Both the position numbers and the translations under genes were made by a program. Of a DNA stretch of 64,000 bases, positions 1 to 64,000 are shown piece after piece. Origin of the DNA: an uncultured Bacteroidota bacterium (lineage in GTDB: Bacteria; Bacteroidota; Bacteroidia; B-17B0; Aurantibacillaceae); assembly GCA_903834765.1 (NCBI GenBank), contig CAILKE010000043.1, positions 1 through 64,000 on the forward strand. Reading direction: 5' to 3'. Within the stretch, counting starts at the first letter, position 1; every line of letters begins with the position of its first letter. The notes beneath the pieces were generated by a model that was not told the DNA's origin, searched no databases, and was given only the letters and a program-made list of their open reading frames with translations.

Positions 1-1
1 G

Positions 2-976
2 AATTTAGAAAAAGGTTATCTCGAAAAAAAAATTGATCCATCTCTTGATTTATTCAAAGAGATTTCGCATCTTAAGAAAACCAAGAACGCTATCATCCTC
101 GCTCACTACTATCAAGATGCTGATATTCAGGATATTGCAGACTATATTGGAGATAGTTTAGGCCTTGCTCAACAAGCAGAAAAATCGACTGCAGACATCA
201 TTTTATTTGCCGGTGTACATTTTATGGCAGAAACAGCTAAAATTTTGAATCCTAAAACAAAAGTATTACTACCTGATATAAAAGCTGGTTGTTCTTTAGC
301 TGATTCTTGCCCGGCTGATGCATTTTCTGCATTTAAAGCCTCACACCCTGATCATATTGTATTAACCTATATAAATTGTACTGCTGATATTAAAGCGCTC
401 TCAGATGTCATTGTAACGTCTACAAACGCCGTTCAAATTGTAGAGTCATTTCCTAAAGATCAAAAAATCATTTTTGCACCAGATAAAAATTTAGGTGCTT
501 ATATCAATAAAATTACGGGTCGTAATATGGTTTTATGGAATGGCAGCTGTATGGTGCATGAAATATTTAGTTTAGAAAAATTGATTAAATTAAAAGCACA
601 ACATCCAAAAGCATTAGTATTAGCTCATCCTGAATGTGAAGCTCATATTTTAGAATATGCTGATTTTATCGGGAGTACTACTGCTATTTTAAATTACAGC
701 AAAAAATCAGAAGCACAAGAATTTATTGTACTTACTGAAACTGGCATAATTCATCAAATGCAAAAAGCGAGTCCTACAAAAACGTTTATTCCAGCTCCAC
801 CAAATAATAGTTGCGCTTGTAATGATTGTCCTCACATGAAATTAAATACCTTAGAAAAAATTTATTTAGCATTGAAATATGAGCAACCAGAATTACTGAT
901 GAGTGAAGAATTAATTGAAAAATCAAAAGCACCAATTAATAAAATGCTTGAATTATCAGCTAAATTTGGATTATAA
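2..976 (+). CDS. nadA: Quinolinate synthase A (5' end outside window)
   Basis: NadA condenses iminoaspartate with dihydroxyacetone phosphate to quinolinate, the first dedicated precursor of NAD, using an oxygen-sensitive [4Fe-4S] cluster in the cytoplasm. The frame is open from base 2, and the visible 324 residues cover nearly the whole protein: the early motif [20 protein letters not shown], then [18 protein letters not shown] and the C-terminal [17 protein letters not shown], which hold the expected cluster cysteines. The internal ATG at 224 is not the start, because conserved family sequence lies before it; the true start is probably a few codons upstream of the window. The next gene follows after 59 bp on the same strand. 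Identification is secure; only the N terminus is unseen. Confidence 0.96.
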
Positions 977-1035
977 ACTAAATTTTATTTTATGAATTAT
1001 AAACTATAAATTAGAAGTTTAATAAGCATCTTATA

Positions 1036-2751
1036 TTGAATTCAATAATAAAATATTTTCTTTTTTTCTGTATATTTTTTTTGACTAAGCAATCATTGTA
1101 TAGTCAAGTAACTAATCCAAATGGGCAAAACACGTTTTACTATGATAATGGTGCTAAATCATCGGAAGGAACTATGCGTGATGGTAAAGCAGATGGTTAT
1201 TGGAAAAATTATTACAAAAATGGTAAATTAAAAATAGAAGGTAATCGTAAAAACTTTTTATTGGATAGTATTTGGAAATTTTATTCTGAAAAAGGAAAAA
1301 TTACTAAAGCTGTAAATTATAACGAAGGTAAAAAAAATGGGTATACATTAACTTATGATACAAATCAACGTATATCAAGTAAAGAAGCTTTTATAAATGA
1401 TATCAAGCAAGGTAATTCGTTTTCTTATTATTCTTCAGGAAAAACAAAACAAGTCACGCCTTATATCAAAGGTAAACCAGATGGTTATGCTTATGAATAT
1501 TCAGAAGATTCAATAATTATTTCAATATATAAATATCAAGGTGGAATTTTAGCTAGTGTTGAACGATTAAACCGTAAAGACGAACAAGGCAGAAAACAAG
1601 GTATTTTTAAAGATTTTTATGATGATGGAAAATTAAAAGAAGAAAAAAAATACAAGGATGATTTAATTGATGGTTATCTAAAAACCTATGATACCAAAGG
1701 AAATTTAAAAAATACCGAAAAATTCAATAATGGTAAAGCAATTAAAAATGCTCCTGAATTAGCCAAATTAGATGTGTTTCATGAATATTATGAAGATGGA
1801 ATCATGAAATATGAAGGAGGTTATATAAATGGGATGCCTGTTGGGACTCATTATCATTATAAACAAAAATTATTTTGCGATTCATTATCTATTTCACGCG
1901 ATGATACAAGTGATGTGATGATTAAAAAATATGTATGTAGAAATAGAGCTGTTCCAGATTCTGCTATCACCTTTAATGAAGGGATTAAAGTAGAATACGG
2001 AGCTGTGGACAGTATGCGTAATAAAATTGGTATTTGGAGTGAATATCATAATACGGGAGAATTTAGAGGTAAAGGCTTATATGTAAATGATAAACGTATA
2101 GGCGACTGGATTTTTTATTATCCAGCTGGACAAGTTGAACAAAAAGGAAAATATGATAAAAAAGGTCGCACTCAAGGTGATTGGAAATGGTATTATGAAA
2201 ATGGTGCTGTTTTGCGCGAAGAAGTATATGTAGATAATTTACGTAACGGAACAATGACAGAATATACTGAGTACGGAAAAATATTAACCAAGGGAGAATA
2301 TGAAGATGATATGAAAGAAGGGCTTTGGATATATGAAACACCAGAATATAAAGAAATAGGAAAATATGTAGATGATAAACCTGACAGTCTTTGGAAACGC
2401 TTTTATATGCCTAAAGAAAAATTACGTTATGAAGGTCGCTTTTTAAATGGAGATGAAGATGGCAAACACGTTTGGTATTACCAGGATGGAAGAATAATGG
2501 CAGAGGGAAATTATATAGGTGGAATGAGACAAGGTGATTGGAAATTTTATTATGATAATGGATTTAACTATCTTACTATTACCTATGAAAATGATATTGA
2601 AATTAAATTTCAAGGAATAAAAGTAACACCAACTTATGAAGAGAGCTTAAGAGATTATTCTTCTATTTATAATAAAAAAGCAGATAAAACTATTTTAGAT
2701 AAAGATAAAAAAGTTGATTCTAAAAAAAATGAAACCAAAGAAGAAGAATAA
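1036..2751 (+). CDS. Secreted MORN-repeat (YwqK-like) protein
   Basis: A 571-residue exported protein. A TTG start is chosen because it alone gives a clear signal peptide (residues 1-24, hydrophobic core FLFFCIFFL, ending near YSQ) and stops close every upstream ATG. The rest is repeats of the toxin-antitoxin YwqK/MORN type, with units such as YYENGAVLREEVY, YYPAGQVEQKGKY and YYQDGRIMAEGNY throughout. Such beta-hairpin repeats form surface or periplasmic scaffolds; no enzyme motif is seen. The last ~25 residues are rich in Lys and Glu and are encoded across the start of the downstream histidine kinase, with which the gene overlaps by 23 bp, so the two are almost certainly co-transcribed. Function unknown; it could present a surface signal related to the kinase, which is inference. 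Confidence 0.85.
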   Translation: MNSIIKYFLFFCIFFLTKQSLYSQVTNPNGQNTFYYDNGAKSSEGTMRDGKADGYWKNYYKNGKLKIEGNRKNFLLDSIWKFYSEKGKITKAVNYNEGKKNGYTLTYDTNQRISSKEAFINDIKQGNSFSYYSSGKTKQVTPYIKGKPDGYAYEYSEDSIIISIYKYQGGILASVERLNRKDEQGRKQGIFKDFYDDGKLKEEKKYKDDLIDGYLKTYDTKGNLKNTEKFNNGKAIKNAPELAKLDVFHEYYEDGIMKYEGGYINGMPVGTHYHYKQKLFCDSLSISRDDTSDVMIKKYVCRNRAVPDSAITFNEGIKVEYGAVDSMRNKIGIWSEYHNTGEFRGKGLYVNDKRIGDWIFYYPAGQVEQKGKYDKKGRTQGDWKWYYENGAVLREEVYVDNLRNGTMTEYTEYGKILTKGEYEDDMKEGLWIYETPEYKEIGKYVDDKPDSLWKRFYMPKEKLRYEGRFLNGDEDGKHVWYYQDGRIMAEGNYIGGMRQGDWKFYYDNGFNYLTITYENDIEIKFQGIKVTPTYEESLRDYSSIYNKKADKTILDKDKKVDSKKNETKEEE

Positions 2752-5700
2752 TATAACTTCCTCTAAAGTTGTTGAAATTGCTAAATCTAGTGATTCTACA
2801 GATGATGTTTTAATTTCAGTTTTACAGAAATTACCAGTAGCTGTTGTTATTTTTTCGGAAACAAATATTTTATTTTTAAATAAAGAAGCATTACAAATTT
2901 TTAAACTATCTAAAGCTTTAGAAAAATCAATTACCAATCATTCTATTTTTGATTTTTTATTACCAGAATACCATCAACTTGTAAAAGAAAATACGGTAAA
3001 AGTATTTCAAGGACAAGAATTTATTCCTTTTGAAACAAAAATTAGAAATGCTAAAAATAAAATAATTGATTTGGAAGTAAAGTCAAATGCTATTGTTTTT
3101 AATGGCAAAAAAGCTATACAATCTATTTTTACTGATATTTCAGAACAAGTAATTTATAGACAAGAATTATCAGACGCAAAAGAAAACTTAGAATTAATAA
3201 CACAAAATGCAAATGATTTAATATTCTTTTATACCTATCACCCTAAGCCAAAATATATTTATATCAGCCCAGCAATTAAAAAAATATTAGGTTATAGCCC
3301 TAAAGATTTTTATGAAAATGGTAATTTAGGAAATTCAATTGTTTTAGATAAAAAAGGATATAAAGCATTTGAAGCAATAATTAGTAAAAAACAAAAAAAT
3401 AATACATTACAACATACAAGTGCTTCATTTCAATATAAAACAAAATCAGGCAAATTAGTTTGGCTTGAGGATAATTATTCTCCTATATACAATGATAAAG
3501 GAAAAATCAAATTTATTTTAGGCATAAGTAGAGATATTTCAAACGAAAAAAACGCTCAACTAGAACTAGAACAAAAATGGGATAATTATAAAAACCTATT
3601 AGATTCGGCTCCAATAGGTATAGTTATTCATGATGGAACATGTATTTATAGTAATAAAACAGCAGCAAATATATTAGAAGAAAAAAACCCGTTAAAATTA
3701 ATTGGACTAGATTTATTTAATTTTTTCCTTCCAGCAGAAAAATCAATTGCTATCGATAGAATAAAAAGAGTGCTAGATGGAGAAGAATTAGTAAATAAAG
3801 TATATAAAATCAAAACACTCAAAGGTAATATCATAGATGTTGAGTTAAAAACAGTTCCGTTTATTTATAATGGAAAATCTTGTGTTCAAACTATTATAAC
3901 AAATATTTCAGCAGAAAAAAAATTAGAAAAAGAAAGTTTAAGAGCAGAAATAGCCGAGGAAACAAATAAAAAATTATTAGCAGAAATTAATTATAGAAAA
4001 TTAATTCAAAATGAATTAGTTACTCAAACAACAAAATACGAAGCTATTTTTAATAACACTTCTCATCTAATTTGGACAGTAAATAGGGAATTAAAAATAA
4101 CATCCTTTAATCAAAATTATTACAATTATATCAAAACTATTTTTAATCATGAATTGAAAATAGGTCAACACATTAGCGATGTAGTGAAGCTTTTAAATAA
4201 TAATCTAGTTTCTTTTTGGTCTAATAAATACACGAACTTTTTTAATAATAAAAATAATACAGTTGAGTATTTTGAAATAAACAATACAAATTATAAAGGA
4301 AAAATATACTATAGAGAAATATTTTTACACCCAATTAGAAGTAACGACGGAAGTATTAATGAAATTGCTGTAATTAGCCATGATTCAACAGAAAGAAGGC
4401 TTTCTGAACAAAAAATAGTAGAACAATCTGCTAAATTAAAAGCTATTTTTGAAAGCGGAGACCATTTAATATGGACAGTCAATAAAAAATTTGAATTAAC
4501 ATCGTACAATAAAAATTATTTCAATCTAATTGAGAATAATGTACAAAAAAAGAGATTAATTGAGAATAAAATTATTTCTGTTTTTGATACCATTCAAAAA
4601 AAAGAAAACAAAGATTTTTGGTTAAGTAAATATGAATTGGTATTAAAAGGCGAACATCATGTTTTTGTTCATAAAAGCATGGTTAATAACACTGATGTTT
4701 ATAGAGAAGTTTATTTATATCCTATTTTTTTAAATAATGAACTTGTTGAGATTTCTGTAATTGCCCAAAATATTACTGAACGCATAAACAATCAAAACAA
4801 AATAATTGAACAATCTTCAAAACTTAAAGCAATATTTGAAAGCGGCGAACAGTTGATGTGGACCATAACTAAAGACTATAAGTTTACATCGTTAAATAAA
4901 AATTATGCTAATGCCATTTTTGATTTGTATGGTTTTTATCCTGAAATAGGCAAAAGCATTAGAGAAATAGGCAAAAATAAAACGCTTAAATTTCAACCAC
5001 TTTGGAACGAAAAATATAAAAGCGCATTTTCTGGTAAGCAAGTCGAATTAACTACGGAAAGAATAAAAACGAATGGGACTAAGGTGTTTAGACAATACTA
5101 TTTATATCCTATCAAAAATGTTAATAACGAAGTTATAGAAGTTTCCGGAATTGGTTTTGATATAACAGAGAATAAAATTAATGAAGAGAAAATTAATCAG
5201 TCGTTAAAAGAAAAAGAAATATTATTAAAAGAGGTTCATCATCGTGTAAAAAATAATATGCAGGTAATTTCAAGTATATTAAACTTACAATCTTCTTATG
5301 TAAATGATGTTTATGCGTTGAATTTACTGAAAGAGTGCCAAAACCGCATTAAGTCTATGGCTTTCATTCACGAAAGTCTTTATCAAAGCAAAAACTTTGA
5401 GTCAGTTAATTTTTCTGATTATATAAGTACACTTGCAAAAAATTTAGTACACACTTATTCGGTAAATACACAAAAAATAAAGTTAATTTTAACATTAGAT
5501 AAATTGTTCTTAAATTTAGACACATCGATCCCTTGCGGCTTAATTATAAATGAAATAATATCAAATTCACTTAAATATGCGTTTCCAAACAATAGAGACG
5601 GAATAATCTTCGTAACTTTGAAAGTGAACGATAACAAAGCATTAATTCAAGCAGGAGATAATGGAATTGGAATTTCTCCTAAAATTGATTTAAAACAATC

Positions 5701-5809
5701 AAAAACACTTGGACTGCACCTTGTGGACACTCTTGTAGAACAAATAAACGGAACAATACAATTAGATAGAATTAAAGGAACAAAATTTAATATCGAATTT
5801 AAATTATAA
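2729..5809 (+). CDS. Soluble multi-PAS sensor histidine kinase (HisKA_2 type)
   Basis: A 1026-residue kinase. I place the start at the ATG at 2729; a TTG at 2714 would add five residues. No signal peptide or membrane helix is visible, so it should sense in the cytoplasm. Six PAS-like domains can be read in order, roughly residues 20-140, 150-280, 290-410, 435-560, 570-700 and 705-825. The last three look like tandem duplicates, each opening with a variant of LKAIFESGxxLxWT. The kinase core has an EVHHRVKNNMQVISS dimerisation/phosphoacceptor box (His ~837/838) of the HWE/HisKA_2 class, then an HATPase with NEIISNSLKYAF, GDNGIGI and LGLHLVDTL. It overlaps the MORN gene upstream and ends 1 bp before the LytTR regulator, its probable partner. 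Confidence 0.93.
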   Translation: MKPKKKNNITSSKVVEIAKSSDSTDDVLISVLQKLPVAVVIFSETNILFLNKEALQIFKLSKALEKSITNHSIFDFLLPEYHQLVKENTVKVFQGQEFIPFETKIRNAKNKIIDLEVKSNAIVFNGKKAIQSIFTDISEQVIYRQELSDAKENLELITQNANDLIFFYTYHPKPKYIYISPAIKKILGYSPKDFYENGNLGNSIVLDKKGYKAFEAIISKKQKNNTLQHTSASFQYKTKSGKLVWLEDNYSPIYNDKGKIKFILGISRDISNEKNAQLELEQKWDNYKNLLDSAPIGIVIHDGTCIYSNKTAANILEEKNPLKLIGLDLFNFFLPAEKSIAIDRIKRVLDGEELVNKVYKIKTLKGNIIDVELKTVPFIYNGKSCVQTIITNISAEKKLEKESLRAEIAEETNKKLLAEINYRKLIQNELVTQTTKYEAIFNNTSHLIWTVNRELKITSFNQNYYNYIKTIFNHELKIGQHISDVVKLLNNNLVSFWSNKYTNFFNNKNNTVEYFEINNTNYKGKIYYREIFLHPIRSNDGSINEIAVISHDSTERRLSEQKIVEQSAKLKAIFESGDHLIWTVNKKFELTSYNKNYFNLIENNVQKKRLIENKIISVFDTIQKKENKDFWLSKYELVLKGEHHVFVHKSMVNNTDVYREVYLYPIFLNNELVEISVIAQNITERINNQNKIIEQSSKLKAIFESGEQLMWTITKDYKFTSLNKNYANAIFDLYGFYPEIGKSIREIGKNKTLKFQPLWNEKYKSAFSGKQVELTTERIKTNGTKVFRQYYLYPIKNVNNEVIEVSGIGFDITENKINEEKINQSLKEKEILLKEVHHRVKNNMQVISSILNLQSSYVNDVYALNLLKECQNRIKSMAFIHESLYQSKNFESVNFSDYISTLAKNLVHTYSVNTQKIKLILTLDKLFLNLDTSIPCGLIINEIISNSLKYAFPNNRDGIIFVTLKVNDNKALIQAGDNGIGISPKIDLKQSKTLGLHLVDTLVEQINGTIQLDRIKGTKFNIEFKL

Positions 5810-5810
5810 T

Positions 5811-6575
5811 ATGGAAAATAACAATACAAGCGTTTACATTGTCGAAGATGAAAGCATCGTTGCTAAAGATATTCAAAACAGTTTAAAAAAATTGGGATAT
5901 AATGTCCTAGGAATTAGTAATAACGGGTCGGACGCCATTAAAAACATTGTTGATTTAGAACCCAATATTGTATTAATGGATATTATGATTAAGGGCACTA
6001 TGACGGGTATTGACGTTGCAGATATTATTAAGAAAGAATACAATATTCCGGTTATATTCTTAACTGCTTATGCCGACGAAAGTACGCTTGCTAAAGCTAA
6101 AATAACAGAGCCTTATGGTTATATACTTAAACCTTTCAAAGAAATAGACCTCCATTCTACTATCGAAATGGCTATTTATAAACATAAAAAAGATAGTGAA
6201 GTTCAAAAAGAGCGAGATTTTTTATATTCTTTAGTCGAAAACAAAGACGAAGCCGTAAAAGATATTTTATTTGTTAAGTCAAATTCTCGCCTTGTTAAAG
6301 TAAATTTGAAAGATATTTTTTATGTAGAAGCCTTAAAAGATTATGTTGTGTTAAACACCCATTTTACGCGATATACCATACACTCAACAATGAAAGACAT
6401 TGAAAGGAAACTAGATAATGGTGATTTTATCCGAGTTCATAGATCTTTTATTGCTCGCATAGATAAAATACAAACAATCGAAAATCAAACAGTTGTTCTT
6501 GAAGAAAATAAAAAAGTTATTCCTATAGGAGGCTCTTATCGAGATGAATTATTAGTTAAATTAAATATGATTTAA
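5811..6575 (+). CDS. LytTR-family response regulator
   Basis: A 254-residue two-domain regulator. The receiver domain (about residues 7-125) has the acidic pair in VEDES, the phosphoacceptor Asp57 in VLMDIM, the switch Thr in FLTAYAD and Lys in LKPFKE. The C-terminal LytTR DNA-binding domain (about 155-254) shows FVEALKDYVVL-like and FIRVHRSFI motifs. The ATG lies one base after the stop of the histidine kinase, so the pair is translationally coupled. In Bacteroidota, HisKA_2 kinases with LytTR regulators are common; target genes cannot be read from the window. Confidence 0.95.
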   Translation: MENNNTSVYIVEDESIVAKDIQNSLKKLGYNVLGISNNGSDAIKNIVDLEPNIVLMDIMIKGTMTGIDVADIIKKEYNIPVIFLTAYADESTLAKAKITEPYGYILKPFKEIDLHSTIEMAIYKHKKDSEVQKERDFLYSLVENKDEAVKDILFVKSNSRLVKVNLKDIFYVEALKDYVVLNTHFTRYTIHSTMKDIERKLDNGDFIRVHRSFIARIDKIQTIENQTVVLEENKKVIPIGGSYRDELLVKLNMI

Positions 6576-6679
6576 GCGTTTATTCTGAATAATATTTATG
6601 TTTTAATGCCGATTTGTTAGTGTTTAAATAACAAAGAATAAGGCATTTATTTTTCTCTTAATATAATTACCTTTACCAA

Positions 6680-8584
6680 ATGCAAAATCAATATGATGTT
6701 ATAGTTGTTGGTGCGGGCCACGCAGGATGTGAGGCCGCCGCCGCCGCCGCTAACATGGGAAGTAAAGTTTTATTGCTTACAATGAATATGCAAACTATTG
6801 CTCAAATGAGCTGTAATCCAGCAATGGGAGGCATTGCTAAAGGACAAATTGTTCGTGAAATAGACGCGCTTGGCGGCTATAGCGGGATAGTTTCTGATAA
6901 ATCTGCCATACAGTTCCGAATGCTTAATCGCTCCAAAGGACCCGCTATGTGGAGCCCTAGAACTCAAAATGACCGAATGCTATTTGCATCAACCTGGAGA
7001 GAGATGTTGGAACAAACGCCTAATGTAGATTTTTGGCAAGACGTGTGCCGTGAATTAATAATTAGTAAAGACGGAAAACGCGCAGAGGGAGTTATTACCG
7101 GGATGGGTTTGGAATTTAAAGCGAAGGCTGTTGTTTTAACAAACGGAACCTTTTTAAATGGCTTAATTCACCTCGGAGAAAAACAAATTGGAGGAGGAAG
7201 AAGCGGAGAATCAGCAAGTTATGGAATCACGGAGCAATTAGTAAAATTAGGTTTCGAAAACGGCAGAATGAAAACAGGCACCCCTCCACGCATCGATGGT
7301 CGTACATTAGATTATTCTAAAATGGAAGAGCAAGAGGGTGACGAAGCGATTGATAAATTTTCTTACTTAGATAATACATCTCCTTTTTATACCAGCTCTA
7401 CTAGCGATAAATCAAAACTTAAAAAGCAAGTTCCCTGTCATATTACATATACGAACCAGGCCGTTCATGATATATTAAAAACAGGATTTGAAAAATCTCC
7501 TATGTACTCTGGAAGAATTCAAGGATTAGGCCCTCGCTATTGTCCGAGCATCGAAGATAAAATCACACGCTTTTCTGAAAGAGAAAGACATCAATTGTTT
7601 GTTGAGCCAGAAGGTTGGGATACTTGTGAGATTTATGTAAATGGATTTTCAACATCATTGCCGGTTGATGTTCAACAAAAAGCATTACGTTTAATTCCTG
7701 GATTTGAAAACGCTAAAATGTTTCGACCGGGTTATGCGATTGAATACGATTATTTCCCACCCACACAATTAAAATTAAGTTTAGAAACAAAGTTAGTTGA
7801 GAATTTATATTTTGCTGGACAAATAAACGGAACAACTGGTTATGAAGAAGCGGCTTGCCAAGGACAAATGGCAGGTATTAATGCCCACTTAAAGATAAAT
7901 GAAAAAGATCCTTTTGTTCTTAAGCGTCATGAGGCTTATATCGGCGTTTTAATAGATGATCTAGTTACTAAAGGTACAGACGAACCTTATCGTATGTTTA
8001 CGTCTCGTTCCGAGTATAGATTGTTATTGAGACAAGATAATGCAGATGTTCGTTTAACAGCCCTCTCCCACTCTATTGGTTTAGCAAGCGAAAACCGACT
8101 AAATAAAGTTAAGCAAAAAATAGAGAAGTACGAGTCTTTAATAAAATACTTTAAAAATAATAGCGCAACTCCAGAAGAAACTAATCCATATTTGGAAAGC
8201 ATTAACTCTGCGCCCTTAACTCAAAAGTGGCGTTATTTTGCGGTGCTGTCTCGTCCAGATGTAACAATCTTAGATTTAATAAAACACAATAAAGACTTGG
8301 CGGATTTCACAAAAGATTTTGATTCTGAAATGATTCAACAGGCTGAGATTTTAATGAAATATGAAGGTTATATAGAGCGTGAGAAAGAAGGCGCCGAAAA
8401 AGTAATTAAGCTAGATAATTATAAAATCAAGTCCGATTTCGATTATAAAGGTATTAGTAGTTTATCTTTAGAGGCTAAAGATAAGTTAACAAAACTTCGT
8501 CCAGAAACCATTGGCCAAGCAAGCCGTATTTCAGGAATTAATCCAGCTGATATTTCTGTGTTATTAGTTCATTTAGGTAGATAG
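6680..8584 (+). CDS. mnmG: tRNA uridine-5-carboxymethylaminomethyl modification enzyme MnmG (GidA)
   Basis: FAD-dependent protein that, with MnmE, installs the (carboxymethyl)aminomethyl group on U34 of tRNAs reading NNA/NNG codons. Length (634 aa) is typical. Visible motifs are the Rossmann FAD site [12 protein letters not shown] near residue 8, the family signature [19 protein letters not shown], the KTGTPPRID box and the C-terminal GLxxxEARxKL-like helical region ending in HLGR. The start gives the expected N terminus [16 protein letters not shown]. In many bacteria gidA lies near the replication origin; here its stop codon is overlapped by the first of three parS-like sites, which fits that placement. 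Confidence 0.98.
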
Positions 8585-8598
8585 TTTCACGTGGAACA
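8583..8598. promoter_or_regulatory. parS-like site 1 (14/16)
   Basis: AGTTTCACGTGGAACA differs from the parS consensus TGTTTCACGTGAAACA at positions 1 and 12. It covers the mnmG stop codon and the GTG start proposed for the next gene. Taken alone it would be weak; with a perfect site 580 bp further on it is convincing. Confidence 0.7.
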
Positions 8599-9172
8599 AT
8601 TGTTGAAATTACACTTAAACCCCTTCCCTACTCTGAATACAGATAGATTAATTCTGAGAAGAATTACTATTGAGGACGCGCAAGATTTTTTTGAGATCCG
8701 ATCAAATAAAGACTTAATGGCAGCATTAGATAAAGAGCCTTTTAAGAACATGGATGAGTTATTAGACTTTTTAAATCAAATCGAAACCGGTATACGTCTT
8801 AATGAGTCTATTGCGTGGGCGGTTTGTATAAAAGGTAATAATAAAATGATTGGACATGTTGGATTTCATAGAATTGATTTTGTAAACCATCGTGCCGAGA
8901 TTGGTTATGCCCTGCTTCCTCAGTTTCATAATAGCGGTTTGGGTAGTGAATCATTAAGAGCTATAATAGACGTTGCGTTTAATCAGTTTCGTTTTCACTC
9001 ACTTGAGGCTAACATTAATCCAACAAATCAACCTTCAATAAAATTAATAACAAAAATGGGCTTTATTAAAGAAGCACATTTTAGGGAAAACTACTTCTTT
9101 AGAAATACCTTTTTAGATAGTGCCATATATTCCTTGCTAAAAAAAGAGTACCTTCGCACACAACTATATTAA
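8591..9172 (+). CDS. GNAT-family N-acetyltransferase (RimJ/RimL-like)
   Basis: A 193-residue acetyltransferase of the ribosomal-protein-acetylase type, which moves acetyl from acetyl-CoA to an amino group. The N terminus has the family opening FPTLNTDRLILRRI; the fold continues through IGHVGFHRIDF, AEIGYALLPQFHNSGLGSE (the acetyl-CoA pyrophosphate loop) and LEANINPTNQPSIKLITKMGF. The GTG at 8591 lies inside a parS-like site; a TTG nine bases later is the alternative start. It follows mnmG after 6 bp, so it is probably co-transcribed with it. Substrate unknown. Confidence 0.88.
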   Translation: MEQLLKLHLNPFPTLNTDRLILRRITIEDAQDFFEIRSNKDLMAALDKEPFKNMDELLDFLNQIETGIRLNESIAWAVCIKGNNKMIGHVGFHRIDFVNHRAEIGYALLPQFHNSGLGSESLRAIIDVAFNQFRFHSLEANINPTNQPSIKLITKMGFIKEAHFRENYFFRNTFLDSAIYSLLKKEYLRTQLY

Positions 9173-9174
9173 GT

Positions 9175-9190
9175 TGTTTCACGTGAAACA
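9175..9190. promoter_or_regulatory. parS site 2 (perfect consensus)
   Basis: TGTTTCACGTGAAACA is an exact match to the bacterial parS 16-mer, bound by ParB to nucleate the segregation complex; one more flanking pair (T/A) extends the palindrome. It lies in the short gap after the acetyltransferase stop, before the methyltransferase. Confidence 0.9.
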
Positions 9191-9218
9191 ATTTACTAAT
9201 CCCAATAATAATATATAA

Positions 9219-10103
9219 ATGTTAACAATAGAAAAATGTCTCGTATGTGGTTCAGGTAGTTTCGAACCGTTTTTAGTTTGTAATGATTATACTGTAAGTC
9301 AGGAACAATTTAATATTGTGTCGTGTAAGGACTGTGGTTTAAAATTTACGAATCCTCGCCCGGATAATACCGTATTAGGAAATTATTATAAAGCCGAGTC
9401 TTATGTTTCTCACACAAACTCTAAAAAGGGAATTGTAAACAAACTATACCACGCGGTCAGAAACCATACGCTTAAATCTAAAATACAAATGGTTTCCGGG
9501 TATGTTTCACGTGGAACGATATTAGATTATGGTTGCGGAACAGGCATGTTTCTGTCGGCTATAAATAAAGCTGGTTGGGAAACTTTTGGAATGGAACCGG
9601 ACGATAGCGCTAGAAAAATGGCTTCAGAACATGGTTTAAATGTGTTTTCAGATAAGGATATGGTAAACGCTTATGTTATAGATAAAAAGTTTAATGCAAT
9701 CACTTTGTGGCATGTTTTAGAGCATGTAACAGATATGCCTGAAACATTATCCTTTTTTAAAAATAAATTGAAGAAAGACGGCGCACTAATTATTGCGGTT
9801 CCTAACCATGCATCTTATGATGCAGAATATTACAAAGAATTTTGGGCGGCATATGATGTCCCAAGACATTTGCACCACTTTGATATTAAATCTATGACTT
9901 CATTAGTTGAGCAAGCTGGATTTAAATTACAACAAACTAAGCCGATGAAATTTGATAGCTTTTATGTGAGTATGCTTAGTGAGAAATATAAAACCGGATC
10001 AGTTAATTTACTAAAGGCTTTTTGGATAGGATTAAAGTCAAATCTGAAAGCAAAAGACACTCATTCCTACTCTAGTACCATTTATGTCTTTAGGCATAAC
10101 TAA
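9219..10103 (+). CDS. Class I SAM-dependent methyltransferase with N-terminal zinc ribbon
   Basis: A 294-residue methyltransferase. An N-terminal four-cysteine knuckle (C7, C10, C36, C39) probably binds zinc, followed by the SAM site ILDYGCGTGMF (motif I), the acidic post-I residue in GMEPD, and ITLWHVLEHV (motif III/IV of the Methyltransf_23 family). The region AAYDVPRHLHHFD is typical of proteins methylating small molecules or sugars in envelope or secondary pathways. A parS-like site lies within its coding sequence near base 9510, and a strong hairpin terminator follows the stop. Substrate not recognisable. Confidence 0.9.
   Translation: MLTIEKCLVCGSGSFEPFLVCNDYTVSQEQFNIVSCKDCGLKFTNPRPDNTVLGNYYKAESYVSHTNSKKGIVNKLYHAVRNHTLKSKIQMVSGYVSRGTILDYGCGTGMFLSAINKAGWETFGMEPDDSARKMASEHGLNVFSDKDMVNAYVIDKKFNAITLWHVLEHVTDMPETLSFFKNKLKKDGALIIAVPNHASYDAEYYKEFWAAYDVPRHLHHFDIKSMTSLVEQAGFKLQQTKPMKFDSFYVSMLSEKYKTGSVNLLKAFWIGLKSNLKAKDTHSYSSTIYVFRHN
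9503..9518. promoter_or_regulatory. parS-like site 3 (14/16), inside a gene
   Basis: TGTTTCACGTGGAACG matches the parS consensus except at positions 12 and 16. It is inside the methyltransferase gene, about 330 bp beyond the perfect site. It carries the same G at position 12 as site 1. Confidence 0.68.
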
Positions 10104-10123
10104 AGTGGATTTGTTTAACATCA

Positions 10124-10154
10124 AAAAGCCCCAAGATAATTTCTTGGGGCTTTT
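10124..10154. terminator. Bidirectional intrinsic terminator
   Basis: A 13-bp perfect stem (AAAAGCCCCAAGA and its complement) with a 5-base loop, flanked by A and T runs, lies between convergent genes (the methyltransferase and the TonB-plug protein) and can stop transcription from both sides. Confidence 0.9.
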
Positions 10155-10180
10155 CTGTGTATTGAACTTTTCTAACGGTT

Positions 10181-11029
10181 TTAAAGCTTCTTTGTATTTG
10201 TTTCATTTTCTATTTGGATTTCTTCTTCAATTTCTTTTTTCCGTTTTTCTTCATCAATCTTGGCTTGTTTTTCGCGTTTAATTATTGCGAGCTTTTCAGT
10301 ATAGTTATTTTCAGCTATGTGCTTTGTTCTTATCCCGCTAAAATAATCTCTTGTAGTAACAATCACAACGCCATTTACTGCATCACCATATTGTGCAGGC
10401 AAGCCTCCAGTAATGATAGAAAGATTATCCACGGCTAACATCGTTATTCCTGTTAAGTTTGGTGTTCTTACCCCGTCTACAATTAAAGCGGTTGACTCTG
10501 CTCTTCCGCCACGAACGTGCATATCTCCATTAGCGTCTTGTGACACATCAGAAGCTATATTTGTTAGAGCTCCTTTAATATCATTTCCGTTTTTAGGCAT
10601 ATGCTTTAAATCTACTCCACTTATTGATTTTATAGTAATCATGGTATTATCAACGATTGGCTTAACATATTCTCCTTCAATTACTACAACGGATGTTGTG
10701 TTTAAAGAAACATGCATATCAACATAACTTGTTCTATCTGGGCCAACATCAACTTTACTTAATCTTTGTGTAGAAAACTCCATACTTTGAGCTAATACTT
10801 CGTATTGGCCTGGGTCTAATGGTTTGTAAGTGTATTTTCCGTTTTCATCGGTTTGTGTGCCGCCGATTAGCGCCCCTCCTTGTGTGATTTTTATTGTTGC
10901 GCCATAGACAGGCTCTCCTTCGTTGTTAATAATTTGCCCTTTGATGGTTCCGTATGAAGATTGCGCGCTTGCTTGTATTGCGCCAATGGTTATAATTCCT
11001 GCAATTATAATTGTTTTAAGATTTTTCAT
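10181..11029 (-). CDS. TonB-receptor plug-domain protein lacking a beta-barrel
   Basis: A 282-residue exported protein. Residues 1-22 form a signal peptide ending in ASAQ. Residues ~26-105 are a carboxypeptidase-regulatory-like beta-sandwich (GTIKGQIINNEGEPVYGATI), the usual N-terminal extension of SusC-like receptors. Residues ~130-230 are a plug-like domain with MHVRGGRAESTALIVDGVRTP. Instead of the ~600-residue barrel the protein then ends in a charged, probably helical tail of ~50 residues (REKQAKIDEEKRKKEIEEE). The reading frame ends cleanly in front of a terminator, so this looks like an intact short protein rather than an obvious break. No TonB box or barrel is seen, so transport is unlikely; a periplasmic binding or signalling role is inference. 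Confidence 0.85.
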   Translation of the reverse strand: MKNLKTIIIAGIITIGAIQASAQSSYGTIKGQIINNEGEPVYGATIKITQGGALIGGTQTDENGKYTYKPLDPGQYEVLAQSMEFSTQRLSKVDVGPDRTSYVDMHVSLNTTSVVVIEGEYVKPIVDNTMITIKSISGVDLKHMPKNGNDIKGALTNIASDVSQDANGDMHVRGGRAESTALIVDGVRTPNLTGITMLAVDNLSIITGGLPAQYGDAVNGVVIVTTRDYFSGIRTKHIAENNYTEKLAIIKREKQAKIDEEKRKKEIEEEIQIENETNTKKL

Positions 11030-11062
11030 ATTGTATAATTTTAATGGTTAATAATTTTAATT

Positions 11063-11076
11063 AAGATTGCAATCTT
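11063..11076. promoter_or_regulatory. Operator-like perfect palindrome
   Basis: AAGATTGCAATCTT is a perfect 14-bp palindrome in the 161-bp divergent gap between the TonB-plug gene (start 34 bp away) and the sigma factor gene. It is a candidate regulator-binding site; no hairpin role (no T run) is apparent. Confidence 0.4.
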
Positions 11077-11190
11077 TAACAATAAGACGTTCAGTAAAAT
11101 ACTTTCCATAAATATTTTTTATAAAGAAACAATCAAAGGATAAAACTTATTTTTATGGAAACCAAAAACCAATGCGTCTATTAAATAGTT

Positions 11191-11781
11191 ATGTGGCTTT
11201 TTAAGAAAAAAGAATATCCTAGCGATGATGAGTTGCTAAAACACTATAAACAAACTGGCAATAAAAAGATCTTTGCTGATTTGTTTAAAAAACACGTGAC
11301 TGTGGTTTATGGCACTTGTTTGTTTTATTTACAAGATAAAGACGAGGCACAAGACGCAACTATGCAGTTGTTTGAAAAACTATTGCTAGATATCAACAAT
11401 CAAGAGATTGACAATTTTAAAGGTTGGTTAAGTTTTGTGGTTCGAAATCATTGTATTTCATTAATACGTAAGCAAAAAACACAAACTAAAAATGTGAAAT
11501 CCTATTATGAATTTGAGTACCAAGATGCTAATTTTGAAACAGAAGAAGCTATTAATAGGGTAGGGGATGAACAGTTATTAGAGCAGATGAAAAACTGTTT
11601 GCCAAAACTAAAAGAAACGCAGCGCGTGTGTATAGAGTTATTTTACTTGAAAAACAAAAGTTACCAGGATATCGCCAATGAAACAAGCTACTCGTTGAAT
11701 GAGATAAAAAGTTATATCCAAAACGGCAAACGAAATTTAAAATTATTAATTGAAGAACAATCCCGCAAAAAAAATGATTAG
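11191..11781 (+). CDS. ECF-type RNA polymerase sigma factor
   Basis: A 196-residue sigma-70 family protein with region 2 (about residues 25-95, with FADLFKKHVTVVYGTCLFYL and WLSFVVRNHCISLIRKQK) and region 4 (about 135-190, with LKETQRVCIELFYLKNKSYQDIANE and the recognition-helix segment SLNEIKSYIQNGKRNLK). Region 3 is absent, as in ECF sigma factors. The stop codon overlaps the start of the downstream membrane protein by 8 bp, the usual arrangement for an ECF sigma factor with its anti-sigma partner. Regulon unknown. Confidence 0.93.
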   Translation: MWLFKKKEYPSDDELLKHYKQTGNKKIFADLFKKHVTVVYGTCLFYLQDKDEAQDATMQLFEKLLLDINNQEIDNFKGWLSFVVRNHCISLIRKQKTQTKNVKSYYEFEYQDANFETEEAINRVGDEQLLEQMKNCLPKLKETQRVCIELFYLKNKSYQDIANETSYSLNEIKSYIQNGKRNLKLLIEEQSRKKND

Positions 11782-12832
11782 TATAAATGACATAAACAAG
11801 CAAAACTCACTGTCAAATGCCGAAAAACTAGCATTTGAAAAAAAAATGCAACAAGACGATTTAAGTTATTTATCTTCAGTTGCATTTGAGCAATTCACTG
11901 TAAATCAGGTAGATATAAAAAATTTACATCAATTAATAGATGTGAAATCTAAGTTTCAACATGGCAATCAATTTAATACCATATTTATTTCTGTATTGTG
12001 CGGTTTGTTAATAGGTGTTTCTGTGTTTTTTATGATTTTTCAGAAAAATAAAATCCATCCATCTAAATATCATCAATTTCAGGAAGAACCACTAAGCTCA
12101 AATAAAATGAATGGAGTTGTAAATGCTGAAGACACTGTTTTTCCAATACTTTCCAATCAAGAAAATGCAAGTGAAACAGAACATTTCACAATAAATGAAA
12201 TTACAGTTGATAATGAGAAAACGCATGAAATTCCGGAAACGCTTCCTACAAAAAAAGGATCGCTAGACGCATTGGAAACTGAGGATAACCAAGAGCTAAT
12301 CTTGCGTTTTATTCCAAATGCACCGGTTGTATTTATAAGTAATATGAAAGTAACAAATTATCGATTGTATTATTTTAAACGGAATGAGGGTATAAATTTA
12401 GCAGTAAACACAGGTGTTTCGGCGCAATACGAAAATGGCTCAAGTATAGAGCGTGCCTTTTTAAGTAAAAACGCTACTTATTTTGCGCATAAAATTATAC
12501 AACGAGCGATGCGATTGTTTGAAAGTAAAGACTTCGCGGGCTGTATAGAAGAACTTAATTTATTATATGACTTTAATAAGGATGATGCAAATGCCCAGTT
12601 TTACTTGGGATTGTGTTATTATCAATTAGGAAAATACACGTTGGCACAAACTTTTTTTAATAAAAATTTAGATAACGGTATTAATATTTTCCATCAAGAA
12701 TCGGAATTTTATGAAGCTATGTGCTTATTAAAAACAAATCAAATAGAACTTGCAAAAGCTCAATTACAAAGGATTGCGGACAATAATGGTTTTTATAGTA
12801 TTAGAGCCATGGAGGTTTTATCTAAACAGTAA
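11774..12832 (+). CDS. Membrane-anchored TPR protein, putative anti-sigma partner
   Basis: 352 residues from the ATG at 11774 (a TTG at 11750 is the longer alternative). The cytoplasmic N terminus (~65 residues) is followed by one membrane helix (FISVLCGLLIGVSVFFMIF). A long low-complexity periplasmic linker follows, then a C-terminal TPR-like region with AMRLFESKDFAGCIEELNLLYDF and AQFYLGLCYYQLGKYTLAQTFF. No canonical zinc anti-sigma or FecR motif is seen, but the overlap with the sigma gene, the single membrane span and the position make an anti-sigma or co-sensor role the best inference. Confidence 0.75.
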   Translation: MISINDINKQNSLSNAEKLAFEKKMQQDDLSYLSSVAFEQFTVNQVDIKNLHQLIDVKSKFQHGNQFNTIFISVLCGLLIGVSVFFMIFQKNKIHPSKYHQFQEEPLSSNKMNGVVNAEDTVFPILSNQENASETEHFTINEITVDNEKTHEIPETLPTKKGSLDALETEDNQELILRFIPNAPVVFISNMKVTNYRLYYFKRNEGINLAVNTGVSAQYENGSSIERAFLSKNATYFAHKIIQRAMRLFESKDFAGCIEELNLLYDFNKDDANAQFYLGLCYYQLGKYTLAQTFFNKNLDNGINIFHQESEFYEAMCLLKTNQIELAKAQLQRIADNNGFYSIRAMEVLSKQ

Positions 12833-12862
12833 TAAATAAAAAAGTTAAGTCGAATTATTTTT

Positions 12863-12870
12863 TAATTTTG
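12863..12870 (+). promoter_or_regulatory. Candidate -7 box (TAATTTTG)
   Basis: Matches the Bacteroidota -7 consensus TAnnTTTG, 31 bp before the start of the S4-domain gene; no clear -33 TTG is seen at the expected spacing. Confidence 0.4.
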
Positions 12871-12901
12871 AGTTAGATTTATTAATCGCGATTTATTACC
12901 A

Positions 12902-13285
12902 ATGACAAATTCCGTTCGATTAGATTCTTATTTATGGGCCATTAGAATGTATAAATCGCGTTCCATGGCTAGTGACGCCATTAAGAGTAATAAGGTAAAA
13001 TTAAATGACGTGGTTATTAAGCCGGCACATCTAGTTAAAATAGGGGAGCGCTACACATTATCTTTTCCTCAGGGCGTAAAAAAAATTGTAGAAGTTACGG
13101 GATTAATTGATAAACGACAGAGTTACGAGATTGCTTTGAAAAACTATATTGATCATTCGCCACCCATAGAAAAGATCCAAACCTTAGATGATGTGTTTTT
13201 TAATGTAAATATTAAACGTGATAAGGGCGCCGGAAGGCCTACTAAGAAAGATAAACGAGACATGACAGATTTTGGATGGGAATAA
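12902..13285 (+). CDS. S4-domain RNA-binding protein (Hsp15-like)
   Basis: A 127-residue cytoplasmic protein with an N-terminal S4 RNA-binding domain: VRLDSYLWAIRMYKSRSMASDAI, then KSNKVKLNDVVIKPAHLVKIGERYTL, as in Hsp15 (HslR), which in E. coli binds stalled 50S subunits carrying peptidyl-tRNA. The basic C-terminal tail (GAGRPTKKDKRDMTDFGW) is also usual for the family. It stands alone with its own putative promoter. Family assignment is firm; the ribosome-recycling role is inferred from homologues. Confidence 0.88.
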   Translation: MTNSVRLDSYLWAIRMYKSRSMASDAIKSNKVKLNDVVIKPAHLVKIGERYTLSFPQGVKKIVEVTGLIDKRQSYEIALKNYIDHSPPIEKIQTLDDVFFNVNIKRDKGAGRPTKKDKRDMTDFGWE

Positions 13286-13383
13286 ACATGTTTTCAATGA
13301 CGGCCGTAAACAAATAAAAGTATGTCGTATGAATTCATTAGAAAATATTGACGCTGGCGAATGAATTAAAACATCAAAGCCGC

Positions 13384-13968
13384 TTAAAGCCCAATATTAA
13401 AACCAATTTGTATAATTGGATTTCTATATGGAGAATATGTGCCTTGATTGACATTATAAAAAATAGCAGCTACAAAAGCGCCCTTCTCCGAAAAGGCTTG
13501 TCGATAGCCAGCTCCGATTAATAGGTTGTCAACCCATCGGCGAGAATCTGGAAATGGAGATGAATAATCCGGAACACTTAATTTATCCCAACCAACCTGT
13601 GCAAAAATGTTATCTAAGATCATATAACGAGCAAATGCATTTGCGCCATATATTGTTGAAACATAGCGTGTGCCGTAATATGATTGACTATAGTAGTTGT
13701 AAGTGCCGCCAATACCAACAGAAAGTTTTTTGTTTATTCTGCAACCAATTAAAGGCTGCACACTAATATATGTAACTGAACCAAAAGATGCGCCAACATT
13801 ACCGCCGATATATATTCGTTCTTTGAATGTTTCGAAATCTTTAGGAGCTTCATTTCGGTTAACACTTGATGTTGTTGGGGTTGTGGGCACACGCACCTCG
13901 TCTTGTGAATGCCCTGTAAATAGGCAAAAACACATTATTAGGATTATAAACAGAGAGTTAATTTTCAT
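13384..13968 (-). CDS. Outer-membrane beta-barrel protein (porin-like)
   Basis: A 194-residue exported protein: signal peptide residues 1-21 (ending GHSQ), a short Pro/Thr-rich stretch, then alternating amphipathic strands (YIGGNVGASFGSVTYISVQP, KLSVGIGGTYNYYSQSYYG, FAQVGWDKLSV, LLIGAGYRQAFSEKGAFV) ending in the aromatic/hydrophobic terminal strand IIQIGFNIGL, typical of 8-stranded barrels. It is the last gene of an rnhB-DUF4834-barrel unit: its ATG overlaps the DUF4834 stop by one base. No specific substrate can be named. Confidence 0.8.
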   Translation of the reverse strand: MKINSLFIILIMCFCLFTGHSQDEVRVPTTPTTSSVNRNEAPKDFETFKERIYIGGNVGASFGSVTYISVQPLIGCRINKKLSVGIGGTYNYYSQSYYGTRYVSTIYGANAFARYMILDNIFAQVGWDKLSVPDYSSPFPDSRRWVDNLLIGAGYRQAFSEKGAFVAAIFYNVNQGTYSPYRNPIIQIGFNIGL

Positions 13969-14195
13969 TATTTTATTTCTTCATAGTCAACATACTCGCC
14001 ATCACCATCCTTGAAATGGGATTTGTTTTTGGTTTCGAAAGTTTCAATTTTTACTTCACCTTCTTTGCGGTTGTTGTATTGTTGTTGATTATTGAATCCT
14101 TGTTGCTGTGTTTTTGGTTTTGACATGACCTTGAAGGCATCATAAATTTTCCAGATAATCCATAACACAATAATTGTCCAAATAATATCGCGCAC
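13968..14195 (-). CDS. DUF4834 family small membrane protein
   Basis: A 75-residue protein with one N-terminal membrane helix (IIWTIIVLWIIWKIYDAF) and a polar Gln/Asn-rich tail ending in GEYVDYEEIK, the conserved ending of the DUF4834 family of Bacteroidota. The stop codon shares one base with the start of the downstream barrel gene, so the two are translationally coupled. Function unknown. Confidence 0.85.
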   Translation of the reverse strand: MRDIIWTIIVLWIIWKIYDAFKVMSKPKTQQQGFNNQQQYNNRKEGEVKIETFETKNKSHFKDGDGEYVDYEEIK

Positions 14196-14299
14196 GTTGT
14201 GGTTGTTTTTAAAGTTCTCTACAAAATTAAGCTATTTAGGCATATCATCGAAGAAAACAAGGGTATTAATTTTTGTTAATTAAAGAACCAAAAACAAAA

Positions 14300-14899
14300 C
14301 TAAACATCTAAACTCAACTGTTTGGGTAATAACTGAAAAGTCATGCGGTGCAGGGGTGTTGTGCCGTATAAACGAATGGCTTCGCGGTGTTTTTTTGTTG
14401 GATAAGCCATGTTTTGTTCCCAACTATAGTGAGGATATTGAATGGCCGCTTCTTTCATAAAATCATCTCTATATGTTTTGGCTAAAATACTAGCAGCTGC
14501 AATGCTTAAGAATTTGGCGTCACCCTTAACGATGCAATGATTTGGAATTGTTTTATATGGCGTAAATCTGTTTCCGTCAATGAGCAACAATTCGGGTTTG
14601 AGTTTAAGTTGATCAACCGCTCGATGCATGGCTAAAAACGAGGCTTTTAAAATATTGATATCATCTATTTCAAGATTATCAACTACGCCAACGGCCCAAG
14701 CAAGTGCTTTATCTTCTATTTCCGGACGAAGTTCATAACGATCTTTGTCACTTAATTTTTTGCTATCATCTAACCATTTATTTTTATAATTTTTTGGTAA
14801 GATAACAGAAGCCGCATAAACAGGACCGGCCAAACAACCGCGACCAGCCTCATCGCAACCAGCTTCAATTAGAGTTTTATTGTAATAAGATTTAAGCAC
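14300..14899 (-). CDS. rnhB: Ribonuclease HII
   Basis: 199 residues, normal length. RNase HII cuts the RNA strand of RNA-DNA hybrids and starts removal of single ribonucleotides from DNA. The catalytic start [20 protein letters not shown] contains Asp16 and Glu17 with the GRG substrate-specificity motif; [19 protein letters not shown] and [14 protein letters not shown] complete the site, and the C terminus MTFQLLP is typical. First gene of a three-gene minus-strand unit with DUF4834 and a barrel protein. Confidence 0.97.
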
Positions 14900-14917
14900 T
14901 ATGGTTTTTTATTAATA

Positions 14918-15053
14918 GAACGCAGATAACTCAGATGAACATGATTTGTTAAGATGAGAATATAATGTGTTGCGAAGGGTTAGATTTTTCAATGTTAAAA
15001 ATTGGAATAAGAAAAAACATAATCAATCATAATAATCAGCGTTATCTGCGTTC
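14918..15053. repeat. Inverted-repeat-bounded intergenic element
   Basis: GAACGCAGATAAC (14918-14930) and its exact complement GTTATCTGCGTTC (15041-15053) bound 110 bp of AT-rich sequence between rnhB and the peroxiredoxin gene. A related palindrome (TATCTGC...GCAGATA) lies at 54690-54708. The arrangement looks like a small non-autonomous repeat; no ORF inside is convincing and no target duplication is evident. Confidence 0.45.
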
Positions 15054-15061
15054 CGTCTTAA

Positions 15062-15529
15062 TTAAATTTTCTCCAAACAAGCTTTTATCGCATCAAAGTC
15101 TGGTTGTTTACCAGCATCTTCTAATACTTCAGCATATTGTAAAATACCGTTTTTATCAACTACAAAAGCCGAACGCTTAGATACGCCAATCATTCCAAAC
15201 GCAAATGTTTCGTAAAACGTGTTATAATCTTTAGAAGCTGTTTTATTAAAATCAGACAGTAAATCGAAATTATAATTTTGTTCTTTTTTAAATTTCTCTA
15301 GCGCAAACAAAGAATCAATAGAAACGCCTACTACTTCAGTGTTTAGAGAGGTATAAACATTATAATTATCTCTAATACTGCATAATTCGGCAGTGCATAC
15401 GCTAGTAAATGCTAGTGGAAAAAATAAAATCACAACGTTTTTGCCTTTGTAATCTGATAAAGACACTTCTTTTTTTTCGGTGTTAAATAATTTGAATTCT
15501 GGAGCCGCTTGTCCTACTTGAATAGCCAT
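15062..15529 (-). CDS. Peroxiredoxin (AhpE/BCP-like redoxin)
   Basis: 155 residues with the AhpC/TSA thioredoxin fold. The peroxidatic cysteine is Cys45 in FFPLAFTSVCTAELC, with a second cysteine at 50 that may resolve it as in atypical 2-Cys enzymes; Pro38 and Thr42 of the active-site loop are present. It reduces peroxides at the expense of a thiol partner. It is divergent from ahpC across a 115-bp gap, so the two peroxidases may share control. Confidence 0.9.
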   Translation of the reverse strand: MAIQVGQAAPEFKLFNTEKKEVSLSDYKGKNVVILFFPLAFTSVCTAELCSIRDNYNVYTSLNTEVVGVSIDSLFALEKFKKEQNYNFDLLSDFNKTASKDYNTFYETFAFGMIGVSKRSAFVVDKNGILQYAEVLEDAGKQPDFDAIKACLEKI

Positions 15530-15601
15530 GTTTTTTTAGTTTTTGTTATTAATTTATGATTAAACAATTGATATTTTAAACTGTTTAAACAAAGTAAATG
15601 A

Positions 15602-15609
15602 TAATTTTG
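15602..15609 (+). promoter_or_regulatory. Candidate -7 box of ahpC (TAATTTTG)
   Basis: Matches TAnnTTTG, 35 bp before the ahpC ATG. A 10-bp palindrome, TGTTTAAACA (15582-15591), lies just upstream and could be an operator shared with the divergent peroxiredoxin. Confidence 0.45.
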
Positions 15610-15644
15610 CATAAAAATTTTATAAACTTAAAAAATAACATATT

Positions 15645-16274
15645 ATGGCATTAGTAGGAAAAAAAGCACCTTCATTTAAGGCTTCAGCAGTAATTAACGG
15701 CGAAGAAATCGTTGAGGATTTTTCGTTAGATCAATACCTTGGAAAAAAACATGTGGTGTTTTTCTTTTACCCAAAAGATTTCACATTTGTTTGTCCAACA
15801 GAATTGCACGCGTTTCAAGAGAAATTAGCTGAATTCGAAAGTCGTGGTTGTGCAGTAGTTGGTTGTAGCACCGATACAGAGCAAAGCCACTGGGGTTGGT
15901 TACAATTAGACAAAAAGCAAGGTGGTATTAAAGGCGTTACATACCCAATTGTAGCGGATACAACAAAGGTTATCTCATTAAATTTTGACACCTTATTTGG
16001 TGATTATGATGTAAATGATAATGGAGATATCATTGCTACAGGCCCAATGATTGCATTCCGAGGTTTGTTTTTAATTGATAAAGAAGGAACCGTTCGTCAC
16101 CAATTAATTAACGATTTACCATTAGGACGTAATGTTGATGAGGCTTTACGTATGGTAGATGCTTTACAATATTTTGAAACAAAAGGCGAGGTTTGTCCTG
16201 CAAACTGGAGTAAAGGAAAAGATGGTTTAAAAGATACGCATGCTGGTGTTGCTGATTATTTAACGAAACACTAA
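15645..16274 (+). CDS. ahpC: Typical 2-Cys peroxiredoxin AhpC
   Basis: 209 residues. The peroxidatic Cys50 lies in FYPKDFTFVCPTEL and the resolving Cys (~184) in GEVCPANW, both at normal positions; Arg of the active site is in IAFRGLFLID. It reduces hydrogen and alkyl peroxides in the cytoplasm, with electrons from AhpF or thioredoxin. No ahpF is adjacent. A hairpin terminator follows 20 bp after the stop, so it is a single-gene transcript. Confidence 0.96.
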   Translation: MALVGKKAPSFKASAVINGEEIVEDFSLDQYLGKKHVVFFFYPKDFTFVCPTELHAFQEKLAEFESRGCAVVGCSTDTEQSHWGWLQLDKKQGGIKGVTYPIVADTTKVISLNFDTLFGDYDVNDNGDIIATGPMIAFRGLFLIDKEGTVRHQLINDLPLGRNVDEALRMVDALQYFETKGEVCPANWSKGKDGLKDTHAGVADYLTKH

Positions 16275-16294
16275 GCTTTTTCTAATTATAATTT

Positions 16295-16329
16295 AAAGTC
16301 CCGAAAATGTAAGTCTTTCGGGACTTTTT
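16295..16329 (+). terminator. Intrinsic terminator of ahpC
   Basis: A 12-bp stem (AAAGTCCCGAAA with TTTCGGGACTTT), 9-base loop, then a T run. Confidence 0.88.
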
Positions 16330-16365
16330 GTTGGATTAAGAATACTGTATATATTTATCTATTTT

Positions 16366-16520
16366 CTTTTTCCATAGATGAAAAAGAAACAATCACGCTT
16401 TGGCGTGACTAGTCAAAAATATGCTCTGCGCTCCTCACGGAATTCTACGGATTTTACGCTCCGCTAAATCCTTGAATTCTCGTTTCACCGCTTCTCTGCT
16501 CGCTACCGATAGCTATCGGT
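16366..16520. repeat. Composite intergenic repeat with three palindromes
   Basis: This gene-free stretch after ahpC is visibly richer in GC than its surroundings and holds three palindromes: CTTTTTCCATAGATGAAAAAG (16366-16386), TCACGCTTTGGCGTGA (16393-16408) and ACCGATAGCTATCGGT (16505-16520). The core of the last recurs at 56834-56850 inside a different element. No open frame is convincing. The look is that of a dispersed Bacteroidota intergenic repeat; from 16521 to 16686 I see nothing further. Confidence 0.55.
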
Positions 16521-16686
16521 ATTTGACGACCCTACGCTCGTTTTCTATTCAACATTTTCTTAGAACGATAATCTGTTTCGGTTGAAGCGTTTAAACCGTA
16601 ATAAATTGTATTTATTTTTCTTCATTTATTTTTTAGTATAACCTAAATAATTTTCATTCTCATTCCTAAATTCACCATCAATAGTG

Positions 16687-16694
16687 TATCTTTA
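16687..16694 (+). promoter_or_regulatory. Possible -7 box of the lepA leader (TATCTTTA)
   Basis: One mismatch to TAnnTTTG; lies ~30 bp before the first hairpin element. If used, the lepA mRNA would carry a leader of about 200 nt holding both tandem hairpins. Confidence 0.3.
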
Positions 16695-16720
16695 CCGCTC
16701 TTATATTATTTATAAATGAA

Positions 16721-16795
16721 ATGGCCATGTTGCCAAAAGCACTAATACATATGAAGATAACATGGCTATACCATGTGACAATAAAAAAACAATAA
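16721..16795 (+). ncRNA. Candidate structured leader element, copy A
   Basis: An 11-bp stem, ATGGCCATGTT (16721-16731) with AACATGGCTAT (16759-16769), one pair being G-U, closes a 27-base loop; it is followed by ATACCAT and an A-rich tail (GACAATAAAAAAACAATAAAA). Copies B (directly downstream) and C (56804-56893) share the stem plan, the ACCAT block and the tail. The same strand also has a 22-codon frame from the ATG at 16727 ending in WLYHVTIKKQ. Whether it acts as RNA, as a leader peptide or merely as a repeat is open. Confidence 0.5.
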
Positions 16796-16810
16796 AAAAC
16801 ACACATGAAC

Positions 16811-16884
16811 TATCCAAGTTTACCTAAACAGAAAAGTTTACTAAAACAATTTGGATAAACCATGCGACAATAAAAAAACAATAA
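16811..16884 (+). ncRNA. Candidate structured leader element, copy B
   Basis: TATCCAAGTT (16811-16820) pairs with AATTTGGATA (16848-16857), 10 bp with one G-U, followed by ACCAT and the same A-rich tail as copy A, ending 9 bp before the lepA ATG. Relative to copy A two base pairs change on both sides (G-C to T-A, T-A to A-T), and two more are consistent changes. A 17-codon frame (16805-16858, [17 protein letters not shown]) spans the hairpin and could be a leader peptide. Confidence 0.5.
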
Positions 16885-16892
16885 AAATATAC

Positions 16893-18683
16893 ATGAAACA
16901 GATTCGTAACTTTTGCATTATTGCCCATATTGATCACGGTAAATCTACTTTGGCCGACCGTTTATTGGAATACACTAACACCATTTCTAAGCGAGAAATG
17001 CAAGCGCAGGTGTTGGATGATATGGACTTAGAAAAAGAACGTGGTATTACAATCAAGAGCCATGCTATACAAATGGATTACGTTTATAAAGGTGAAAAAT
17101 ATGTGTTGAATTTAATCGATACGCCTGGTCACGTTGATTTTAGTTACGAAGTATCTCGTTCGATTGCTGCTTGCGAAGGCGCCTTATTAATAGTAGATGC
17201 AGCACAAGGCATACAAGCACAAACAATATCTAATTTATATTTAGCGCTTGAACATAATTTAAAAATTATCCCGATCTTAAATAAAATAGATTTACCAAGC
17301 GCGGAGCCCGAAATGGTAAAGGATCAAATTGTTGATTTGTTGGGTTGCGACAGAGATGAGATCATGGCTGCTTCCGGTAAAACAGGAATGGGCGTGCATG
17401 AAATTTTAGAACAAATTGTTGAACGCGTTCCTGCGCCAAGCGGCGATGAAAAAGCGCCATTACAAGCGTTGGTGTTTGACTCGGTATTTAATTCGTTCCG
17501 CGGTATTATTGCGTATTTCCGTATTTACAATGGGTCTATCAAAAAAGGAGAAAAAGTAAAGTTCTTTAATACGGGCATGGAATATAATGCTGATGAAATT
17601 GGCGTATTACGTTTAAAGCCTGAGCCTAGAGATGTTGTATATACAGGCGATGTGGGTTATATTATTTCTGGAATTAAGGAAGCTAAAGAAGTAAAGGTAG
17701 GCGACACGTTAACAACGTTTGCTAATCCTTGTTTGGAAGGCATACATGGCTTTGAAGATGTGAAGCCTATGGTGTTTGCTGGTATTTATCCGGTTGACAC
17801 AGAAGACTATGAAGAGTTGCGTTATAGCATGGAGAAGTTGCAATTAAACGATGCGTCTTTAACCTGGGAGCCTGAATCATCGTTAGCATTAGGTTTTGGC
17901 TTTAGATGTGGCTTCTTGGGTATGTTGCACATGGAAATTATTCAAGAGCGTTTGGAGCGCGAGTTTAATATGACTGTGATTACAACCGTTCCCAACGTGT
18001 CTTATATAGCATATCAAACAAATGGCGATGTGGTGACGGTTAATAATCCTTCTGATTTGCCTGATCCAGCGCGTATAGATTATATTGAAGAACCGTATAT
18101 CAAAGCAAATATTATTACGAAGTCCGATTTCATTGGGCCCGTGATGAGTTTGTGTATTGAGAAACGCGGCAGCATCGTGACGCAAAATTATTTAACGGCC
18201 GATAGAGTAGAGTTAGTGTTTGAAATGCCTTTAGGTGAAGTGGTATTTGATTTCTTTGATCGTTTAAAATCAATTTCGAAAGGTTATGCTTCGTTCGATT
18301 ATCACCCAATAGGGATGCGCGAATCGGACTTAGTGAAATTAGATATTTTATTAAAAGGAGACATAGTTGATGCGTTATCTTGTTTGATACATAGAAGTAA
18401 CTCTTATCATTTTGGTAAAAAGATTTGTGAAAAGTTAAAAGAATTAATCCCGAAACAACAGTTCGAGATTCCTATACAAGCTGCCATTGGTGCTAAAATT
18501 ATTTCGCGTGAAACCATTAGTGCCATGCGTAAAGATGTTACTGCAAAATGTTATGGTGGTGATATTAGCCGTAAGCGTAAGTTACTAGAAAAACAAAAAG
18601 AAGGTAAGAAACGTATGAAATCTGTTGGTAATGTGGAGATTCCTCAAAGTGCATTTATGGCGGTTTTGAAACTGAATGATTAA
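16893..18683 (+). CDS. lepA: Elongation factor 4 (LepA)
   Basis: 596 residues from the ATG at 16893; a TTG at 16851 in the same frame would add 14 residues lacking family similarity and lie in the leader element, so it is rejected. LepA is a ribosome-dependent GTPase that acts on stalled or stressed translation, possibly back-translocating or aiding 30S maturation. The G domain has [14 protein letters not shown] (G1), [12 protein letters not shown] (G3) and NKIDLPSA (G4); the family's C-terminal region is present with [30 protein letters not shown]. Preceded by two tandem hairpin elements, so leader-mediated control is possible. No lepB adjacent. Confidence 0.97.
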
Positions 18684-18773
18684 GTATTGTTGATTGAAGT
18701 ATAAAAGATTGACGGTTTGTAAATTAGGATCGTCTCTTAATTGTAGTTCGTGATTTAAACATTTCCTTTGGTC

Positions 18774-18850
18774 ATGCTTAACTTGTTTCAGCATCTCAAA
18801 ATCATAGTTTAAGCAATCATAGTTACAGACACTGAAACAAGTTCATTGTG
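18774..18850. repeat. REP-like palindromic pair
   Basis: ATGCTTAACTTGTTTCAGCAT (18774-18794) and, about 35 bp on, an inverted relative built on TGAAACAAGTTCA (18833-18845). The same core with different paired flanks occurs at 53266-53286 and 57358-57378. It lies between the convergent ends of lepA and the HAD phosphatase gene. Confidence 0.6.
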
Positions 18851-18863
18851 CACGCATAGATTA

Positions 18864-19571
18864 TTAAATCTCCTTAATCTCCACTACCTCGCCACCCTGC
18901 GTAGTATAATATTGTGGCGTTGTGGCTTTGCGTAATGCTAAGTAAGCGGCATACTCATCAGAGTAGGTCATGCGTTCGGTTATGGTTTTGTCAAAATTTC
19001 CCATAAGCCCCATTAATAATTCGCTTGCTTCGCGCACAGCGTATTGTCCGCAAGTGCTGCCAGTAGCGTAATCCGCTAATTTATGTTTTAATACAAAATC
19101 GTTAAACAAAGGATTTGTTTTTCGAGGAATAAAAATACGGATGCCGCAAAGTTCCGCTAAACTCAAATCTAACACATCATCAAACACATAACAAATTTCA
19201 TTGGTTTCTATTTGATGCGTTTTGCAAAGATGAGTTGCGGCTTCCAGTTTATTGGCAAATTTGGAGTAGGATGCATGAAAGCACTCTCTATCAACAAACG
19301 TAAAGGCTGCTGCATTTTTTTCTCCGGAAATAATTGCCGTTAGAGGGAGTTTTTTGTTTTGTAAAAAATAGGAAAAACGTAATAAGTTAGCGCCCATACT
19401 ATCCGCTTCATTAAAGCGACTTTGCATGTTGCTGTCTTTGCTTGCGTCTGTAAACACACCGTCCCAATCAAACACAAAGGCCTTGATGCGTTTTAATTTT
19501 TCTATTAATTCAGCTTCGGGTGTTACAAATTGCCCGCCAATATTAGTAAATAATTGTGTGAGGTGTGACAT
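18864..19571 (-). CDS. HAD-family phosphatase, KdsC-like
   Basis: 235 residues. HAD motif I is FVFDWDGVFTD (nucleophile Asp35, acid/base Asp37), motif II ISGEKN, motif III Lys near ASYSKFANKLEAA and motif IV VFDDVLDLSLAE. Lack of a large cap and the DGVFTD sequence are typical of the KdsC class, which dephosphorylates 3-deoxy-manno-octulosonate 8-phosphate or similar C8/C9 acids; the C-terminal extension (~60 residues, YATGSTCGQYAVREASELL) is longer than in E. coli KdsC. It lies 43 bp after the SiaB-like gene on the same strand and about 1.3 kb from the transaldolase-CBS gene. Substrate is inference. Confidence 0.82.
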   Translation of the reverse strand: MSHLTQLFTNIGGQFVTPEAELIEKLKRIKAFVFDWDGVFTDASKDSNMQSRFNEADSMGANLLRFSYFLQNKKLPLTAIISGEKNAAAFTFVDRECFHASYSKFANKLEAATHLCKTHQIETNEICYVFDDVLDLSLAELCGIRIFIPRKTNPLFNDFVLKHKLADYATGSTCGQYAVREASELLMGLMGNFDKTITERMTYSDEYAAYLALRKATTPQYYTTQGGEVVEIKEI

Positions 19572-19614
19572 ACGGTTTAATGTTTTAATTTTAGTTGTTG
19601 CGGGTATTGAGAAA

Positions 19615-20688
19615 CTATGACCTATACTTGATGCGAATGGCTAGAATTATTTCTGCGAAGATGGGATTTTTTTTTAATAATTGATGCCGTATTTTTTCGG
19701 GAAATATAAGTCGCGAAATCTCCGCGAGATTTAACTCATTAGCTTGCGTGCGGTTTTCTTCTTGGTTGTTGATTTGGTTTGTTTCTTGATCGATAGAACC
19801 ATTAAGTCGTTCTATTTCAGAGCAAACTTTTTCGGCGTCTTCTTCTCTCAAACAACTATAGGTGCTTATTTCTAAACCATCTTCCAGCCATTCGAGCGTT
19901 AGCTGTAAGGCGCTGTTGTTGTTTTTTCCAAAGGAATTTCTTTTTGCGTTTTGAATTAATTTAATTAATAAGTATTGCGTTTTTTTATTGATGTTGTTTT
20001 TTTCATTTATTCTTGTTGTTTTAAGTAAATCTATCAACGCTGTAATAAACCCATTTGAAAAATCTCCTGTATAAAATAAGGTGCTTTTATTTCCATTAAA
20101 AACCTGCTTCAGAAGCGTTAAGATTGTTTCTGTTTCTGTAATATTTGGAACATTGCTTATGTCGTTTTTATCAATCGGAACAGAGAACCCTAGTATATAT
20201 GTTGAATAAGCTTCTGATTTTTTATCAAAGGAATAAAATAAATTGTTTCCGCATTTGCGAGCAATATCAATTAAACCAAGACCGCCGCCTTTTTCTGTTC
20301 TTGTTTCGGATGAAAGAATTTCCTTATAAGAGTCGTCTAATTCCGATTTGTTTTTAATGGTAATCGCATTTAAGCGACCGGTTAATTCCTCAATTTTTTC
20401 ATTGTGAATCATGTTTTGTGTAATGATATAAAAAAAATTCTCATCACTGTATACAAACGAAAAATCATCTGAAGAAGCAATATGAGCGCTATAACGCTCA
20501 ATGTTTTGTAGAGCTTCAACTAATAAATAAATTAATGTTTTTAAGTTGGTTTTTTTAATTAATGGCTCAAAATGTTTCTCAACAATATTGATAATATTGA
20601 GTGTAGGCGACTCTTTAAAATCGCCCTGGTAAAATAAAATAAAAGGAAATTTAGCCGTGTAATTAGCCAGCTTAATTTTATCTGTCAT
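19615..20688 (-). CDS. SiaB-like (DUF6272) protein with two tandem domains
   Basis: 357 residues from the ATG at 20688; a TTG at 20700 falls inside the putative -7 promoter box and is rejected. The first half resembles SiaB-type GHKL kinases: FILFYQGDF, LVEALQNIERYSAH (N-box-like) and EKGGGLGLIDIARKCG (glycine box). The second half repeats the plan (TLFYTGDF, LLIKLIQNAKRNSFG, LEWLEDGLEISTYS) but lacks the glycine box, so it looks like a duplicated, inactive domain. In Pseudomonas, SiaB is the kinase of the SiaABCD partner-switch that controls aggregation. No SiaC homologue is adjacent; a SpoIIE phosphatase gene lies 11 kb away. Confidence 0.78.
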   Translation of the reverse strand: MTDKIKLANYTAKFPFILFYQGDFKESPTLNIINIVEKHFEPLIKKTNLKTLIYLLVEALQNIERYSAHIASSDDFSFVYSDENFFYIITQNMIHNEKIEELTGRLNAITIKNKSELDDSYKEILSSETRTEKGGGLGLIDIARKCGNNLFYSFDKKSEAYSTYILGFSVPIDKNDISNVPNITETETILTLLKQVFNGNKSTLFYTGDFSNGFITALIDLLKTTRINEKNNINKKTQYLLIKLIQNAKRNSFGKNNNSALQLTLEWLEDGLEISTYSCLREEDAEKVCSEIERLNGSIDQETNQINNQEENRTQANELNLAEISRLIFPEKIRHQLLKKNPIFAEIILAIRIKYRS

Positions 20689-20697
20689 ATAGTTATT

Positions 20698-20728
20698 CAA
20701 AAATAGTCTTTTTGGTTAACCAAACAAT
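20698..20728 (-). promoter_or_regulatory. Promoter of the SiaB-like gene with embedded palindrome
   Basis: On the minus strand, ATTG (20725-20728) and TATTTTTG (20698-20705) are 19 bp apart, fitting the Bacteroidota -33/-7 pattern. The spacer contains the perfect palindrome TTTGGTTAACCAAA (20711-20724), a good operator candidate for a repressor. Confidence 0.6.
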
Positions 20729-20822
20729 TAAACTGATAGATAAATGTCTTAATCATTTCATTATGCTTTTTCCAAAATGGTTTTATATTGTTCGAATCAA
20801 CTTAATCGTCGTTAATGGCATA

Positions 20823-20855
20823 AAAAAACCCTGTCTTTATTTGACAAGGTTTTTT
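20823..20855 (-). terminator. Terminator of the transaldolase-CBS gene
   Basis: Stem AAAAAACC / GGTTTTTT plus TGTC / GACA with one internal mismatch and a 7-base loop, about 20 bp beyond the stop codon. Confidence 0.8.
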
Positions 20856-20875
20856 GTTTAGTTTAGAATTTAATC

Positions 20876-21886
20876 TTATCCTTTCATGTCTTGTATATCA
20901 AGCATACCAACTGGTTTTCCAGCGTTAGTAACAACAATAGTATCTACATTTGTTTTCTTAAATAAAACATTGGCTTCGTTTAACAATACATCACCGTCAA
21001 TAGTAATTGGTTCTCTGTATTCTAAATCAGATAAATTTTTAGTTAAAATATCACGACCTTTTTCTCCAATCAATTTACGTAAGCTTCCATCAGTAAATAC
21101 ACCTTTGATATTTCCGTCTGCTTTAGTAACTGTTATTGCACCAAAACCGAACTCTGTCATTTTTACAATCGCTTCGGTGATGGAAGTGTTTTCGGTAACG
21201 ATAGGATTAGTTCCTTTGATAGCCTCTTTTACTTTCACCATCATTAAGCGCGTATCTTGAATAAATTGATCGGTACCAAGCGTTGTGAAATTATTCTCTG
21301 TTAATTGTTTGATAATTTTTAGTGGAACCGTAATTGTATGAACCCCTAAATTGATAGCATTTCTTACATGCTCTGCATTACGAACAGATGAGAACATGAT
21401 TTTTGTATCGTAATCATATAAATCAACAGCGTTAACACATTGTTCAACTAAAGCTAATGCATCGTGTCCTTGATCTTGTAAACGACCAACTAATGGGCAA
21501 ACATAGGTTGCGCCGGCTTGCATAGCCATATAGGCTTGTTGCAGGGTGTATACTAAATGTACATTTACTAAATATCCTTTGTCGCGTAACATTTTACAAG
21601 CACGAACACCTTCTAAAGAAACAGGAATTTTAAACACAGTTTTTTTAGGATCTAAGCCTAATGCTAATTGACGCTCAGCCTCAGCTAAAACTTCTTCAGC
21701 GGTATTGCCTAAAGCTTCAATTTGAAGAACAGGAACAATTTTGCTTAATTTTACAATTGTGCCATCAATATCTGTAATACCTTCTTTTTGCATGAAGGTA
21801 GGTGTAGTTGTTAATCCATTTAAGAATCCTAATTTAAAACCTTCTTCAATTTCTTTAAGGTTAGCTGAATCTAAGTATAATTCCAT
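20876..21886 (-). CDS. Transaldolase (fructose-6-phosphate aldolase type) fused to CBS pair
   Basis: 336 residues. Residues 1-215 form the small transaldolase/FSA fold: MELYLDSANLKEIEEG, GLTTTPT, the Schiff-base Lys86 in TVFKIPVSLEG, VHLVYTLQQAYMAMQAGA and the VRNAEHVRNAINLG segment. This class cleaves or exchanges C3 units between sugar phosphates. Residues ~225-336 are two CBS motifs (ITEAIVKMTEFGFGAITVT, KGVFTDGSLRKLIG, VDTIVVTNAGKPVGMLDIQD) that closely resemble the regulatory tail of arabinose-5-phosphate isomerase KdsD. CBS pairs usually sense nucleotides or sugars. Lies downstream of pgk on the same strand and carries its own -7 box. The fusion is the odd feature. Confidence 0.9.
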   Translation of the reverse strand: MELYLDSANLKEIEEGFKLGFLNGLTTTPTFMQKEGITDIDGTIVKLSKIVPVLQIEALGNTAEEVLAEAERQLALGLDPKKTVFKIPVSLEGVRACKMLRDKGYLVNVHLVYTLQQAYMAMQAGATYVCPLVGRLQDQGHDALALVEQCVNAVDLYDYDTKIMFSSVRNAEHVRNAINLGVHTITVPLKIIKQLTENNFTTLGTDQFIQDTRLMMVKVKEAIKGTNPIVTENTSITEAIVKMTEFGFGAITVTKADGNIKGVFTDGSLRKLIGEKGRDILTKNLSDLEYREPITIDGDVLLNEANVLFKKTNVDTIVVTNAGKPVGMLDIQDMKG

Positions 21887-21906
21887 ATTTTAATTTTTAT
21901 AAGTTT

Positions 21907-21914
21907 CAAATATA
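21907..21914 (-). promoter_or_regulatory. Candidate -7 box (TATATTTG) of the transaldolase gene
   Basis: Matches TAnnTTTG on the minus strand, 20 bp before the start codon; no -33 TTG at good spacing. Confidence 0.4.
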
Positions 21915-22030
21915 AGTTATAATGAGCAAAAAGCCCATTTTTTTTTCAACACGGAGTCTTGGAGTTTTTGAGTTCTCAGAGGTGTTTTTCTGTGATCTCC
22001 ATTTCCCTTAAACCCTATGTTACAATAGCA

Positions 22031-23224
22031 CTAGGCTTCTATAGCTCGTACACCAGGCAAAGACCCTTGTTCTATATACTCTAACAAAGCTCCACCGCCC
22101 GTGCTAACATAACTTACTTGACTTGCTAAATTGTATTTATTGATAGCTGCAACGCTATCGCCACCGCCAATTAAAGAGAATGCCCCTAACTTTGTTGCCT
22201 CTGCAATTGCTAAAGCCACTTGCTTCGTTCCGTTTTCAAAACTGCTCATTTCGAATACGCCCATTGGGCCATTCCACAAGATGGTTTTAGAGTTTTTAAT
22301 AACCTCACTAAATACAGTAATTGAACCCGTGCTAATATCTAAGCCCATCCACCCATCAGGTATGCTGTTGATGTTGCTTTCTTTTGTGTTAGCGTCGTTT
22401 GCAAATTTATCAGCAATAATAGCATCTGTAGGAATATATAATTTTACGCCTTTTGTTTTTGCTTTTTCTAATAATTCTTTTGCTAATTCTAATTTATCAT
22501 CTTCACATAAAGAGCCGCCAATAGATCCACCCATCGCTTTTACGAATGTAAAAGCCATTCCGCCGCCAATTAAAATATTGTCGGCTTTATTCATTAGTTG
22601 CTCAATAATTAAAATTTTGTCACTCACTTTAGCGCCACCAACAATGGCCGTAAATGGTTTTTGTGACCCATTAATTACCTTGTCAATACTTGCCACTTCG
22701 TTTGCCATCACATAACCAAAACATGTTGATTCTGGTTTAAAAAATTGTGCAATTACTGCTGTAGAAGCGTGAGCGCGATGAGCGGTTCCAAACGCATCGT
22801 TTACATAGATATCGCCATGTTTGCTTAATTTTTCAGCAAAAGCGACGTCTCCTTTTTCTTCTTCTTTATAAAAACGCAAGTTTTCAAGCAATAAAACTTG
22901 ACCTGGTTTTAGGTTAGCTGATTTTTCAAAAGCAGTTGCTCCGATGCAATCATCTGCAAAATCAACAGGAACGCCAATTAATTTACTTACAGTAGATACG
23001 ATATGCTTTAAGGAATATTTATTTGTTGGGCCTTCTTTCGGTCGACCTAAGTGTGACATTAAAACAACGCTACCACCGGTGTTTAAAATTTGTTTTATGG
23101 TTGCAACGGCAGCAACAATGCGGGTTTCATCGGTTACTTCAAAAGCATCATTTAAAGGAACGTTAAAATCAACACGAATAAGTGCGCGTTTGTTTTGAAA
23201 AGAAAGGTTGTCGATTGTTTTCAT
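22031..23224 (-). CDS. pgk: Phosphoglycerate kinase
   Basis: 397 residues, full length. Transfers phosphate from 1,3-bisphosphoglycerate to ADP in glycolysis. Visible signatures: [13 protein letters not shown] near the N terminus, [43 protein letters not shown], the nucleotide-binding GPMGVFE and the GGGDSVAAI and [10 protein letters not shown] motifs near the C terminus. A separate gene for glyceraldehyde-3-phosphate dehydrogenase is not in the window. Upstream is a TATTTTTG -7 box; 144 bp downstream lies the transaldolase gene. Confidence 0.98.
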
Positions 23225-23243
23225 TATTTTTTATTTAGGTGTG

Positions 23244-23251
23244 CAAAAATA
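23244..23251 (-). promoter_or_regulatory. Candidate -7 box of pgk (TATTTTTG)
   Basis: Minus-strand match to TAnnTTTG, 19 bp upstream of the pgk start codon. Confidence 0.42.
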
Positions 23252-23291
23252 ATGTATTTTTTAAGATAGAAAGCGCCCTCTTTTTTTAAAC

Positions 23292-23690
23292 CTATAATTT
23301 CGTAGGCCTCACTTTGCTCTTCACAATAAAGGCATAAGGAAAATCGGCTTGAATTTTTTTAAGTAATTCGTAAGCCTCTAATTTGGTTTTAAAGTCACCA
23401 ACATTTACCACGAAATTAGGTTGTTGATAATCGTCGTGTGTTGGTACATCGCTGTATTTACTGATAAAACGAGCCTTCACTTCATTTGCTTTACTTCTGT
23501 CGGCACTAAAGTGAATTTTGACACGGTAACCATCACACTCGCCATTTGTACGACGGTGATACTCTGCTTTTTTTTCTTGTAAGGCTTTTACTTTCATAGA
23601 TGTTTGTATAGCTGAGCTATTTGGGTTTTCTTGCGAAAACGCATTATAGAACGAAAGACTAAACAGACATGAGATAAATAAAAACTTCAT
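23292..23690 (-). CDS. Exported SPOR-domain protein
   Basis: 132 residues with a signal peptide (residues 1-19, ending AFSQ) and a C-terminal SPOR domain (about residues 53-130: YRVKIHFSADRSKANEVKARF, NFVVNVGDFKTKLEAYELLKKI, AFIVKSKVRP). SPOR domains bind septal peptidoglycan stripped of stem peptides, so the protein is expected in the periplasm near division sites. A TACCTTTG -7 box lies only 5 bp before the ATG, implying a very short or absent 5' leader. Confidence 0.85.
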   Translation of the reverse strand: MKFLFISCLFSLSFYNAFSQENPNSSAIQTSMKVKALQEKKAEYHRRTNGECDGYRVKIHFSADRSKANEVKARFISKYSDVPTHDDYQQPNFVVNVGDFKTKLEAYELLKKIQADFPYAFIVKSKVRPTKL

Positions 23691-23694
23691 TATG

Positions 23695-23702
23695 CAAAGG
23701 TA
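23695..23702 (-). promoter_or_regulatory. Candidate -7 box (TACCTTTG) of the SPOR gene
   Basis: Perfect minus-strand TAnnTTTG, 4 bp before the ATG; if used, the transcript would begin at or next to the start codon. Confidence 0.38.
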
Positions 23703-23878
23703 GATAATTATATCTAAAATTGTTTATCTTTAATTTATTTAACGCTCATTTGACTTAATGAATTGAGCCTTATTGAATATATAAAGCACTCAAAAATGAA
23801 ACGCTAATTCTTCGTTCTAAAAACCCTCCAATTCAGTAAAAATTCTTAAATTAGCACCTTATTTTAACAAAAATAAGA

Positions 23879-26599
23879 ATGGACAAATTTTCTTACATTG
23901 GTACAAGCGATGTAAACGCTATTGAGGCGTTATACACGCAATATCTTCAAAATCCGGATTCAGTTGATGCTTCTTGGAGAGATTTTTTTAAAGGCTTCGA
24001 GTTCGCCCAAACCAACTATAGTTCTGAGGGCGGAGCTATTCCTGAAAATGTAACCAAAGAGTTTAAGGTTATTAGTTTAATTACAGGCTACCGTCAACGC
24101 GGACATTTATTCACTAAAACAAACCCTGTTCGCCAACGACGCCATTACGAGCCATCTTTAGCACTTGAAACCTTTGGATTGTCTGATAAAGATTTAGAAA
24201 CTGTTTTTCAAGCAGGTAATGAAATTGGTATTGGTGCTGCTAAATTAAAAGATATTGTTGCTCATTTGGAACACACCTATTGCCAAAGCATAGGAGCCGA
24301 ATATTTATTTGTACGTGAACCCCAAGTTGTTAAATGGCTTCAAGAGCGCATGGAAAAAAACAAGAATACTCCTAACTTTTCTTCTGCAGAAAAAAAGGTG
24401 ATTCTTAAAAAATTAACTCAAGCTGTTGTTTTCGAAAACTTTTTAGCGACTAAATATGTTGGACAAAAACGTTTTTCGTTAGAGGGTGCTGAGTCTGTAA
24501 TACCAGCCATGAATGCCTTAATGGAGCATGGTGTTAATTTAGGGATTGAAGATTATGTAATTGGTATGGCGCATCGTGGTCGATTAAACGTGCTTACCAA
24601 CATCATGAATAAAACTTATAAAGATGTATTCACAGAGTTTGAAGGTAGGCCAAGTGAAGATTCTTTATTTGATGGTGACGTGAAATACCACATGGGTTAT
24701 TCATCCGATCAAAAAAGCGATGAAGGTAAAAATATACATATTAGCTTAACGCCTAATCCTTCTCATTTAGAAACGGTTGCGCCTGTAGTTCAAGGAATTA
24801 TTCGTGCTAAAATAGATAACCGTCACAAAGGTGATCACTCAAAAGCATGTGCTATTGCCATTCATGGAGATGCAGCAGTTGCGGGCCAAGGAATCGTATA
24901 CGAAGTATTGCAAATGAGCCAGTTGGATGGTTATAAAACAGGAGGAACTATTCATTTTGTCATTAATAATCAAGTTGGTTTTACAACGAACTTCTTAGAT
25001 GGTCGTTCATCAACCTATTGTACAGATGTTGCTAAAGTAGTGTTATGCCCTGTGTTTCACGTAAACGGTGATGATGTTGAGGCATTATGTTTCATTTCTA
25101 AATTAGCAATGGAGTTCCGTCAAACGTTTCACCGTGATGTATTTATTGATGTATTATGTTACCGTAAATATGGTCATAACGAAGGCGATGAGCCTCGTTT
25201 CACACAACCTCTTTTATACAAAGCTATTGCAACACACCCTAATTCTAAAGATATTTATGTAAAACGTTTAGAGTTAGATAAAAACGAATTAGCAAACGAA
25301 GCCAAAGCGATAGAAGCTTCATTTAAAGCGGAATTAGAAGAAAACTTAGATTTAGCGAAGAAAGCAGAAAATGTAAAAATTACTTCTTTTTTAGAAGGAA
25401 ATTGGAAAGACGTGAAAATGGCTGGCGCTAATGCGTTTGACGCATCACCAAAAACTGCTATTACAGATAAATTATTTTTAGAGATTGCTAATAAAACAGT
25501 TGAATTACCGAAGGATAAAAAATTCTTTAATAAAATTCAAAAATTATTTGATGATCGTAAAGCGATGATTGCTAACGATAATTACGATTGGGCAATGGGC
25601 GAATTAATGGCTTATGCCTCTTTAATGAAAGAAGGCTTTCCTGTTCGTTTCAGCGGACAAGATGTTGAGCGTGGTACTTTCTCTCATCGTCATGCTGTTG
25701 TTAAGGTAGAAGATAGCGAAGAAGAATATACACCATTAAATAATATTGATGCGAAAGTAAAATTAGACATTTATAATTCTTTATTAAGTGAGTACGGTGT
25801 CTTAGGTTTTGAATACGGTTATGCTTTTGCTGCACCAAATACATTAACCATTTGGGAAGCGCAGTTTGGTGATTTCTTTAATGGTGCACAAATTATCATT
25901 GATCAATATTTAACATCGGCCGAATACAAATGGCGTCGTATGAATGGCTTGGTTATCTTGTTGCCTCATGGTTACGAAGGGCAAGGCCCCGAACATTCAT
26001 CGGCTCGTATGGAACGTTTCTTACAAGCTTGCGCAGAAAACAACATGCAAATTGTAAACGCAACGACACCGGCACAACAATTCCACGTCATTCGTCGTCA
26101 ATTAAGCAGAGATTTCCGTAAGCCATTAGTGTGTTTTACACCTAAAAAATTATTACGTTACCCATCTTGTGTAAGCAAGCTTAAAGACTTTACAACAGGC
26201 GGTTTCCAAGAAGTATTAGATGATGCTATTGATGCTAAAAAAGTAACACGCGTTGCATTCTGCTCTGGTAAAGTATATTACGATTTAATTGAAAGTCGCG
26301 AAAAAGAAGGATGTGAAGACATTGCTTTTATTCGTTTAGAGCAATTATATCCTTTCCCTCAAAAACAAATTGATGCCGTATTAAAAAAGTATACGAAAGC
26401 CACCAACTTCTTATTTGTACAAGAAGAACCTGAAAATATGGGTCCTTGGCGTTTTGTAGATAATAATTTACGTGCGTTAAATTTAAAATATATTGGTAGA
26501 GATGCTGCGGCTAGTCCAGCTACAGGCTTTGCTAAGCGTCACGCGGCAGAGAACGAAGAAATCATGACTAGTATTTTTTCTAAAGTTTTAGTAAAATAA
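23879..26599 (+). CDS. sucA: 2-oxoglutarate dehydrogenase E1 component
   Basis: 906 residues, normal for OdhA/SucA. Thiamine-diphosphate enzyme that decarboxylates 2-oxoglutarate in the TCA cycle and passes succinyl to the E2 lipoyl arm. The N-terminal E2-binding helix (VNAIEALYTQYLQNPDSVDASWRDFF), GMAHRGRLN, the substrate-loop IHGDAAVAGQGIVYE, GGTIHFVINNQVGFTT and the C-terminal RNYPFPQ-like RLEQLYPFPQKQID are all visible. sucB follows after 39 bp, so the two form an operon; the E3 (lpd) gene is not in the window. Confidence 0.98.
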   Translation: MDKFSYIGTSDVNAIEALYTQYLQNPDSVDASWRDFFKGFEFAQTNYSSEGGAIPENVTKEFKVISLITGYRQRGHLFTKTNPVRQRRHYEPSLALETFGLSDKDLETVFQAGNEIGIGAAKLKDIVAHLEHTYCQSIGAEYLFVREPQVVKWLQERMEKNKNTPNFSSAEKKVILKKLTQAVVFENFLATKYVGQKRFSLEGAESVIPAMNALMEHGVNLGIEDYVIGMAHRGRLNVLTNIMNKTYKDVFTEFEGRPSEDSLFDGDVKYHMGYSSDQKSDEGKNIHISLTPNPSHLETVAPVVQGIIRAKIDNRHKGDHSKACAIAIHGDAAVAGQGIVYEVLQMSQLDGYKTGGTIHFVINNQVGFTTNFLDGRSSTYCTDVAKVVLCPVFHVNGDDVEALCFISKLAMEFRQTFHRDVFIDVLCYRKYGHNEGDEPRFTQPLLYKAIATHPNSKDIYVKRLELDKNELANEAKAIEASFKAELEENLDLAKKAENVKITSFLEGNWKDVKMAGANAFDASPKTAITDKLFLEIANKTVELPKDKKFFNKIQKLFDDRKAMIANDNYDWAMGELMAYASLMKEGFPVRFSGQDVERGTFSHRHAVVKVEDSEEEYTPLNNIDAKVKLDIYNSLLSEYGVLGFEYGYAFAAPNTLTIWEAQFGDFFNGAQIIIDQYLTSAEYKWRRMNGLVILLPHGYEGQGPEHSSARMERFLQACAENNMQIVNATTPAQQFHVIRRQLSRDFRKPLVCFTPKKLLRYPSCVSKLKDFTTGGFQEVLDDAIDAKKVTRVAFCSGKVYYDLIESREKEGCEDIAFIRLEQLYPFPQKQIDAVLKKYTKATNFLFVQEEPENMGPWRFVDNNLRALNLKYIGRDAAASPATGFAKRHAAENEEIMTSIFSKVLVK

Positions 26600-26638
26600 C
26601 CATTCAACATTTATAATTTAACATTCAAAATTTAATAT

Positions 26639-27895
26639 ATGGCAATTGTAGAATTAAAAGTACCAAGTCCAGGAGAATCAATCACAGAAGTAGTTATTGC
26701 TCGTTGGGTAAAACAAACAGGTGATGTTGTTGAAAAAGATGAGGTGTTAGCAGAGATAGATTCTGATAAAGCAACATTGACGCTTAACGCAGAAGAAAGT
26801 GGAAAAATCGAACTGTTAGCTGCTGAAGGCGATACTGTAAAAGTTGGACAAGTTGTACTTAAAATAGATACATCATTTAAACCAGAAGCGAAAGCTAAAG
26901 TGGAAGCCCCTAAAGCAGAAGCAAAAGCAGAAGCAAAAAAAGAGACAGCTGTCACTTCGAGCGCAGTCGAGAAGCAAACAACCAACTACGCTACAGGTAC
27001 ACCAAGTATTGCGGCAGCAAAAATAATGTCAGAAAACAATATTACTTCTAAGCAATTAAATGGAACTGGCAAAGACGGACGTATCACCAAACAAGATGTG
27101 TTAGCAGCTTTATCTAACGGTTTACCAACAGCAGCAGAAGTAATATCAAATTCTTGGAAAGGTGGGCGCGAAAAAGACAGAGCAAAAATGACATCGTTAC
27201 GTAAAACGGTAGCGAAACGTTTAGTGGCTGTTAAAAATGAAACTGCCATGTTAACTACCTTTAATGAAGTTGACATGAGCGCTATTTATGCTATCAGAGC
27301 AAAGTATAAAGATAAATTTAAAGAGGTTTATGGAAGCAATGTTGGTTTCATGAGTTTCTTTACAAAAGCAGTAACAGAAGCCTTGTATCATTATCCTGCA
27401 GTAAACGGTATGATTGATGGCGAAGAATTAGTATACAATAAATATTGTGATATTGGAATTGCGGTAAGCGCTCCAAAAGGCTTAATGGTGCCTGTTTTGC
27501 GTAATGCTGAATTAATGAGCATTGCAGACATTGAAAAAGGAATTAAAGATTTAGCAATAAAAGCACGCGATGGTAAATTAACCATTGCAGATATGGAAGG
27601 TGGAACATTCACTATCACAAATGGTGGAGTATTTGGATCGATGATGAGTACTCCAATTATCAATCCTCCGCAAAGCGCTATTTTAGGGATGCACAACGTG
27701 GTTGATCGCCCGATGGCAGTTAATGGACAAGTGGTTATTCGTCCAATGATGTATATTGCGCTAAGCTACGACCATAGAATTATTGATGGCAGAGAAAGCG
27801 TAGGCTTCTTAGTAAAAGTAAAAGAAATGTTAGAGAATCCAAGCCGCATGCTCTTTGGTGGTAAAGTACCTGAAGAAGTATTGTTGGGATTGTAG
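26639..27895 (+). CDS. sucB: 2-oxoglutarate dehydrogenase E2 (dihydrolipoyl succinyltransferase)
   Basis: 418 residues. N-terminal lipoyl domain with the lipoylated Lys44 in EIDSDKATL, an Ala/Lys/Glu-rich linker, a peripheral-subunit-binding domain ([23 protein letters not shown]) and the catalytic acyltransferase domain ending with SYDHRIIDG (catalytic His/Asp). It transfers succinyl to CoA within the core of the OGDH complex. Oddity: bases 26951-26974, in the linker just before the binding domain, are a dispersed palindromic repeat read in frame as VTSSAVEK. Followed by a terminator. Confidence 0.97.
26951..26974 (+). repeat. Dispersed palindromic repeat captured in the sucB linker
   Basis: The stretch contains CTTCGAGCGCAGTCGAGAAG, a motif I recognise as a common intergenic repeat in Bacteroidota. 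It is read in frame as part of the flexible linker, where insertions are tolerated. Confidence 0.55.
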
Positions 27896-27916
27896 AATAG
27901 AATTTTTAATTCACAG

Positions 27917-27946
27917 AAAGGCGCTTTATAAATTTATAGCGCTTTT
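27917..27946. terminator. Terminator between sucB and the histidine kinase gene
   Basis: A hairpin with GCGCT/AGCGC pairs and an AT-rich inner stem with one bulge, flanked by AAAG and CTTTT; between convergent genes. Confidence 0.65.
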
Positions 27947-27959
27947 CTTGTTTTCAGAA

Positions 27960-29261
27960 TTAATCTCTGGTACCAATGAATGTAAGAGTAATACTACAGC
28001 CGTTGTTTTTGTCAGACTCTTTTTCAAGTTTACCCTTCACTTGTTTTGTTAAAAGCCCTATTAATTCCATGCCAAAAGTTGAAACTTCACTTTTTTCCTT
28101 CATCCCTATTCCATTATCTTTTATGTTTAATATTAAATTAGCTTTATCTTTTTTGAAAGAAACAAATAATTTTGGTTCCGAAATGCTATTAAATGCATGT
28201 TTAAAAGAATTAGTGATTAACTCATTTGCAATTAAGCCTATCGAAATTGCAACTTCTACATCTAGCCAAACATCATCTATATCATAAACAATGTTCTCTT
28301 CTCCAAGATTACTATAAGAAATCAAAATAGCCTCAGATAATTCTTTTAAATATTTAGGAATAAATATTCTTGTGGTATTCTCATTGCCATATAATCGCTG
28401 GTGCAAAAGTATAAGCGACAATAATCTATTTTTTGTATCGAGTAGTGCCGCTTTTGCAGATTTTTCTATTGATAAATTCGCTTGTTTTTGCAATAAACTA
28501 CTCACTAATTGTAAGTTGTTTTTAACTCTGTGATTTAATTCTTTTAAAAGAGTTTCGATATATTTATTTCTCTCGTTTGTAATTTCTATTGATAACTGCA
28601 ATTGTTTTGTTTTTTCTTCTAATTCGTTTTTTTGAGAGTTTATTTGTTGATTCAGAAACATCAATGATTCGTTTTGTAATAAAATCTTATGTCTATCTTC
28701 CAAGTGCTTTTTTCTAAATAAGACAATTATAACTGTCGTAAAAAGGACTGTATAAAACATGGTCAAAACATGGTCCATTAACATTTCGCTTGTTGAATTA
28801 TATGGTATAATCCATTTTGGAAAAACAAATTCAAGCGCTATCAATAAAAAAAGTGTTGCATAAAGAATAGCTCCAAAAAAATATTGATAAGCGCTGGGAA
28901 CAATAAGCAGAAATATATTTAAAAACATTATGATTAAATTCAGAATTGTGCCTTGCGTTCCACCATTAAAAAAAAACATTAATCCAAGCACAAAAAAAGT
29001 AGCTGTCAAATAAATAAAAACTACAACAGTTGTGAAAACCTCTTTGATGCGTGCCAAATAAAATAAGTATCCCGAAATTAAAACACCAATAAGACTAAGC
29101 CAAACAGTCATCATGTGAAGACCAGAAAAATAATTTCCTATCCCCCCAATAATTCCAAATATAGTAATCATAAAACATGAAACATTAAAAATGCGATGCT
29201 CTAAATTAAAAGTGGTTTCATCGCCACCAATCCTAAATAAAAAATTCTTACTTATGCTCAT
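27960..29261 (-). CDS. Membrane histidine kinase (HisKA_2 type)
   Basis: 433 residues. About six membrane helices span residues ~25-185 (for example VWLSLIGVLISGYLFYLA and LIIMFLNIFLLIVPSAY), with no large periplasmic domain. A coiled coil (residues ~190-240) leads to the kinase core: ELNHRVKNNLQLVSSLLQ with the phospho-His, then HATPase motifs NELITNSFKHAF, IKDNGIGM and FGMELIGLL. It lies 41 bp downstream of a response regulator on the same strand, its likely partner. Membrane-embedded sensing is inference. Confidence 0.92.
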   Translation of the reverse strand: MSISKNFLFRIGGDETTFNLEHRIFNVSCFMITIFGIIGGIGNYFSGLHMMTVWLSLIGVLISGYLFYLARIKEVFTTVVVFIYLTATFFVLGLMFFFNGGTQGTILNLIIMFLNIFLLIVPSAYQYFFGAILYATLFLLIALEFVFPKWIIPYNSTSEMLMDHVLTMFYTVLFTTVIIVLFRKKHLEDRHKILLQNESLMFLNQQINSQKNELEEKTKQLQLSIEITNERNKYIETLLKELNHRVKNNLQLVSSLLQKQANLSIEKSAKAALLDTKNRLLSLILLHQRLYGNENTTRIFIPKYLKELSEAILISYSNLGEENIVYDIDDVWLDVEVAISIGLIANELITNSFKHAFNSISEPKLFVSFKKDKANLILNIKDNGIGMKEKSEVSTFGMELIGLLTKQVKGKLEKESDKNNGCSITLTFIGTRD

Positions 29262-29302
29262 AGAAATTAGATGTGTATATTAAATAAAAGTACTTCGTTT
29301 GA

Positions 29303-29905
29303 TTATCCAAAATTATTGACATTGATCCACTTTAACCTAACAGACATTGCAATTAATTCGGAAGACGACCGCAACTGATATTTTTTTATTAAATTTCTTC
29401 TATGCGCTTTTATAGTATGTTCACTTAAAAATAAAAATCCAGCAATTTCTTTATTACTTAAACCTTTCGCAATTTGTTCAATAACCTGAATTTCTCTTGA
29501 CGAGGGTTTATCAATTGCTCCAGGTTTATTATATTCTTCTATTTGTTTAAGAGCTATTTGAATAGTAACTAATAGTTGTCTATCCGTAAATGGCTTTAAA
29601 ACAAAAGCAATAGGGTTTGTTGACATAGCATCATCTACAATTTGCTCCTCCGAATATGCTGTTAAATAAATTACGGGTGTTAATATATTATTTTGTAATT
29701 CTTTTACGATTTGGGATCCGTTGTTAACGCCGTGTAGATTAATGTCACTAATAATCAATGTTATTTTATTCCTTTTCTGAAAATTAAGCGCATCAGAAAG
29801 ATTATCTATTATGTGAATCGCTAGATATCCAGCTTGGTTTAGTATAAACGCAGTATTTTCTGCAACCAAAACATCATCTTCAATAATTAGGATATAATCT
29901 TTCAT
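29303..29905 (-). CDS. Response regulator, LuxR/NarL-type output
   Basis: 200 residues. Receiver domain with acidic pair IIEDD, phosphoacceptor Asp in LIISDINLHG (~D54), Thr in YLTAYSEEQ and Lys in VLKPFTD. A GerE/LuxR helix-turn-helix occupies residues ~135-195 (SSREIQVIEQIAKGLSNKEIA, LSEHTIKAHRRNLIKKY). First gene of a two-gene operon with the membrane kinase. Targets unknown. Confidence 0.94.
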   Translation of the reverse strand: MKDYILIIEDDVLVAENTAFILNQAGYLAIHIIDNLSDALNFQKRNKITLIISDINLHGVNNGSQIVKELQNNILTPVIYLTAYSEEQIVDDAMSTNPIAFVLKPFTDRQLLVTIQIALKQIEEYNKPGAIDKPSSREIQVIEQIAKGLSNKEIAGFLFLSEHTIKAHRRNLIKKYQLRSSSELIAMSVRLKWINVNNFG

Positions 29906-30051
29906 TTATAAACTATTTAAAAAAATCATGTCTTAATATGAATAAATCTACTCAATAAAATCCACAATAGACCTAACTGGTTAGAAATTACCTATTAATG
30001 ACTATTTCGTTCATTCATTCTTTTATATAATTTCGCTTAAAATCACTATTT

Positions 30052-31464
30052 ATGAAACAAGAAATAAAAAAATTAACTTTAATCACTCTATTCGCCTTTT
30101 TTGCATTATGTAAATTTAATTACGCGCAACACACAACCCTTCTAAACTTTGCAGGAGGGCTAGATGGTAGAACCGCAACAGGCAATCTTGTATCAGATGG
30201 CACTTACCTATATGGAATGACACTTTTTGGTGGTACTAGTAATCTTGGCACTGTTTTTAAAATAAAACCCGATGGCAGTGGCTATGTTAAATTACTCGAT
30301 TTTACTGATAACCCAAACGGCAAGAATCCTTATGGATCCCTTGTTTACGATGGCACATATCTTTATGGAATGACCCGTTATGGGGGCTTAAATAACAACG
30401 GAATGATTTTTAAAATAATGCCCAATGGATCAGGTTATTCAAAAATATATGATTTTAGTTATGCTATTGGAATGTTACCCGATGGCTCTTTGTATTTTGA
30501 TGGCTCTTATTTGTATGGTATGACAAAAAATGGGGGCGCAAGCGTTAAAGGAAATATATTTAAAATTTTACCTAATGGCAGTGGATTTGTATCACTACAA
30601 ACCTTTACAGGAGCAACTAATGGCAGTGTTGGAAACGGCTCTCTTATTTCTGATGGTACTTTTTTATATGGCATGACACAATATGGTGGCTTAAATAATA
30701 GTGGCACTTACACAGACGGAGTCATTTTTAAAATGATGCCTAATGGAACTGGCTTTACAAAAACGCTGGACTTTTCTAAAACAATAACAGGAAACTTTCC
30801 GCTTGGCTCTCTCTATTACGATGGTAGTTATATGTATGGAATGACTTCAGAGGGTGGAGTAAATAATAAAGGAACTCTTTTTAAAATAATGCCCAATGGT
30901 AACGGCTATTTGAGATTATTAGATTTTGATGGTACTATTAACGGTCGCTTCCCAACCGGTGATGTTGTTTCTGATGGCACTTATTTGTATGGCATGACAC
31001 AGTATGGTGGAGCTAATGATGATGGAACTGCTTTTAAAATAAAGAAAGACGGCACTGGTTATTCAAAACTAATAGACTTCAATTACTCAACAACAGGAAG
31101 TGACCCACAAGGCTCACTTCTGCTTAACGCAGGTTCATTATTTGGCATGACCAAAACTGGTGCTGCAAATGGTTTTGGTACAATTTTTAAACTTGGTACA
31201 AATGCTGTTGGCATCCAAGAGCTAAACTATAAACAAATAGGTAACTTTTACCCAAACCCAAGTAACGGTATACTGATAATTGAACTAAATGAGTTGACGG
31301 AAACCGAATTAACGGTTTATAATATGATGGGTGATTTAGTTTTTCAAAAAACAATTCAAGAAACATCAACGATTGATTTATCGGAATTTATGGATGGTGT
31401 ATATACGCTTCACTTAAAAAATGATAATGGTGTTACTATCAAGAAAATAATTTTAAATAAATAA
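30052..31464 (+). CDS. Secreted GloVer-repeat protein with type IX sorting tail
   Basis: 470 residues: signal peptide (1-25, ending NYAQ), then about eight repeats of the GloVer kind (units like DGTYLYGMTxxGGxxNxGTVFKIxPDGSGYxKLLDF), expected to form beta-propeller-like blades. The last ~75 residues (NFYPNPSNGILIIELNE to KKIILNK) are a type A T9SS C-terminal sorting domain, so the protein should be secreted across the outer membrane. No enzyme motif is seen. A hairpin terminator follows. Confidence 0.88.
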   Translation: MKQEIKKLTLITLFAFFALCKFNYAQHTTLLNFAGGLDGRTATGNLVSDGTYLYGMTLFGGTSNLGTVFKIKPDGSGYVKLLDFTDNPNGKNPYGSLVYDGTYLYGMTRYGGLNNNGMIFKIMPNGSGYSKIYDFSYAIGMLPDGSLYFDGSYLYGMTKNGGASVKGNIFKILPNGSGFVSLQTFTGATNGSVGNGSLISDGTFLYGMTQYGGLNNSGTYTDGVIFKMMPNGTGFTKTLDFSKTITGNFPLGSLYYDGSYMYGMTSEGGVNNKGTLFKIMPNGNGYLRLLDFDGTINGRFPTGDVVSDGTYLYGMTQYGGANDDGTAFKIKKDGTGYSKLIDFNYSTTGSDPQGSLLLNAGSLFGMTKTGAANGFGTIFKLGTNAVGIQELNYKQIGNFYPNPSNGILIIELNELTETELTVYNMMGDLVFQKTIQETSTIDLSEFMDGVYTLHLKNDNGVTIKKIILNK

Positions 31465-31489
31465 CCCGAAGTATTTAATTTGAAAAACA

Positions 31490-31526
31490 AAAAGAGACTT
31501 TCTCAAAAGTGAGATAGTCTCTTTTT
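31490..31526 (+). terminator. Terminator after the GloVer-repeat gene
   Basis: 9-bp stem AAAGAGACT / AGTCTCTTT with an inner CTC/GAG pair, then a T run. Confidence 0.85.
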
Positions 31527-31588
31527 GTTTTGCGATGCGTTGTTTTAAAGCATATATTTATTAGTGTTATTTAATACCGAACATACTT

Positions 31589-33850
31589 ATGAAAAAAACA
31601 TTATTGCTTAGCAGCGTATTATTTTTAATTATAATAAATAGTTTTGCTCAGCAAACAAAAACAGATTCACTATTAATTCTTCTGAAAACAGATAGAGCCG
31701 ACACCAACCAGCTCATTCATCTTTATGAATTAAGTAATGAATTCTCAAAAATTGATAACTACGATGATGGAATAAAGTACGCCAATCAAGCCATTATATT
31801 TTCAAATGTATTATTAGGTAAAAGGAATAAAACCATAAATAAAACAATTAAAATTTATACAGCTAAAGCATATTATAATTTAGGAAACATAAACTATTAT
31901 CAAGGCAATTATCCAGAGGCTGTTAAAAATCATTTGGTTGCCATTAAAATAAACGAAGAGATAGGCAACAAAAAAAGCATTGCTGCATCTTACAATAGTA
32001 TTGGCAATACGTATCGCTCTCAAGCTAATTATCCGCAAGCGCTTAAAAATCATTATGCATCACTAAAAATAAGACAAGAAATAGGAGATCAGGGTGGCGT
32101 TTCGACTTCCTACAATAACATAGGGATCGTATTTGAAGACCAGGGAAATTACTCTGATGCCTTAAAAAATTATTTCCTTGCTTTGAAAATAAAAGAAGCA
32201 ATAGGTGATATAGGTGGTGTTGCCACCGCATTAAGTAATATCGGAAACATTTATTTCAGCCAGGGCAACTTTACAGATGCCTTAAAAAACTTCGTTGCTT
32301 CCCTTAAAATACAGGAAAAAATAAACGATGCAAATGGAATAGCCATTGCTTATGGAAATATTGGAAACGTTTATTATACTCAACATAATTATCCTGAAGC
32401 ATTGAAAAATTATTTTATTGCTTTAAAAATAATGGAAAAAATCGGTGACACAGAAAGTATAGCCTTTGTTTATACTAATATTGGCGCCGTCTATTTGGAT
32501 CAAGGCAATTATACAGAAGCACTAAAAAACCAACTAGCTTCTTTAAAAATAACAGAAACAACAAGCGACAAACTTTCTATGTGTGCGTCTTATAATAATA
32601 TAGGAAGTATTTATGTTCAGCAAAAAAAACATCTAGAAGCTGAAAAATATTATAAAAAAGCAATAGGATTGGCTAAAGAAATAGGTTACAAGGAGCTTTT
32701 AAAAGAAAGTTACAAAGGGCTAATGCAAATAGATAGTGCTAAAGCAAACTTTAAGAGTGCTTTTCAAAACTACAAAATGTATGACATCTATAGTGATAGT
32801 TTAAATAATGAAGATGTTCGCAAACATACTATACAAAATCAAATGAATTATGATTTTGAAAAAAAAGAAGCTGTAACCGAAGCAGAACATAAAAGTGAAC
32901 TACAGAACCAACATTTTATTTCAGAAGAAAAAAACAGAAAACAAAACATTATTATTTTTTCTATAATAACAGGCCTGTTTTTGGTTGCTGTTTTTGCATT
33001 AATTGTTTTCCGCTCATTACGCATAACTCGCAAGCAAAAAGAAACAATAGAAGAGCAAAAATTTGTAGTAGAAAAACATAAAGAAATAATAGAAGAAAAA
33101 CACAAGGAAATAACAGATAGTATTAATTATGCCGAACGCATTCAGCGCAGCTTTTTAGCGACTAAAGAGTTGCTAGATGAAAACTTAAACGAATACTTTG
33201 TTTTATTTAAACCTAAAGACGTTGTAAGTGGAGATTTTTACTGGTCTGCTAAATTAAGTAATGGAAATTTTGCATTAGCAACAGCAGATAGCACAGGGCA
33301 CGGCGTGCCTGGCGCTATTATGAGTTTATTAAACGTAACGAGTTTAGAAAAAGCAATCGAGCATCATACTAATCCTGCCGAGATCTTAAACCATACGCGC
33401 CAAACCATTATTAAACGTTTAAAAAAAGATGGAAGTGAAGATGGTGGAAAGGACGGTATGGATTGTAGTCTCCTTGTTTTTGAGAATAATCAATTACATA
33501 TTGCAGCAGCAAATAATCCCGTTTGGATTATTAGAGAAAATGAACTCATCGAAATCAAACCTGATAAAATGCCTGTTGGTAAAAGCGATAAACAAGATCA
33601 AACATTTACAACACATACTTTAGAGTTACAAAAAGGAGATACCATTTATACGTTAACTGATGGTTTCCCTGATCAATTTGGAGGAGATAAAGGCAAAAAG
33701 TTTATGAGTAAAAAATTAAAGGAGCTATTGCTCGCCAATGTTCATTTACCAATTGCTCAGCAAAGAGAATTACTCGACTCAACCTTCAAAAATTGGGTGG
33801 GAGATTTAGAACAAGTAGATGATGTAACGGTGATTGGGATTAAGGTGTAA
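31589..33850 (+). CDS. TPR - transmembrane - SpoIIE phosphatase sensor protein
   Basis: 753 residues. Signal peptide (1-20, ending SFAQ), about seven 40-residue TPR-like repeats (residues ~85-385; units like YNNIGxVYxxQGNYxEALKNxxASLKIxE), one membrane helix (~457-478), a coiled coil (KHKEIIEEKHKEI) and a cytoplasmic PP2C-like SpoIIE domain (~500-753) with metal-binding motifs PKDVVSGDFYW, ATADSTGHGVPGA, DGMDCSLL and QVDDVTVIG. Such proteins dephosphorylate serine-phosphorylated anti-sigma-factor antagonists. The periplasmic TPRs probably sense an envelope signal. An OmpA-like gene follows 38 bp on. Confidence 0.92.
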   Translation: MKKTLLLSSVLFLIIINSFAQQTKTDSLLILLKTDRADTNQLIHLYELSNEFSKIDNYDDGIKYANQAIIFSNVLLGKRNKTINKTIKIYTAKAYYNLGNINYYQGNYPEAVKNHLVAIKINEEIGNKKSIAASYNSIGNTYRSQANYPQALKNHYASLKIRQEIGDQGGVSTSYNNIGIVFEDQGNYSDALKNYFLALKIKEAIGDIGGVATALSNIGNIYFSQGNFTDALKNFVASLKIQEKINDANGIAIAYGNIGNVYYTQHNYPEALKNYFIALKIMEKIGDTESIAFVYTNIGAVYLDQGNYTEALKNQLASLKITETTSDKLSMCASYNNIGSIYVQQKKHLEAEKYYKKAIGLAKEIGYKELLKESYKGLMQIDSAKANFKSAFQNYKMYDIYSDSLNNEDVRKHTIQNQMNYDFEKKEAVTEAEHKSELQNQHFISEEKNRKQNIIIFSIITGLFLVAVFALIVFRSLRITRKQKETIEEQKFVVEKHKEIIEEKHKEITDSINYAERIQRSFLATKELLDENLNEYFVLFKPKDVVSGDFYWSAKLSNGNFALATADSTGHGVPGAIMSLLNVTSLEKAIEHHTNPAEILNHTRQTIIKRLKKDGSEDGGKDGMDCSLLVFENNQLHIAAANNPVWIIRENELIEIKPDKMPVGKSDKQDQTFTTHTLELQKGDTIYTLTDGFPDQFGGDKGKKFMSKKLKELLLANVHLPIAQQRELLDSTFKNWVGDLEQVDDVTVIGIKV

Positions 33851-33888
33851 TTTTTGTTACTTTTAGTTTATACCTGTATTATAATATT

Positions 33889-35082
33889 ATGCGAATAATT
33901 CTACTTCTATTTATTTCTATATCTGTATTTTCACAAAAAAAACTGGATACTGTTTTTTGTGATTGTAAAACCGCACAACTCGTTGCTATTAGCGGTAAAA
34001 CAATATACGGCAAAACTATTGCCCCTAAAGGATTTGGAGAGCTCAAAGAAATTAGTCCTGCTAAACAAAAAACAACTTTTGCTTTCGAAAAAGAACATCA
34101 TAGTGCCTGGTATAAATTAATTATTAATACATCGGGCGATTTAACTTTTAATATTACACCAACTAAAGCAGATGATGATTATGATTTTATGTTATTTAAG
34201 GCTGGTAAAAATAATTTTTGTGACAGTTTGCAAGTAAACAAAATAAACCCCGCAAGAGCTTGTATTAGCAGGGATAAAGAGGAGCTGAATGGTAAAACAG
34301 GATTGAACTATAAATCAACCAATGAATTAGTAAAGCAGGGCGTTGGGCCCGCTTATTGTAAATACATAGCTGTAAAAAAAGGAGAAATTTATTATTTAGT
34401 GTTGGACAATGTATATGATAGGGGCGAAGGCCATACGATTGATTTTGAAATAGCACAAGCCGTAACATTCAAAGGCGTCGTGTTAGATGAAGCAAATAAG
34501 CCTATTAAAGCCGAAATAGCGTTAACCAACCAAAAAGGTGATACAGTTTTTATAGAGAATACGAAAGATGACGGTTCTTATAATTTTGTTGCTCCGCTCG
34601 TAAAAAGCCAGTCGTATAATTTGAATTTTTTTAACGACAGTAGTTTTAGTTTTACCAAAGTAGTTACGCTAGCCGATACAGCTCAATTAAAAGGTTTAAA
34701 GACGGTGTTAGGTAAATTAAAAAAGGGGAATAAATATTCGGTTGGTTCTATTAATTTTATTGGAGGTTCTGTACAGTACTTACCAAGGGCTATTCCGTCG
34801 ATGTATAATTTATATCGACTACTTAAAAAAAATCCGCAACTTAAAATAAAAATCATAGGTCATTCAAATGGCAGAGATATGATGGATGAAAAAGGTATTA
34901 TTGCATTTACAAAAGGACGCGCCACCTCTATTAGGAATTATTTAGCGATACAAGGCATTGACGAAAAACGCATTGAGATTGATGGCAAAGGCGATCACGA
35001 AATGTTATTCAAATTACCAAAAGCAACTGCAGATCAACAAGAAGAAAACAGGCGGGTGGAAGTTTTGGTGTTAGAATATTAA
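33889..35082 (+). CDS. OmpA-family protein
   Basis: 397 residues: signal peptide (MRIILLLFISISVFSQ), an N-terminal beta-rich region of ~180 residues, a carboxypeptidase-regulatory-like domain (~190-265, FKGVVLDEANKPIKAEIAL) and a C-terminal OmpA peptidoglycan-binding domain (~280-397) with LKIKIIGHSNGRD, KGRATSIRNYLAIQGI and ENRRVEVLV. It should tie an outer-membrane or periplasmic complex to the cell wall. Gene spacing suggests co-transcription with the SpoIIE phosphatase gene. Function otherwise unknown. Confidence 0.88.
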   Translation: MRIILLLFISISVFSQKKLDTVFCDCKTAQLVAISGKTIYGKTIAPKGFGELKEISPAKQKTTFAFEKEHHSAWYKLIINTSGDLTFNITPTKADDDYDFMLFKAGKNNFCDSLQVNKINPARACISRDKEELNGKTGLNYKSTNELVKQGVGPAYCKYIAVKKGEIYYLVLDNVYDRGEGHTIDFEIAQAVTFKGVVLDEANKPIKAEIALTNQKGDTVFIENTKDDGSYNFVAPLVKSQSYNLNFFNDSSFSFTKVVTLADTAQLKGLKTVLGKLKKGNKYSVGSINFIGGSVQYLPRAIPSMYNLYRLLKKNPQLKIKIIGHSNGRDMMDEKGIIAFTKGRATSIRNYLAIQGIDEKRIEIDGKGDHEMLFKLPKATADQQEENRRVEVLVLEY

Positions 35083-35092
35083 AAAGTCACAA

Positions 35093-35479
35093 TTATTTTT
35101 TAGAAAAGTAATCCTTCATTGGTTTAAAATAATAATCTTCCCAACCATTTTTATAATCTTCTCCATCTTTAGGAATATTGCTATGAGTTAAGGTCAACTC
35201 TGTTTTTCCCTTTATTTCGTGTAGCACTATTTCAATTTTTGAATCTTCGTCTGTGTCTTTAAATGAAGTCGTTCGCCACGATTGTATAATTTTGTTGTGA
35301 GGAATTAATTCAAGATTAGTTCCTGAAATATAGCCGTCCCATGCTGTAAATTTTTTTCCAACAACAGCGGTGATTGTAGCATCGGCACCAGTCATTGCTG
35401 TATGCCCTTTACTTGAAAGCCACGTTGTATAAATTACTTGGGCTGTTGCGTCAATAATTGTTTTTACTGTGAATTTCAT
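35093..35479 (-). CDS. SRPBCC (AHSA1-like) domain protein
   Basis: 128 residues forming one START/SRPBCC helix-grip fold of the Aha1 C-terminal type: IDATAQVIYTTWLSSKGHTAMTGADATI, FTAWDGYISGTNLELIPHNKIIQSWRT and KTELTLTHSNIPKDGEDYKNGWEDYYFKPM are standard family segments. Members bind small hydrophobic ligands; the partner is not identifiable. No signal peptide. Convergent with the OmpA-like gene, with 10 bp between stops. Confidence 0.88.
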   Translation of the reverse strand: MKFTVKTIIDATAQVIYTTWLSSKGHTAMTGADATITAVVGKKFTAWDGYISGTNLELIPHNKIIQSWRTTSFKDTDEDSKIEIVLHEIKGKTELTLTHSNIPKDGEDYKNGWEDYYFKPMKDYFSKK

Positions 35480-35499
35480 TTAGAAAAAATAAAGGAACA

Positions 35500-37122
35500 T
35501 TAATAATCTCTATAAAATTGGTGGATGCTTGTTTTGATGCCAACATAAATATAAGGCGATTGTAATTCATAACCCAAATCATCTTTGATGCTGCGCTGTA
35601 TATAACCAAGTTCTAAACGTAAATTTAATTGAGGAATGGCGTAGTAGGTAAATTTAATATCGCTTTGTAATAGTTGAGTTTTGTTCCCTTGTGTGGTGTG
35701 GTGTCCGTATTCATAAGGGCGCGTGGTGTAACTCAAGAAAATATTTTGCCCTAAGTTGGAGCCCAAAGTATCTTTACCAACAGTTGCCGACATACCCTGA
35801 AAACTTAACATCCATCTATTAGCTCTGTAACTCACAAAACCTAAATACTCTCTGAAATTAGCTCCTAGTGGGTGCGCTAGGGGTTGTCCATAATTAGAAT
35901 AGTTTTGCTGCACGCTTCCATGCGAATAGGTATAAGGGCGAACTTCATTGTATTCTGCCTGTAAAGTGAGACCCTTAACTTTAAAAGCATTAATGTATTT
36001 GGCTCCAAACTGCCAACCTTGTTTATTTGCCCACCAACCCTTACCAGCTTTTATTTCTTTAAAATAAAATTCATCTGCCACACCTTGTGCATATACTTTT
36101 AAGCACTTAAATAATTTAACGCTGAGGTTTAAACCCATCATTGAATTGTCGGGAGAACCTACAGAATATTCTTGTGGACGATAAAAGATAATAGGGTTTA
36201 AATAATTGACATCAAAACTTCTGTTGCGATTGGTGTCATTGCCTTGCCAAACCACATTCTCAAAAAACGAAATACTAAATTCTTTTGTTGCGTTATAGGT
36301 TAAGTAATGAAAGGTTCCAAATTTATTTTGTAAACTTTTTTGTGTGCCGTCAAAGCGAGAGAAGTCTTGCATCCAGGAGTACCAAACGTTATATTGTATA
36401 TGCCAAATATGCGCATTGATACCAAAATAAGGGTTGTTGTTGGACAGATCAGAAAGTAATAAAGACCGATAGCCATCACCGATAAAATGTTTGTCTTTTC
36501 CCAACTGAAAATTAAATGTTGAATTTGGGCTGTAAGACAAGTATCCTGTAAGATTAGAAAAACTATAACTACCATCTGCATTTTTATAAGCGCGTCCAAG
36601 TCCTGGAATAAGTTGTGTTGTTTTAACCGTTGTGTCTGTGAAATTGGGATAGCTGACTCTGCCGCCAATGGCAGTTAATGCAAAAGTAAAATCATTATTG
36701 ATGTTTAATTTTACGTGCGCGCCACCAAATGTTTCTGACACAAAGCGTTTATCCAACACATCATAACCTGCTTGTAAATCAATAATAGGGAGGACCTGAG
36801 TTTGATACTGATTGCGCTTACTAGGCCCTTCATTAAATGTTTTGCTTAAAAAATAGTTTTTAATAGGAAAATGTAAAAACCCAATAGATGTATCCAAAAA
36901 ATTGTTTAACGAAGCGCTTAAATAAGGTTTAAATGAAGAGTGAAATTCCACATCGGGATGTTTGATATTCCATTCATCCAATATTTGTTGAGCGTCTTGA
37001 TTCATAAAAATATTTTGCGCCTGATGATTATCTTGTGCGCGAAACGATAAAGGAATGCAAGACAAAATGAACGCTACTTTAATAAACGTTAGGTTAAAAA
37101 AAGTATGTTTTAGTAAAATCAC
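35500..37122 (-). CDS. Outer-membrane Wzi/RemB-like barrel protein (copy 1)
   Basis: 540 residues with an N-terminal signal peptide (hydrophobic TFIKVAFILSCIPLSFRAQ) and a long beta-strand-rich region (strands such as FNFQLGKDKHFIGDGYRSLLL, LTLQAEYNEVRPYTYS, FREYLGFVSYRANRWMLSFQG) ending in an aromatic strand near the C terminus. The GKDKHFIGDGYRSLLLSD block is shared with the protein at 38229-39809 and recalls the Wzi capsule-assembly and RemB gliding-motility families. The start overlaps the end of the WecA-like gene by 4 bp (ATGA), so they are coupled. Role in surface polysaccharide or adhesion is inference from context. Confidence 0.78.
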   Translation of the reverse strand: MILLKHTFFNLTFIKVAFILSCIPLSFRAQDNHQAQNIFMNQDAQQILDEWNIKHPDVEFHSSFKPYLSASLNNFLDTSIGFLHFPIKNYFLSKTFNEGPSKRNQYQTQVLPIIDLQAGYDVLDKRFVSETFGGAHVKLNINNDFTFALTAIGGRVSYPNFTDTTVKTTQLIPGLGRAYKNADGSYSFSNLTGYLSYSPNSTFNFQLGKDKHFIGDGYRSLLLSDLSNNNPYFGINAHIWHIQYNVWYSWMQDFSRFDGTQKSLQNKFGTFHYLTYNATKEFSISFFENVVWQGNDTNRNRSFDVNYLNPIIFYRPQEYSVGSPDNSMMGLNLSVKLFKCLKVYAQGVADEFYFKEIKAGKGWWANKQGWQFGAKYINAFKVKGLTLQAEYNEVRPYTYSHGSVQQNYSNYGQPLAHPLGANFREYLGFVSYRANRWMLSFQGMSATVGKDTLGSNLGQNIFLSYTTRPYEYGHHTTQGNKTQLLQSDIKFTYYAIPQLNLRLELGYIQRSIKDDLGYELQSPYIYVGIKTSIHQFYRDY

Positions 37123-38216
37123 TCGTTAGTAGTTTGAATCTTTTTTTGAGCGGATTGATAAGAAACGTTTACGAATACAATAAACAACATACTGAAACCA
37201 ATAACAGCAAACAAGGTTAAGCTTGGGTTAATGAAATAACTAAGAAGAGAAACACCAACACATAATACGCTAAATAAGTAAATAATAATAACGGTTTTAG
37301 CATGAGAATAACCAGAGTCTAACAGGCGGTGGTGTAAATGATTTCTATCGGCAGCAAAAGGCGATTGACCTTTGGCGGCGCGAATAATAAAAATCCGCAA
37401 TGTGTCTGTTAAAGGGTAGGATAGTGCAGCAATGACAATCATTGGATTTGAAATATGAACCCAAAAATTATCAATACGAGTGATGGGATATTCTATGAGT
37501 TTAATGCTGAGTACACATAAAAACATACCAATAATAAGTGAACCACTATCGCCCATAAATATTTTGGCAGGTGAAAAATTAAAAATTAAAAAACCGATTA
37601 ACGCACCAGACAAGGAAAACGAAAGGGCGGCTAAAGTAAATTCATTTGCAAAAACAAACCAAGCGCCAAATACAGAAGAGGCTATGAAACCAACACCAGC
37701 AGCTAATCCGTCAACGCCATCAATTAAATTCATAGCGTTTACAACTACAATATATGTAAATAAGGATAAGAACACTGAGCCCCAGACAGGAATTTCTTCA
37801 ACACCAAATACTCCGTGTAACCCGGTGATTCGGATGTCTCCCATTAGCACTAAAATGAGCCCAACTAAGATATTTGCAAATAATTTTTTAACAGGAGCTG
37901 TGCCGATAATATCATCTTTTACACCAACAAAAAACAACACTAAGCTGGTTGCTACTAATATTTTAAACTCTTTTACAGATTCGTAAATTTGACTAAAGTC
38001 GTTGAGGTCATCAATATTATACCATAACGAAAATGAAAATAAGGTTGCGGCATAAATAATAATCCCACCTATAGTTGGCACAGCCCTTTTATGAATCTTT
38101 CGATCTTCTGTTGGTATATCAATTAAGCGCTTAAGCACAGCCACTTTAATAAGAGCGGGTGTAGAATATAACACAACAATGAATGCGGTTAAAAAAACTA
38201 AAATTAATACTGCCAT
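37119..38216 (-). CDS. Undecaprenyl-phosphate sugar-1-phosphate transferase (WecA/MraY family)
   Basis: 365 residues, about ten membrane helices. Family motifs: KRAVPTIGGI, VGVKDDIIGTAP (catalytic Asp pair), VVNAMNLIDGVDGLAAG, FMGDSGSLIIGM and FAADRNHLHHRLLDSGY, the His-rich loop that marks WecA/TagO-type enzymes rather than MraY. It would start lipid-linked polysaccharide synthesis by placing GlcNAc- or another HexNAc-1-phosphate on undecaprenyl phosphate. Set between two Wzi/RemB-like barrel genes, with fcl and gmd just upstream, which fits a fucose-containing surface glycan pathway. Confidence 0.93.
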   Translation of the reverse strand: MAVLILVFLTAFIVVLYSTPALIKVAVLKRLIDIPTEDRKIHKRAVPTIGGIIIYAATLFSFSLWYNIDDLNDFSQIYESVKEFKILVATSLVLFFVGVKDDIIGTAPVKKLFANILVGLILVLMGDIRITGLHGVFGVEEIPVWGSVFLSLFTYIVVVNAMNLIDGVDGLAAGVGFIASSVFGAWFVFANEFTLAALSFSLSGALIGFLIFNFSPAKIFMGDSGSLIIGMFLCVLSIKLIEYPITRIDNFWVHISNPMIVIAALSYPLTDTLRIFIIRAAKGQSPFAADRNHLHHRLLDSGYSHAKTVIIIYLFSVLCVGVSLLSYFINPSLTLFAVIGFSMLFIVFVNVSYQSAQKKIQTTNE

Positions 38217-38228
38217 TTTTCTTATATT

Positions 38229-39809
38229 TTAAAAGTCGTAATAGGTATTATATAAATTTGATTTTAAACTCAAAGTAATAAATGAAGTTTTATTGTTTGA
38301 TGATTTTAAATCATAAAAATCTTGATTTCGGTAATTGTATCCTAAAGATACATTAAAATTATATCCCGTATTAATAGTATATCCAACTTGAACTTTAGCC
38401 AGCGTATTTTGATATAAAGAAAAACGATGCAGCGTAAGCCATTGCACATTTAATTTTGCATTCAAAAAAAAGCGCTGATATTTATAATCTGCTAAAACAA
38501 CCAACTCTTTTCCGTAACCAGGTGTATAAGCCAATGTTTGGTTGTAATGCGAAAAGCTTTGATTACTAGTAGTTCCAAAAGAACTGTTATATGAGCCTTC
38601 TGCCACATCATTGTATTCTATTTGGAGCATCGTGTTTTTTATACCAAATGCATTAAAGTATTTAGCGCCAAGTTGATATCCAAACGCGTTTCCTAATTTG
38701 GTTATATTACTAAAATCATCACCCATAAACTGTCCATAAACACTTATGGTTTGAGTGATTTTAAAATTCGCATTAGCACCAATCACAATATTATTTTTAT
38801 TATTTAAACCATAAAAACCTAGATTAGTAAAAATCACAGGATTAAAATATTGCCAATCCAAATGTTGTCTGTTCATGCTGTCAGCTGCCGACCAGATCAT
38901 TCCTTGAAAGAGACCGATATTGAAACGCTTATTAATATTGTAACTTAAGTATTGGATGGATACAGCTTTCTTTTGAAATAAAGCTTCCGTATTTGGTGGT
39001 GTTTTGGTGCCGCCTGTTTCTAAATTCATTAGCACTGCATAAATATTGGTGTATTGTAATTTTCCTTTTAGCCACTCGGAGGTTATTCTTAAATAAGGAT
39101 AATTGAAGGAGTTATCACTTAATAATAAAGAACGGTAGCCGTTCCCAATTTTTTGTTTGCCGTGTCCTAATTGTATGTTTAGTCTTTTAAAGGGTTGGCA
39201 TGAAATAAAGCCGGACGAAAACGCATAATCATAACCAGTTGTTTTGAAGGTTTTATAGCGACCTTGTCCAGGGACAATATTAGTTTGATTACTTAAGTTA
39301 GAAATATAATGAGGGAAAAAACTTTGATTTTCGGCAAACATGGTTTCAAAATAAAAATTTTTACCAATGGTCCCACTAGCAATAAAACCTCGGGTGTTGG
39401 AAGAAATGTTTTGAGATTTAGTTGTATCATAATACGCTTTTCCTAATTCAATATTTAATAATGGATCGACCTTAAATTCGAATTTACCTTGTTTTGATTT
39501 GATATGAATGAGATGGTCATAAAATACTTTGTCTAAAAAAACATCGTCGGTAATGTATTTGAAAACATGATGCGTATCCTTTACGAACTCATATTTTTTA
39601 TTAAAAAAAGGAATATAGGGTTGAATAGACGAATGAAGCTGTTCGCTGTCAAGCCTTGCTAATTGAAGTTGCGAAAGGGTATTAAAAAAAAATTCGTTGG
39701 GTAGATTGTAGAACTGAGACTTTAAGTGTATGGATAAAAGACAAAAGAAGAATGATAAAAGATGTTTTAATCTGTTAAATAGAATTTTATTATTGGTTAA
39801 AACAATCAT
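38229..39809 (-). CDS. Outer-membrane Wzi/RemB-like barrel protein (copy 2)
   Basis: 526 residues, paralogous to the protein at 35500-37122: same signal-peptide-plus-barrel plan, with LNIQLGHGKQKIGNGYRSLLLSD matching its central block, a similar middle region (YFNPVIFTNLGFYGL against YLNPIIFYRPQEYSV) and C-terminal barrel strands. The protein starts MIVLTNNKILFNRLKHLLSFFF. It lies 12 bp before the WecA-like gene. As with copy 1, a role in exporting or anchoring a surface polymer, or in gliding, is inference. Confidence 0.77.
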   Translation of the reverse strand: MIVLTNNKILFNRLKHLLSFFFCLLSIHLKSQFYNLPNEFFFNTLSQLQLARLDSEQLHSSIQPYIPFFNKKYEFVKDTHHVFKYITDDVFLDKVFYDHLIHIKSKQGKFEFKVDPLLNIELGKAYYDTTKSQNISSNTRGFIASGTIGKNFYFETMFAENQSFFPHYISNLSNQTNIVPGQGRYKTFKTTGYDYAFSSGFISCQPFKRLNIQLGHGKQKIGNGYRSLLLSDNSFNYPYLRITSEWLKGKLQYTNIYAVLMNLETGGTKTPPNTEALFQKKAVSIQYLSYNINKRFNIGLFQGMIWSAADSMNRQHLDWQYFNPVIFTNLGFYGLNNKNNIVIGANANFKITQTISVYGQFMGDDFSNITKLGNAFGYQLGAKYFNAFGIKNTMLQIEYNDVAEGSYNSSFGTTSNQSFSHYNQTLAYTPGYGKELVVLADYKYQRFFLNAKLNVQWLTLHRFSLYQNTLAKVQVGYTINTGYNFNVSLGYNYRNQDFYDLKSSNNKTSFITLSLKSNLYNTYYDF

Positions 39810-39837
39810 TTTTTAATAGTCTTTTTTTGTTTTAAAA

Positions 39838-40779
39838 CTACCAAACTTTTACGCCTTCTTTTTTCTTAAAGTCTTCGTAAACCTGTTTAATGCCTTCCGG
39901 TAATTCTATTTTGTGCTTCCAGCCTAGTGAATGTAAGTAAGACACGTCCATTAATTTACGAGGTGTGCCATCAGGCTTCGATAAATCAAGTTTGATGTCC
40001 CCAGTGTAACCAACAATATCTTTAATTAATAGCGCTAAATCTTTAATCGTTAAATCTGTCCCCGAACCTATGTTTACAAACTTTTCTTCATTATAGGTAT
40101 TCATTAAAAACACACAAGCGTCACCTAAATCATCGGCGTGTAAAAACTCACGCATTGGAGTTCCTGTTCCCCACATTTCAACAAATGGCAAGTTGTTTTC
40201 TTTGGCATCGTGGAACTTGCGAATTAACGCGGGTAGCACGTGAGAGTTGTTTAAGTTGTAACTATCGTTTGGGCCATACATATTTGTTGGCATCACTGAT
40301 ATAAAATTACAACCGTATTGTCGTTTGTAGCTTTCACACATTTTGATACCCGCAATTTTTGCAATAGCATAAGGCTCATTTGTTTCTTCTAACAGACCGG
40401 TTAATAAATATTCTTCCTTTAATGGTTGTGGCGCTAGTTTCGGATAAATGCATGAAGAGCCTAAGAACATTAATTTGGTAACTTTATTTAAATAAGAATG
40501 ATGAATCACATTATTTTGAATCATTAAATTCTCATAAATAAAATCGGCTCTAAAGATATTGTTTGCTTGTATACCTCCAACTTTTGCAGCCGCTAAAAAT
40601 ACATATTCCGGTTTTTCTTTAGCAAAAAAATCAGCAACTTGCTGTGAGTTTCGTAAATCTAATTCGGCAGAAGTTCTTGTAACGATGTTTGTAAACCCTT
40701 TTTTAACAAGGTTTCGCATAATAGCGCTACCAACCATTCCGCGATGACCTGCTATATATATTTTTGCTGTATTTTCCAT
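39838..40779 (-). CDS. fcl: GDP-L-fucose synthase
   Basis: 313 residues from the ATG at 40779 ([20 protein letters not shown]), the usual family N terminus; an ATG at 40791 and a TTG at 40806 in frame are less likely. This SDR epimerase/reductase turns GDP-4-keto-6-deoxy-mannose into GDP-L-fucose with NADPH. Signatures: [39 protein letters not shown] and the catalytic Tyr/Lys in [11 protein letters not shown]. The preceding gene is gmd, which makes its substrate, so the two form the GDP-fucose branch. Confidence 0.97.
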
Positions 40780-40834
40780 TTTTGATCGCATAGTCTTTTC
40801 AAACAACTAACAACTGTGCTCTATAAACAAAATG

Positions 40835-41923
40835 TTATTCTTTATAATTTAAAATTTTATGTCCACCATCTAATAAATACTTGTCGCGTTTAAACAATTC
40901 AACATCGGCCGCAACCATTTCCTTACATAAGGATGAAACAGTATATGTAGGTGCCCAGCCCATTTTGGTTTTTGCTTTAGTAGCATCGCCAACCAATAAA
41001 TCTACTTCTGCTGGTCGATAGTATTTTGGGTCTATTTCAACCACCACTTGTCCTGTAGAAACATTAATGCCTTTTTCATTTTCGTCTTTGCCTTCCCACT
41101 TAAGTGCAATGCCCACTTCAGCAAAAGCCATGTTGATGAATTCGCGTACAGTAATTTTTATACCTGTTGCTAATACAAAATCATCTGGTTCTTCTTGTTG
41201 TAACATGCGCCACATGCCTTCTACGTAATCTTTTGCGTGTCCCCAATCCCTTTCAGAATCTATATTTCCCATAAATAACTTCTCTTGCAAGCCCAAACTG
41301 ATTTTGGCAACAGCGCGCGTTATTTTACGAGTAACAAAAGTTTCGCCACGCAATGGACTTTCGTGATTAAATAATATTCCGTTACAAGCATACATACCAT
41401 AAGCTTCACGGTAATTTTTTGTGATCCAAAAAGCGTATAATTTAGCAACACCATAAGGGCTTCGTGGATAAAAAGGAGTTGTTTCTTTTTGAGGAATCTC
41501 TTGAACTAATCCATATAATTCAGATGTAGAGGCTTGGTAAAAACGCGTTTTCTTTTCTAATCCTAAAATACGTATAGCCTCTAAAATACGAAGTGTACCA
41601 ATGCCGTCGGCATTAGCAGTATATTCTGGCGTATCAAAGCTTACCTTCACATGCGACATAGCTGCAAGGTTATATATTTCATCAGGTTGAACTTCTTGTA
41701 TAATTCTGATTAAATTCGTGCTATCAGTTAAATCACCATGATGTAATTTGAAATGAACATGTTTTTCATGTTGATCTTGATATAAATGATCAATACGATC
41801 TGTGTTGAATAATGAACTACGACGTTTTACACCATGAACCTCATATCCTTTGCTTAATAATAATTCTGAAAGATAGGCGCCATCTTGCCCTGTTACACCT
41901 GTTATTAATGCTACTTTAGCCAT
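40835..41923 (-). CDS. gmd: GDP-mannose 4,6-dehydratase
   Basis: 362 residues from the ATG at 41923 ([20 protein letters not shown]); a longer frame from 42007 lacks family similarity before this point. The SDR enzyme makes GDP-4-keto-6-deoxy-mannose. Signatures: [31 protein letters not shown], the catalytic triad region in ASTSELYG and [15 protein letters not shown], and [16 protein letters not shown]. It is directly upstream of fcl. The 120-bp divergent gap to the DUF3098 gene holds at least one promoter. Confidence 0.97.
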
Positions 41924-41994
41924 ATAGTTAGTTATAAGAATAGCAATATTACGAATTTTTAACGGAATATTTAGGCAATTTGTGCCCTTTTTGG

Positions 41995-42024
41995 GTTGTT
42001 TAACCACTTTTTTTAATAGCTTTG
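41995..42024 (+). promoter_or_regulatory. Promoter of DUF3098-uppP
   Basis: GTTG (41995-41998) and TAGCTTTG (42017-42024) with an 18-bp spacer fit the Bacteroidota -33/-7 pattern, 20 bp before the DUF3098 start. Confidence 0.6.
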
Positions 42025-42044
42025 TTTTTCAAAAATTTAATGTA

Positions 42045-42287
42045 ATGAAAACAACCTTTGGCAAACAAAACTATCAGCTATTTATTGGCGGTATTATATT
42101 AATCATACTTGGTTATTTATTAATGATCGGTGGGGGTAGCAAAGACCCTAATGTGTTTAATCCTGCTATCTTTGATGCTCAGCGTATCACAATTGCTCCA
42201 ATGGTTTGTTTATTGGGCTTTGTAGTTGTTATTGTAGCTATTATGTGGCGACCAAAATCTAAAACAGAAGATGTTTCTAAGTCTTAA
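42045..42287 (+). CDS. DUF3098 family small membrane protein
   Basis: 80 residues from the ATG at 42045; an in-frame upstream extension to 41982 crosses the promoter and is rejected. Two membrane helices (LFIGGIILIILGYLLMIGG and MVCLLGFVVVIVAIMW) flank a conserved loop (SKDPNVFNPAIFDAQRITIAP), which is diagnostic of DUF3098. In Bacteroidota this family usually stands immediately before uppP, as here (21 bp gap), so it may help undecaprenyl recycling or envelope assembly; function unknown. Confidence 0.87.
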   Translation: MKTTFGKQNYQLFIGGIILIILGYLLMIGGGSKDPNVFNPAIFDAQRITIAPMVCLLGFVVVIVAIMWRPKSKTEDVSKS

Positions 42288-42308
42288 ATTTTTCTGACTT
42301 TAATCTAA

Positions 42309-43103
42309 ATGAATTATTTACAAGCCTTTATTATAGCTGTTATCGAAGGATTAACGGAGTTTTTACCTATTTCATCAACTGGACATATGATGATTGGAAC
42401 TGCAATTTTAGGCATGCAAGCAACGCCTTTTGTGAAATTATTTACAGTAGCCATCCAATTAGGAGCCATTTTATCAGTTGTTGTATTATACTTTAAACGC
42501 TTTTTTAAATCCATTGATTTTTATATTAAATTATTAGTAGCCTTTATTCCTGCTGCTATTGCCGGTTTGTTGTTAGGAGATTATATTGATATGGCTCTTG
42601 AAAATCTGATGGGTGTTGCTATGGCTTTATTTATTGGAGGGATCGTCTTGTTGTTTGTAGATAAATGGTTTAAGAATAATTCATTAGATGATGAAAAAGA
42701 AATTACTCTTCCAAAAGCCTTTAAAATTGGACTTTTTCAATGTATAGCGTTATGGCCTGGTATGAGCCGAAGCGCTTCTACAATTATTGGTGGTATGACT
42801 CAAGGCTTAACTCGCCAAACAGCCGCAGAGTTTTCTTTCTTTTTGGCAGTACCTACGATGTTTGCAGCAACAGCTAAAAAATTATTGGATTTTTATAAAG
42901 ATGGATTAACACTTAATTCACAAGAAATAAGCTTGTTGGCCTTTGGCAATGTCGTTGCTTTTGTTGTAGCGTTATTAGCAATCAAATCGTTTATAGGATT
43001 TTTAAATAAACACGGCTTTAGAGGCTTTGGCTGGTACCGCATTATTGTTGGAGGCGTATTGATCGTCTTATTTTTGTTGAAAATACCCGTAGCAATCGTA
43101 TAA
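42309..43103 (+). CDS. uppP: Undecaprenyl-diphosphatase
   Basis: 264 residues, polytopic. Removes a phosphate from undecaprenyl diphosphate so the carrier can be reused for peptidoglycan and O-glycans. Signature motifs are [17 protein letters not shown] (with the catalytic Glu and Ser) and [15 protein letters not shown] (with catalytic Arg). It lies next to genes for a lipid-linked glycan pathway (WecA-like, fcl, gmd), which release the same carrier. Co-transcribed with the DUF3098 gene. Confidence 0.97.
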
Positions 43104-43110
43104 ATCTTTC

Positions 43111-43815
43111 TTAATAAGGAATTAACGCTATCCCAATAGAAAAAGGGTGTATGCCTTGGGGGCCTTTATTAATAAAGACTTCGCTTATATAATAAGAAGC
43201 CGTTAAGCAAATTTGCTCAACGCCAATTCTAAAGTTAATTCCATAACGAAAATGATTTACGTTTTTAATATCGTACAAACGCACTTTACCATTAACATCA
43301 TCTGTTTTTTTATAATCAGAAAAAACATAACCAACTTTTGCGCCTAGCATAATTTTAAAATTATTTTTCGATTTTGTCCTAAACCTTAACTCTAAAGGGA
43401 TTTCCACACTACGTTCATTGTATTTGTTAGAAGAATAGCTGCCTGTTTTTAAGTCAAGTAGAGTTGAGGTAATGTTAGTGGCGCTGTCTGTTTGATAAAC
43501 AAACGAACTGTTGGAACTATAGTTATGACAATAGATTCCTGCACCATAACCAAAACTAAAATTAGAATTTTTAATGGGTTTATCAAACATTAAGGCAAAA
43601 TTGAAACCAATGCATTTCCAGTCGGTGCTAATGTTTTTGGGAGCCCCAAGCCAAGATGTATAAATGGCTTCAAAAATTAATCGGTCTTTAGGGTCCGATT
43701 TGTAATTTTTTAAATCAAATTCTGAAATTATTTTTTTGTGTTTAGTAGAATCTTTCTGAGCGGTTGCGCTATAAAAAATGGTTACTAAAAAAAGAGTATA
43801 AAGTATCTGTTTCAT
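43111..43815 (-). CDS. Exported outer-membrane beta-barrel protein
   Basis: 234 residues: signal peptide (1-19, ending ATAQ), a short Lys-rich stretch, then amphipathic strands (FSFGYGAGIYCHNYS, RSVEIPLELRFRTK, FKIMLGAKVGYVFSD, HFRYGINFRIGVEQICLTASYYIS) and a final strand FSIGIALIPY. Similar in plan to PorT/OMP_b-brl_2 proteins of Bacteroidota; no specific family can be assigned. It sits downstream of glnA after a terminator. Confidence 0.75.
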   Translation of the reverse strand: MKQILYTLFLVTIFYSATAQKDSTKHKKIISEFDLKNYKSDPKDRLIFEAIYTSWLGAPKNISTDWKCIGFNFALMFDKPIKNSNFSFGYGAGIYCHNYSSNSSFVYQTDSATNITSTLLDLKTGSYSSNKYNERSVEIPLELRFRTKSKNNFKIMLGAKVGYVFSDYKKTDDVNGKVRLYDIKNVNHFRYGINFRIGVEQICLTASYYISEVFINKGPQGIHPFSIGIALIPY

Positions 43816-43852
43816 TTGTTATAGTAAAAGTAACGGCTTTTTGTCACAAAAA

Positions 43853-43883
43853 AAAATCCCCAACTTTTTATGTTAGGGATTTT
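43853..43883 (-). terminator. Terminator of glnA
   Basis: Stem AAAATCCC/GGGATTTT plus AAC/GTT, flanked by an A run that gives a U tract in the minus-strand transcript. Confidence 0.8.
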
Positions 43884-43896
43884 AAGTTTAGGAAGA

Positions 43897-46086
43897 TTAT
43901 CTTAAGTATAACATTTCTCTATACTTAGGTAGTGGCCAAGTTGCATCATCCACTATGTTTTCGAGCTTGTCAACATTATAACGGATGATTTCAAAAAACG
44001 GTTTTACTTTTTCGCAATAAGCATGCGCTTGTTTTTTAGAGTTGTCCAATAAATTTGCTTTACGACGCTCTTCCGTCATATCATCTGCTGCTTTTTTAAT
44101 CGTTGTTACGCGTTCGCTAATTTCTTTGATTAACGAAATTTGTGTGTCGCTTGATTTTTTATAATCGCTACCGCTTAAGATATTTTTTAATCCAACTACA
44201 TTATCTGTTAATGTTTTTTGATAGGTTAATGCCGCTGGAATGATTTGATTATCCACCATATCAGCAATGATGCGCGATTCGATTTGAATTTTTTTAGTGT
44301 ACGTTTCTAAACTTATTTCATAGCGCGCCTCTTGTTCTCTATGATTTAAAATACCTTGACTCTCAAACATCGCTAATGATTTTTTAGAGATCATTGCTTC
44401 TAAAGCACCCGGTGTTGTTGGTATATTATTTAAACCGCGTTTTTTCGCTTCCGCTTTCCAAGCATCTCCGTAACCATTTCCTTCGAAACGAATTTTTTTA
44501 CTTTCGATGATGTATTTTTTTAATATTTGAAAAATTGCTTCATCCTTCTCAACCTTTTTATCCATCAAAGCATCCACATCTTTTTTAAATGAGGCTAATT
44601 GTTCAGCAACAATGGCATTTAACACCGTCATTGGTCCGCCACAGTTAGCGCTGGATCCAACCGCACGGAATTCAAATTTGTTTCCGGTGAAGGCAAAAGG
44701 AGATGTTCTGTTTCTGTCTGTGTTATCTAATAAAATATCAGGGATTCTTCCGATATTCATTTTCAACGCTGTTTTTTCTTCAGGACTCATTTTACCCGAG
44801 TGCACTGATTTTTCTAACTCATCCAACACTTTTGATAATTGCTCGCCTAAGAAAACAGACATGATTGCAGGAGGCGCTTCGTTAGCACCAAGTCGGTGAT
44901 CGTTGTTAGCAGAGGTAATAGAAGCACGAAGCAAATCAGCATGCTCATAAACCGCCTTAACTGTATTAACAAAAAAGGTTAAGAATTGTAAATTTGTTTT
45001 TGGTGTTTTGCCTGGCGACAATAAGTTTTTACCAGTGTTAGTTGCCAAACTCCAGTTGTTATGTTTACCACTGCCGTTAACTCCAGCATAAGGCTTTTCG
45101 TGCATTAATACACGGAAGTTATGACGGATAGCTACTTTTTCCATCACATCCATCAATAATAAATTGTGATCAACCGCTAAGTTTGTTTCTTCAAATACAG
45201 GAGCGCATTCAAATTGAGCAGGCGCTACTTCATTGTGACGTGTTCGAACGGGGATACCTAACAAATGTGATTCGTATTCAAAGTCACGCATGTAAGCTGA
45301 TACACGCTCTGGAATTGAGCCCCAGTAGTGGTCTTCAAGCTGTTGACCTTTTGCAGATGCGTGCCCGAATAAAGTACGACCAGTTTGTTGAATGTCGTAA
45401 CGGATGTTATATAAAGCAGAATCCACTAAAAAATATTCTTGCTCCCAACCTAAAGTAGCAATTACTTTGGTAACGTTTTTATCGAAGTATTGGCAAACCT
45501 CAGTTGCAGCTTTATCTACAGCGTGTAATGATTTTAATAAAGGTGTTTTAAAATCTAAAGACTCACCAGTATAAGAAATAAAAATTGTAGGAATACATAA
45601 GGTTTCTCCCCAAATAAAAGCGGGAGATGTAGGATCCCAAGCCGTGTAACCACGAGCCTCAAAGGTATTACGAATACCACCGTTAGGAAAAGAAGAAGCA
45701 TCCGGTTCTTGTTGAACTAATGCATTTCCACTGAAACGCTCAATGGCGCGACCACCTTCGATGGGTTCAAAAAAGCCATCGTGTTTTTCGGCAGTAGCCC
45801 CGCTTAATGGTTGAAACCAATGTGTGAAGTGTGTTACACCTTTGCTTTGCGCCCAAGCTTTCATACAAGCAGCCACTTGATCAGCCATTTTACGCTCTAC
45901 TATAGTAGCTTGGTTCATGGAGTTTTGAATGCTGTTAAAAGCTTCTTCCGAAAGGAATTCGCGCATCGCATCTAATCCAAAAACATTAGAACCATAATAG
46001 GTTGATACTTGTTTGTTGGTTTTGTTGAACTCAACCGGAGTTCTTTTTACCACATCTTGCATTGCCAAAGTTCGTCTTGTGCTCAT
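43897..46086 (-). CDS. glnA: Glutamine synthetase type III
   Basis: 729 residues, the length of the GSIII (GlnN) class, much longer than GSI or GSII. Makes glutamine from glutamate, ammonia and ATP and is the main entry for ammonium. Motifs: HWFQPLSGATAEKHDGF, GWEQEYFLVD, RTRHNEVAPAQFECAPVFEETN, GVNGSGKHNNWSL, NRTSPFAFTGNKFEFRAVGSSAN. The GSIII-specific C-terminal helical region is intact. Its promoter holds a perfect inverted repeat and a G7 tract, pointing to nitrogen-linked or other specific control. Confidence 0.98.
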   Translation of the reverse strand: MSTRRTLAMQDVVKRTPVEFNKTNKQVSTYYGSNVFGLDAMREFLSEEAFNSIQNSMNQATIVERKMADQVAACMKAWAQSKGVTHFTHWFQPLSGATAEKHDGFFEPIEGGRAIERFSGNALVQQEPDASSFPNGGIRNTFEARGYTAWDPTSPAFIWGETLCIPTIFISYTGESLDFKTPLLKSLHAVDKAATEVCQYFDKNVTKVIATLGWEQEYFLVDSALYNIRYDIQQTGRTLFGHASAKGQQLEDHYWGSIPERVSAYMRDFEYESHLLGIPVRTRHNEVAPAQFECAPVFEETNLAVDHNLLLMDVMEKVAIRHNFRVLMHEKPYAGVNGSGKHNNWSLATNTGKNLLSPGKTPKTNLQFLTFFVNTVKAVYEHADLLRASITSANNDHRLGANEAPPAIMSVFLGEQLSKVLDELEKSVHSGKMSPEEKTALKMNIGRIPDILLDNTDRNRTSPFAFTGNKFEFRAVGSSANCGGPMTVLNAIVAEQLASFKKDVDALMDKKVEKDEAIFQILKKYIIESKKIRFEGNGYGDAWKAEAKKRGLNNIPTTPGALEAMISKKSLAMFESQGILNHREQEARYEISLETYTKKIQIESRIIADMVDNQIIPAALTYQKTLTDNVVGLKNILSGSDYKKSSDTQISLIKEISERVTTIKKAADDMTEERRKANLLDNSKKQAHAYCEKVKPFFEIIRYNVDKLENIVDDATWPLPKYREMLYLR

Positions 46087-46130
46087 GAAATTGTATTTTA
46101 TAGGGGGTTAGTTATGAAATAGTTGTACTT

Positions 46131-46166
46131 TTTGACAAAAGTATGTCAAAAAATGGGGGGGTGCAA
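46131..46166 (-). promoter_or_regulatory. glnA promoter with overlapping inverted repeat
   Basis: Minus-strand TTG (46164-46166) and TACTTTTG (46136-46143) are 20 bp apart. The -7 box is inside the inverted repeat TTTGACA-6 bp-TGTCAAA (46131-46150), so a bound protein would cover it. The spacer also contains a run of seven G/C pairs (46155-46161), a site where slippage would change -33/-7 spacing. Confidence 0.65.
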
Positions 46167-46341
46167 GTAAAAAAGTGAGTTTATTTTAGTTTTTTTGTAA
46201 AAACATTAAATATCAAAAGATTAGTGATTAAATCTTCCTAAGCCGAGTTTAAATAGATAAAAGACTTGTTGCGCTCATTTACTGTTTTTGATTTAAAATG
46301 AAAAGCTATGTTTGACAAAAAAATTATATTAAACTTATTTT

Positions 46342-48546
46342 ATGAAAAAACTATTATTCTTATTTATCCTAATTACTTCATTATCTAAAGCACAAAACGA
46401 TTCAATAGTTGTGTTTTTGTTTTCAGACGACAATAACAATGGTATTTTTGAATCAGGCATGGGAGAAAAGCCAATTATTAATTATTGTTTATCCATTCAA
46501 TATAAACATACTGTTTCTGGCCAGGATGTTTGGAGTTATGGTGGAAGTAGAAGTGATATTAATGGAAGATGTGCATTTCGTTATTTAGGAACTTTAAGCG
46601 CACCAGACTCTAATATTATTTCTGCCGCTGTTGCCTTTCCATCTGATATTATCTATAACGGCGCTCATTTCAGTATAATAAGAAATTTACCTAAAACTGG
46701 CGTAACACAAATTCCTTTATATAGTGTGTTTGGATTTAAAAATGAAAAACTATCATATATAGGTGTTGGTAATAGCCCAGGAATGAGTGGATCTTATCAA
46801 CAATATTGTTTAGGAAGTTCTGTTATGCTAATAACTACCTCTGGTTACTGCAGAAATTATGTAGACATTAATCCAGGCGTTATACCATTTACATATACAA
46901 TTACTAATGGCGTTACAACTAATGTTTATAATGATATGGTAACGATTAATTGGCCTTCAACTGGTATGCCTAGTTGTGGTGCTGGAGGAGGAGCTTACTA
47001 TTTAAATCCAATACCTGAACTTAATGCAGTTGGAGCTTATACGCTTACATATGCAAATGCTATTTCATTTAGTAATATGGGATATAATGATGGATATCCT
47101 TATACCGAATCATTACAATTTATTGTTGATAGTTGTTCGAAAGTTACAGGAGTTAATACTTATGTAGAATGTAGTAATGATTGTTATAAAGGCGGAGGTG
47201 AATATTTTTCGAGCGATGAAGTTATTACATCAACTAACGGCACCTATACAACAATGGCTATTCCTGATTACAATGGAAACTACAATGTATTATCTCCGTA
47301 CAGTGCAACGGCGTATACATTAACAGCTTTGCCTAATGCAGGATTTAGCCATACATGTTCAAGTGTTCCTACTAGCACGTATATTTCTGCATCGTGGACT
47401 AGTAACATTGTAAGATACGATCAACTGGCACAAACATCAACCAGTAATGTTAATTGCTATTCTTTTATTAATACGCCAGTTGGATTAACCGTTCCAGGAA
47501 GCGTATTTCATATTCAGCCTTTTTATGGTATTTCACATCCTAATTATTGCTCAGTTTTAAATCATACAGGTAAATTTTGGGTAAAATTAAGCTCTGATGT
47601 TTCTTTTCAATCATTATCTGCTTCTACTCCAAGTTATACAACTAAATACCCTACAGCTAGTGGTGATAGTATTGTATGGAATATTTCAGATTTAAGACAA
47701 TATGCAAACAATATGAATGGAAGTTTCTTTTCATTAAATATATTAATGAAAACAACTGCAACCGTAGGGAACAATTATTGCTTTAAGTCTGGAGTTATAT
47801 CATTATATCCAGAAACATCATTTACCGATAATGAGAGTAGCAATTGTTGGGTTATTGGTGGACCATTTGATCCAAATTACAAAGAAGTATCTCCAAAAGG
47901 GACAGGACCTCAAGGCTATATTTCAACTTCTACAAATGAATTACTATACACCATTAATTTTCAAAATGTAGGAAATTCTCCAGCAGTTAATGTAAAAGTA
48001 AATGATTTGTTAGATTCTAATGTAGATAAAACCTCATTAAAAATAATTGGCTCAAGCGCTCCTGTTCAAACAAATATAGATGGCACTGGATTAGTTACCT
48101 TTTTGTTTGATAATATTATTTTACCAGATAGTACTCACGATGAACCACACAGTCATGGTTTTGTGACATATAAAATTAATTTAAAACCAAGTCTAGTCGC
48201 AGGTACTCAAATTCATAATTCTGCTGCAATTTACTTTGATTATAATGCTGCTGTGTTAACTAACACTGTATTAAACACCTTGCAAACTGTAACAGAAGTT
48301 CAGGAATTACATTCTGGTTCATTTGAAGTATATCCTAACCCAAGTAATGGTATTGTAACTGTTAATTCTAGTAATGTGATTTCAAAAATTACCATTATTA
48401 ATGTTTTAGGGGAAGTTGTAAAATCAATCACAGTAGACTCTAAGCAAGTAATAGTAGATTTGACTGATTTGAAATCAAACGTGTATTTCTTACAAATAAC
48501 AGATGCTAAAAATCAAACTAGCATTAAGAAAATTGTGAAGGAGTAA
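46342..48546 (+). CDS. Secreted protein with DUF7619-like repeat and T9SS sorting tail
   Basis: 734 residues: signal peptide (1-17, ending SKAQ), an N-terminal SdrD-B-like segment (FLFSDDNNNGIFESGMGEKP), a long Ser/Thr/Tyr-rich region with scattered cysteines, a domain of the DUF7619/DUF11-like type (~515-655; YTINFQNVGNSPAVNVKVNDLLD, SHGFVTYKINLKP, HNSAAIYFDYNA) and a type A Por sorting domain (~665-734, VYPNPSNGIVTVNSS). Likely exported by the type IX system to the cell surface. Specific function not recognised. Confidence 0.87.
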   Translation: MKKLLFLFILITSLSKAQNDSIVVFLFSDDNNNGIFESGMGEKPIINYCLSIQYKHTVSGQDVWSYGGSRSDINGRCAFRYLGTLSAPDSNIISAAVAFPSDIIYNGAHFSIIRNLPKTGVTQIPLYSVFGFKNEKLSYIGVGNSPGMSGSYQQYCLGSSVMLITTSGYCRNYVDINPGVIPFTYTITNGVTTNVYNDMVTINWPSTGMPSCGAGGGAYYLNPIPELNAVGAYTLTYANAISFSNMGYNDGYPYTESLQFIVDSCSKVTGVNTYVECSNDCYKGGGEYFSSDEVITSTNGTYTTMAIPDYNGNYNVLSPYSATAYTLTALPNAGFSHTCSSVPTSTYISASWTSNIVRYDQLAQTSTSNVNCYSFINTPVGLTVPGSVFHIQPFYGISHPNYCSVLNHTGKFWVKLSSDVSFQSLSASTPSYTTKYPTASGDSIVWNISDLRQYANNMNGSFFSLNILMKTTATVGNNYCFKSGVISLYPETSFTDNESSNCWVIGGPFDPNYKEVSPKGTGPQGYISTSTNELLYTINFQNVGNSPAVNVKVNDLLDSNVDKTSLKIIGSSAPVQTNIDGTGLVTFLFDNIILPDSTHDEPHSHGFVTYKINLKPSLVAGTQIHNSAAIYFDYNAAVLTNTVLNTLQTVTEVQELHSGSFEVYPNPSNGIVTVNSSNVISKITIINVLGEVVKSITVDSKQVIVDLTDLKSNVYFLQITDAKNQTSIKKIVKE

Positions 48547-48561
48547 ATATTTCATAAATTA

Positions 48562-48596
48562 AAAAGCTCTGATAATATCATTATCAGAGCTTTTTT
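48562..48596. terminator. Bidirectional terminator
   Basis: Perfect 14-bp stem (AAAAGCTCTGATAA) with a 5-base loop between convergent secreted-protein genes. Confidence 0.9.
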
Positions 48597-48606
48597 ATGT
48601 TGAAAA

Positions 48607-49656
48607 TTAATTAATCACTAATTTTTTAATTGTTATGCCTTTGTCTTTTGTTATATGTAAAAAATAAATACCTTTTGCGGTATTGTTTAATTGAATAGTG
48701 TTTGTGTTTTTGTCGAAAACAACGTTTTCAATACGATTTCCTTGATATGAATATAATTCAATTTCTTTTGTAGTACCATCTATTAGATCAATGTGCACAA
48801 TTGAAGTTGAAGTTGGGTTAGGATAAATTGACAAATCGCTTTCTTTTTTAGTTTCTAAAATGCTAGTTGGAGTGCTAGGTAATGATTTAAAAGAATTAGC
48901 CAAAAACATAACGCTTGAATCATAAACGGCATCGCCTACATCTGCAATGGCAATTTTAAAGTGATATGTTTGTCCTGGAGTAACAGGCACCAATCCAAGT
49001 AAACCAGTTGTAAAACCATCAAAAGCTACATCAGTTCCATTTGTATTATCAATATAATAGGCACAGTTGTTACAAGGGCCGATGCCAGCACTTCCGTTAT
49101 TAATCGAATTTACTGATACCATTGGGGTAGTTGTTCCGGGAACAAATGCAAAATTTGTATTATTATAGCTTCCACCCAAAGGGTTGGGTCCGGTTACTGC
49201 AATTGCAAACGCATCATTAAACACCGAATAAACGTATTCATTGTATTCCTCTGATCCGAAAGAAAAATTGAACGATAAATTTGCATTTGTTGGCACACAA
49301 TCAAATTCAATAACGCAGGCATCATAGGTTTGACCCCCAGCAATGGTGCTAATTAAGGCGTCACCCACCGTTGCATTATCTGCACTTAAGAATGCTCCTG
49401 CGGGATTACTAATCAAACCATTGACTACTCCCGTGCTCATAATAATCCCGCTTCCAAAAGCCATGTTTGACGTGCCAGAATAAAACCCGTATGATTGGGG
49501 AGCACCGGTTACCGTCATGTTTGAAATTGTAAGCCCGATTCCTTGAAAATAATTTGTAAGATCTGCCATGCTTGGAGCAACTGTAAAGGTTAACTGACCA
49601 AAGGCATTTGATAATGAGGCTGTTGTTAACAAAAAAATGAAGGAAAGTCTTTTCAT
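48607..49656 (-). CDS. Secreted choice-of-anchor L protein with T9SS sorting tail
   Basis: 349 residues from the ATG at 49656 (MKRLSFIFLLTTASL), giving a good signal peptide; a longer frame from 49695 is rejected. The N-terminal ~250 residues form a choice-of-anchor L domain: FQGIGLTISNMTVTG, GFYSGTSNMAFGSGIIMSTG, FNFSFGSEEYNEYVYSVFND, a CNNC pair and YHFKIAIADVGDAVYDSSVM. The C-terminal ~75 residues (LSIYPNPTSTSIVHIDL to IKKLVIN) are a type A Por sorting domain. Exported via type IX secretion; function unknown. Confidence 0.88.
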   Translation of the reverse strand: MKRLSFIFLLTTASLSNAFGQLTFTVAPSMADLTNYFQGIGLTISNMTVTGAPQSYGFYSGTSNMAFGSGIIMSTGVVNGLISNPAGAFLSADNATVGDALISTIAGGQTYDACVIEFDCVPTNANLSFNFSFGSEEYNEYVYSVFNDAFAIAVTGPNPLGGSYNNTNFAFVPGTTTPMVSVNSINNGSAGIGPCNNCAYYIDNTNGTDVAFDGFTTGLLGLVPVTPGQTYHFKIAIADVGDAVYDSSVMFLANSFKSLPSTPTSILETKKESDLSIYPNPTSTSIVHIDLIDGTTKEIELYSYQGNRIENVVFDKNTNTIQLNNTAKGIYFLHITKDKGITIKKLVIN

Positions 49657-49767
49657 TGATAGTATAATTTTAAAAAAATGAACTAAATCAAACAAATGAG
49701 CCGTTTGAATAAGAATGGCTTATTGAAATAGGTATAATTATGAGTAAAAATGTTATTTTTACGTTCG

Positions 49768-51816
49768 ATGAATTTTTTGTTTCCTACATTTTTAATCGGA
49801 TTAGCGGCGATAGCTATTCCTATTATTATTCATCTTTTTAATTTCAGGAAATACAAAAAAATATATTTCACGAATGTTCACTTTCTAAAGGAATTAAAAC
49901 AAGAAAGCGACAGTAAATCCAAATTAAAAGAATGGCTCATTTTAGCGATGCGTATTTTAGCCATTACCTGTTTGGTATTTGCCTTTGCGCAGCCTTTTGT
50001 TCCTGGTAAAGTAAGAGCCACACTAAGCGATAAAGCCGTTAGTATTTATATAGATAACAGCTTTAGTATGGAAAGCGTTAATAAAAAAGGAACGCTTTTA
50101 GAAAACGCTAAATTATACGTCACAGAGATTGCAAATACGTTTAGCGCAAACGATCAGTTTCAATTACTCACTAATGATTTTGAAGGCAAACATCAACGCT
50201 TTATTTCCAAAGAAGAATTCATCGAACAATTAAACGAAGTGAAGATCTCTTCGGCTACACGAGCCTTGACAGATGTGATTAAGCGTCAACAAGATTTTTT
50301 GCAAAATAGTTCTTCTAAAAACAAACGAATATTTTTAGTGAGTGATTTTCAAAAAAACGCAGCCGCGTTTAACAAAGCTGATGTTGATACAAGCCTTGTC
50401 ATTACTTGCATTCCCATTGCCTCTTCCGAAATCAATAACGTCTATATTGATAGTGTGTGGTTTGAAACACCAGTTCAGCAATTTGGCACACAGCAAATCA
50501 TTCATGCCGCGGTTATTAATAAAAGCAATAAGGATATTGAAACAGGAACACTCAAACTATTTATTAATGATAAGCAAGTGTCATTAAGTTCGTATAGTGT
50601 GACGGCTGGAAACAAGCAGGATGTCAGCATTGGTTTTACAGTGAAAGACAAAGGAATTAATAAAGGGCTGTTAAGTATTGAAGATTATCCGATAACGTAT
50701 GATGATAAATTTTATTTCAGTTTTGATGCACAAACTACCATTCATTCCTTAGTCATTAATGGTAAAGACACCAAAACAGCAGGCAATTTTAAATCGTTGT
50801 TGCAAGACGATAGTATGTTTGTGTATAACGAAAATACTGAGGTTTCCATTGATTATAGTTTATTTCCAAAAGAAAACATTATTATTTTAAATGAATTATC
50901 TTCATTGACATCTGGATTATTAGCAGAGTTACAAAAGTTTATAAGTAATGGTGGCAGTGTGGTTTTATTCCCTAGTAAAAAAGCAGATGTAGCTTCTTAT
51001 AATTTAGCTTTTCAAAACTTAGAATTACCACAAATAATGGCCTTTGATACGGTTCGCACAAAAACGCAGTCTATTAAATTTGAACAAGGTTTATACGAAG
51101 GTGTGTTTGATAAGATCAACCAGCAAATGGATTTGCCAATGGTTTTGCAGCATTATGAGTTTAAACAAACAACCAATAGTTCAACCCAAAATATCGTGTT
51201 GCTGCAAAATGGCAGTCCGCTTATTTCTCAACACAATATTAGTAACGGAAAACTCTATTTATTTGCTATTCCGAGTGATGCGGCTTGCTCTAACTTTTTG
51301 AAACATGCGCTCTTTGTACCAACAATCATTAAAATGGCGATCTTGAGTTTAAAGCCTTCGCCTATTTATTATAAAACATCTTCTAACGAGGCCATTACCA
51401 TCCCTTCTGTTTCTAATTTTGCAGAGAAGCCTCTACACATTATTAAAGACGACAAAAAAGTGGATGTGATTCCAGAGCACCGATTGGTAAATAATGCCAC
51501 AACCATATTTACACAAAATCAATTAACAGAAGCTGGGCAGTACGAAGTGATAGAAAATACTGCCGTTTTGAAAGGGTTAGCTTTTAACTATGACAGGAAA
51601 GAATCGGATATGAATTTTTATACCAAAGAAGAATTGCAAACTCAATTCGACGAAAAAAATCTTACTAATATTGCGATCATTGAGCCTAATGAAAAAGCTT
51701 TAACAAATGCCTTACAAGAAGCTACAGATGGGAAAAAATTATGGAAATTATTTTTATTTTTAGCCTTGGTATTTTTACTAAGTGAAATTTTAATTATAAG
51801 ATTGTTTAAAAACTGA
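49768..51816 (+). CDS. BatA/VWA-like membrane protein
   Basis: 682 residues from the ATG at 49768 (MNFLFPTFLIGLAAIAIPII); an ATG six codons earlier is possible. N-terminal BatA domain: membrane helix, IIHLFNFRKYKKIYFTNVHFLKEL, second helix (LILAMRILAITCLVFAFAQPF), then a von Willebrand A-like domain with a MIDAS-type IDNSFSMES, a glutamine-amidotransferase-like C-terminal part (IIILNELSSLTSGLLAELQKFISNGGSVVLFPS) and a last helix at the C terminus. Bat proteins of Bacteroidota are linked to envelope stress. Likely co-transcribed with the dihydroorotase-family gene, ~100 bp on. Confidence 0.88.
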   Translation: MNFLFPTFLIGLAAIAIPIIIHLFNFRKYKKIYFTNVHFLKELKQESDSKSKLKEWLILAMRILAITCLVFAFAQPFVPGKVRATLSDKAVSIYIDNSFSMESVNKKGTLLENAKLYVTEIANTFSANDQFQLLTNDFEGKHQRFISKEEFIEQLNEVKISSATRALTDVIKRQQDFLQNSSSKNKRIFLVSDFQKNAAAFNKADVDTSLVITCIPIASSEINNVYIDSVWFETPVQQFGTQQIIHAAVINKSNKDIETGTLKLFINDKQVSLSSYSVTAGNKQDVSIGFTVKDKGINKGLLSIEDYPITYDDKFYFSFDAQTTIHSLVINGKDTKTAGNFKSLLQDDSMFVYNENTEVSIDYSLFPKENIIILNELSSLTSGLLAELQKFISNGGSVVLFPSKKADVASYNLAFQNLELPQIMAFDTVRTKTQSIKFEQGLYEGVFDKINQQMDLPMVLQHYEFKQTTNSSTQNIVLLQNGSPLISQHNISNGKLYLFAIPSDAACSNFLKHALFVPTIIKMAILSLKPSPIYYKTSSNEAITIPSVSNFAEKPLHIIKDDKKVDVIPEHRLVNNATTIFTQNQLTEAGQYEVIENTAVLKGLAFNYDRKESDMNFYTKEELQTQFDEKNLTNIAIIEPNEKALTNALQEATDGKKLWKLFLFLALVFLLSEILIIRLFKN

Positions 51817-51912
51817 CAGAAAAGACAAATTGACTAAAGAGATTTAAAGGACAGTAATAACTTTTTTGTGAACTCTAATCCTCTGTACCTCTGTGTTGAA
51901 AAAACTAAAAAC

Positions 51913-53178
51913 ATGAACATACTCATCAAACAAGCCACTATCGTTGATACTACAAGTTCTTTTAACGGGAAGATTATGGATATTTTAATTGAGAAAGGCA
52001 ATATAACTCAGTTGAAAAAAAACATTGCTAGCGAAAAAAACTATAAAACCATTGAAGCAGATGGTTTATGTGTTTCGGTTGGTTGGTTAGACATGCAAGT
52101 GAATTTTTGTGATCCAGGAAATGAGCATAAAGATACATTGGAAAACGGATTAAAGGCCGCTGCAAAAGGTGGTTTTACAGGTGTTTGCGTTATGAGTGGC
52201 ACAAACCCGCCCTTACATAATAAAGCGCAAATTGAGTATGTGAAAAACAGAGCGAAAGATAGTTTGGTAGATGTATTTCCTATAGGCACAATCAGTTATA
52301 ATCAAGAAGGAAAAGATTTATCAGAGATGTATGATATGCAAATGGCAGGCGCTTTAGCGTTTAGTGATTATAAAAAGCCGATTAAAGACGCCGGCTTAAT
52401 TTTAAGAGCACTGCAATATTCGGCAAATATTAATAGTTTTATTATCACGCACTGTGATGACAAAACGATTTCACATGACGGACAAATGAACGAAGGCATT
52501 ACGTCTACAAAGCTTGGTTTGAAAGGGATTCCGGCCTTGGCTGAAGAATTAATGATACAACGTAATTTACAAATTTTAGAATATACTGGCGGCAAAATTC
52601 ATTTCCCAACCATTAGTACGAAGGGTAGCGTGGAGCTAATTAAAAAAGCGAAAGCAAACGGATTAAGCGTAACGGCCGGTGTAGCGGCTCACAACCTTTT
52701 GTTGGATGAAACAGAATTAGAAAGATTTGATACCAATTATAAAGTGAATCCGCCATTACGCAGTAAAGAAGATGTGACTGCCGTTCGTAAAGCTTTAGAA
52801 AACGGTATCATTGATGTGGTGGTGAGTGATCATAACCCACAAGATATTGAAAGCAAAGATTTGGAATTTGATTTAGCTAACAACGGGATCATTGCCTTGC
52901 AAACAGCCTTTAATTGTATGGTTACAGGAGTCGCTAAACTAACGCGTGATAAAATCGCAGAATCTCTAGCTGAAAATCCACGACATATTTTAGGGTTAGC
53001 AAACGAAACAATCAAAGAAAATGTGAAAGCAAATTTAACCTTGTTTACATTGAACGATAAAACAACCTTCACTGAAAAAGACAACGCTTCTAAATCGAGT
53101 AACTCTCCTTTCATTGGGAAAACGCTTAACGGCAAAGTCCTTGGTGTAATTAATAACGGTAAGTTGGTGTTGAATTAA
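51913..53178 (+). CDS. pyrC: Dihydroorotase-family protein with altered metal ligands
   Basis: 421 residues from the ATG at 51913; a GTG 45 bp upstream falls in a repeat-like stretch and is rejected. Amidohydrolase of the dihydroorotase kind (GWLDMQVNFCDPGNEHKDTLENGLKAAAKGGFT, THCDD, STKLGLKGIPALAEELM, DTNYKVNPPLR, VSDHNPQD). Pyrimidine biosynthesis is the family role: closing carbamoyl-aspartate to dihydroorotate. Oddity: the HxH metal pair normally in DMHxHxRDPG is replaced by Gln62 and Asn64, and His-rich positions later are also partly changed. Such a protein may be inactive and structural, as described for pyrC' partners of aspartate transcarbamoylase, or use another metal site. Confidence 0.85.
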   Translation: MNILIKQATIVDTTSSFNGKIMDILIEKGNITQLKKNIASEKNYKTIEADGLCVSVGWLDMQVNFCDPGNEHKDTLENGLKAAAKGGFTGVCVMSGTNPPLHNKAQIEYVKNRAKDSLVDVFPIGTISYNQEGKDLSEMYDMQMAGALAFSDYKKPIKDAGLILRALQYSANINSFIITHCDDKTISHDGQMNEGITSTKLGLKGIPALAEELMIQRNLQILEYTGGKIHFPTISTKGSVELIKKAKANGLSVTAGVAAHNLLLDETELERFDTNYKVNPPLRSKEDVTAVRKALENGIIDVVVSDHNPQDIESKDLEFDLANNGIIALQTAFNCMVTGVAKLTRDKIAESLAENPRHILGLANETIKENVKANLTLFTLNDKTTFTEKDNASKSSNSPFIGKTLNGKVLGVINNGKLVLN

Positions 53179-53180
53179 GA

Positions 53181-53218
53181 ATCGCTTGTCATCGCAAGTG
53201 CCTCTTATACGAAGCGAT
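53181..53218. repeat. Intergenic repeat with inverted ends
   Basis: ATCGCTT ... AAGCGAT bracket a degenerate copy of the well-known bacterial intergenic repeat of the type GTCATTGCGAG...CGAAGCAATC. It is immediately after the dihydroorotase-family gene. Confidence 0.45.
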
Positions 53219-53265
53219 CTCACGCTTTGTTTGTTACTGCTGAACTCTATTCAACATTTCATGAG

Positions 53266-53286
53266 ATTCCGAAACAAGTTCGGAAT
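53266..53286. repeat. REP-like palindrome
   Basis: ATTCCGAA-ACAAG-TTCGGAAT: 8-bp perfect stem with the loop ACAAG. Same family as palindromes at 18774-18794 and 57358-57378, but with different paired flanks. Confidence 0.6.
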
Positions 53287-53383
53287 GAACACATGTCACA
53301 TTGCGCGATGAGCTAAAATATAAATCGCCATATTTCCCTTATTTGTCTCCATAAACAACCTTATTTTATTGAATTGTTTTGTG

Positions 53384-53391
53384 TATTTTTG
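53384..53391 (+). promoter_or_regulatory. Candidate -7 box of clpX (TATTTTTG)
   Basis: Matches TAnnTTTG, 23 bp before the clpX ATG; no -33 at ideal spacing. Confidence 0.45.
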
Positions 53392-53414
53392 CACCTCAAT
53401 AGTAGTTTCAAATC

Positions 53415-54656
53415 ATGGCAAAAGCAGGTCCAATCGTATGTTCGTTTTGCGGACGAGATAAAAAAGAAGTTAAGGTTTTAATCGCAGGAGTTACTGGGCA
53501 CATTTGTGATGTGTGTATTTCTCAAGCATACAAAATTGTAAACGAAGAAGCGGGCGCACAAGGCAATCAGCAAGTACAACATGCCTTAAATGTTTTGAAG
53601 CCGCATGCAATTAAAAAACATTTGGATGAATATATCATTGGACAAGACGAAGCTAAAAAAATAATGAGTGTGGCTGTTTACAATCACTTCAAACGAATTT
53701 CTCATGTTAATTCTGCGAAAGAAGAAATTGAAATTGATAAATCTAATGTGATTTTAGTAGGAGAAACAGGAACAGGAAAAACTTTGTTAGCCCGCACCAT
53801 TGCTAAGTTATTAAACGTTCCTTTTTGCATTGCTGATGCCACGGTATTGACGGAAGCAGGTTATGTAGGAGAAGATGTAGAAAATGTATTAACGCGTTTA
53901 TTGCAAGCTGCTGATTATGACGTAGCAAGCGCAGAGCGTGGTATTGTGTTTATCGACGAGATAGATAAAATTGCGCGTAAAAGTGATAATCCTTCTATAA
54001 CCCGTGGTGTCAGTGGAGAAGGCGTACAACAAGCAATGTTGAAATTATTAGAAGGCTCAATTGTTAACGTGCCACCACAAGGCGGCCGTAAACATCCTGA
54101 TGCAAAGATGATCCAAGTGAACACAAAAAATATTTTATTTATTTGTGGCGGCGCCTTTGATGGCATCGAAAAGAAAATTGCGAATCGCTTGAATACACAA
54201 GCCGTAGGCTACACAGCCTCTGTTGCCGAAGAAGATTATGATAAAACAAATTTATTACAATACGTTTCTCCTCAAGATTTGAAGGCTTTTGGTTTAATCC
54301 CCGAATTGATAGGACGCTTACCTGTATTAACGTATTTAAAACCCTTGGACAAAGCAACCTTGCGCTCCATCTTAACTGAACCTAAAAATGCTTTAATTAA
54401 ACAGTACCAATATTTATTTAAAATGGAAGGGATTACTTTAAAAATTGAAGAAGATGTTTTAGAGTTGATCGTAAACAAAGCGCTTGAATTTAAATTGGGA
54501 GCTCGTGGATTGCGCGGTATTTGCGAAGCCATTATGGTTGATCTCATGTATGATGCGCCTTCTGATGAAAAGGCAACTAAGACAATTACCATTACGCTAG
54601 ACTATTCATTAGATAAGCTAAAGAATGCCCGATTGACGCAATTGCAAGTGGCTTAA
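53415..54656 (+). CDS. clpX: ATP-dependent Clp protease ATP-binding subunit ClpX
   Basis: 413 residues. AAA+ unfoldase that feeds substrates to ClpP. The N-terminal zinc-binding domain has C9, C12, C31 and C34; the ATPase has Walker [12 protein letters not shown], Walker [11 protein letters not shown], the pore-loop [19 protein letters not shown], and [12 protein letters not shown] followed by the sensor-2 GARGLRGI. clpP is not adjacent. It appears to be transcribed alone from the TATTTTTG box in the 236-bp gap upstream. Confidence 0.98.
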
Positions 54657-54689
54657 AAAACCATTTAGCTTTTTTGTGTCTTTTTTTTG

Positions 54690-54708
54690 TATCTGCGTTA
54701 TGCAGATA
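54690..54708 (+). promoter_or_regulatory. Hairpin directly before a start codon
   Basis: TATCTGC-GTTAT-GCAGATA forms a 7-bp perfect stem ending one base before the ATG of the next gene. It may occlude the ribosome-binding region, or just be a fragment of the TATCTGCGTT repeat seen at 14918-15053. Confidence 0.4.
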
Positions 54709-54709
54709 G

Positions 54710-55387
54710 ATGAAGATTCAAAGATATATAGTACCAATGTTTGTAAGCACCAATTTATTGGGACAATCAGACGCGGGTTTATATCCAGAAATTTGTTTTG
54801 GCTTAACGCATTCTGCCTATACAAGCATGTGTTTTCAGACAGCAACTAATCTTCAAAATACACATAGCGAAAATGCAACATCACAACATCAATCATCAAT
54901 TACCGAATCGAATACTGGTTTTGGTATCGGATTTTTTTTATACATGCCTTTGAATGATGGACTTGTTTTTAGACCAAAACTAGAAGGTTTATTTTCAACG
55001 AACAGCATTAGTAAACCACTAACAATTTATTCTACATCATTTGATTTAAAATTTTCGCCGGGCTTTTGCATTGCCCTAAAAACAGCGGACGAGCATGGTG
55101 TTGTTTATATTGCTCGAAACATGAGTTGTTATTTAACCAGTAAACAGCCTTATGTGATGTTGAGTCCGATCATTGATTTAAAAAAATTTGATGAAGGTTT
55201 TTTAAATAAAGGATTTCAAAATGAATTAGCATTTGGCTTTTGTATTGGTTATGGCATCAATTACCAATTTCACGGGGTCAACTTTGCGCCTGAAATAAGT
55301 TACAATTTAACTGCCACTGCGCAAAACAAAATAAGTGAATCGAATAAAATGATGCACACGATTACCTTTGCGGTAAATATGTATTAA
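54710..55387 (+). CDS. Putative outer-membrane beta-barrel protein
   Basis: 225 residues with a weak N-terminal signal (MKIQRYIVPMFVSTNLLGQ). Alternating strands follow: TGFGIGFFLYMPLNDGLVFRPKLEG, TSFDLKFSPGFCIALK, ELAFGFCIGYGINYQF, GVNFAPEISYNL and a final HTITFAVNMY. This matches small PorT/OMP-like barrels in plan, but no exact family is recognised. Located 53 bp after clpX, with a hairpin ending right at its start, so it could be a read-through partner of clpX. Low specificity. Confidence 0.6.
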   Translation: MKIQRYIVPMFVSTNLLGQSDAGLYPEICFGLTHSAYTSMCFQTATNLQNTHSENATSQHQSSITESNTGFGIGFFLYMPLNDGLVFRPKLEGLFSTNSISKPLTIYSTSFDLKFSPGFCIALKTADEHGVVYIARNMSCYLTSKQPYVMLSPIIDLKKFDEGFLNKGFQNELAFGFCIGYGINYQFHGVNFAPEISYNLTATAQNKISESNKMMHTITFAVNMY

Positions 55388-55581
55388 AATTCAGGGTGTT
55401 ATTTTTATTATTAAATTTATTCAGAATGCCTTCAGTTTTTTATTCTTAAATCATTGCGAGATACAATGATTTAGCTCATTAGGATGGGGGGGATTACTCA
55501 ACCTAAACCCACTTTAGATAAATGACGATTTTTTTAACACCTCTAATGTTTATTTTTGTTCAAACACTAAACATCTATTGC

Positions 55582-56412
55582 ATGAAAAAAAGTTTACTTT
55601 CAGTTTTGGCATTAAGCGCCATTTTTATTTCTTCAACCGCTTTTATTATCCATAGTGCTGGCGAAGCTGGATATACAGGCTCGCCATCTGAAACAACTTG
55701 TGCGTCTTGCCATAGTGGCGGAACAGGAACAACTATCGTAGGTATTACTGGTAGCCCAGCTTTTACAAGTAATCAATATGTACCCGGACAAACCTATACA
55801 GTTAATGTAAATGTGCAAAATAGCGCTTATAATTCTTTTGGTTTTGGTTGCGAAATTTTAAATTCCAGTAATACAGACGCGGGAAATATGACTTCTTGCA
55901 TGTCGGGAGCACAGTTTTTAACGGCAACGAATGGCAGAAAAAACGCAACTCATACAACGCCTAAAACAGGAACAGGGGCTGCTACTTTTTCTTTTGTATG
56001 GGTGGCTCCATCAACAGGAACAGCAACAATATATGCAGCTGGTAATGCTGTAAATAACAGCAATAATTTTAATGGAGATAAAGTCGGAACTAGTTCTTTG
56101 GTTCTTAGCCCGACAACTACAACAGGCGTTAAAGAAGCTGTTGCTACCGGCTTTACTGATATCTCCATTTTTCCAAACCCAATTGTATCTAAGTTTAAAA
56201 TTAGTTACAACATTGCTACCGATGCAATTGTTAATACTTCTTTGTATGATATACAAGGAAAATTGTTGAATGAATTAATTAATGAAAAACAAGTTTCTGG
56301 AAATCATACATTAAAACTCTCTCTGCCTGATGGTCTTCCGAAAGGTGCGTATATTGTTAAGTTAGTTGCTAATTCAAATATAGGAGCTCAGCGTTTGATA
56401 ATAGTAGAATAA
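55582..56412 (+). CDS. Secreted choice-of-anchor V protein with T9SS sorting tail
   Basis: 276 residues from the ATG at 55582 (MKKSLLSVLALSAIFISSTAF); an upstream in-frame ATG at 55522 is less likely. After the signal peptide comes a choice-of-anchor V/reelin-like domain with the conserved GSPSETTCASCHSGG, which resembles a CxxCH haem motif but is also standard for this family without known haem. The Ig-like middle and the C-terminal Por sorting domain (ISIFPNPIVSKFKISYN to GAQRLIIVE) predict type IX secretion. A run of seven G lies ~90 bp upstream. A terminator follows. Confidence 0.87.
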   Translation: MKKSLLSVLALSAIFISSTAFIIHSAGEAGYTGSPSETTCASCHSGGTGTTIVGITGSPAFTSNQYVPGQTYTVNVNVQNSAYNSFGFGCEILNSSNTDAGNMTSCMSGAQFLTATNGRKNATHTTPKTGTGAATFSFVWVAPSTGTATIYAAGNAVNNSNNFNGDKVGTSSLVLSPTTTTGVKEAVATGFTDISIFPNPIVSKFKISYNIATDAIVNTSLYDIQGKLLNELINEKQVSGNHTLKLSLPDGLPKGAYIVKLVANSNIGAQRLIIVE

Positions 56413-56437
56413 CAACCATTTTATTTTAAATATTTAC

Positions 56438-56476
56438 AAGCAATCGTGTGGAAATAACATGCGATTGCTTTTTTTT
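56438..56476 (+). terminator. Terminator after the choice-of-anchor V gene
   Basis: AAGCAATCG pairs with CGATTGCTT across a 15-base loop, followed by a T run. Confidence 0.85.
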
Positions 56477-56620
56477 AAGCATTAACTAAATTCATTAGCG
56501 CTGTATTATCTCATAAATCTATGTGATATATATTATTTTCGATTTGAACGAACTGAGTTACTTTTAATAAAAGTTAGCGGTATGATTACACTAAAAACAA
56601 ATAATTAAAAGGAATTTAAT

Positions 56621-56761
56621 TTGAAATTGTTTTGCGCTCAAGTTTTGGCTGATGCTTCCTATAAGTCAAAAACAAAGGTAGAAAAGGGCATACATACTTG
56701 TGTAACAAAAGAACGTTTATTCAAAGAGCATCTCGCCAAGCTTAAAAACAATTCAAAATAA
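56621..56761 (+). CDS. Possible 46-residue basic protein (TTG start)
   Basis: In the 490-bp gap before the eRF1-like gene, a TTG at 56621 preceded by AAAAGGAATTTAAT opens a 46-codon frame (MKLFCAQVLADASYKSKTK to LAKLKNNSK). It is rich in Lys with two Cys; no family is recognised. The good spacing to an AAGGA-like site supports translation, but the length and lack of homology keep this tentative. Confidence 0.3.
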   Translation: MKLFCAQVLADASYKSKTKVEKGIHTCVTKERLFKEHLAKLKNNSK

Positions 56762-56803
56762 ATAACAACGCAAAAAATAAATCATTAAAATTAATTATAT
56801 GAA

Positions 56804-56893
56804 ATAGCCATGTTTGCCGAAACACAAACACATCCCGATAGCTATCGGGAGAAGATAAACTGGCTATACCATACGGTAAATAAAAAACAATAA
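56804..56893 (+). ncRNA. Candidate structured leader element, copy C
   Basis: ATAGCCATGTTT pairs with AAACTGGCTAT (one bulged base), followed by ATACCAT and an A-rich AAATAAAAAACAATAA tail, 9 bp before the ATG of the eRF1-like gene. It matches copies A and B before lepA. Its loop carries the palindrome TCCCGATAGCTATCGGGA (56833-56850). A 27-codon frame (56810-56893) ends WLYHTVNKKQ, like copy A. Confidence 0.5.
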
Positions 56894-56902
56894 TTTAGAC
56901 AT

Positions 56903-57304
56903 ATGAAAAATAATTTAGGAGTATGGATTGACGGCACTAAAGCTGTTATAGTTGACATAGCGAACAACTCTGTAATAGAGGTTTTAGCAAATATTGATAG
57001 TAAAACAAATCATATATCAGATAAAGAGGTCGGCAATTTTTTAGGAGCCGGTCATCATAATGGTGATGAAAGAACATACGAAGAGCGCAGAAAGCACCAA
57101 ACTCAAGCTTATTTGAATAATGTGATGGCTAAAATAAAAGGCGCTGATGGTATTTATGTGTTTGGTCCATCTGAGATGAAAACACATTTGAAAACGTATA
57201 TTGAATCAGACAAAAAACTAGCGACTGTTTTAAAAGCAGTTGATAGTGCCGATAAATTGACCGAAAACCAAATTGTGGCTGCTGTAAAAAAACAGTTTGC
57301 TTAG
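56903..57304 (+). CDS. eRF1/host-attachment-like small protein
   Basis: 133 residues, cytoplasmic. The start MKNNLGVWIDGTKAVIVDI, the basic middle (YEERRKHQTQAYLNNVMAKI) and GADGIYVFGPSEMKTHLKTYIES resemble bacterial proteins with an eRF1-domain or host-attachment fold, which in some lineages associate with ribosomes. No GGQ motif is seen, so it is not a peptidyl-tRNA hydrolase of release-factor type. Preceded by the same leader element as lepA, so a link to translation stress is tempting but unproven. Confidence 0.65.
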   Translation: MKNNLGVWIDGTKAVIVDIANNSVIEVLANIDSKTNHISDKEVGNFLGAGHHNGDERTYEERRKHQTQAYLNNVMAKIKGADGIYVFGPSEMKTHLKTYIESDKKLATVLKAVDSADKLTENQIVAAVKKQFA

Positions 57305-57327
57305 TAAATATTTTTCTCCATTTTGGA

Positions 57328-57458
57328 AGAAGCTGTCTCAAAAGTAATTTTACAGTCATCCTGAACTTGTTTCAGGATCCCAAACCTTGTAAAATAGATC
57401 TTTTCGAGATGCTGAAATAAATTCAGCATGGCGATAAGGTGTTTTTGAGACAGCTTCT
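57328..57458. mobile_element. MITE-like element (131 bp)
   Basis: Bounded by the perfect 16-bp inverted repeat AGAAGCTGTCTCAAAA (57328-57343) / TTTTGAGACAGCTTCT (57443-57458). Inside are two hairpins: ATCCTGAA-CTTGT-TTCAGGAT (57358-57378) and ATGCTGAA-ATAAA-TTCAGCAT (57409-57429). No transposase frame is inside and no clear target duplication is visible; its GCTGTCTCAAAA ends resemble those of transposons in Bacteroidota. Confidence 0.6.
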
Positions 57459-57535
57459 ATTTTTAAAATACAATTTAGTATCGTTGTATTATCGCTTACA
57501 AAGCCTTATCATTGTAAGCCTAATAAAGTCAACTC

Positions 57536-58840
57536 ATGCACCAGATACTCCAAAACTTTAAGATTAAAAAACTCAACGATATGCAATTAGCATCCATCGA
57601 TGCTAATAAAAAAAACAATGATGTTATTTTAGTTGCACCTACAGGTTCTGGTAAAACATTAGCTTTTTTATTGCCACTAATCAGTATTATTGACGCTAAC
57701 AAAAAAGGCGTACAAGTATTGATCATTGCGCCATCTCGCGAGTTGGCCATACAAATAGAGCAAGTTTTTAAAACTATGGCAACAGGCTTTAAAGTTAACT
57801 GTTGCTACGGAGGTCATTCAACCAAAACAGAACGCAACAATTTAGAAGAAGCGCCAACCGTGCTTATCGGAACTCCTGGCAGATTGTGTTACCATATCAA
57901 TCGCAAGCATGTTGATACGAGTACTATTGAAACATTAATCATTGATGAATTTGATAAAGGGTTGGAATTCGGATTTCAGGATGATATGGAATCTATCGTG
58001 AAGTCTTTATCTAATTTAAAAAAACGCATACTCACGTCTGCAACCAACAGCATCGAATTGCCTGATTTTATGGGCTTAAATAAGCCTGTGACTTTAAATT
58101 ATTTTACAACAGATGATGTACCATCGAAGTTGGAGATTAGAATAGTAAAAGCAGAAAAAACAGATAAGTTAGATGCCTTGTTTAATTTAATTTGTAAAAT
58201 TGGCAACAAGCCAACCATTGTGTTTTGTAATCACCGTGAGGCAGTTGATCGAATCAGTGATTTGCTTCACCACCAAGGATTAGCGCACGATGTGTTTCAC
58301 GGCGGTATGGAACAAGATGAGCGCGAACGCGCCTTAATTAAATTTAGAAACGGAAGCCATAGTGTATTAATTTCTACAGACTTAGCTGCACGCGGGTTAG
58401 ACATTCCTGAAATAGAATACGTAATTCATTACCAATTACCATTAACGATCGAAACGTATACTCACCGAAATGGGCGTACAGCGCGTATGCATGCGAAAGG
58501 CGTGGCTTATTTAATTTTAGGAGAAGAAGAATATCAACCGAAATTTATTACTGAAAAAATTGAGGTGGAGAAAATAGAAGCAACAAAGATTATTCCACCA
58601 CCACCGGTTTGGGAAACCTTATACATCAGTGTAGGTAAAAAAGAGAAAGTAAATAAAATAGACATAGTTGGTTTATTATTGCAAAAAGGAAATTTGCAAA
58701 AAGATGAATTAGGATTGATTGAAGTACTTGACCATTGTGCTTTTGCGGCAGTTAAGCGTACAAAGATTCAAGCCCTATTACAAGCTATTAAAAACGAAAA
58801 ATTGAAAGGGAAAAGCGCAAAAATATCGGTGGCAAAGTAG
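57536..58840 (+). CDS. DEAD-box RNA helicase with DbpA-like tail
   Basis: 434 residues. RecA-like domains with Q-motif-adjacent LNDMQLASIDA, Walker A APTGSGKT, APSRELAIQ, TPGR, motif II DEFD (instead of DEAD), SAT, FCNHRE, STDLAARGLDIP and motif VI HRNGRTARM (instead of HRIGRTGR). A short C-terminal basic part (~residues 365-434, ETLYISVGKKEKVNKIDIVGLL) matches a DbpA-type RNA-binding domain. DbpA acts in 50S assembly. The motif II/VI changes keep the catalytic Asp-Glu and Arg residues, so activity is likely. Confidence 0.9.
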   Translation: MHQILQNFKIKKLNDMQLASIDANKKNNDVILVAPTGSGKTLAFLLPLISIIDANKKGVQVLIIAPSRELAIQIEQVFKTMATGFKVNCCYGGHSTKTERNNLEEAPTVLIGTPGRLCYHINRKHVDTSTIETLIIDEFDKGLEFGFQDDMESIVKSLSNLKKRILTSATNSIELPDFMGLNKPVTLNYFTTDDVPSKLEIRIVKAEKTDKLDALFNLICKIGNKPTIVFCNHREAVDRISDLLHHQGLAHDVFHGGMEQDERERALIKFRNGSHSVLISTDLAARGLDIPEIEYVIHYQLPLTIETYTHRNGRTARMHAKGVAYLILGEEEYQPKFITEKIEVEKIEATKIIPPPPVWETLYISVGKKEKVNKIDIVGLLLQKGNLQKDELGLIEVLDHCAFAAVKRTKIQALLQAIKNEKLKGKSAKISVAK

Positions 58841-58881
58841 AAATGAAATTATTTTTATAAAGAACGGCGAGTTTTTATTCG

Positions 58882-58932
58882 CTATACTTTAGTATAGTAC
58901 TATCTAAAGTATAGTAAATGTGTTTACCTTTG
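58882..58932 (+). promoter_or_regulatory. Pirin promoter with operator-like palindrome
   Basis: CTATACTTTAG (58882-58892) and its exact complement CTAAAGTATAG (58904-58914) flank the near-palindromic TATAGTACTAT. Eleven bases downstream is TACCTTTG (58925-58932), a perfect TAnnTTTG box. The arrangement suits a repressor, for example of the HxlR/MarR kind, controlling pirin. Confidence 0.55.
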
Positions 58933-59004
58933 TATGGTCGAAAAAGGGACAAAGTATTTGTTTCTAATAAATACATTCATTCACAAACCAATAATTAAAA
59001 TGTT

Positions 59005-59856
59005 ATGAAAACGAGGTCCATTGCTAAAATCATATATGCTTCCACCTTTGATATGGGAGGCTTACCAATCAGACAACCACTTCCTTCATCAGAACTCGAT
59101 TACCTAGATCCTTTTGTATTATTGCATCATGGGCACGTTATCATGGATAAAGATATGGATTTGAAACGCGCAGGTGTTGGGCCGCATCCGCACAGAGGAT
59201 TTTCTCCCGTAACTTTTGTCTTTAAAGGAGGCACTCACCATCGTGATAGCAGAGGAAACGATCATAAAGTATTTGAGGGAGGAACCCAATGGATGCATGC
59301 AGGGATGGGAATTATCCACAGCGAAAGGCCTTTGGAACCTGAAATGGAAATAATCCAAATGTGGATCAACACACCGGCTAAACAAAAAATGGAGCAACCT
59401 ATGTATTTCCCTTTATCCAAAGAAGAAACTCCACAATTTGTCAGCGAGGATAAATTGATAGAAGTAAATGTGGTTACAGGAAATGTATTAGGCATAAAGG
59501 GTCCTATACCTACCATGACGCCTATTAATTCAGCCATGTTGCATATTTCAAAAAATGGAACGTTAGAAATTCCTTTACCAAAAAATCATCATGCCTTTTT
59601 GTATTTACTGGACGGTAAATTAAACCTAGGTGAAGATACAGAAGTGGTAGGAAAGAAATTGATCGTATTTGCCAATGATGGCGATAGTATAACCATTAAG
59701 GGGTTAGAAGATACAAGAGCCTTATTGATGAGTGGCGAACCTATTGGTGAAAAAATTGTTGCTCAAGGACCTTTTGTGATGAATAACGAAACACAATTGA
59801 TGGAAGCTTATCGTGATGCAAGAATGGGTAAAATGGGTGTTTTGATTGAAGATTAA
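59005..59856 (+). CDS. Pirin-family protein
   Basis: 283 residues, bicupin. The metal-binding His/Glu set lies in GVGPHPHRGFSPVTFVFKGG and HRDSRGNDHKVFEGGTQWMHAGMGIIHSE, followed by a second cupin (GTLEIPLPKNHHAFLYLLDGKL). Bacterial pirins are often quercetinase-like or act as redox-responsive partners of metabolic enzymes. The operator-like palindrome and -7 box upstream suggest inducible expression. Convergent with the next gene. Confidence 0.93.
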   Translation: MKTRSIAKIIYASTFDMGGLPIRQPLPSSELDYLDPFVLLHHGHVIMDKDMDLKRAGVGPHPHRGFSPVTFVFKGGTHHRDSRGNDHKVFEGGTQWMHAGMGIIHSERPLEPEMEIIQMWINTPAKQKMEQPMYFPLSKEETPQFVSEDKLIEVNVVTGNVLGIKGPIPTMTPINSAMLHISKNGTLEIPLPKNHHAFLYLLDGKLNLGEDTEVVGKKLIVFANDGDSITIKGLEDTRALLMSGEPIGEKIVAQGPFVMNNETQLMEAYRDARMGKMGVLIED

Positions 59857-59881
59857 TCTTTAAAGAAATATTTCGGTTTAC

Positions 59882-60733
59882 TTAATACACAAACTGTTTT
59901 ACTTCTTTAGGAATAGTAAACGTTTCGACACTTTTGTAAAACTCTTCAAAGGCTTGATTTAAAAGAAACACACAGCCTTTGAATTTTTTCAGATCTTTGG
60001 ATTCGATAACACCTACTTTAAGTTTTGGTAATTGCTCGTACAGAGCGTCTAATTTGATCGAGGTCATGGTTTCTTTTCCATTGTAAAAAGACTGACTGGT
60101 ACTTTTGATTTGAAAGAAGGGGAAGGGTTTGTGTAGTTGAATAAAATAACGGTTCTTGATAACAATTGCTACGTCTCTTTCAGGAGCTCCCCGTTCAATA
60201 GATGAGTTAGCAAGACTTTCAGGAACAACACCTAAAGAAGAATTGCAAATAGCACTTCTATTATCTGCGATGATATAAAAAGATGCTGTACAAACAATAT
60301 TAGGATTGATTACCAAATTGGTGTCTAAAAAAATACCGGAAATGTTTTTGTGCTTCACAGAATCAGAATAATCGGAAGAGAAAAAGTAAACAGGACAAAA
60401 CTTGAATTCTTGTAAATAAGATAGAATGATAATCTTATTTTTAATGTCGGTTTCTCTTTCAACCTGTGTTGCCAGATCATTATTCCCTGCAGCTTTTAAT
60501 CGATTAATGGTATTGGCATTTGTTTTTAATCGAACTAATAACGCACCATCTTTTTTAAGAGATATAATTTGTGCTTTGGCTATATCAAAGCGTAACGCAT
60601 GAAAATTGGCAAAAGTAGTATCGCCTTTATATTCAGTAATTACTGGTGGTTTAACGCCCTCGTCTTGAGAAAAAAAGCTGTTTGAGATTAATAAAAAAAT
60701 TATTAAAAATAAATTATTTAATTTCTGACCCAT
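59882..60733 (-). CDS. Hypothetical exported protein
   Basis: 283 residues from the ATG at 60733 ([23 protein letters not shown]), which gives a clean signal peptide; a longer frame from 60760 is rejected. The start overlaps the end of metG by 20 bp, so it is co-transcribed with it. No known domain is recognised: alternating beta-rich segments ([62 protein letters not shown]) suggest a globular periplasmic protein. Function unknown. Confidence 0.75.
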
Positions 60734-62753
60734 TATTAAAATCTGATTTTGTTGGAACAATAAAACTTAATTCGCCTTTACTATTTGCTGCCATTAAAAT
60801 CATTCCTTGACTTTCAATACCTTTTATTTTTCGTGATGCTAAATTTACCAAGATGCTAACTTGCTGCCCGATGATATCTTCTGGTTTGTAGTACTCCGCA
60901 ATGCCACTAACCACAGTTCGTTGATCGATGCCTGTATCTATTTTTAATTTCAAAAGCTTGTCCGTTTTAGGCACCCGTTCTGCTTCTAAAATGGTACCTG
61001 TGCGGATATCCATTTTATTAAAATCATCAAAAGACGTTTCTGGTTTTGAAGGAGCGATCACTGTTTGCACATTGGCTGCTTTACTATCTTCCAGCTTTTT
61101 TACTTGAGCTTCTATTTCTGCATCTTCAATTTTTGCAAACAATAATTCATCTTTATTGATTTGATGTCCAGCAGCCATATTCGAGGTTTGCTTAGCGGCA
61201 TGCCATTTTAAAGTTGGCATATTTAATAATGCAAATAATTTAGAAGAAGTAAATGGAATAAACGGTTCGCAAACAATTGCTAAATTACAAGTAATTTGTA
61301 AGGCAATATTCATGACCGTTTTCACGCGTTCTTCATCTGTTTTAATTAATTTCCAAGGCTCTGTTTCGGCTAAATATTTATTGCCCAAGCGCGCTAAGTT
61401 CATCATTTCACTGAGCGCTTCTCTAAATCTGAATTGCTCGATAGACGCTGCAATTTTATCTGGGAAAGCCGCTAATTCTTCTAAGACAATGAGATCTTCT
61501 TTGGTATAACGTTCTGACGCTGGTACTTGTCCATTATAAAATTTATGTGTGAGTACCAATGTTCGGTTTACGAAGTTTCCTAAAATGGCAACTAACTCAT
61601 TATTGTTTTTCGCTTGAAAATCTTTCCAAGTAAAATCATTGTCTTTGTTTTCAGGCGCATTAGCGCAAAGTGTGTAACGAAGCACATCTTGCTTATCTTT
61701 AAATTCTAATAAATATTCGTGTAACCAAACAGCCCAATTGCGAGACGTAGAGATTTTATCTCCTTCTAAATTTAAAAATTCATTGGCAGGAACATTATCA
61801 GCTAATATAAAATCGCCATGCTCCATTAACATACTTTGAAAAATTATACAGTGAAACACAATATTGTCTTTCCCAATAAAATGGATTAAACGTGTGTCTT
61901 TATCTTTCCAATATAATTCCCAATCGTTAGGGCGTAATTCTTTAGTAGCAGAGATATAGCCTATCGGTGCATCAAACCATACGTATAATACTTTTCCTTC
62001 TGCACCTTTAACAGGCACGGGCACTCCCCAATCTAAATCACGTGTCATGGAACGAGGCTGTAAACCGTCGCCACTATCTAACCAACTTTTGCATTGTCCG
62101 TATACGTTATTCTTCCAATCGGTATGTTGGTCTAAGTAAGCTTGTATTTTAGGTTGTAATTTATCTAAAGGCAAAAACCAATTTTTAGTTTCTTTTAAAA
62201 TAGGCTTACTTCCGCTTAATGTTGATTTTGGATCAATAAGATCTGTTGGATTTAATGTACTTCCGCATTTTTCGCACTGATCGCCATAAGCATTAGGATT
62301 GGTGCATTTAGGGCAGGTTCCCACAATATAACGATCGGCAAGGAATTGTTTTGCTTCATCATCATAATATTGTTCGGTTACTTGCTCGGTAAAAACACCC
62401 TTATCATATAATACGGTAAAAAAATCAGAAGCTGTTTGATGGTGAATTTTACTGGATGTTCGAGAGTACACATCAAAAGAAATTCCAAACTCTTTGAAAG
62501 AGTCTCCCATCATTTTATGGTATTTATCTACCACATCTTGTGGGGTAATACCTTCTTTTTTTGCTTTAATCGTAATAGGAACGCCGTGCTCATCGCTTCC
62601 GCAGATAAACAAAACATCTTCGCCTTTGCTTCGTTTGTATCTCACAAATATATCAGATGGTAAATAACAGCCCGCTAAATGACCAATATGAACTGGTCCA
62701 TTAGCATAAGGCAATGCAGAAGTAACAAGTGTGCGTTTATAAGTTTGAGCCAT
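60714..62753 (-). CDS. metG: Methionyl-tRNA synthetase
   Basis: 679 residues, the long bacterial form with a C-terminal tRNA-binding (EMAP-like) domain (~570-679, [20 protein letters not shown]) that allows dimerisation. Class I signatures are [14 protein letters not shown] (HIGH) and DKISTSRNW (KMSKS counterpart). A four-cysteine zinc knuckle (CPKC ... CEKC) sits in the connective peptide. Charges tRNA-Met and initiator tRNA. Overlaps the hypothetical exported protein gene at its end. Confidence 0.98.
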
Positions 62754-62828
62754 ACTATTTTAAGAGTAGAAAAATTGCTGTAAAATTGTGTAAAGATAAC
62801 ATTTAACATTAATACAAAAACGTAAAAA

Positions 62829-63733
62829 ATGGCATCAATTGATAAAGAGATTTGGAAGCAAATTCCATATTTAAGGGGAGTAACAGAAAAAAATTATGCG
62901 GTATCTAACAAAGGAAGAATTGCCTCTTATCTTTTTAACATCAAAGATTTGACCGTTTTAAAACCACTATTGTATGATGGGATGTTTCGTTTTAATATTC
63001 GCTATAAAGGAAAGATTATTGGTTTGTTTCCTGCTGTAGCTGTGGCAACGGTTTTTATCAAAAAACCAAATTCAAAATGCATTAAAATTATTCATTTGAA
63101 TTATGATAAAACGAATAATGCGATTTCTAATTTAAAATGGGTTACGAGCGAAGAATATTTTACACACAGAGCAAAAAACAAACATTCTACAGCTGCTTTA
63201 TTAGCAAAGGTTGCGTTAAAAAATATGTCTAAAAAGCTGGATGAGAAAAAAGTTATTCAATTAAAAAAAGAAATTTGGAATCCTAAACGTAAAGTATCGC
63301 TTAAGCAATTGGCTTACAAATACGGAATTGCAGAAATGAATTTATACCGTATTAAATCAGGTGTGTTTTGGTATCACATCCGCGTTGAGGGAGAGCCATT
63401 GCACGATTCATATAAGTTATATTTGAAAAATTTGGAATTGTATAACAAACAATTAGCAAAAGATGAAGCGCAAAAAGCCAAACAATTAGCAGATAAAAAA
63501 GCTAAAAGACAAAAATCCGAAGAACGCAGAAAGCGCTTGGCGGCTGATAAAAAAGCAAGACAATTAGCGAGTGTCAAACGCAAAAAGCAATTGAGCGAAT
63601 TGCAATAGAAAAAAGAAAAAAACAAAGAGCTAAATTAGCTGAGAACCGTTTAGCAGAAAAGGCTAAGAAAAAAGCTTCACGACCAAGCGCGACTAAAAAA
63701 ATTAAAAAGAAGAATAAGAAGAAGTTAAAATAA
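62829..63733 (+). pseudogene. NUMOD4/HNH-like protein gene with -1 frameshift near the 3' end
   Basis: The open frame 62829-63608 encodes 259 residues: a NUMOD4-type start (EIWKQIPYLRGVTEKNYAVSNKGRIASY), a degenerate HNH-like segment (IIHLNYDKTNNAISNLKWVTSEE) that keeps the NNxxxNLxWVT pattern, an HTH-like region (SLKQLAYKYGIAEMNLYRIKSG) and a long Lys/Ala-rich tail. After the stop, a -1 frame stays open for 46 codons (63593-63733) with the same composition (AIEKRKKQRAKLAENRLAEKAKKK). An A6-to-A5 loss at 63582-63586 would explain this; the restored protein would be 301 residues. It could be a real truncation or a sequencing error. The HNH catalytic residues look eroded, so nuclease activity is doubtful; DNA binding is plausible. 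Confidence 0.65.
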
Positions 63734-63772
63734 TTAGATAATCTAAACAATAAAATCTGTTAATCCTCCATT

Positions 63773-64000
63773 ATGCAAATACCCGCCTATTTAAAAAAAG
63801 GAGATACGGTAGCAATTATTGCTACAGCGCGCAAAATAAGCGAAGAGGAAATAAAACCCGCTATTGCTTTTTTAGAAAGCTATGGATTGAACGTGATATG
63901 TGGGGCGCATTTGTATAAAACTGATAATCAGTTTGCGGGTACGGATGATCAACGTGCTTCCGATCTGCAATGGGCTTTAGATAATAAAGAGATCAAAGCA
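63773..64000 (+). CDS. LD-carboxypeptidase (S66 family), 3' end outside window
   Basis: 76 codons from the ATG at 63773 (MQIPAYLKKGDTVAIIATARKIS), open to the window end. The opening with PxYLKxGDxVAIIATA, then FLESYGLNVICGAHL and FAGTDDQRASDLQWALDN, is typical of muramoyltetrapeptide carboxypeptidase (LdcA-like), which trims the terminal D-Ala from recycled murein peptides in the cytoplasm. The catalytic Ser (in GRSD-type motif) lies beyond the window. Confidence 0.85.
   Translation, partial: MQIPAYLKKGDTVAIIATARKISEEEIKPAIAFLESYGLNVICGAHLYKTDNQFAGTDDQRASDLQWALDNKEIKA

Follow-up and report, generated by a model that had tools for sequence, protein, structure and literature searches.

Directly upstream of lepA, on contig CAILKE010000043.1 of an uncultured Bacteroidota bacterium, two similar hairpin-forming sequences follow each other in tandem, and a third copy is located about 40 kb away. 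This arrangement raises the question whether the copies share a conserved RNA fold, as the initial annotation proposed, or whether they represent a simple mobile repeat. All three copies that had been claimed are present in the window, i.e. the whole stretch of 64,000 nucleotides that was analyzed. Their location was given correctly, but the true units are slightly longer, and they do not end up to about 9 bases before an ATG or a short frame; each of the copies A, B and C opens with ATGAA and stops directly before the next ATGAA, and the link to gene starts as such was upheld. In general terms, a unit comprises 85-105 bp and consists of ATGAAA, a hairpin (P1), the motif CATNNG, an A-rich tail and Cnn, with the border exactly at ATGAA. 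A second helix, P4, is formed by CATNNG and the sequence around the following ATG. The features of the window, all on the plus strand, are as follows.

16687-16694, plus strand: TATCTTTA, which we take to be the Bacteroidota -7 promoter box of lepA (by-eye reading of the region aligned with congeners; promoter class assigned from established knowledge)
16716-16804, plus strand: copy A, one whole unit (ATGAAA...CAC), bordered by the ATGAA of copy B
16721-16731, plus strand: P1 5' arm of copy A
16759-16769, plus strand: P1 3' arm of copy A
16772-16777, plus strand: P4 5' strand of copy A, CATGTG, reverse complement of the CACATG that holds the next ATG
16802-16807, plus strand: P4 3' strand of copy A, CACATG, containing the ATG that opens copy B
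16805-16892, plus strand: copy B, one whole unit, bordered exactly by the ATG of lepA
16811-16820, plus strand: P1 5' arm of copy B
16848-16857, plus strand: P1 3' arm of copy B
16861-16866, plus strand: P4 5' strand of copy B, CATGCG, partial complement of the TACATG at the lepA start
16890-16895, plus strand: P4 3' strand of copy B, TACATG, containing the lepA start codon
16893-18683, plus strand: lepA (elongation factor 4); the listed open reading frame begins with TTG at 16851, which falls within copy B, and the true start is 16893
56799-56902, plus strand: copy C, one whole unit of a recent, near-identical subfamily, bordered exactly by the ATG of the next gene
56834-56849, plus strand: CCCGATAGCTATCGGG, second palindromic repeat, found within the loop both in copy C and in many sister copies
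56903-57304, plus strand: gene of 133 amino acids 3' of copy C, with no Pfam match and with weak relatives in congeners

The A-rich tail GACAATAAAAAAACAATAAAA matches exactly between copies A and B, as had been observed before, and the base-pair changes noted between these copies could be reproduced: pair 9 switches from G-C to T-A and pair 13 from T-A to A-T, and two further changes affect pair 8 (G-T to A-T) and pair 14 (G-C to G-T). In RNA folding, copies A, B and C performed better than shuffled sequences, with z values of -3.2, -5.8 and -4.9, respectively.

Several other features were observed in the vicinity of the copies. The perfect palindrome CCGATAGCTATCGG is located at 16506-16519, in the gap before lepA, and again at 56835-56848, in the loop of copy C, with zero chance occurrences expected. 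Since many sister copies of the own genome (G000) carry it in their loop, this second repeat seems to insert into the hairpin element. In four copies of the same genome (C4:165621-165753, C4:192432-192544, C23:45899-46013 and C44:4210-4314), the ACCAT is directly followed by a third palindromic insert, CCCGAATCAAGTTCGGGACAAGTTATG. Upstream of lepA, two adjoining, divergent genes of the AhpC/TSA family (peroxiredoxin type) are encoded at 15062-15526 on the minus strand and at 15645-16271 on the plus strand.

The two helices P1 (10 pairs) and P4 (6 pairs) covary strongly among 55 diverse copies. Paired cells amounted to 87.3%, compared to 75.0 ± 0.8 in shuffles, double-changed cells to 101, compared to 29.5 ± 4.2, and the covariation score to 0.323, compared to 0.120 ± 0.010 in shuffles that keep shared ancestry in and at most 0.091 in slid controls; the helix combinations nonetheless reappear in more than one family of the class. 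The covariation of a conserved fold, which had been suspected from copies A and B, is thus real. In P4, the CATNNG that follows the hairpin and the terminal CnnATG, start codon included, are reverse complements of each other, and at least six versions of this pairing occur: CATATG/CATATG, CATGTG/CACATG, CATCTG/CAGATG, CATTTG/CAAATG, CATAAG/CTTATG and CATACG/CGTATG.

A covariance-model search of Bacteroidota genomes, as suggested by the initial annotation, indeed retrieved many copies. The own genome yielded 48 BLAST matches with copy A as the query and about 57 copies with the covariance model R1 (57 at E values up to 1, the best starting from 2e-13). Given these genome copies and the covariation across 55 diverse copies from many genera, chance is excluded. 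Including the own genome, 23 of 41 genomes carry the element, and its copy number ranges from 0 to 56 among species of one genus, with 56 copies in G011. It was also detected in 40 of the 295 genomes of the class, where the scan scored only 14 candidates per genome; the copy numbers from the large searches are lower bounds. A second model, R2, detected the element in 21 of 296 genomes of the phylum, including two from outside the class, and two single-contig genomes contain 30 and 27 copies. A pattern scan of named genomes added Flavobacterium terrigena, with at least three copies, as well as Lacinutrix, Confluentibacter and several metagenome bins of Bacteroidota; a Colwellia bin and Firmicutes also gave pattern matches, which were dismissed as chance upon reading, and neither of two pattern matches in viral contigs was upheld by the covariance model. 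The initial annotation could not name any fitting riboswitch or leader, and Rfam likewise contained no match at the gathering score, nor did relaxed thresholds bring up anything relevant. No description matching the element was found in the literature searched, and the hairpin element apparently constitutes a tiny (about 90 bp) mobile family that has so far gone undescribed.

Its mobility becomes visible at lepA itself. We read the region upstream of lepA in 16 congeners, none of which (0/16) carries the element; in nearly all of them, TTAT and then ATGAAR come after a TATCTTTG-like box, and the junction fits the window by eye. In this empty-site comparison, which for the own genome covers the one site at lepA, exactly copies A and B are inserted in the window, downstream of the presumed promoter box. 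Because the box (mostly TATCTTTG) is found at the same place in the congeners, the element is located in the presumed transcribed leader. For the gene behind copy C, the congener orthologues were too weak for such a comparison. Another junction was found in an orthologous gene of G003 and G005, where both genomes have an old copy and G005 has an extra exact 88-bp unit at ATGAA. Moreover, 17 of the 49 analyzed copies of the own genome have a sister copy from which they differ by no more than 1%, tandem arrays reach five units, and the element is rarely found at the same gene in different genomes. Shared downstream genes were considered as a sign of regulation and rejected, since the few recurrences represent either inheritance among closely related species or distinct subtypes upstream of one gene. 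From these junctions and from the near-identical and tandem copies before unrelated genes we conclude that we are dealing with a mobile miniature element rather than with a conventional riboswitch, and copies A, B and C probably belong to a miniature mobile DNA element that is non-autonomous and inserts at ATGAA. With regard to the initial question, the repeat is mobile, but it also has a conserved fold, and it inserts at start codons.

Almost all copies of the own genome stop directly before an ATGAA which opens a real reading frame in the sense direction. As a rule, the unit border coincides with a gene's start codon, at about 90% of sites and then always in sense. The tight link to gene starts that had been anticipated was borne out by 248 copies from 43 genomes: a gene start forms the border of 181 copies and a further copy that of 29, whereas about 18 copies are truly elsewhere, e.g. 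L265, which is located antisense behind a gene end; an open frame of at least 60 codons, or a frame running off the stretch, counted as a gene start, the remainder was sorted by eye, and gene calls are simple longest frames. As a background, 39% of the genes in the window start with ATGAA, and starts account for 20 of its 47 ATGAA sites that are either starts or non-coding (element-internal sites left out), compared to 139 of 362 such sites in 400 kb of two other genomes. The fraction of starts expected among non-coding ATGAA sites is 0.38-0.43, and the excess of starts in the own genome has a P of about 1e-8, where the counts in the test (34/39 and about 195/213) are partly hand-made and target choice is counted together with retention by selection. 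Since starts make up only 38-43% of the background, this excess goes far beyond a mere avoidance of coding DNA. The downstream genes, named by eye from their translations, are unrelated and include lepA, rimK, gcvH, bshA, queA, lipoproteins, helicases and others; the idea of a leader of translation genes is refuted by this diversity and by the mobility of the element.

It could be argued that the element is in essence a cis-regulatory RNA, riboswitch-like or a protein-bound leader, in which P4 hides the start codon and which was spread by duplication or recombination and kept for gene control. P4 indeed holds the start codon and covaries, and the unpaired loop bases ACAAACACnAAtGAAGATA recur across families. 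P1 and P4 have also changed less than the remaining sequence of orthologous resident copies, with helix changes of 3/150 compared to 19/287 elsewhere in five pairs of such copies (P 0.04, based on small numbers), and all three helix changes leave G-U pairs, which hints that these copies may have some retained role in the transcript. However, the downstream genes share no common pathway, the element is missing at the same gene in related species, some copies are located away from gene starts, and P4 gives a C at -3, not the A that is favorable in Bacteroidota (PMC6847099). Furthermore, G-U is not clearly favored over A-C in the family as a whole: the mismatches in P1 comprise 28 G-U and 18 A-C, compared to 1255 Watson-Crick pairs, and in model-fitted alignments the ratio of G-U to A-C is 16/14 in P1 and 7/7 in P4. 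In RNA helices, G-U is generally far better tolerated than A-C, and the similar numbers of both, counted for this family alone, thus point to a folded DNA strand. In view of this evidence, we regard an explanation by cis-regulatory RNA as rather unlikely. An effect on the host gene is a separate matter. In Flavobacterium johnsoniae, an A at -3 favors initiation, which is also tuned by mRNA structure (PMC6847099); the element places its C at this position and the start codon within P4, and it also supplies an A-rich tail, and it is likely to alter translation of the downstream gene.

For the mobile DNA element, the following course of events is probable. A unit inserts with an exact junction at ATGAA, mostly at the start codon of a gene and there always in sense, and leaves ATGAA at both ends; the host gene retains its start codon, and its message then begins with the element. 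Repeated insertion at one start codon generates tandem arrays, such as A-B before lepA, and P1 and P4 may be the helices of a folded single DNA strand which is handled during movement. The strand opposite the gene reads TTCAT, a linker of about 25 nt, a CnnATG "guide", the hairpin and TTTCAT. At -1 of the target, T is present in 79% of the copies of the main guide class compared to 32% in the background, which corresponds to an A after TTCAT on the opposite strand and is similar to the +1 preference described for IS608 and ISDra2 (PMC5934647). Between the guide and the base before the target ATG, at the far end, no covariation was detected beyond the fixed ATG/CAT pairing, and the guide alone does not account for the preference for start codons over other ATGAA sites. 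The orientation of the element relative to replication is without clear bias in G481, where the origin is uncertain. It is possible, albeit doubtful, that start codons are found by design, in that the CAT-bearing guide would pair with ATG and the element would settle without gene destruction, supplying a new translation start region, with a mover enzyme beyond the Y1, reverse transcriptase and IS110 groups.

These three groups were considered as movers and rejected, since they showed no link to copy number: a Y1/RAYT transposase was not detected in G011 (56 copies), G015, G019, G004 and G016, no reverse transcriptase was found in G011, G015, G003, G001, G008 and G009, and the IS110 DEDD transposase is absent in G000, G005, G011 and G015. 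The mover thus appears to belong to none of them. A REPIN-like element, moved by RAYT or by an IS200-type Y1 transposase proper, would be in line with the hairpin and its adjacent guide, the tandem arrays and the extragenic location (PMC3116915, PMC6006769), and the own genome does encode one RAYT-like Y1 gene (C53 near 35928-36500, locus L185, and L186). However, this gene is flanked by another palindrome, CCTGTCAGGTTTTAAAACCTGACAGG, most carriers lack relatives of it, and no Y1 is detectable in G011 with its 56 copies; we regard this explanation, too, as rather unlikely. The RAYT of G008 likewise has CCTGTCAGGTTTTAAAACCTGACAGG in its vicinity. Insertion at the RNA level, in which the RNA of the element enters an mRNA at AUGAA and is then copied back into the genome, would account for both the sense orientation and the start-codon preference, but the negative search for reverse transcriptases and the copies that are antisense or beyond genes (L265) make it very unlikely. 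Finally, the ATGAA at both element ends might be read as the 5-bp target duplication of a classical DDE-type MITE; terminal inverted repeats are absent, however, and the single hairpin is internal and one-sided, and we give this explanation hardly any credence.

Bacterial miniature elements are usually viewed as landing anywhere between genes, and Bacteroidota are, to our knowledge, a phylum without Shine-Dalgarno signals. The element described here lands at the first codon, presumably also that of important genes, and rewrites leaders in many Bacteroidota. It offers a natural system for studying how start codons can serve a selfish element as a safe site and how translation is affected.

Among known systems, the TAACTGA heptamer repeats (PMC4679880) are similar in that they are located just upstream of the start codons of unrelated genes, occur in a few Bacteroidetes as well and have no known mover, but they comprise 7 nt of another sequence, without this hairpin, and no exact start-codon junction is reported for them. 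A MITE of Porphyromonas gingivalis is likewise a miniature element of Bacteroidota containing tandem repeats, whereas these are reported as a minisatellite within an inverted-repeat MITE (PMC4596501). REPINs and REP sequences, which are moved by RAYT transposases (PMC3116915, PMC8266576), share with the element the miniature size, the extragenic hairpin in many copies, the tandem arrays and the guide by the hairpin foot. REPINs consist of two inverted REPs around a spacer, whereas the element has one asymmetric hairpin, P1, with an asymmetric tail, start-codon ATGAA as its site, carriers without a linked RAYT and one recognizable fold and tail, which are conserved across genera and families of Bacteroidota. 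The ends of IS200/IS605 and the miniature elements derived from them (PMC5934647, PMC6006769) also have a strand-specific 5-nt target (here TTCAT), a guide 5' of the hairpin and a next-base preference; in IS200/IS605, it is the cleavage site that pairs with the guide 5' of the hairpin foot, and the base next to the target is of importance. A fixed site of 4-5 nt on one strand was found here as well (ATGAA/TTCAT in nearly all copies and at the lepA and G003/G005 junctions), and guide-cleavage site pairing is evident at the gene-side end from the CATNNG/CnnATG covariation and at the far end as the fixed ATG/CAT only, while several carriers lack a detectable Y1 transposase. In contrast to IS200/IS605, the element would make do with one hairpin and one guide for its two ends, no transposase gene was found with it, and it prefers start codons, which is not reported for IS200/IS605 in PMC5934647 and PMC6006769. 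Judged by these features, the design of the element resembles that of IS200-like elements, as a candidate likeness.
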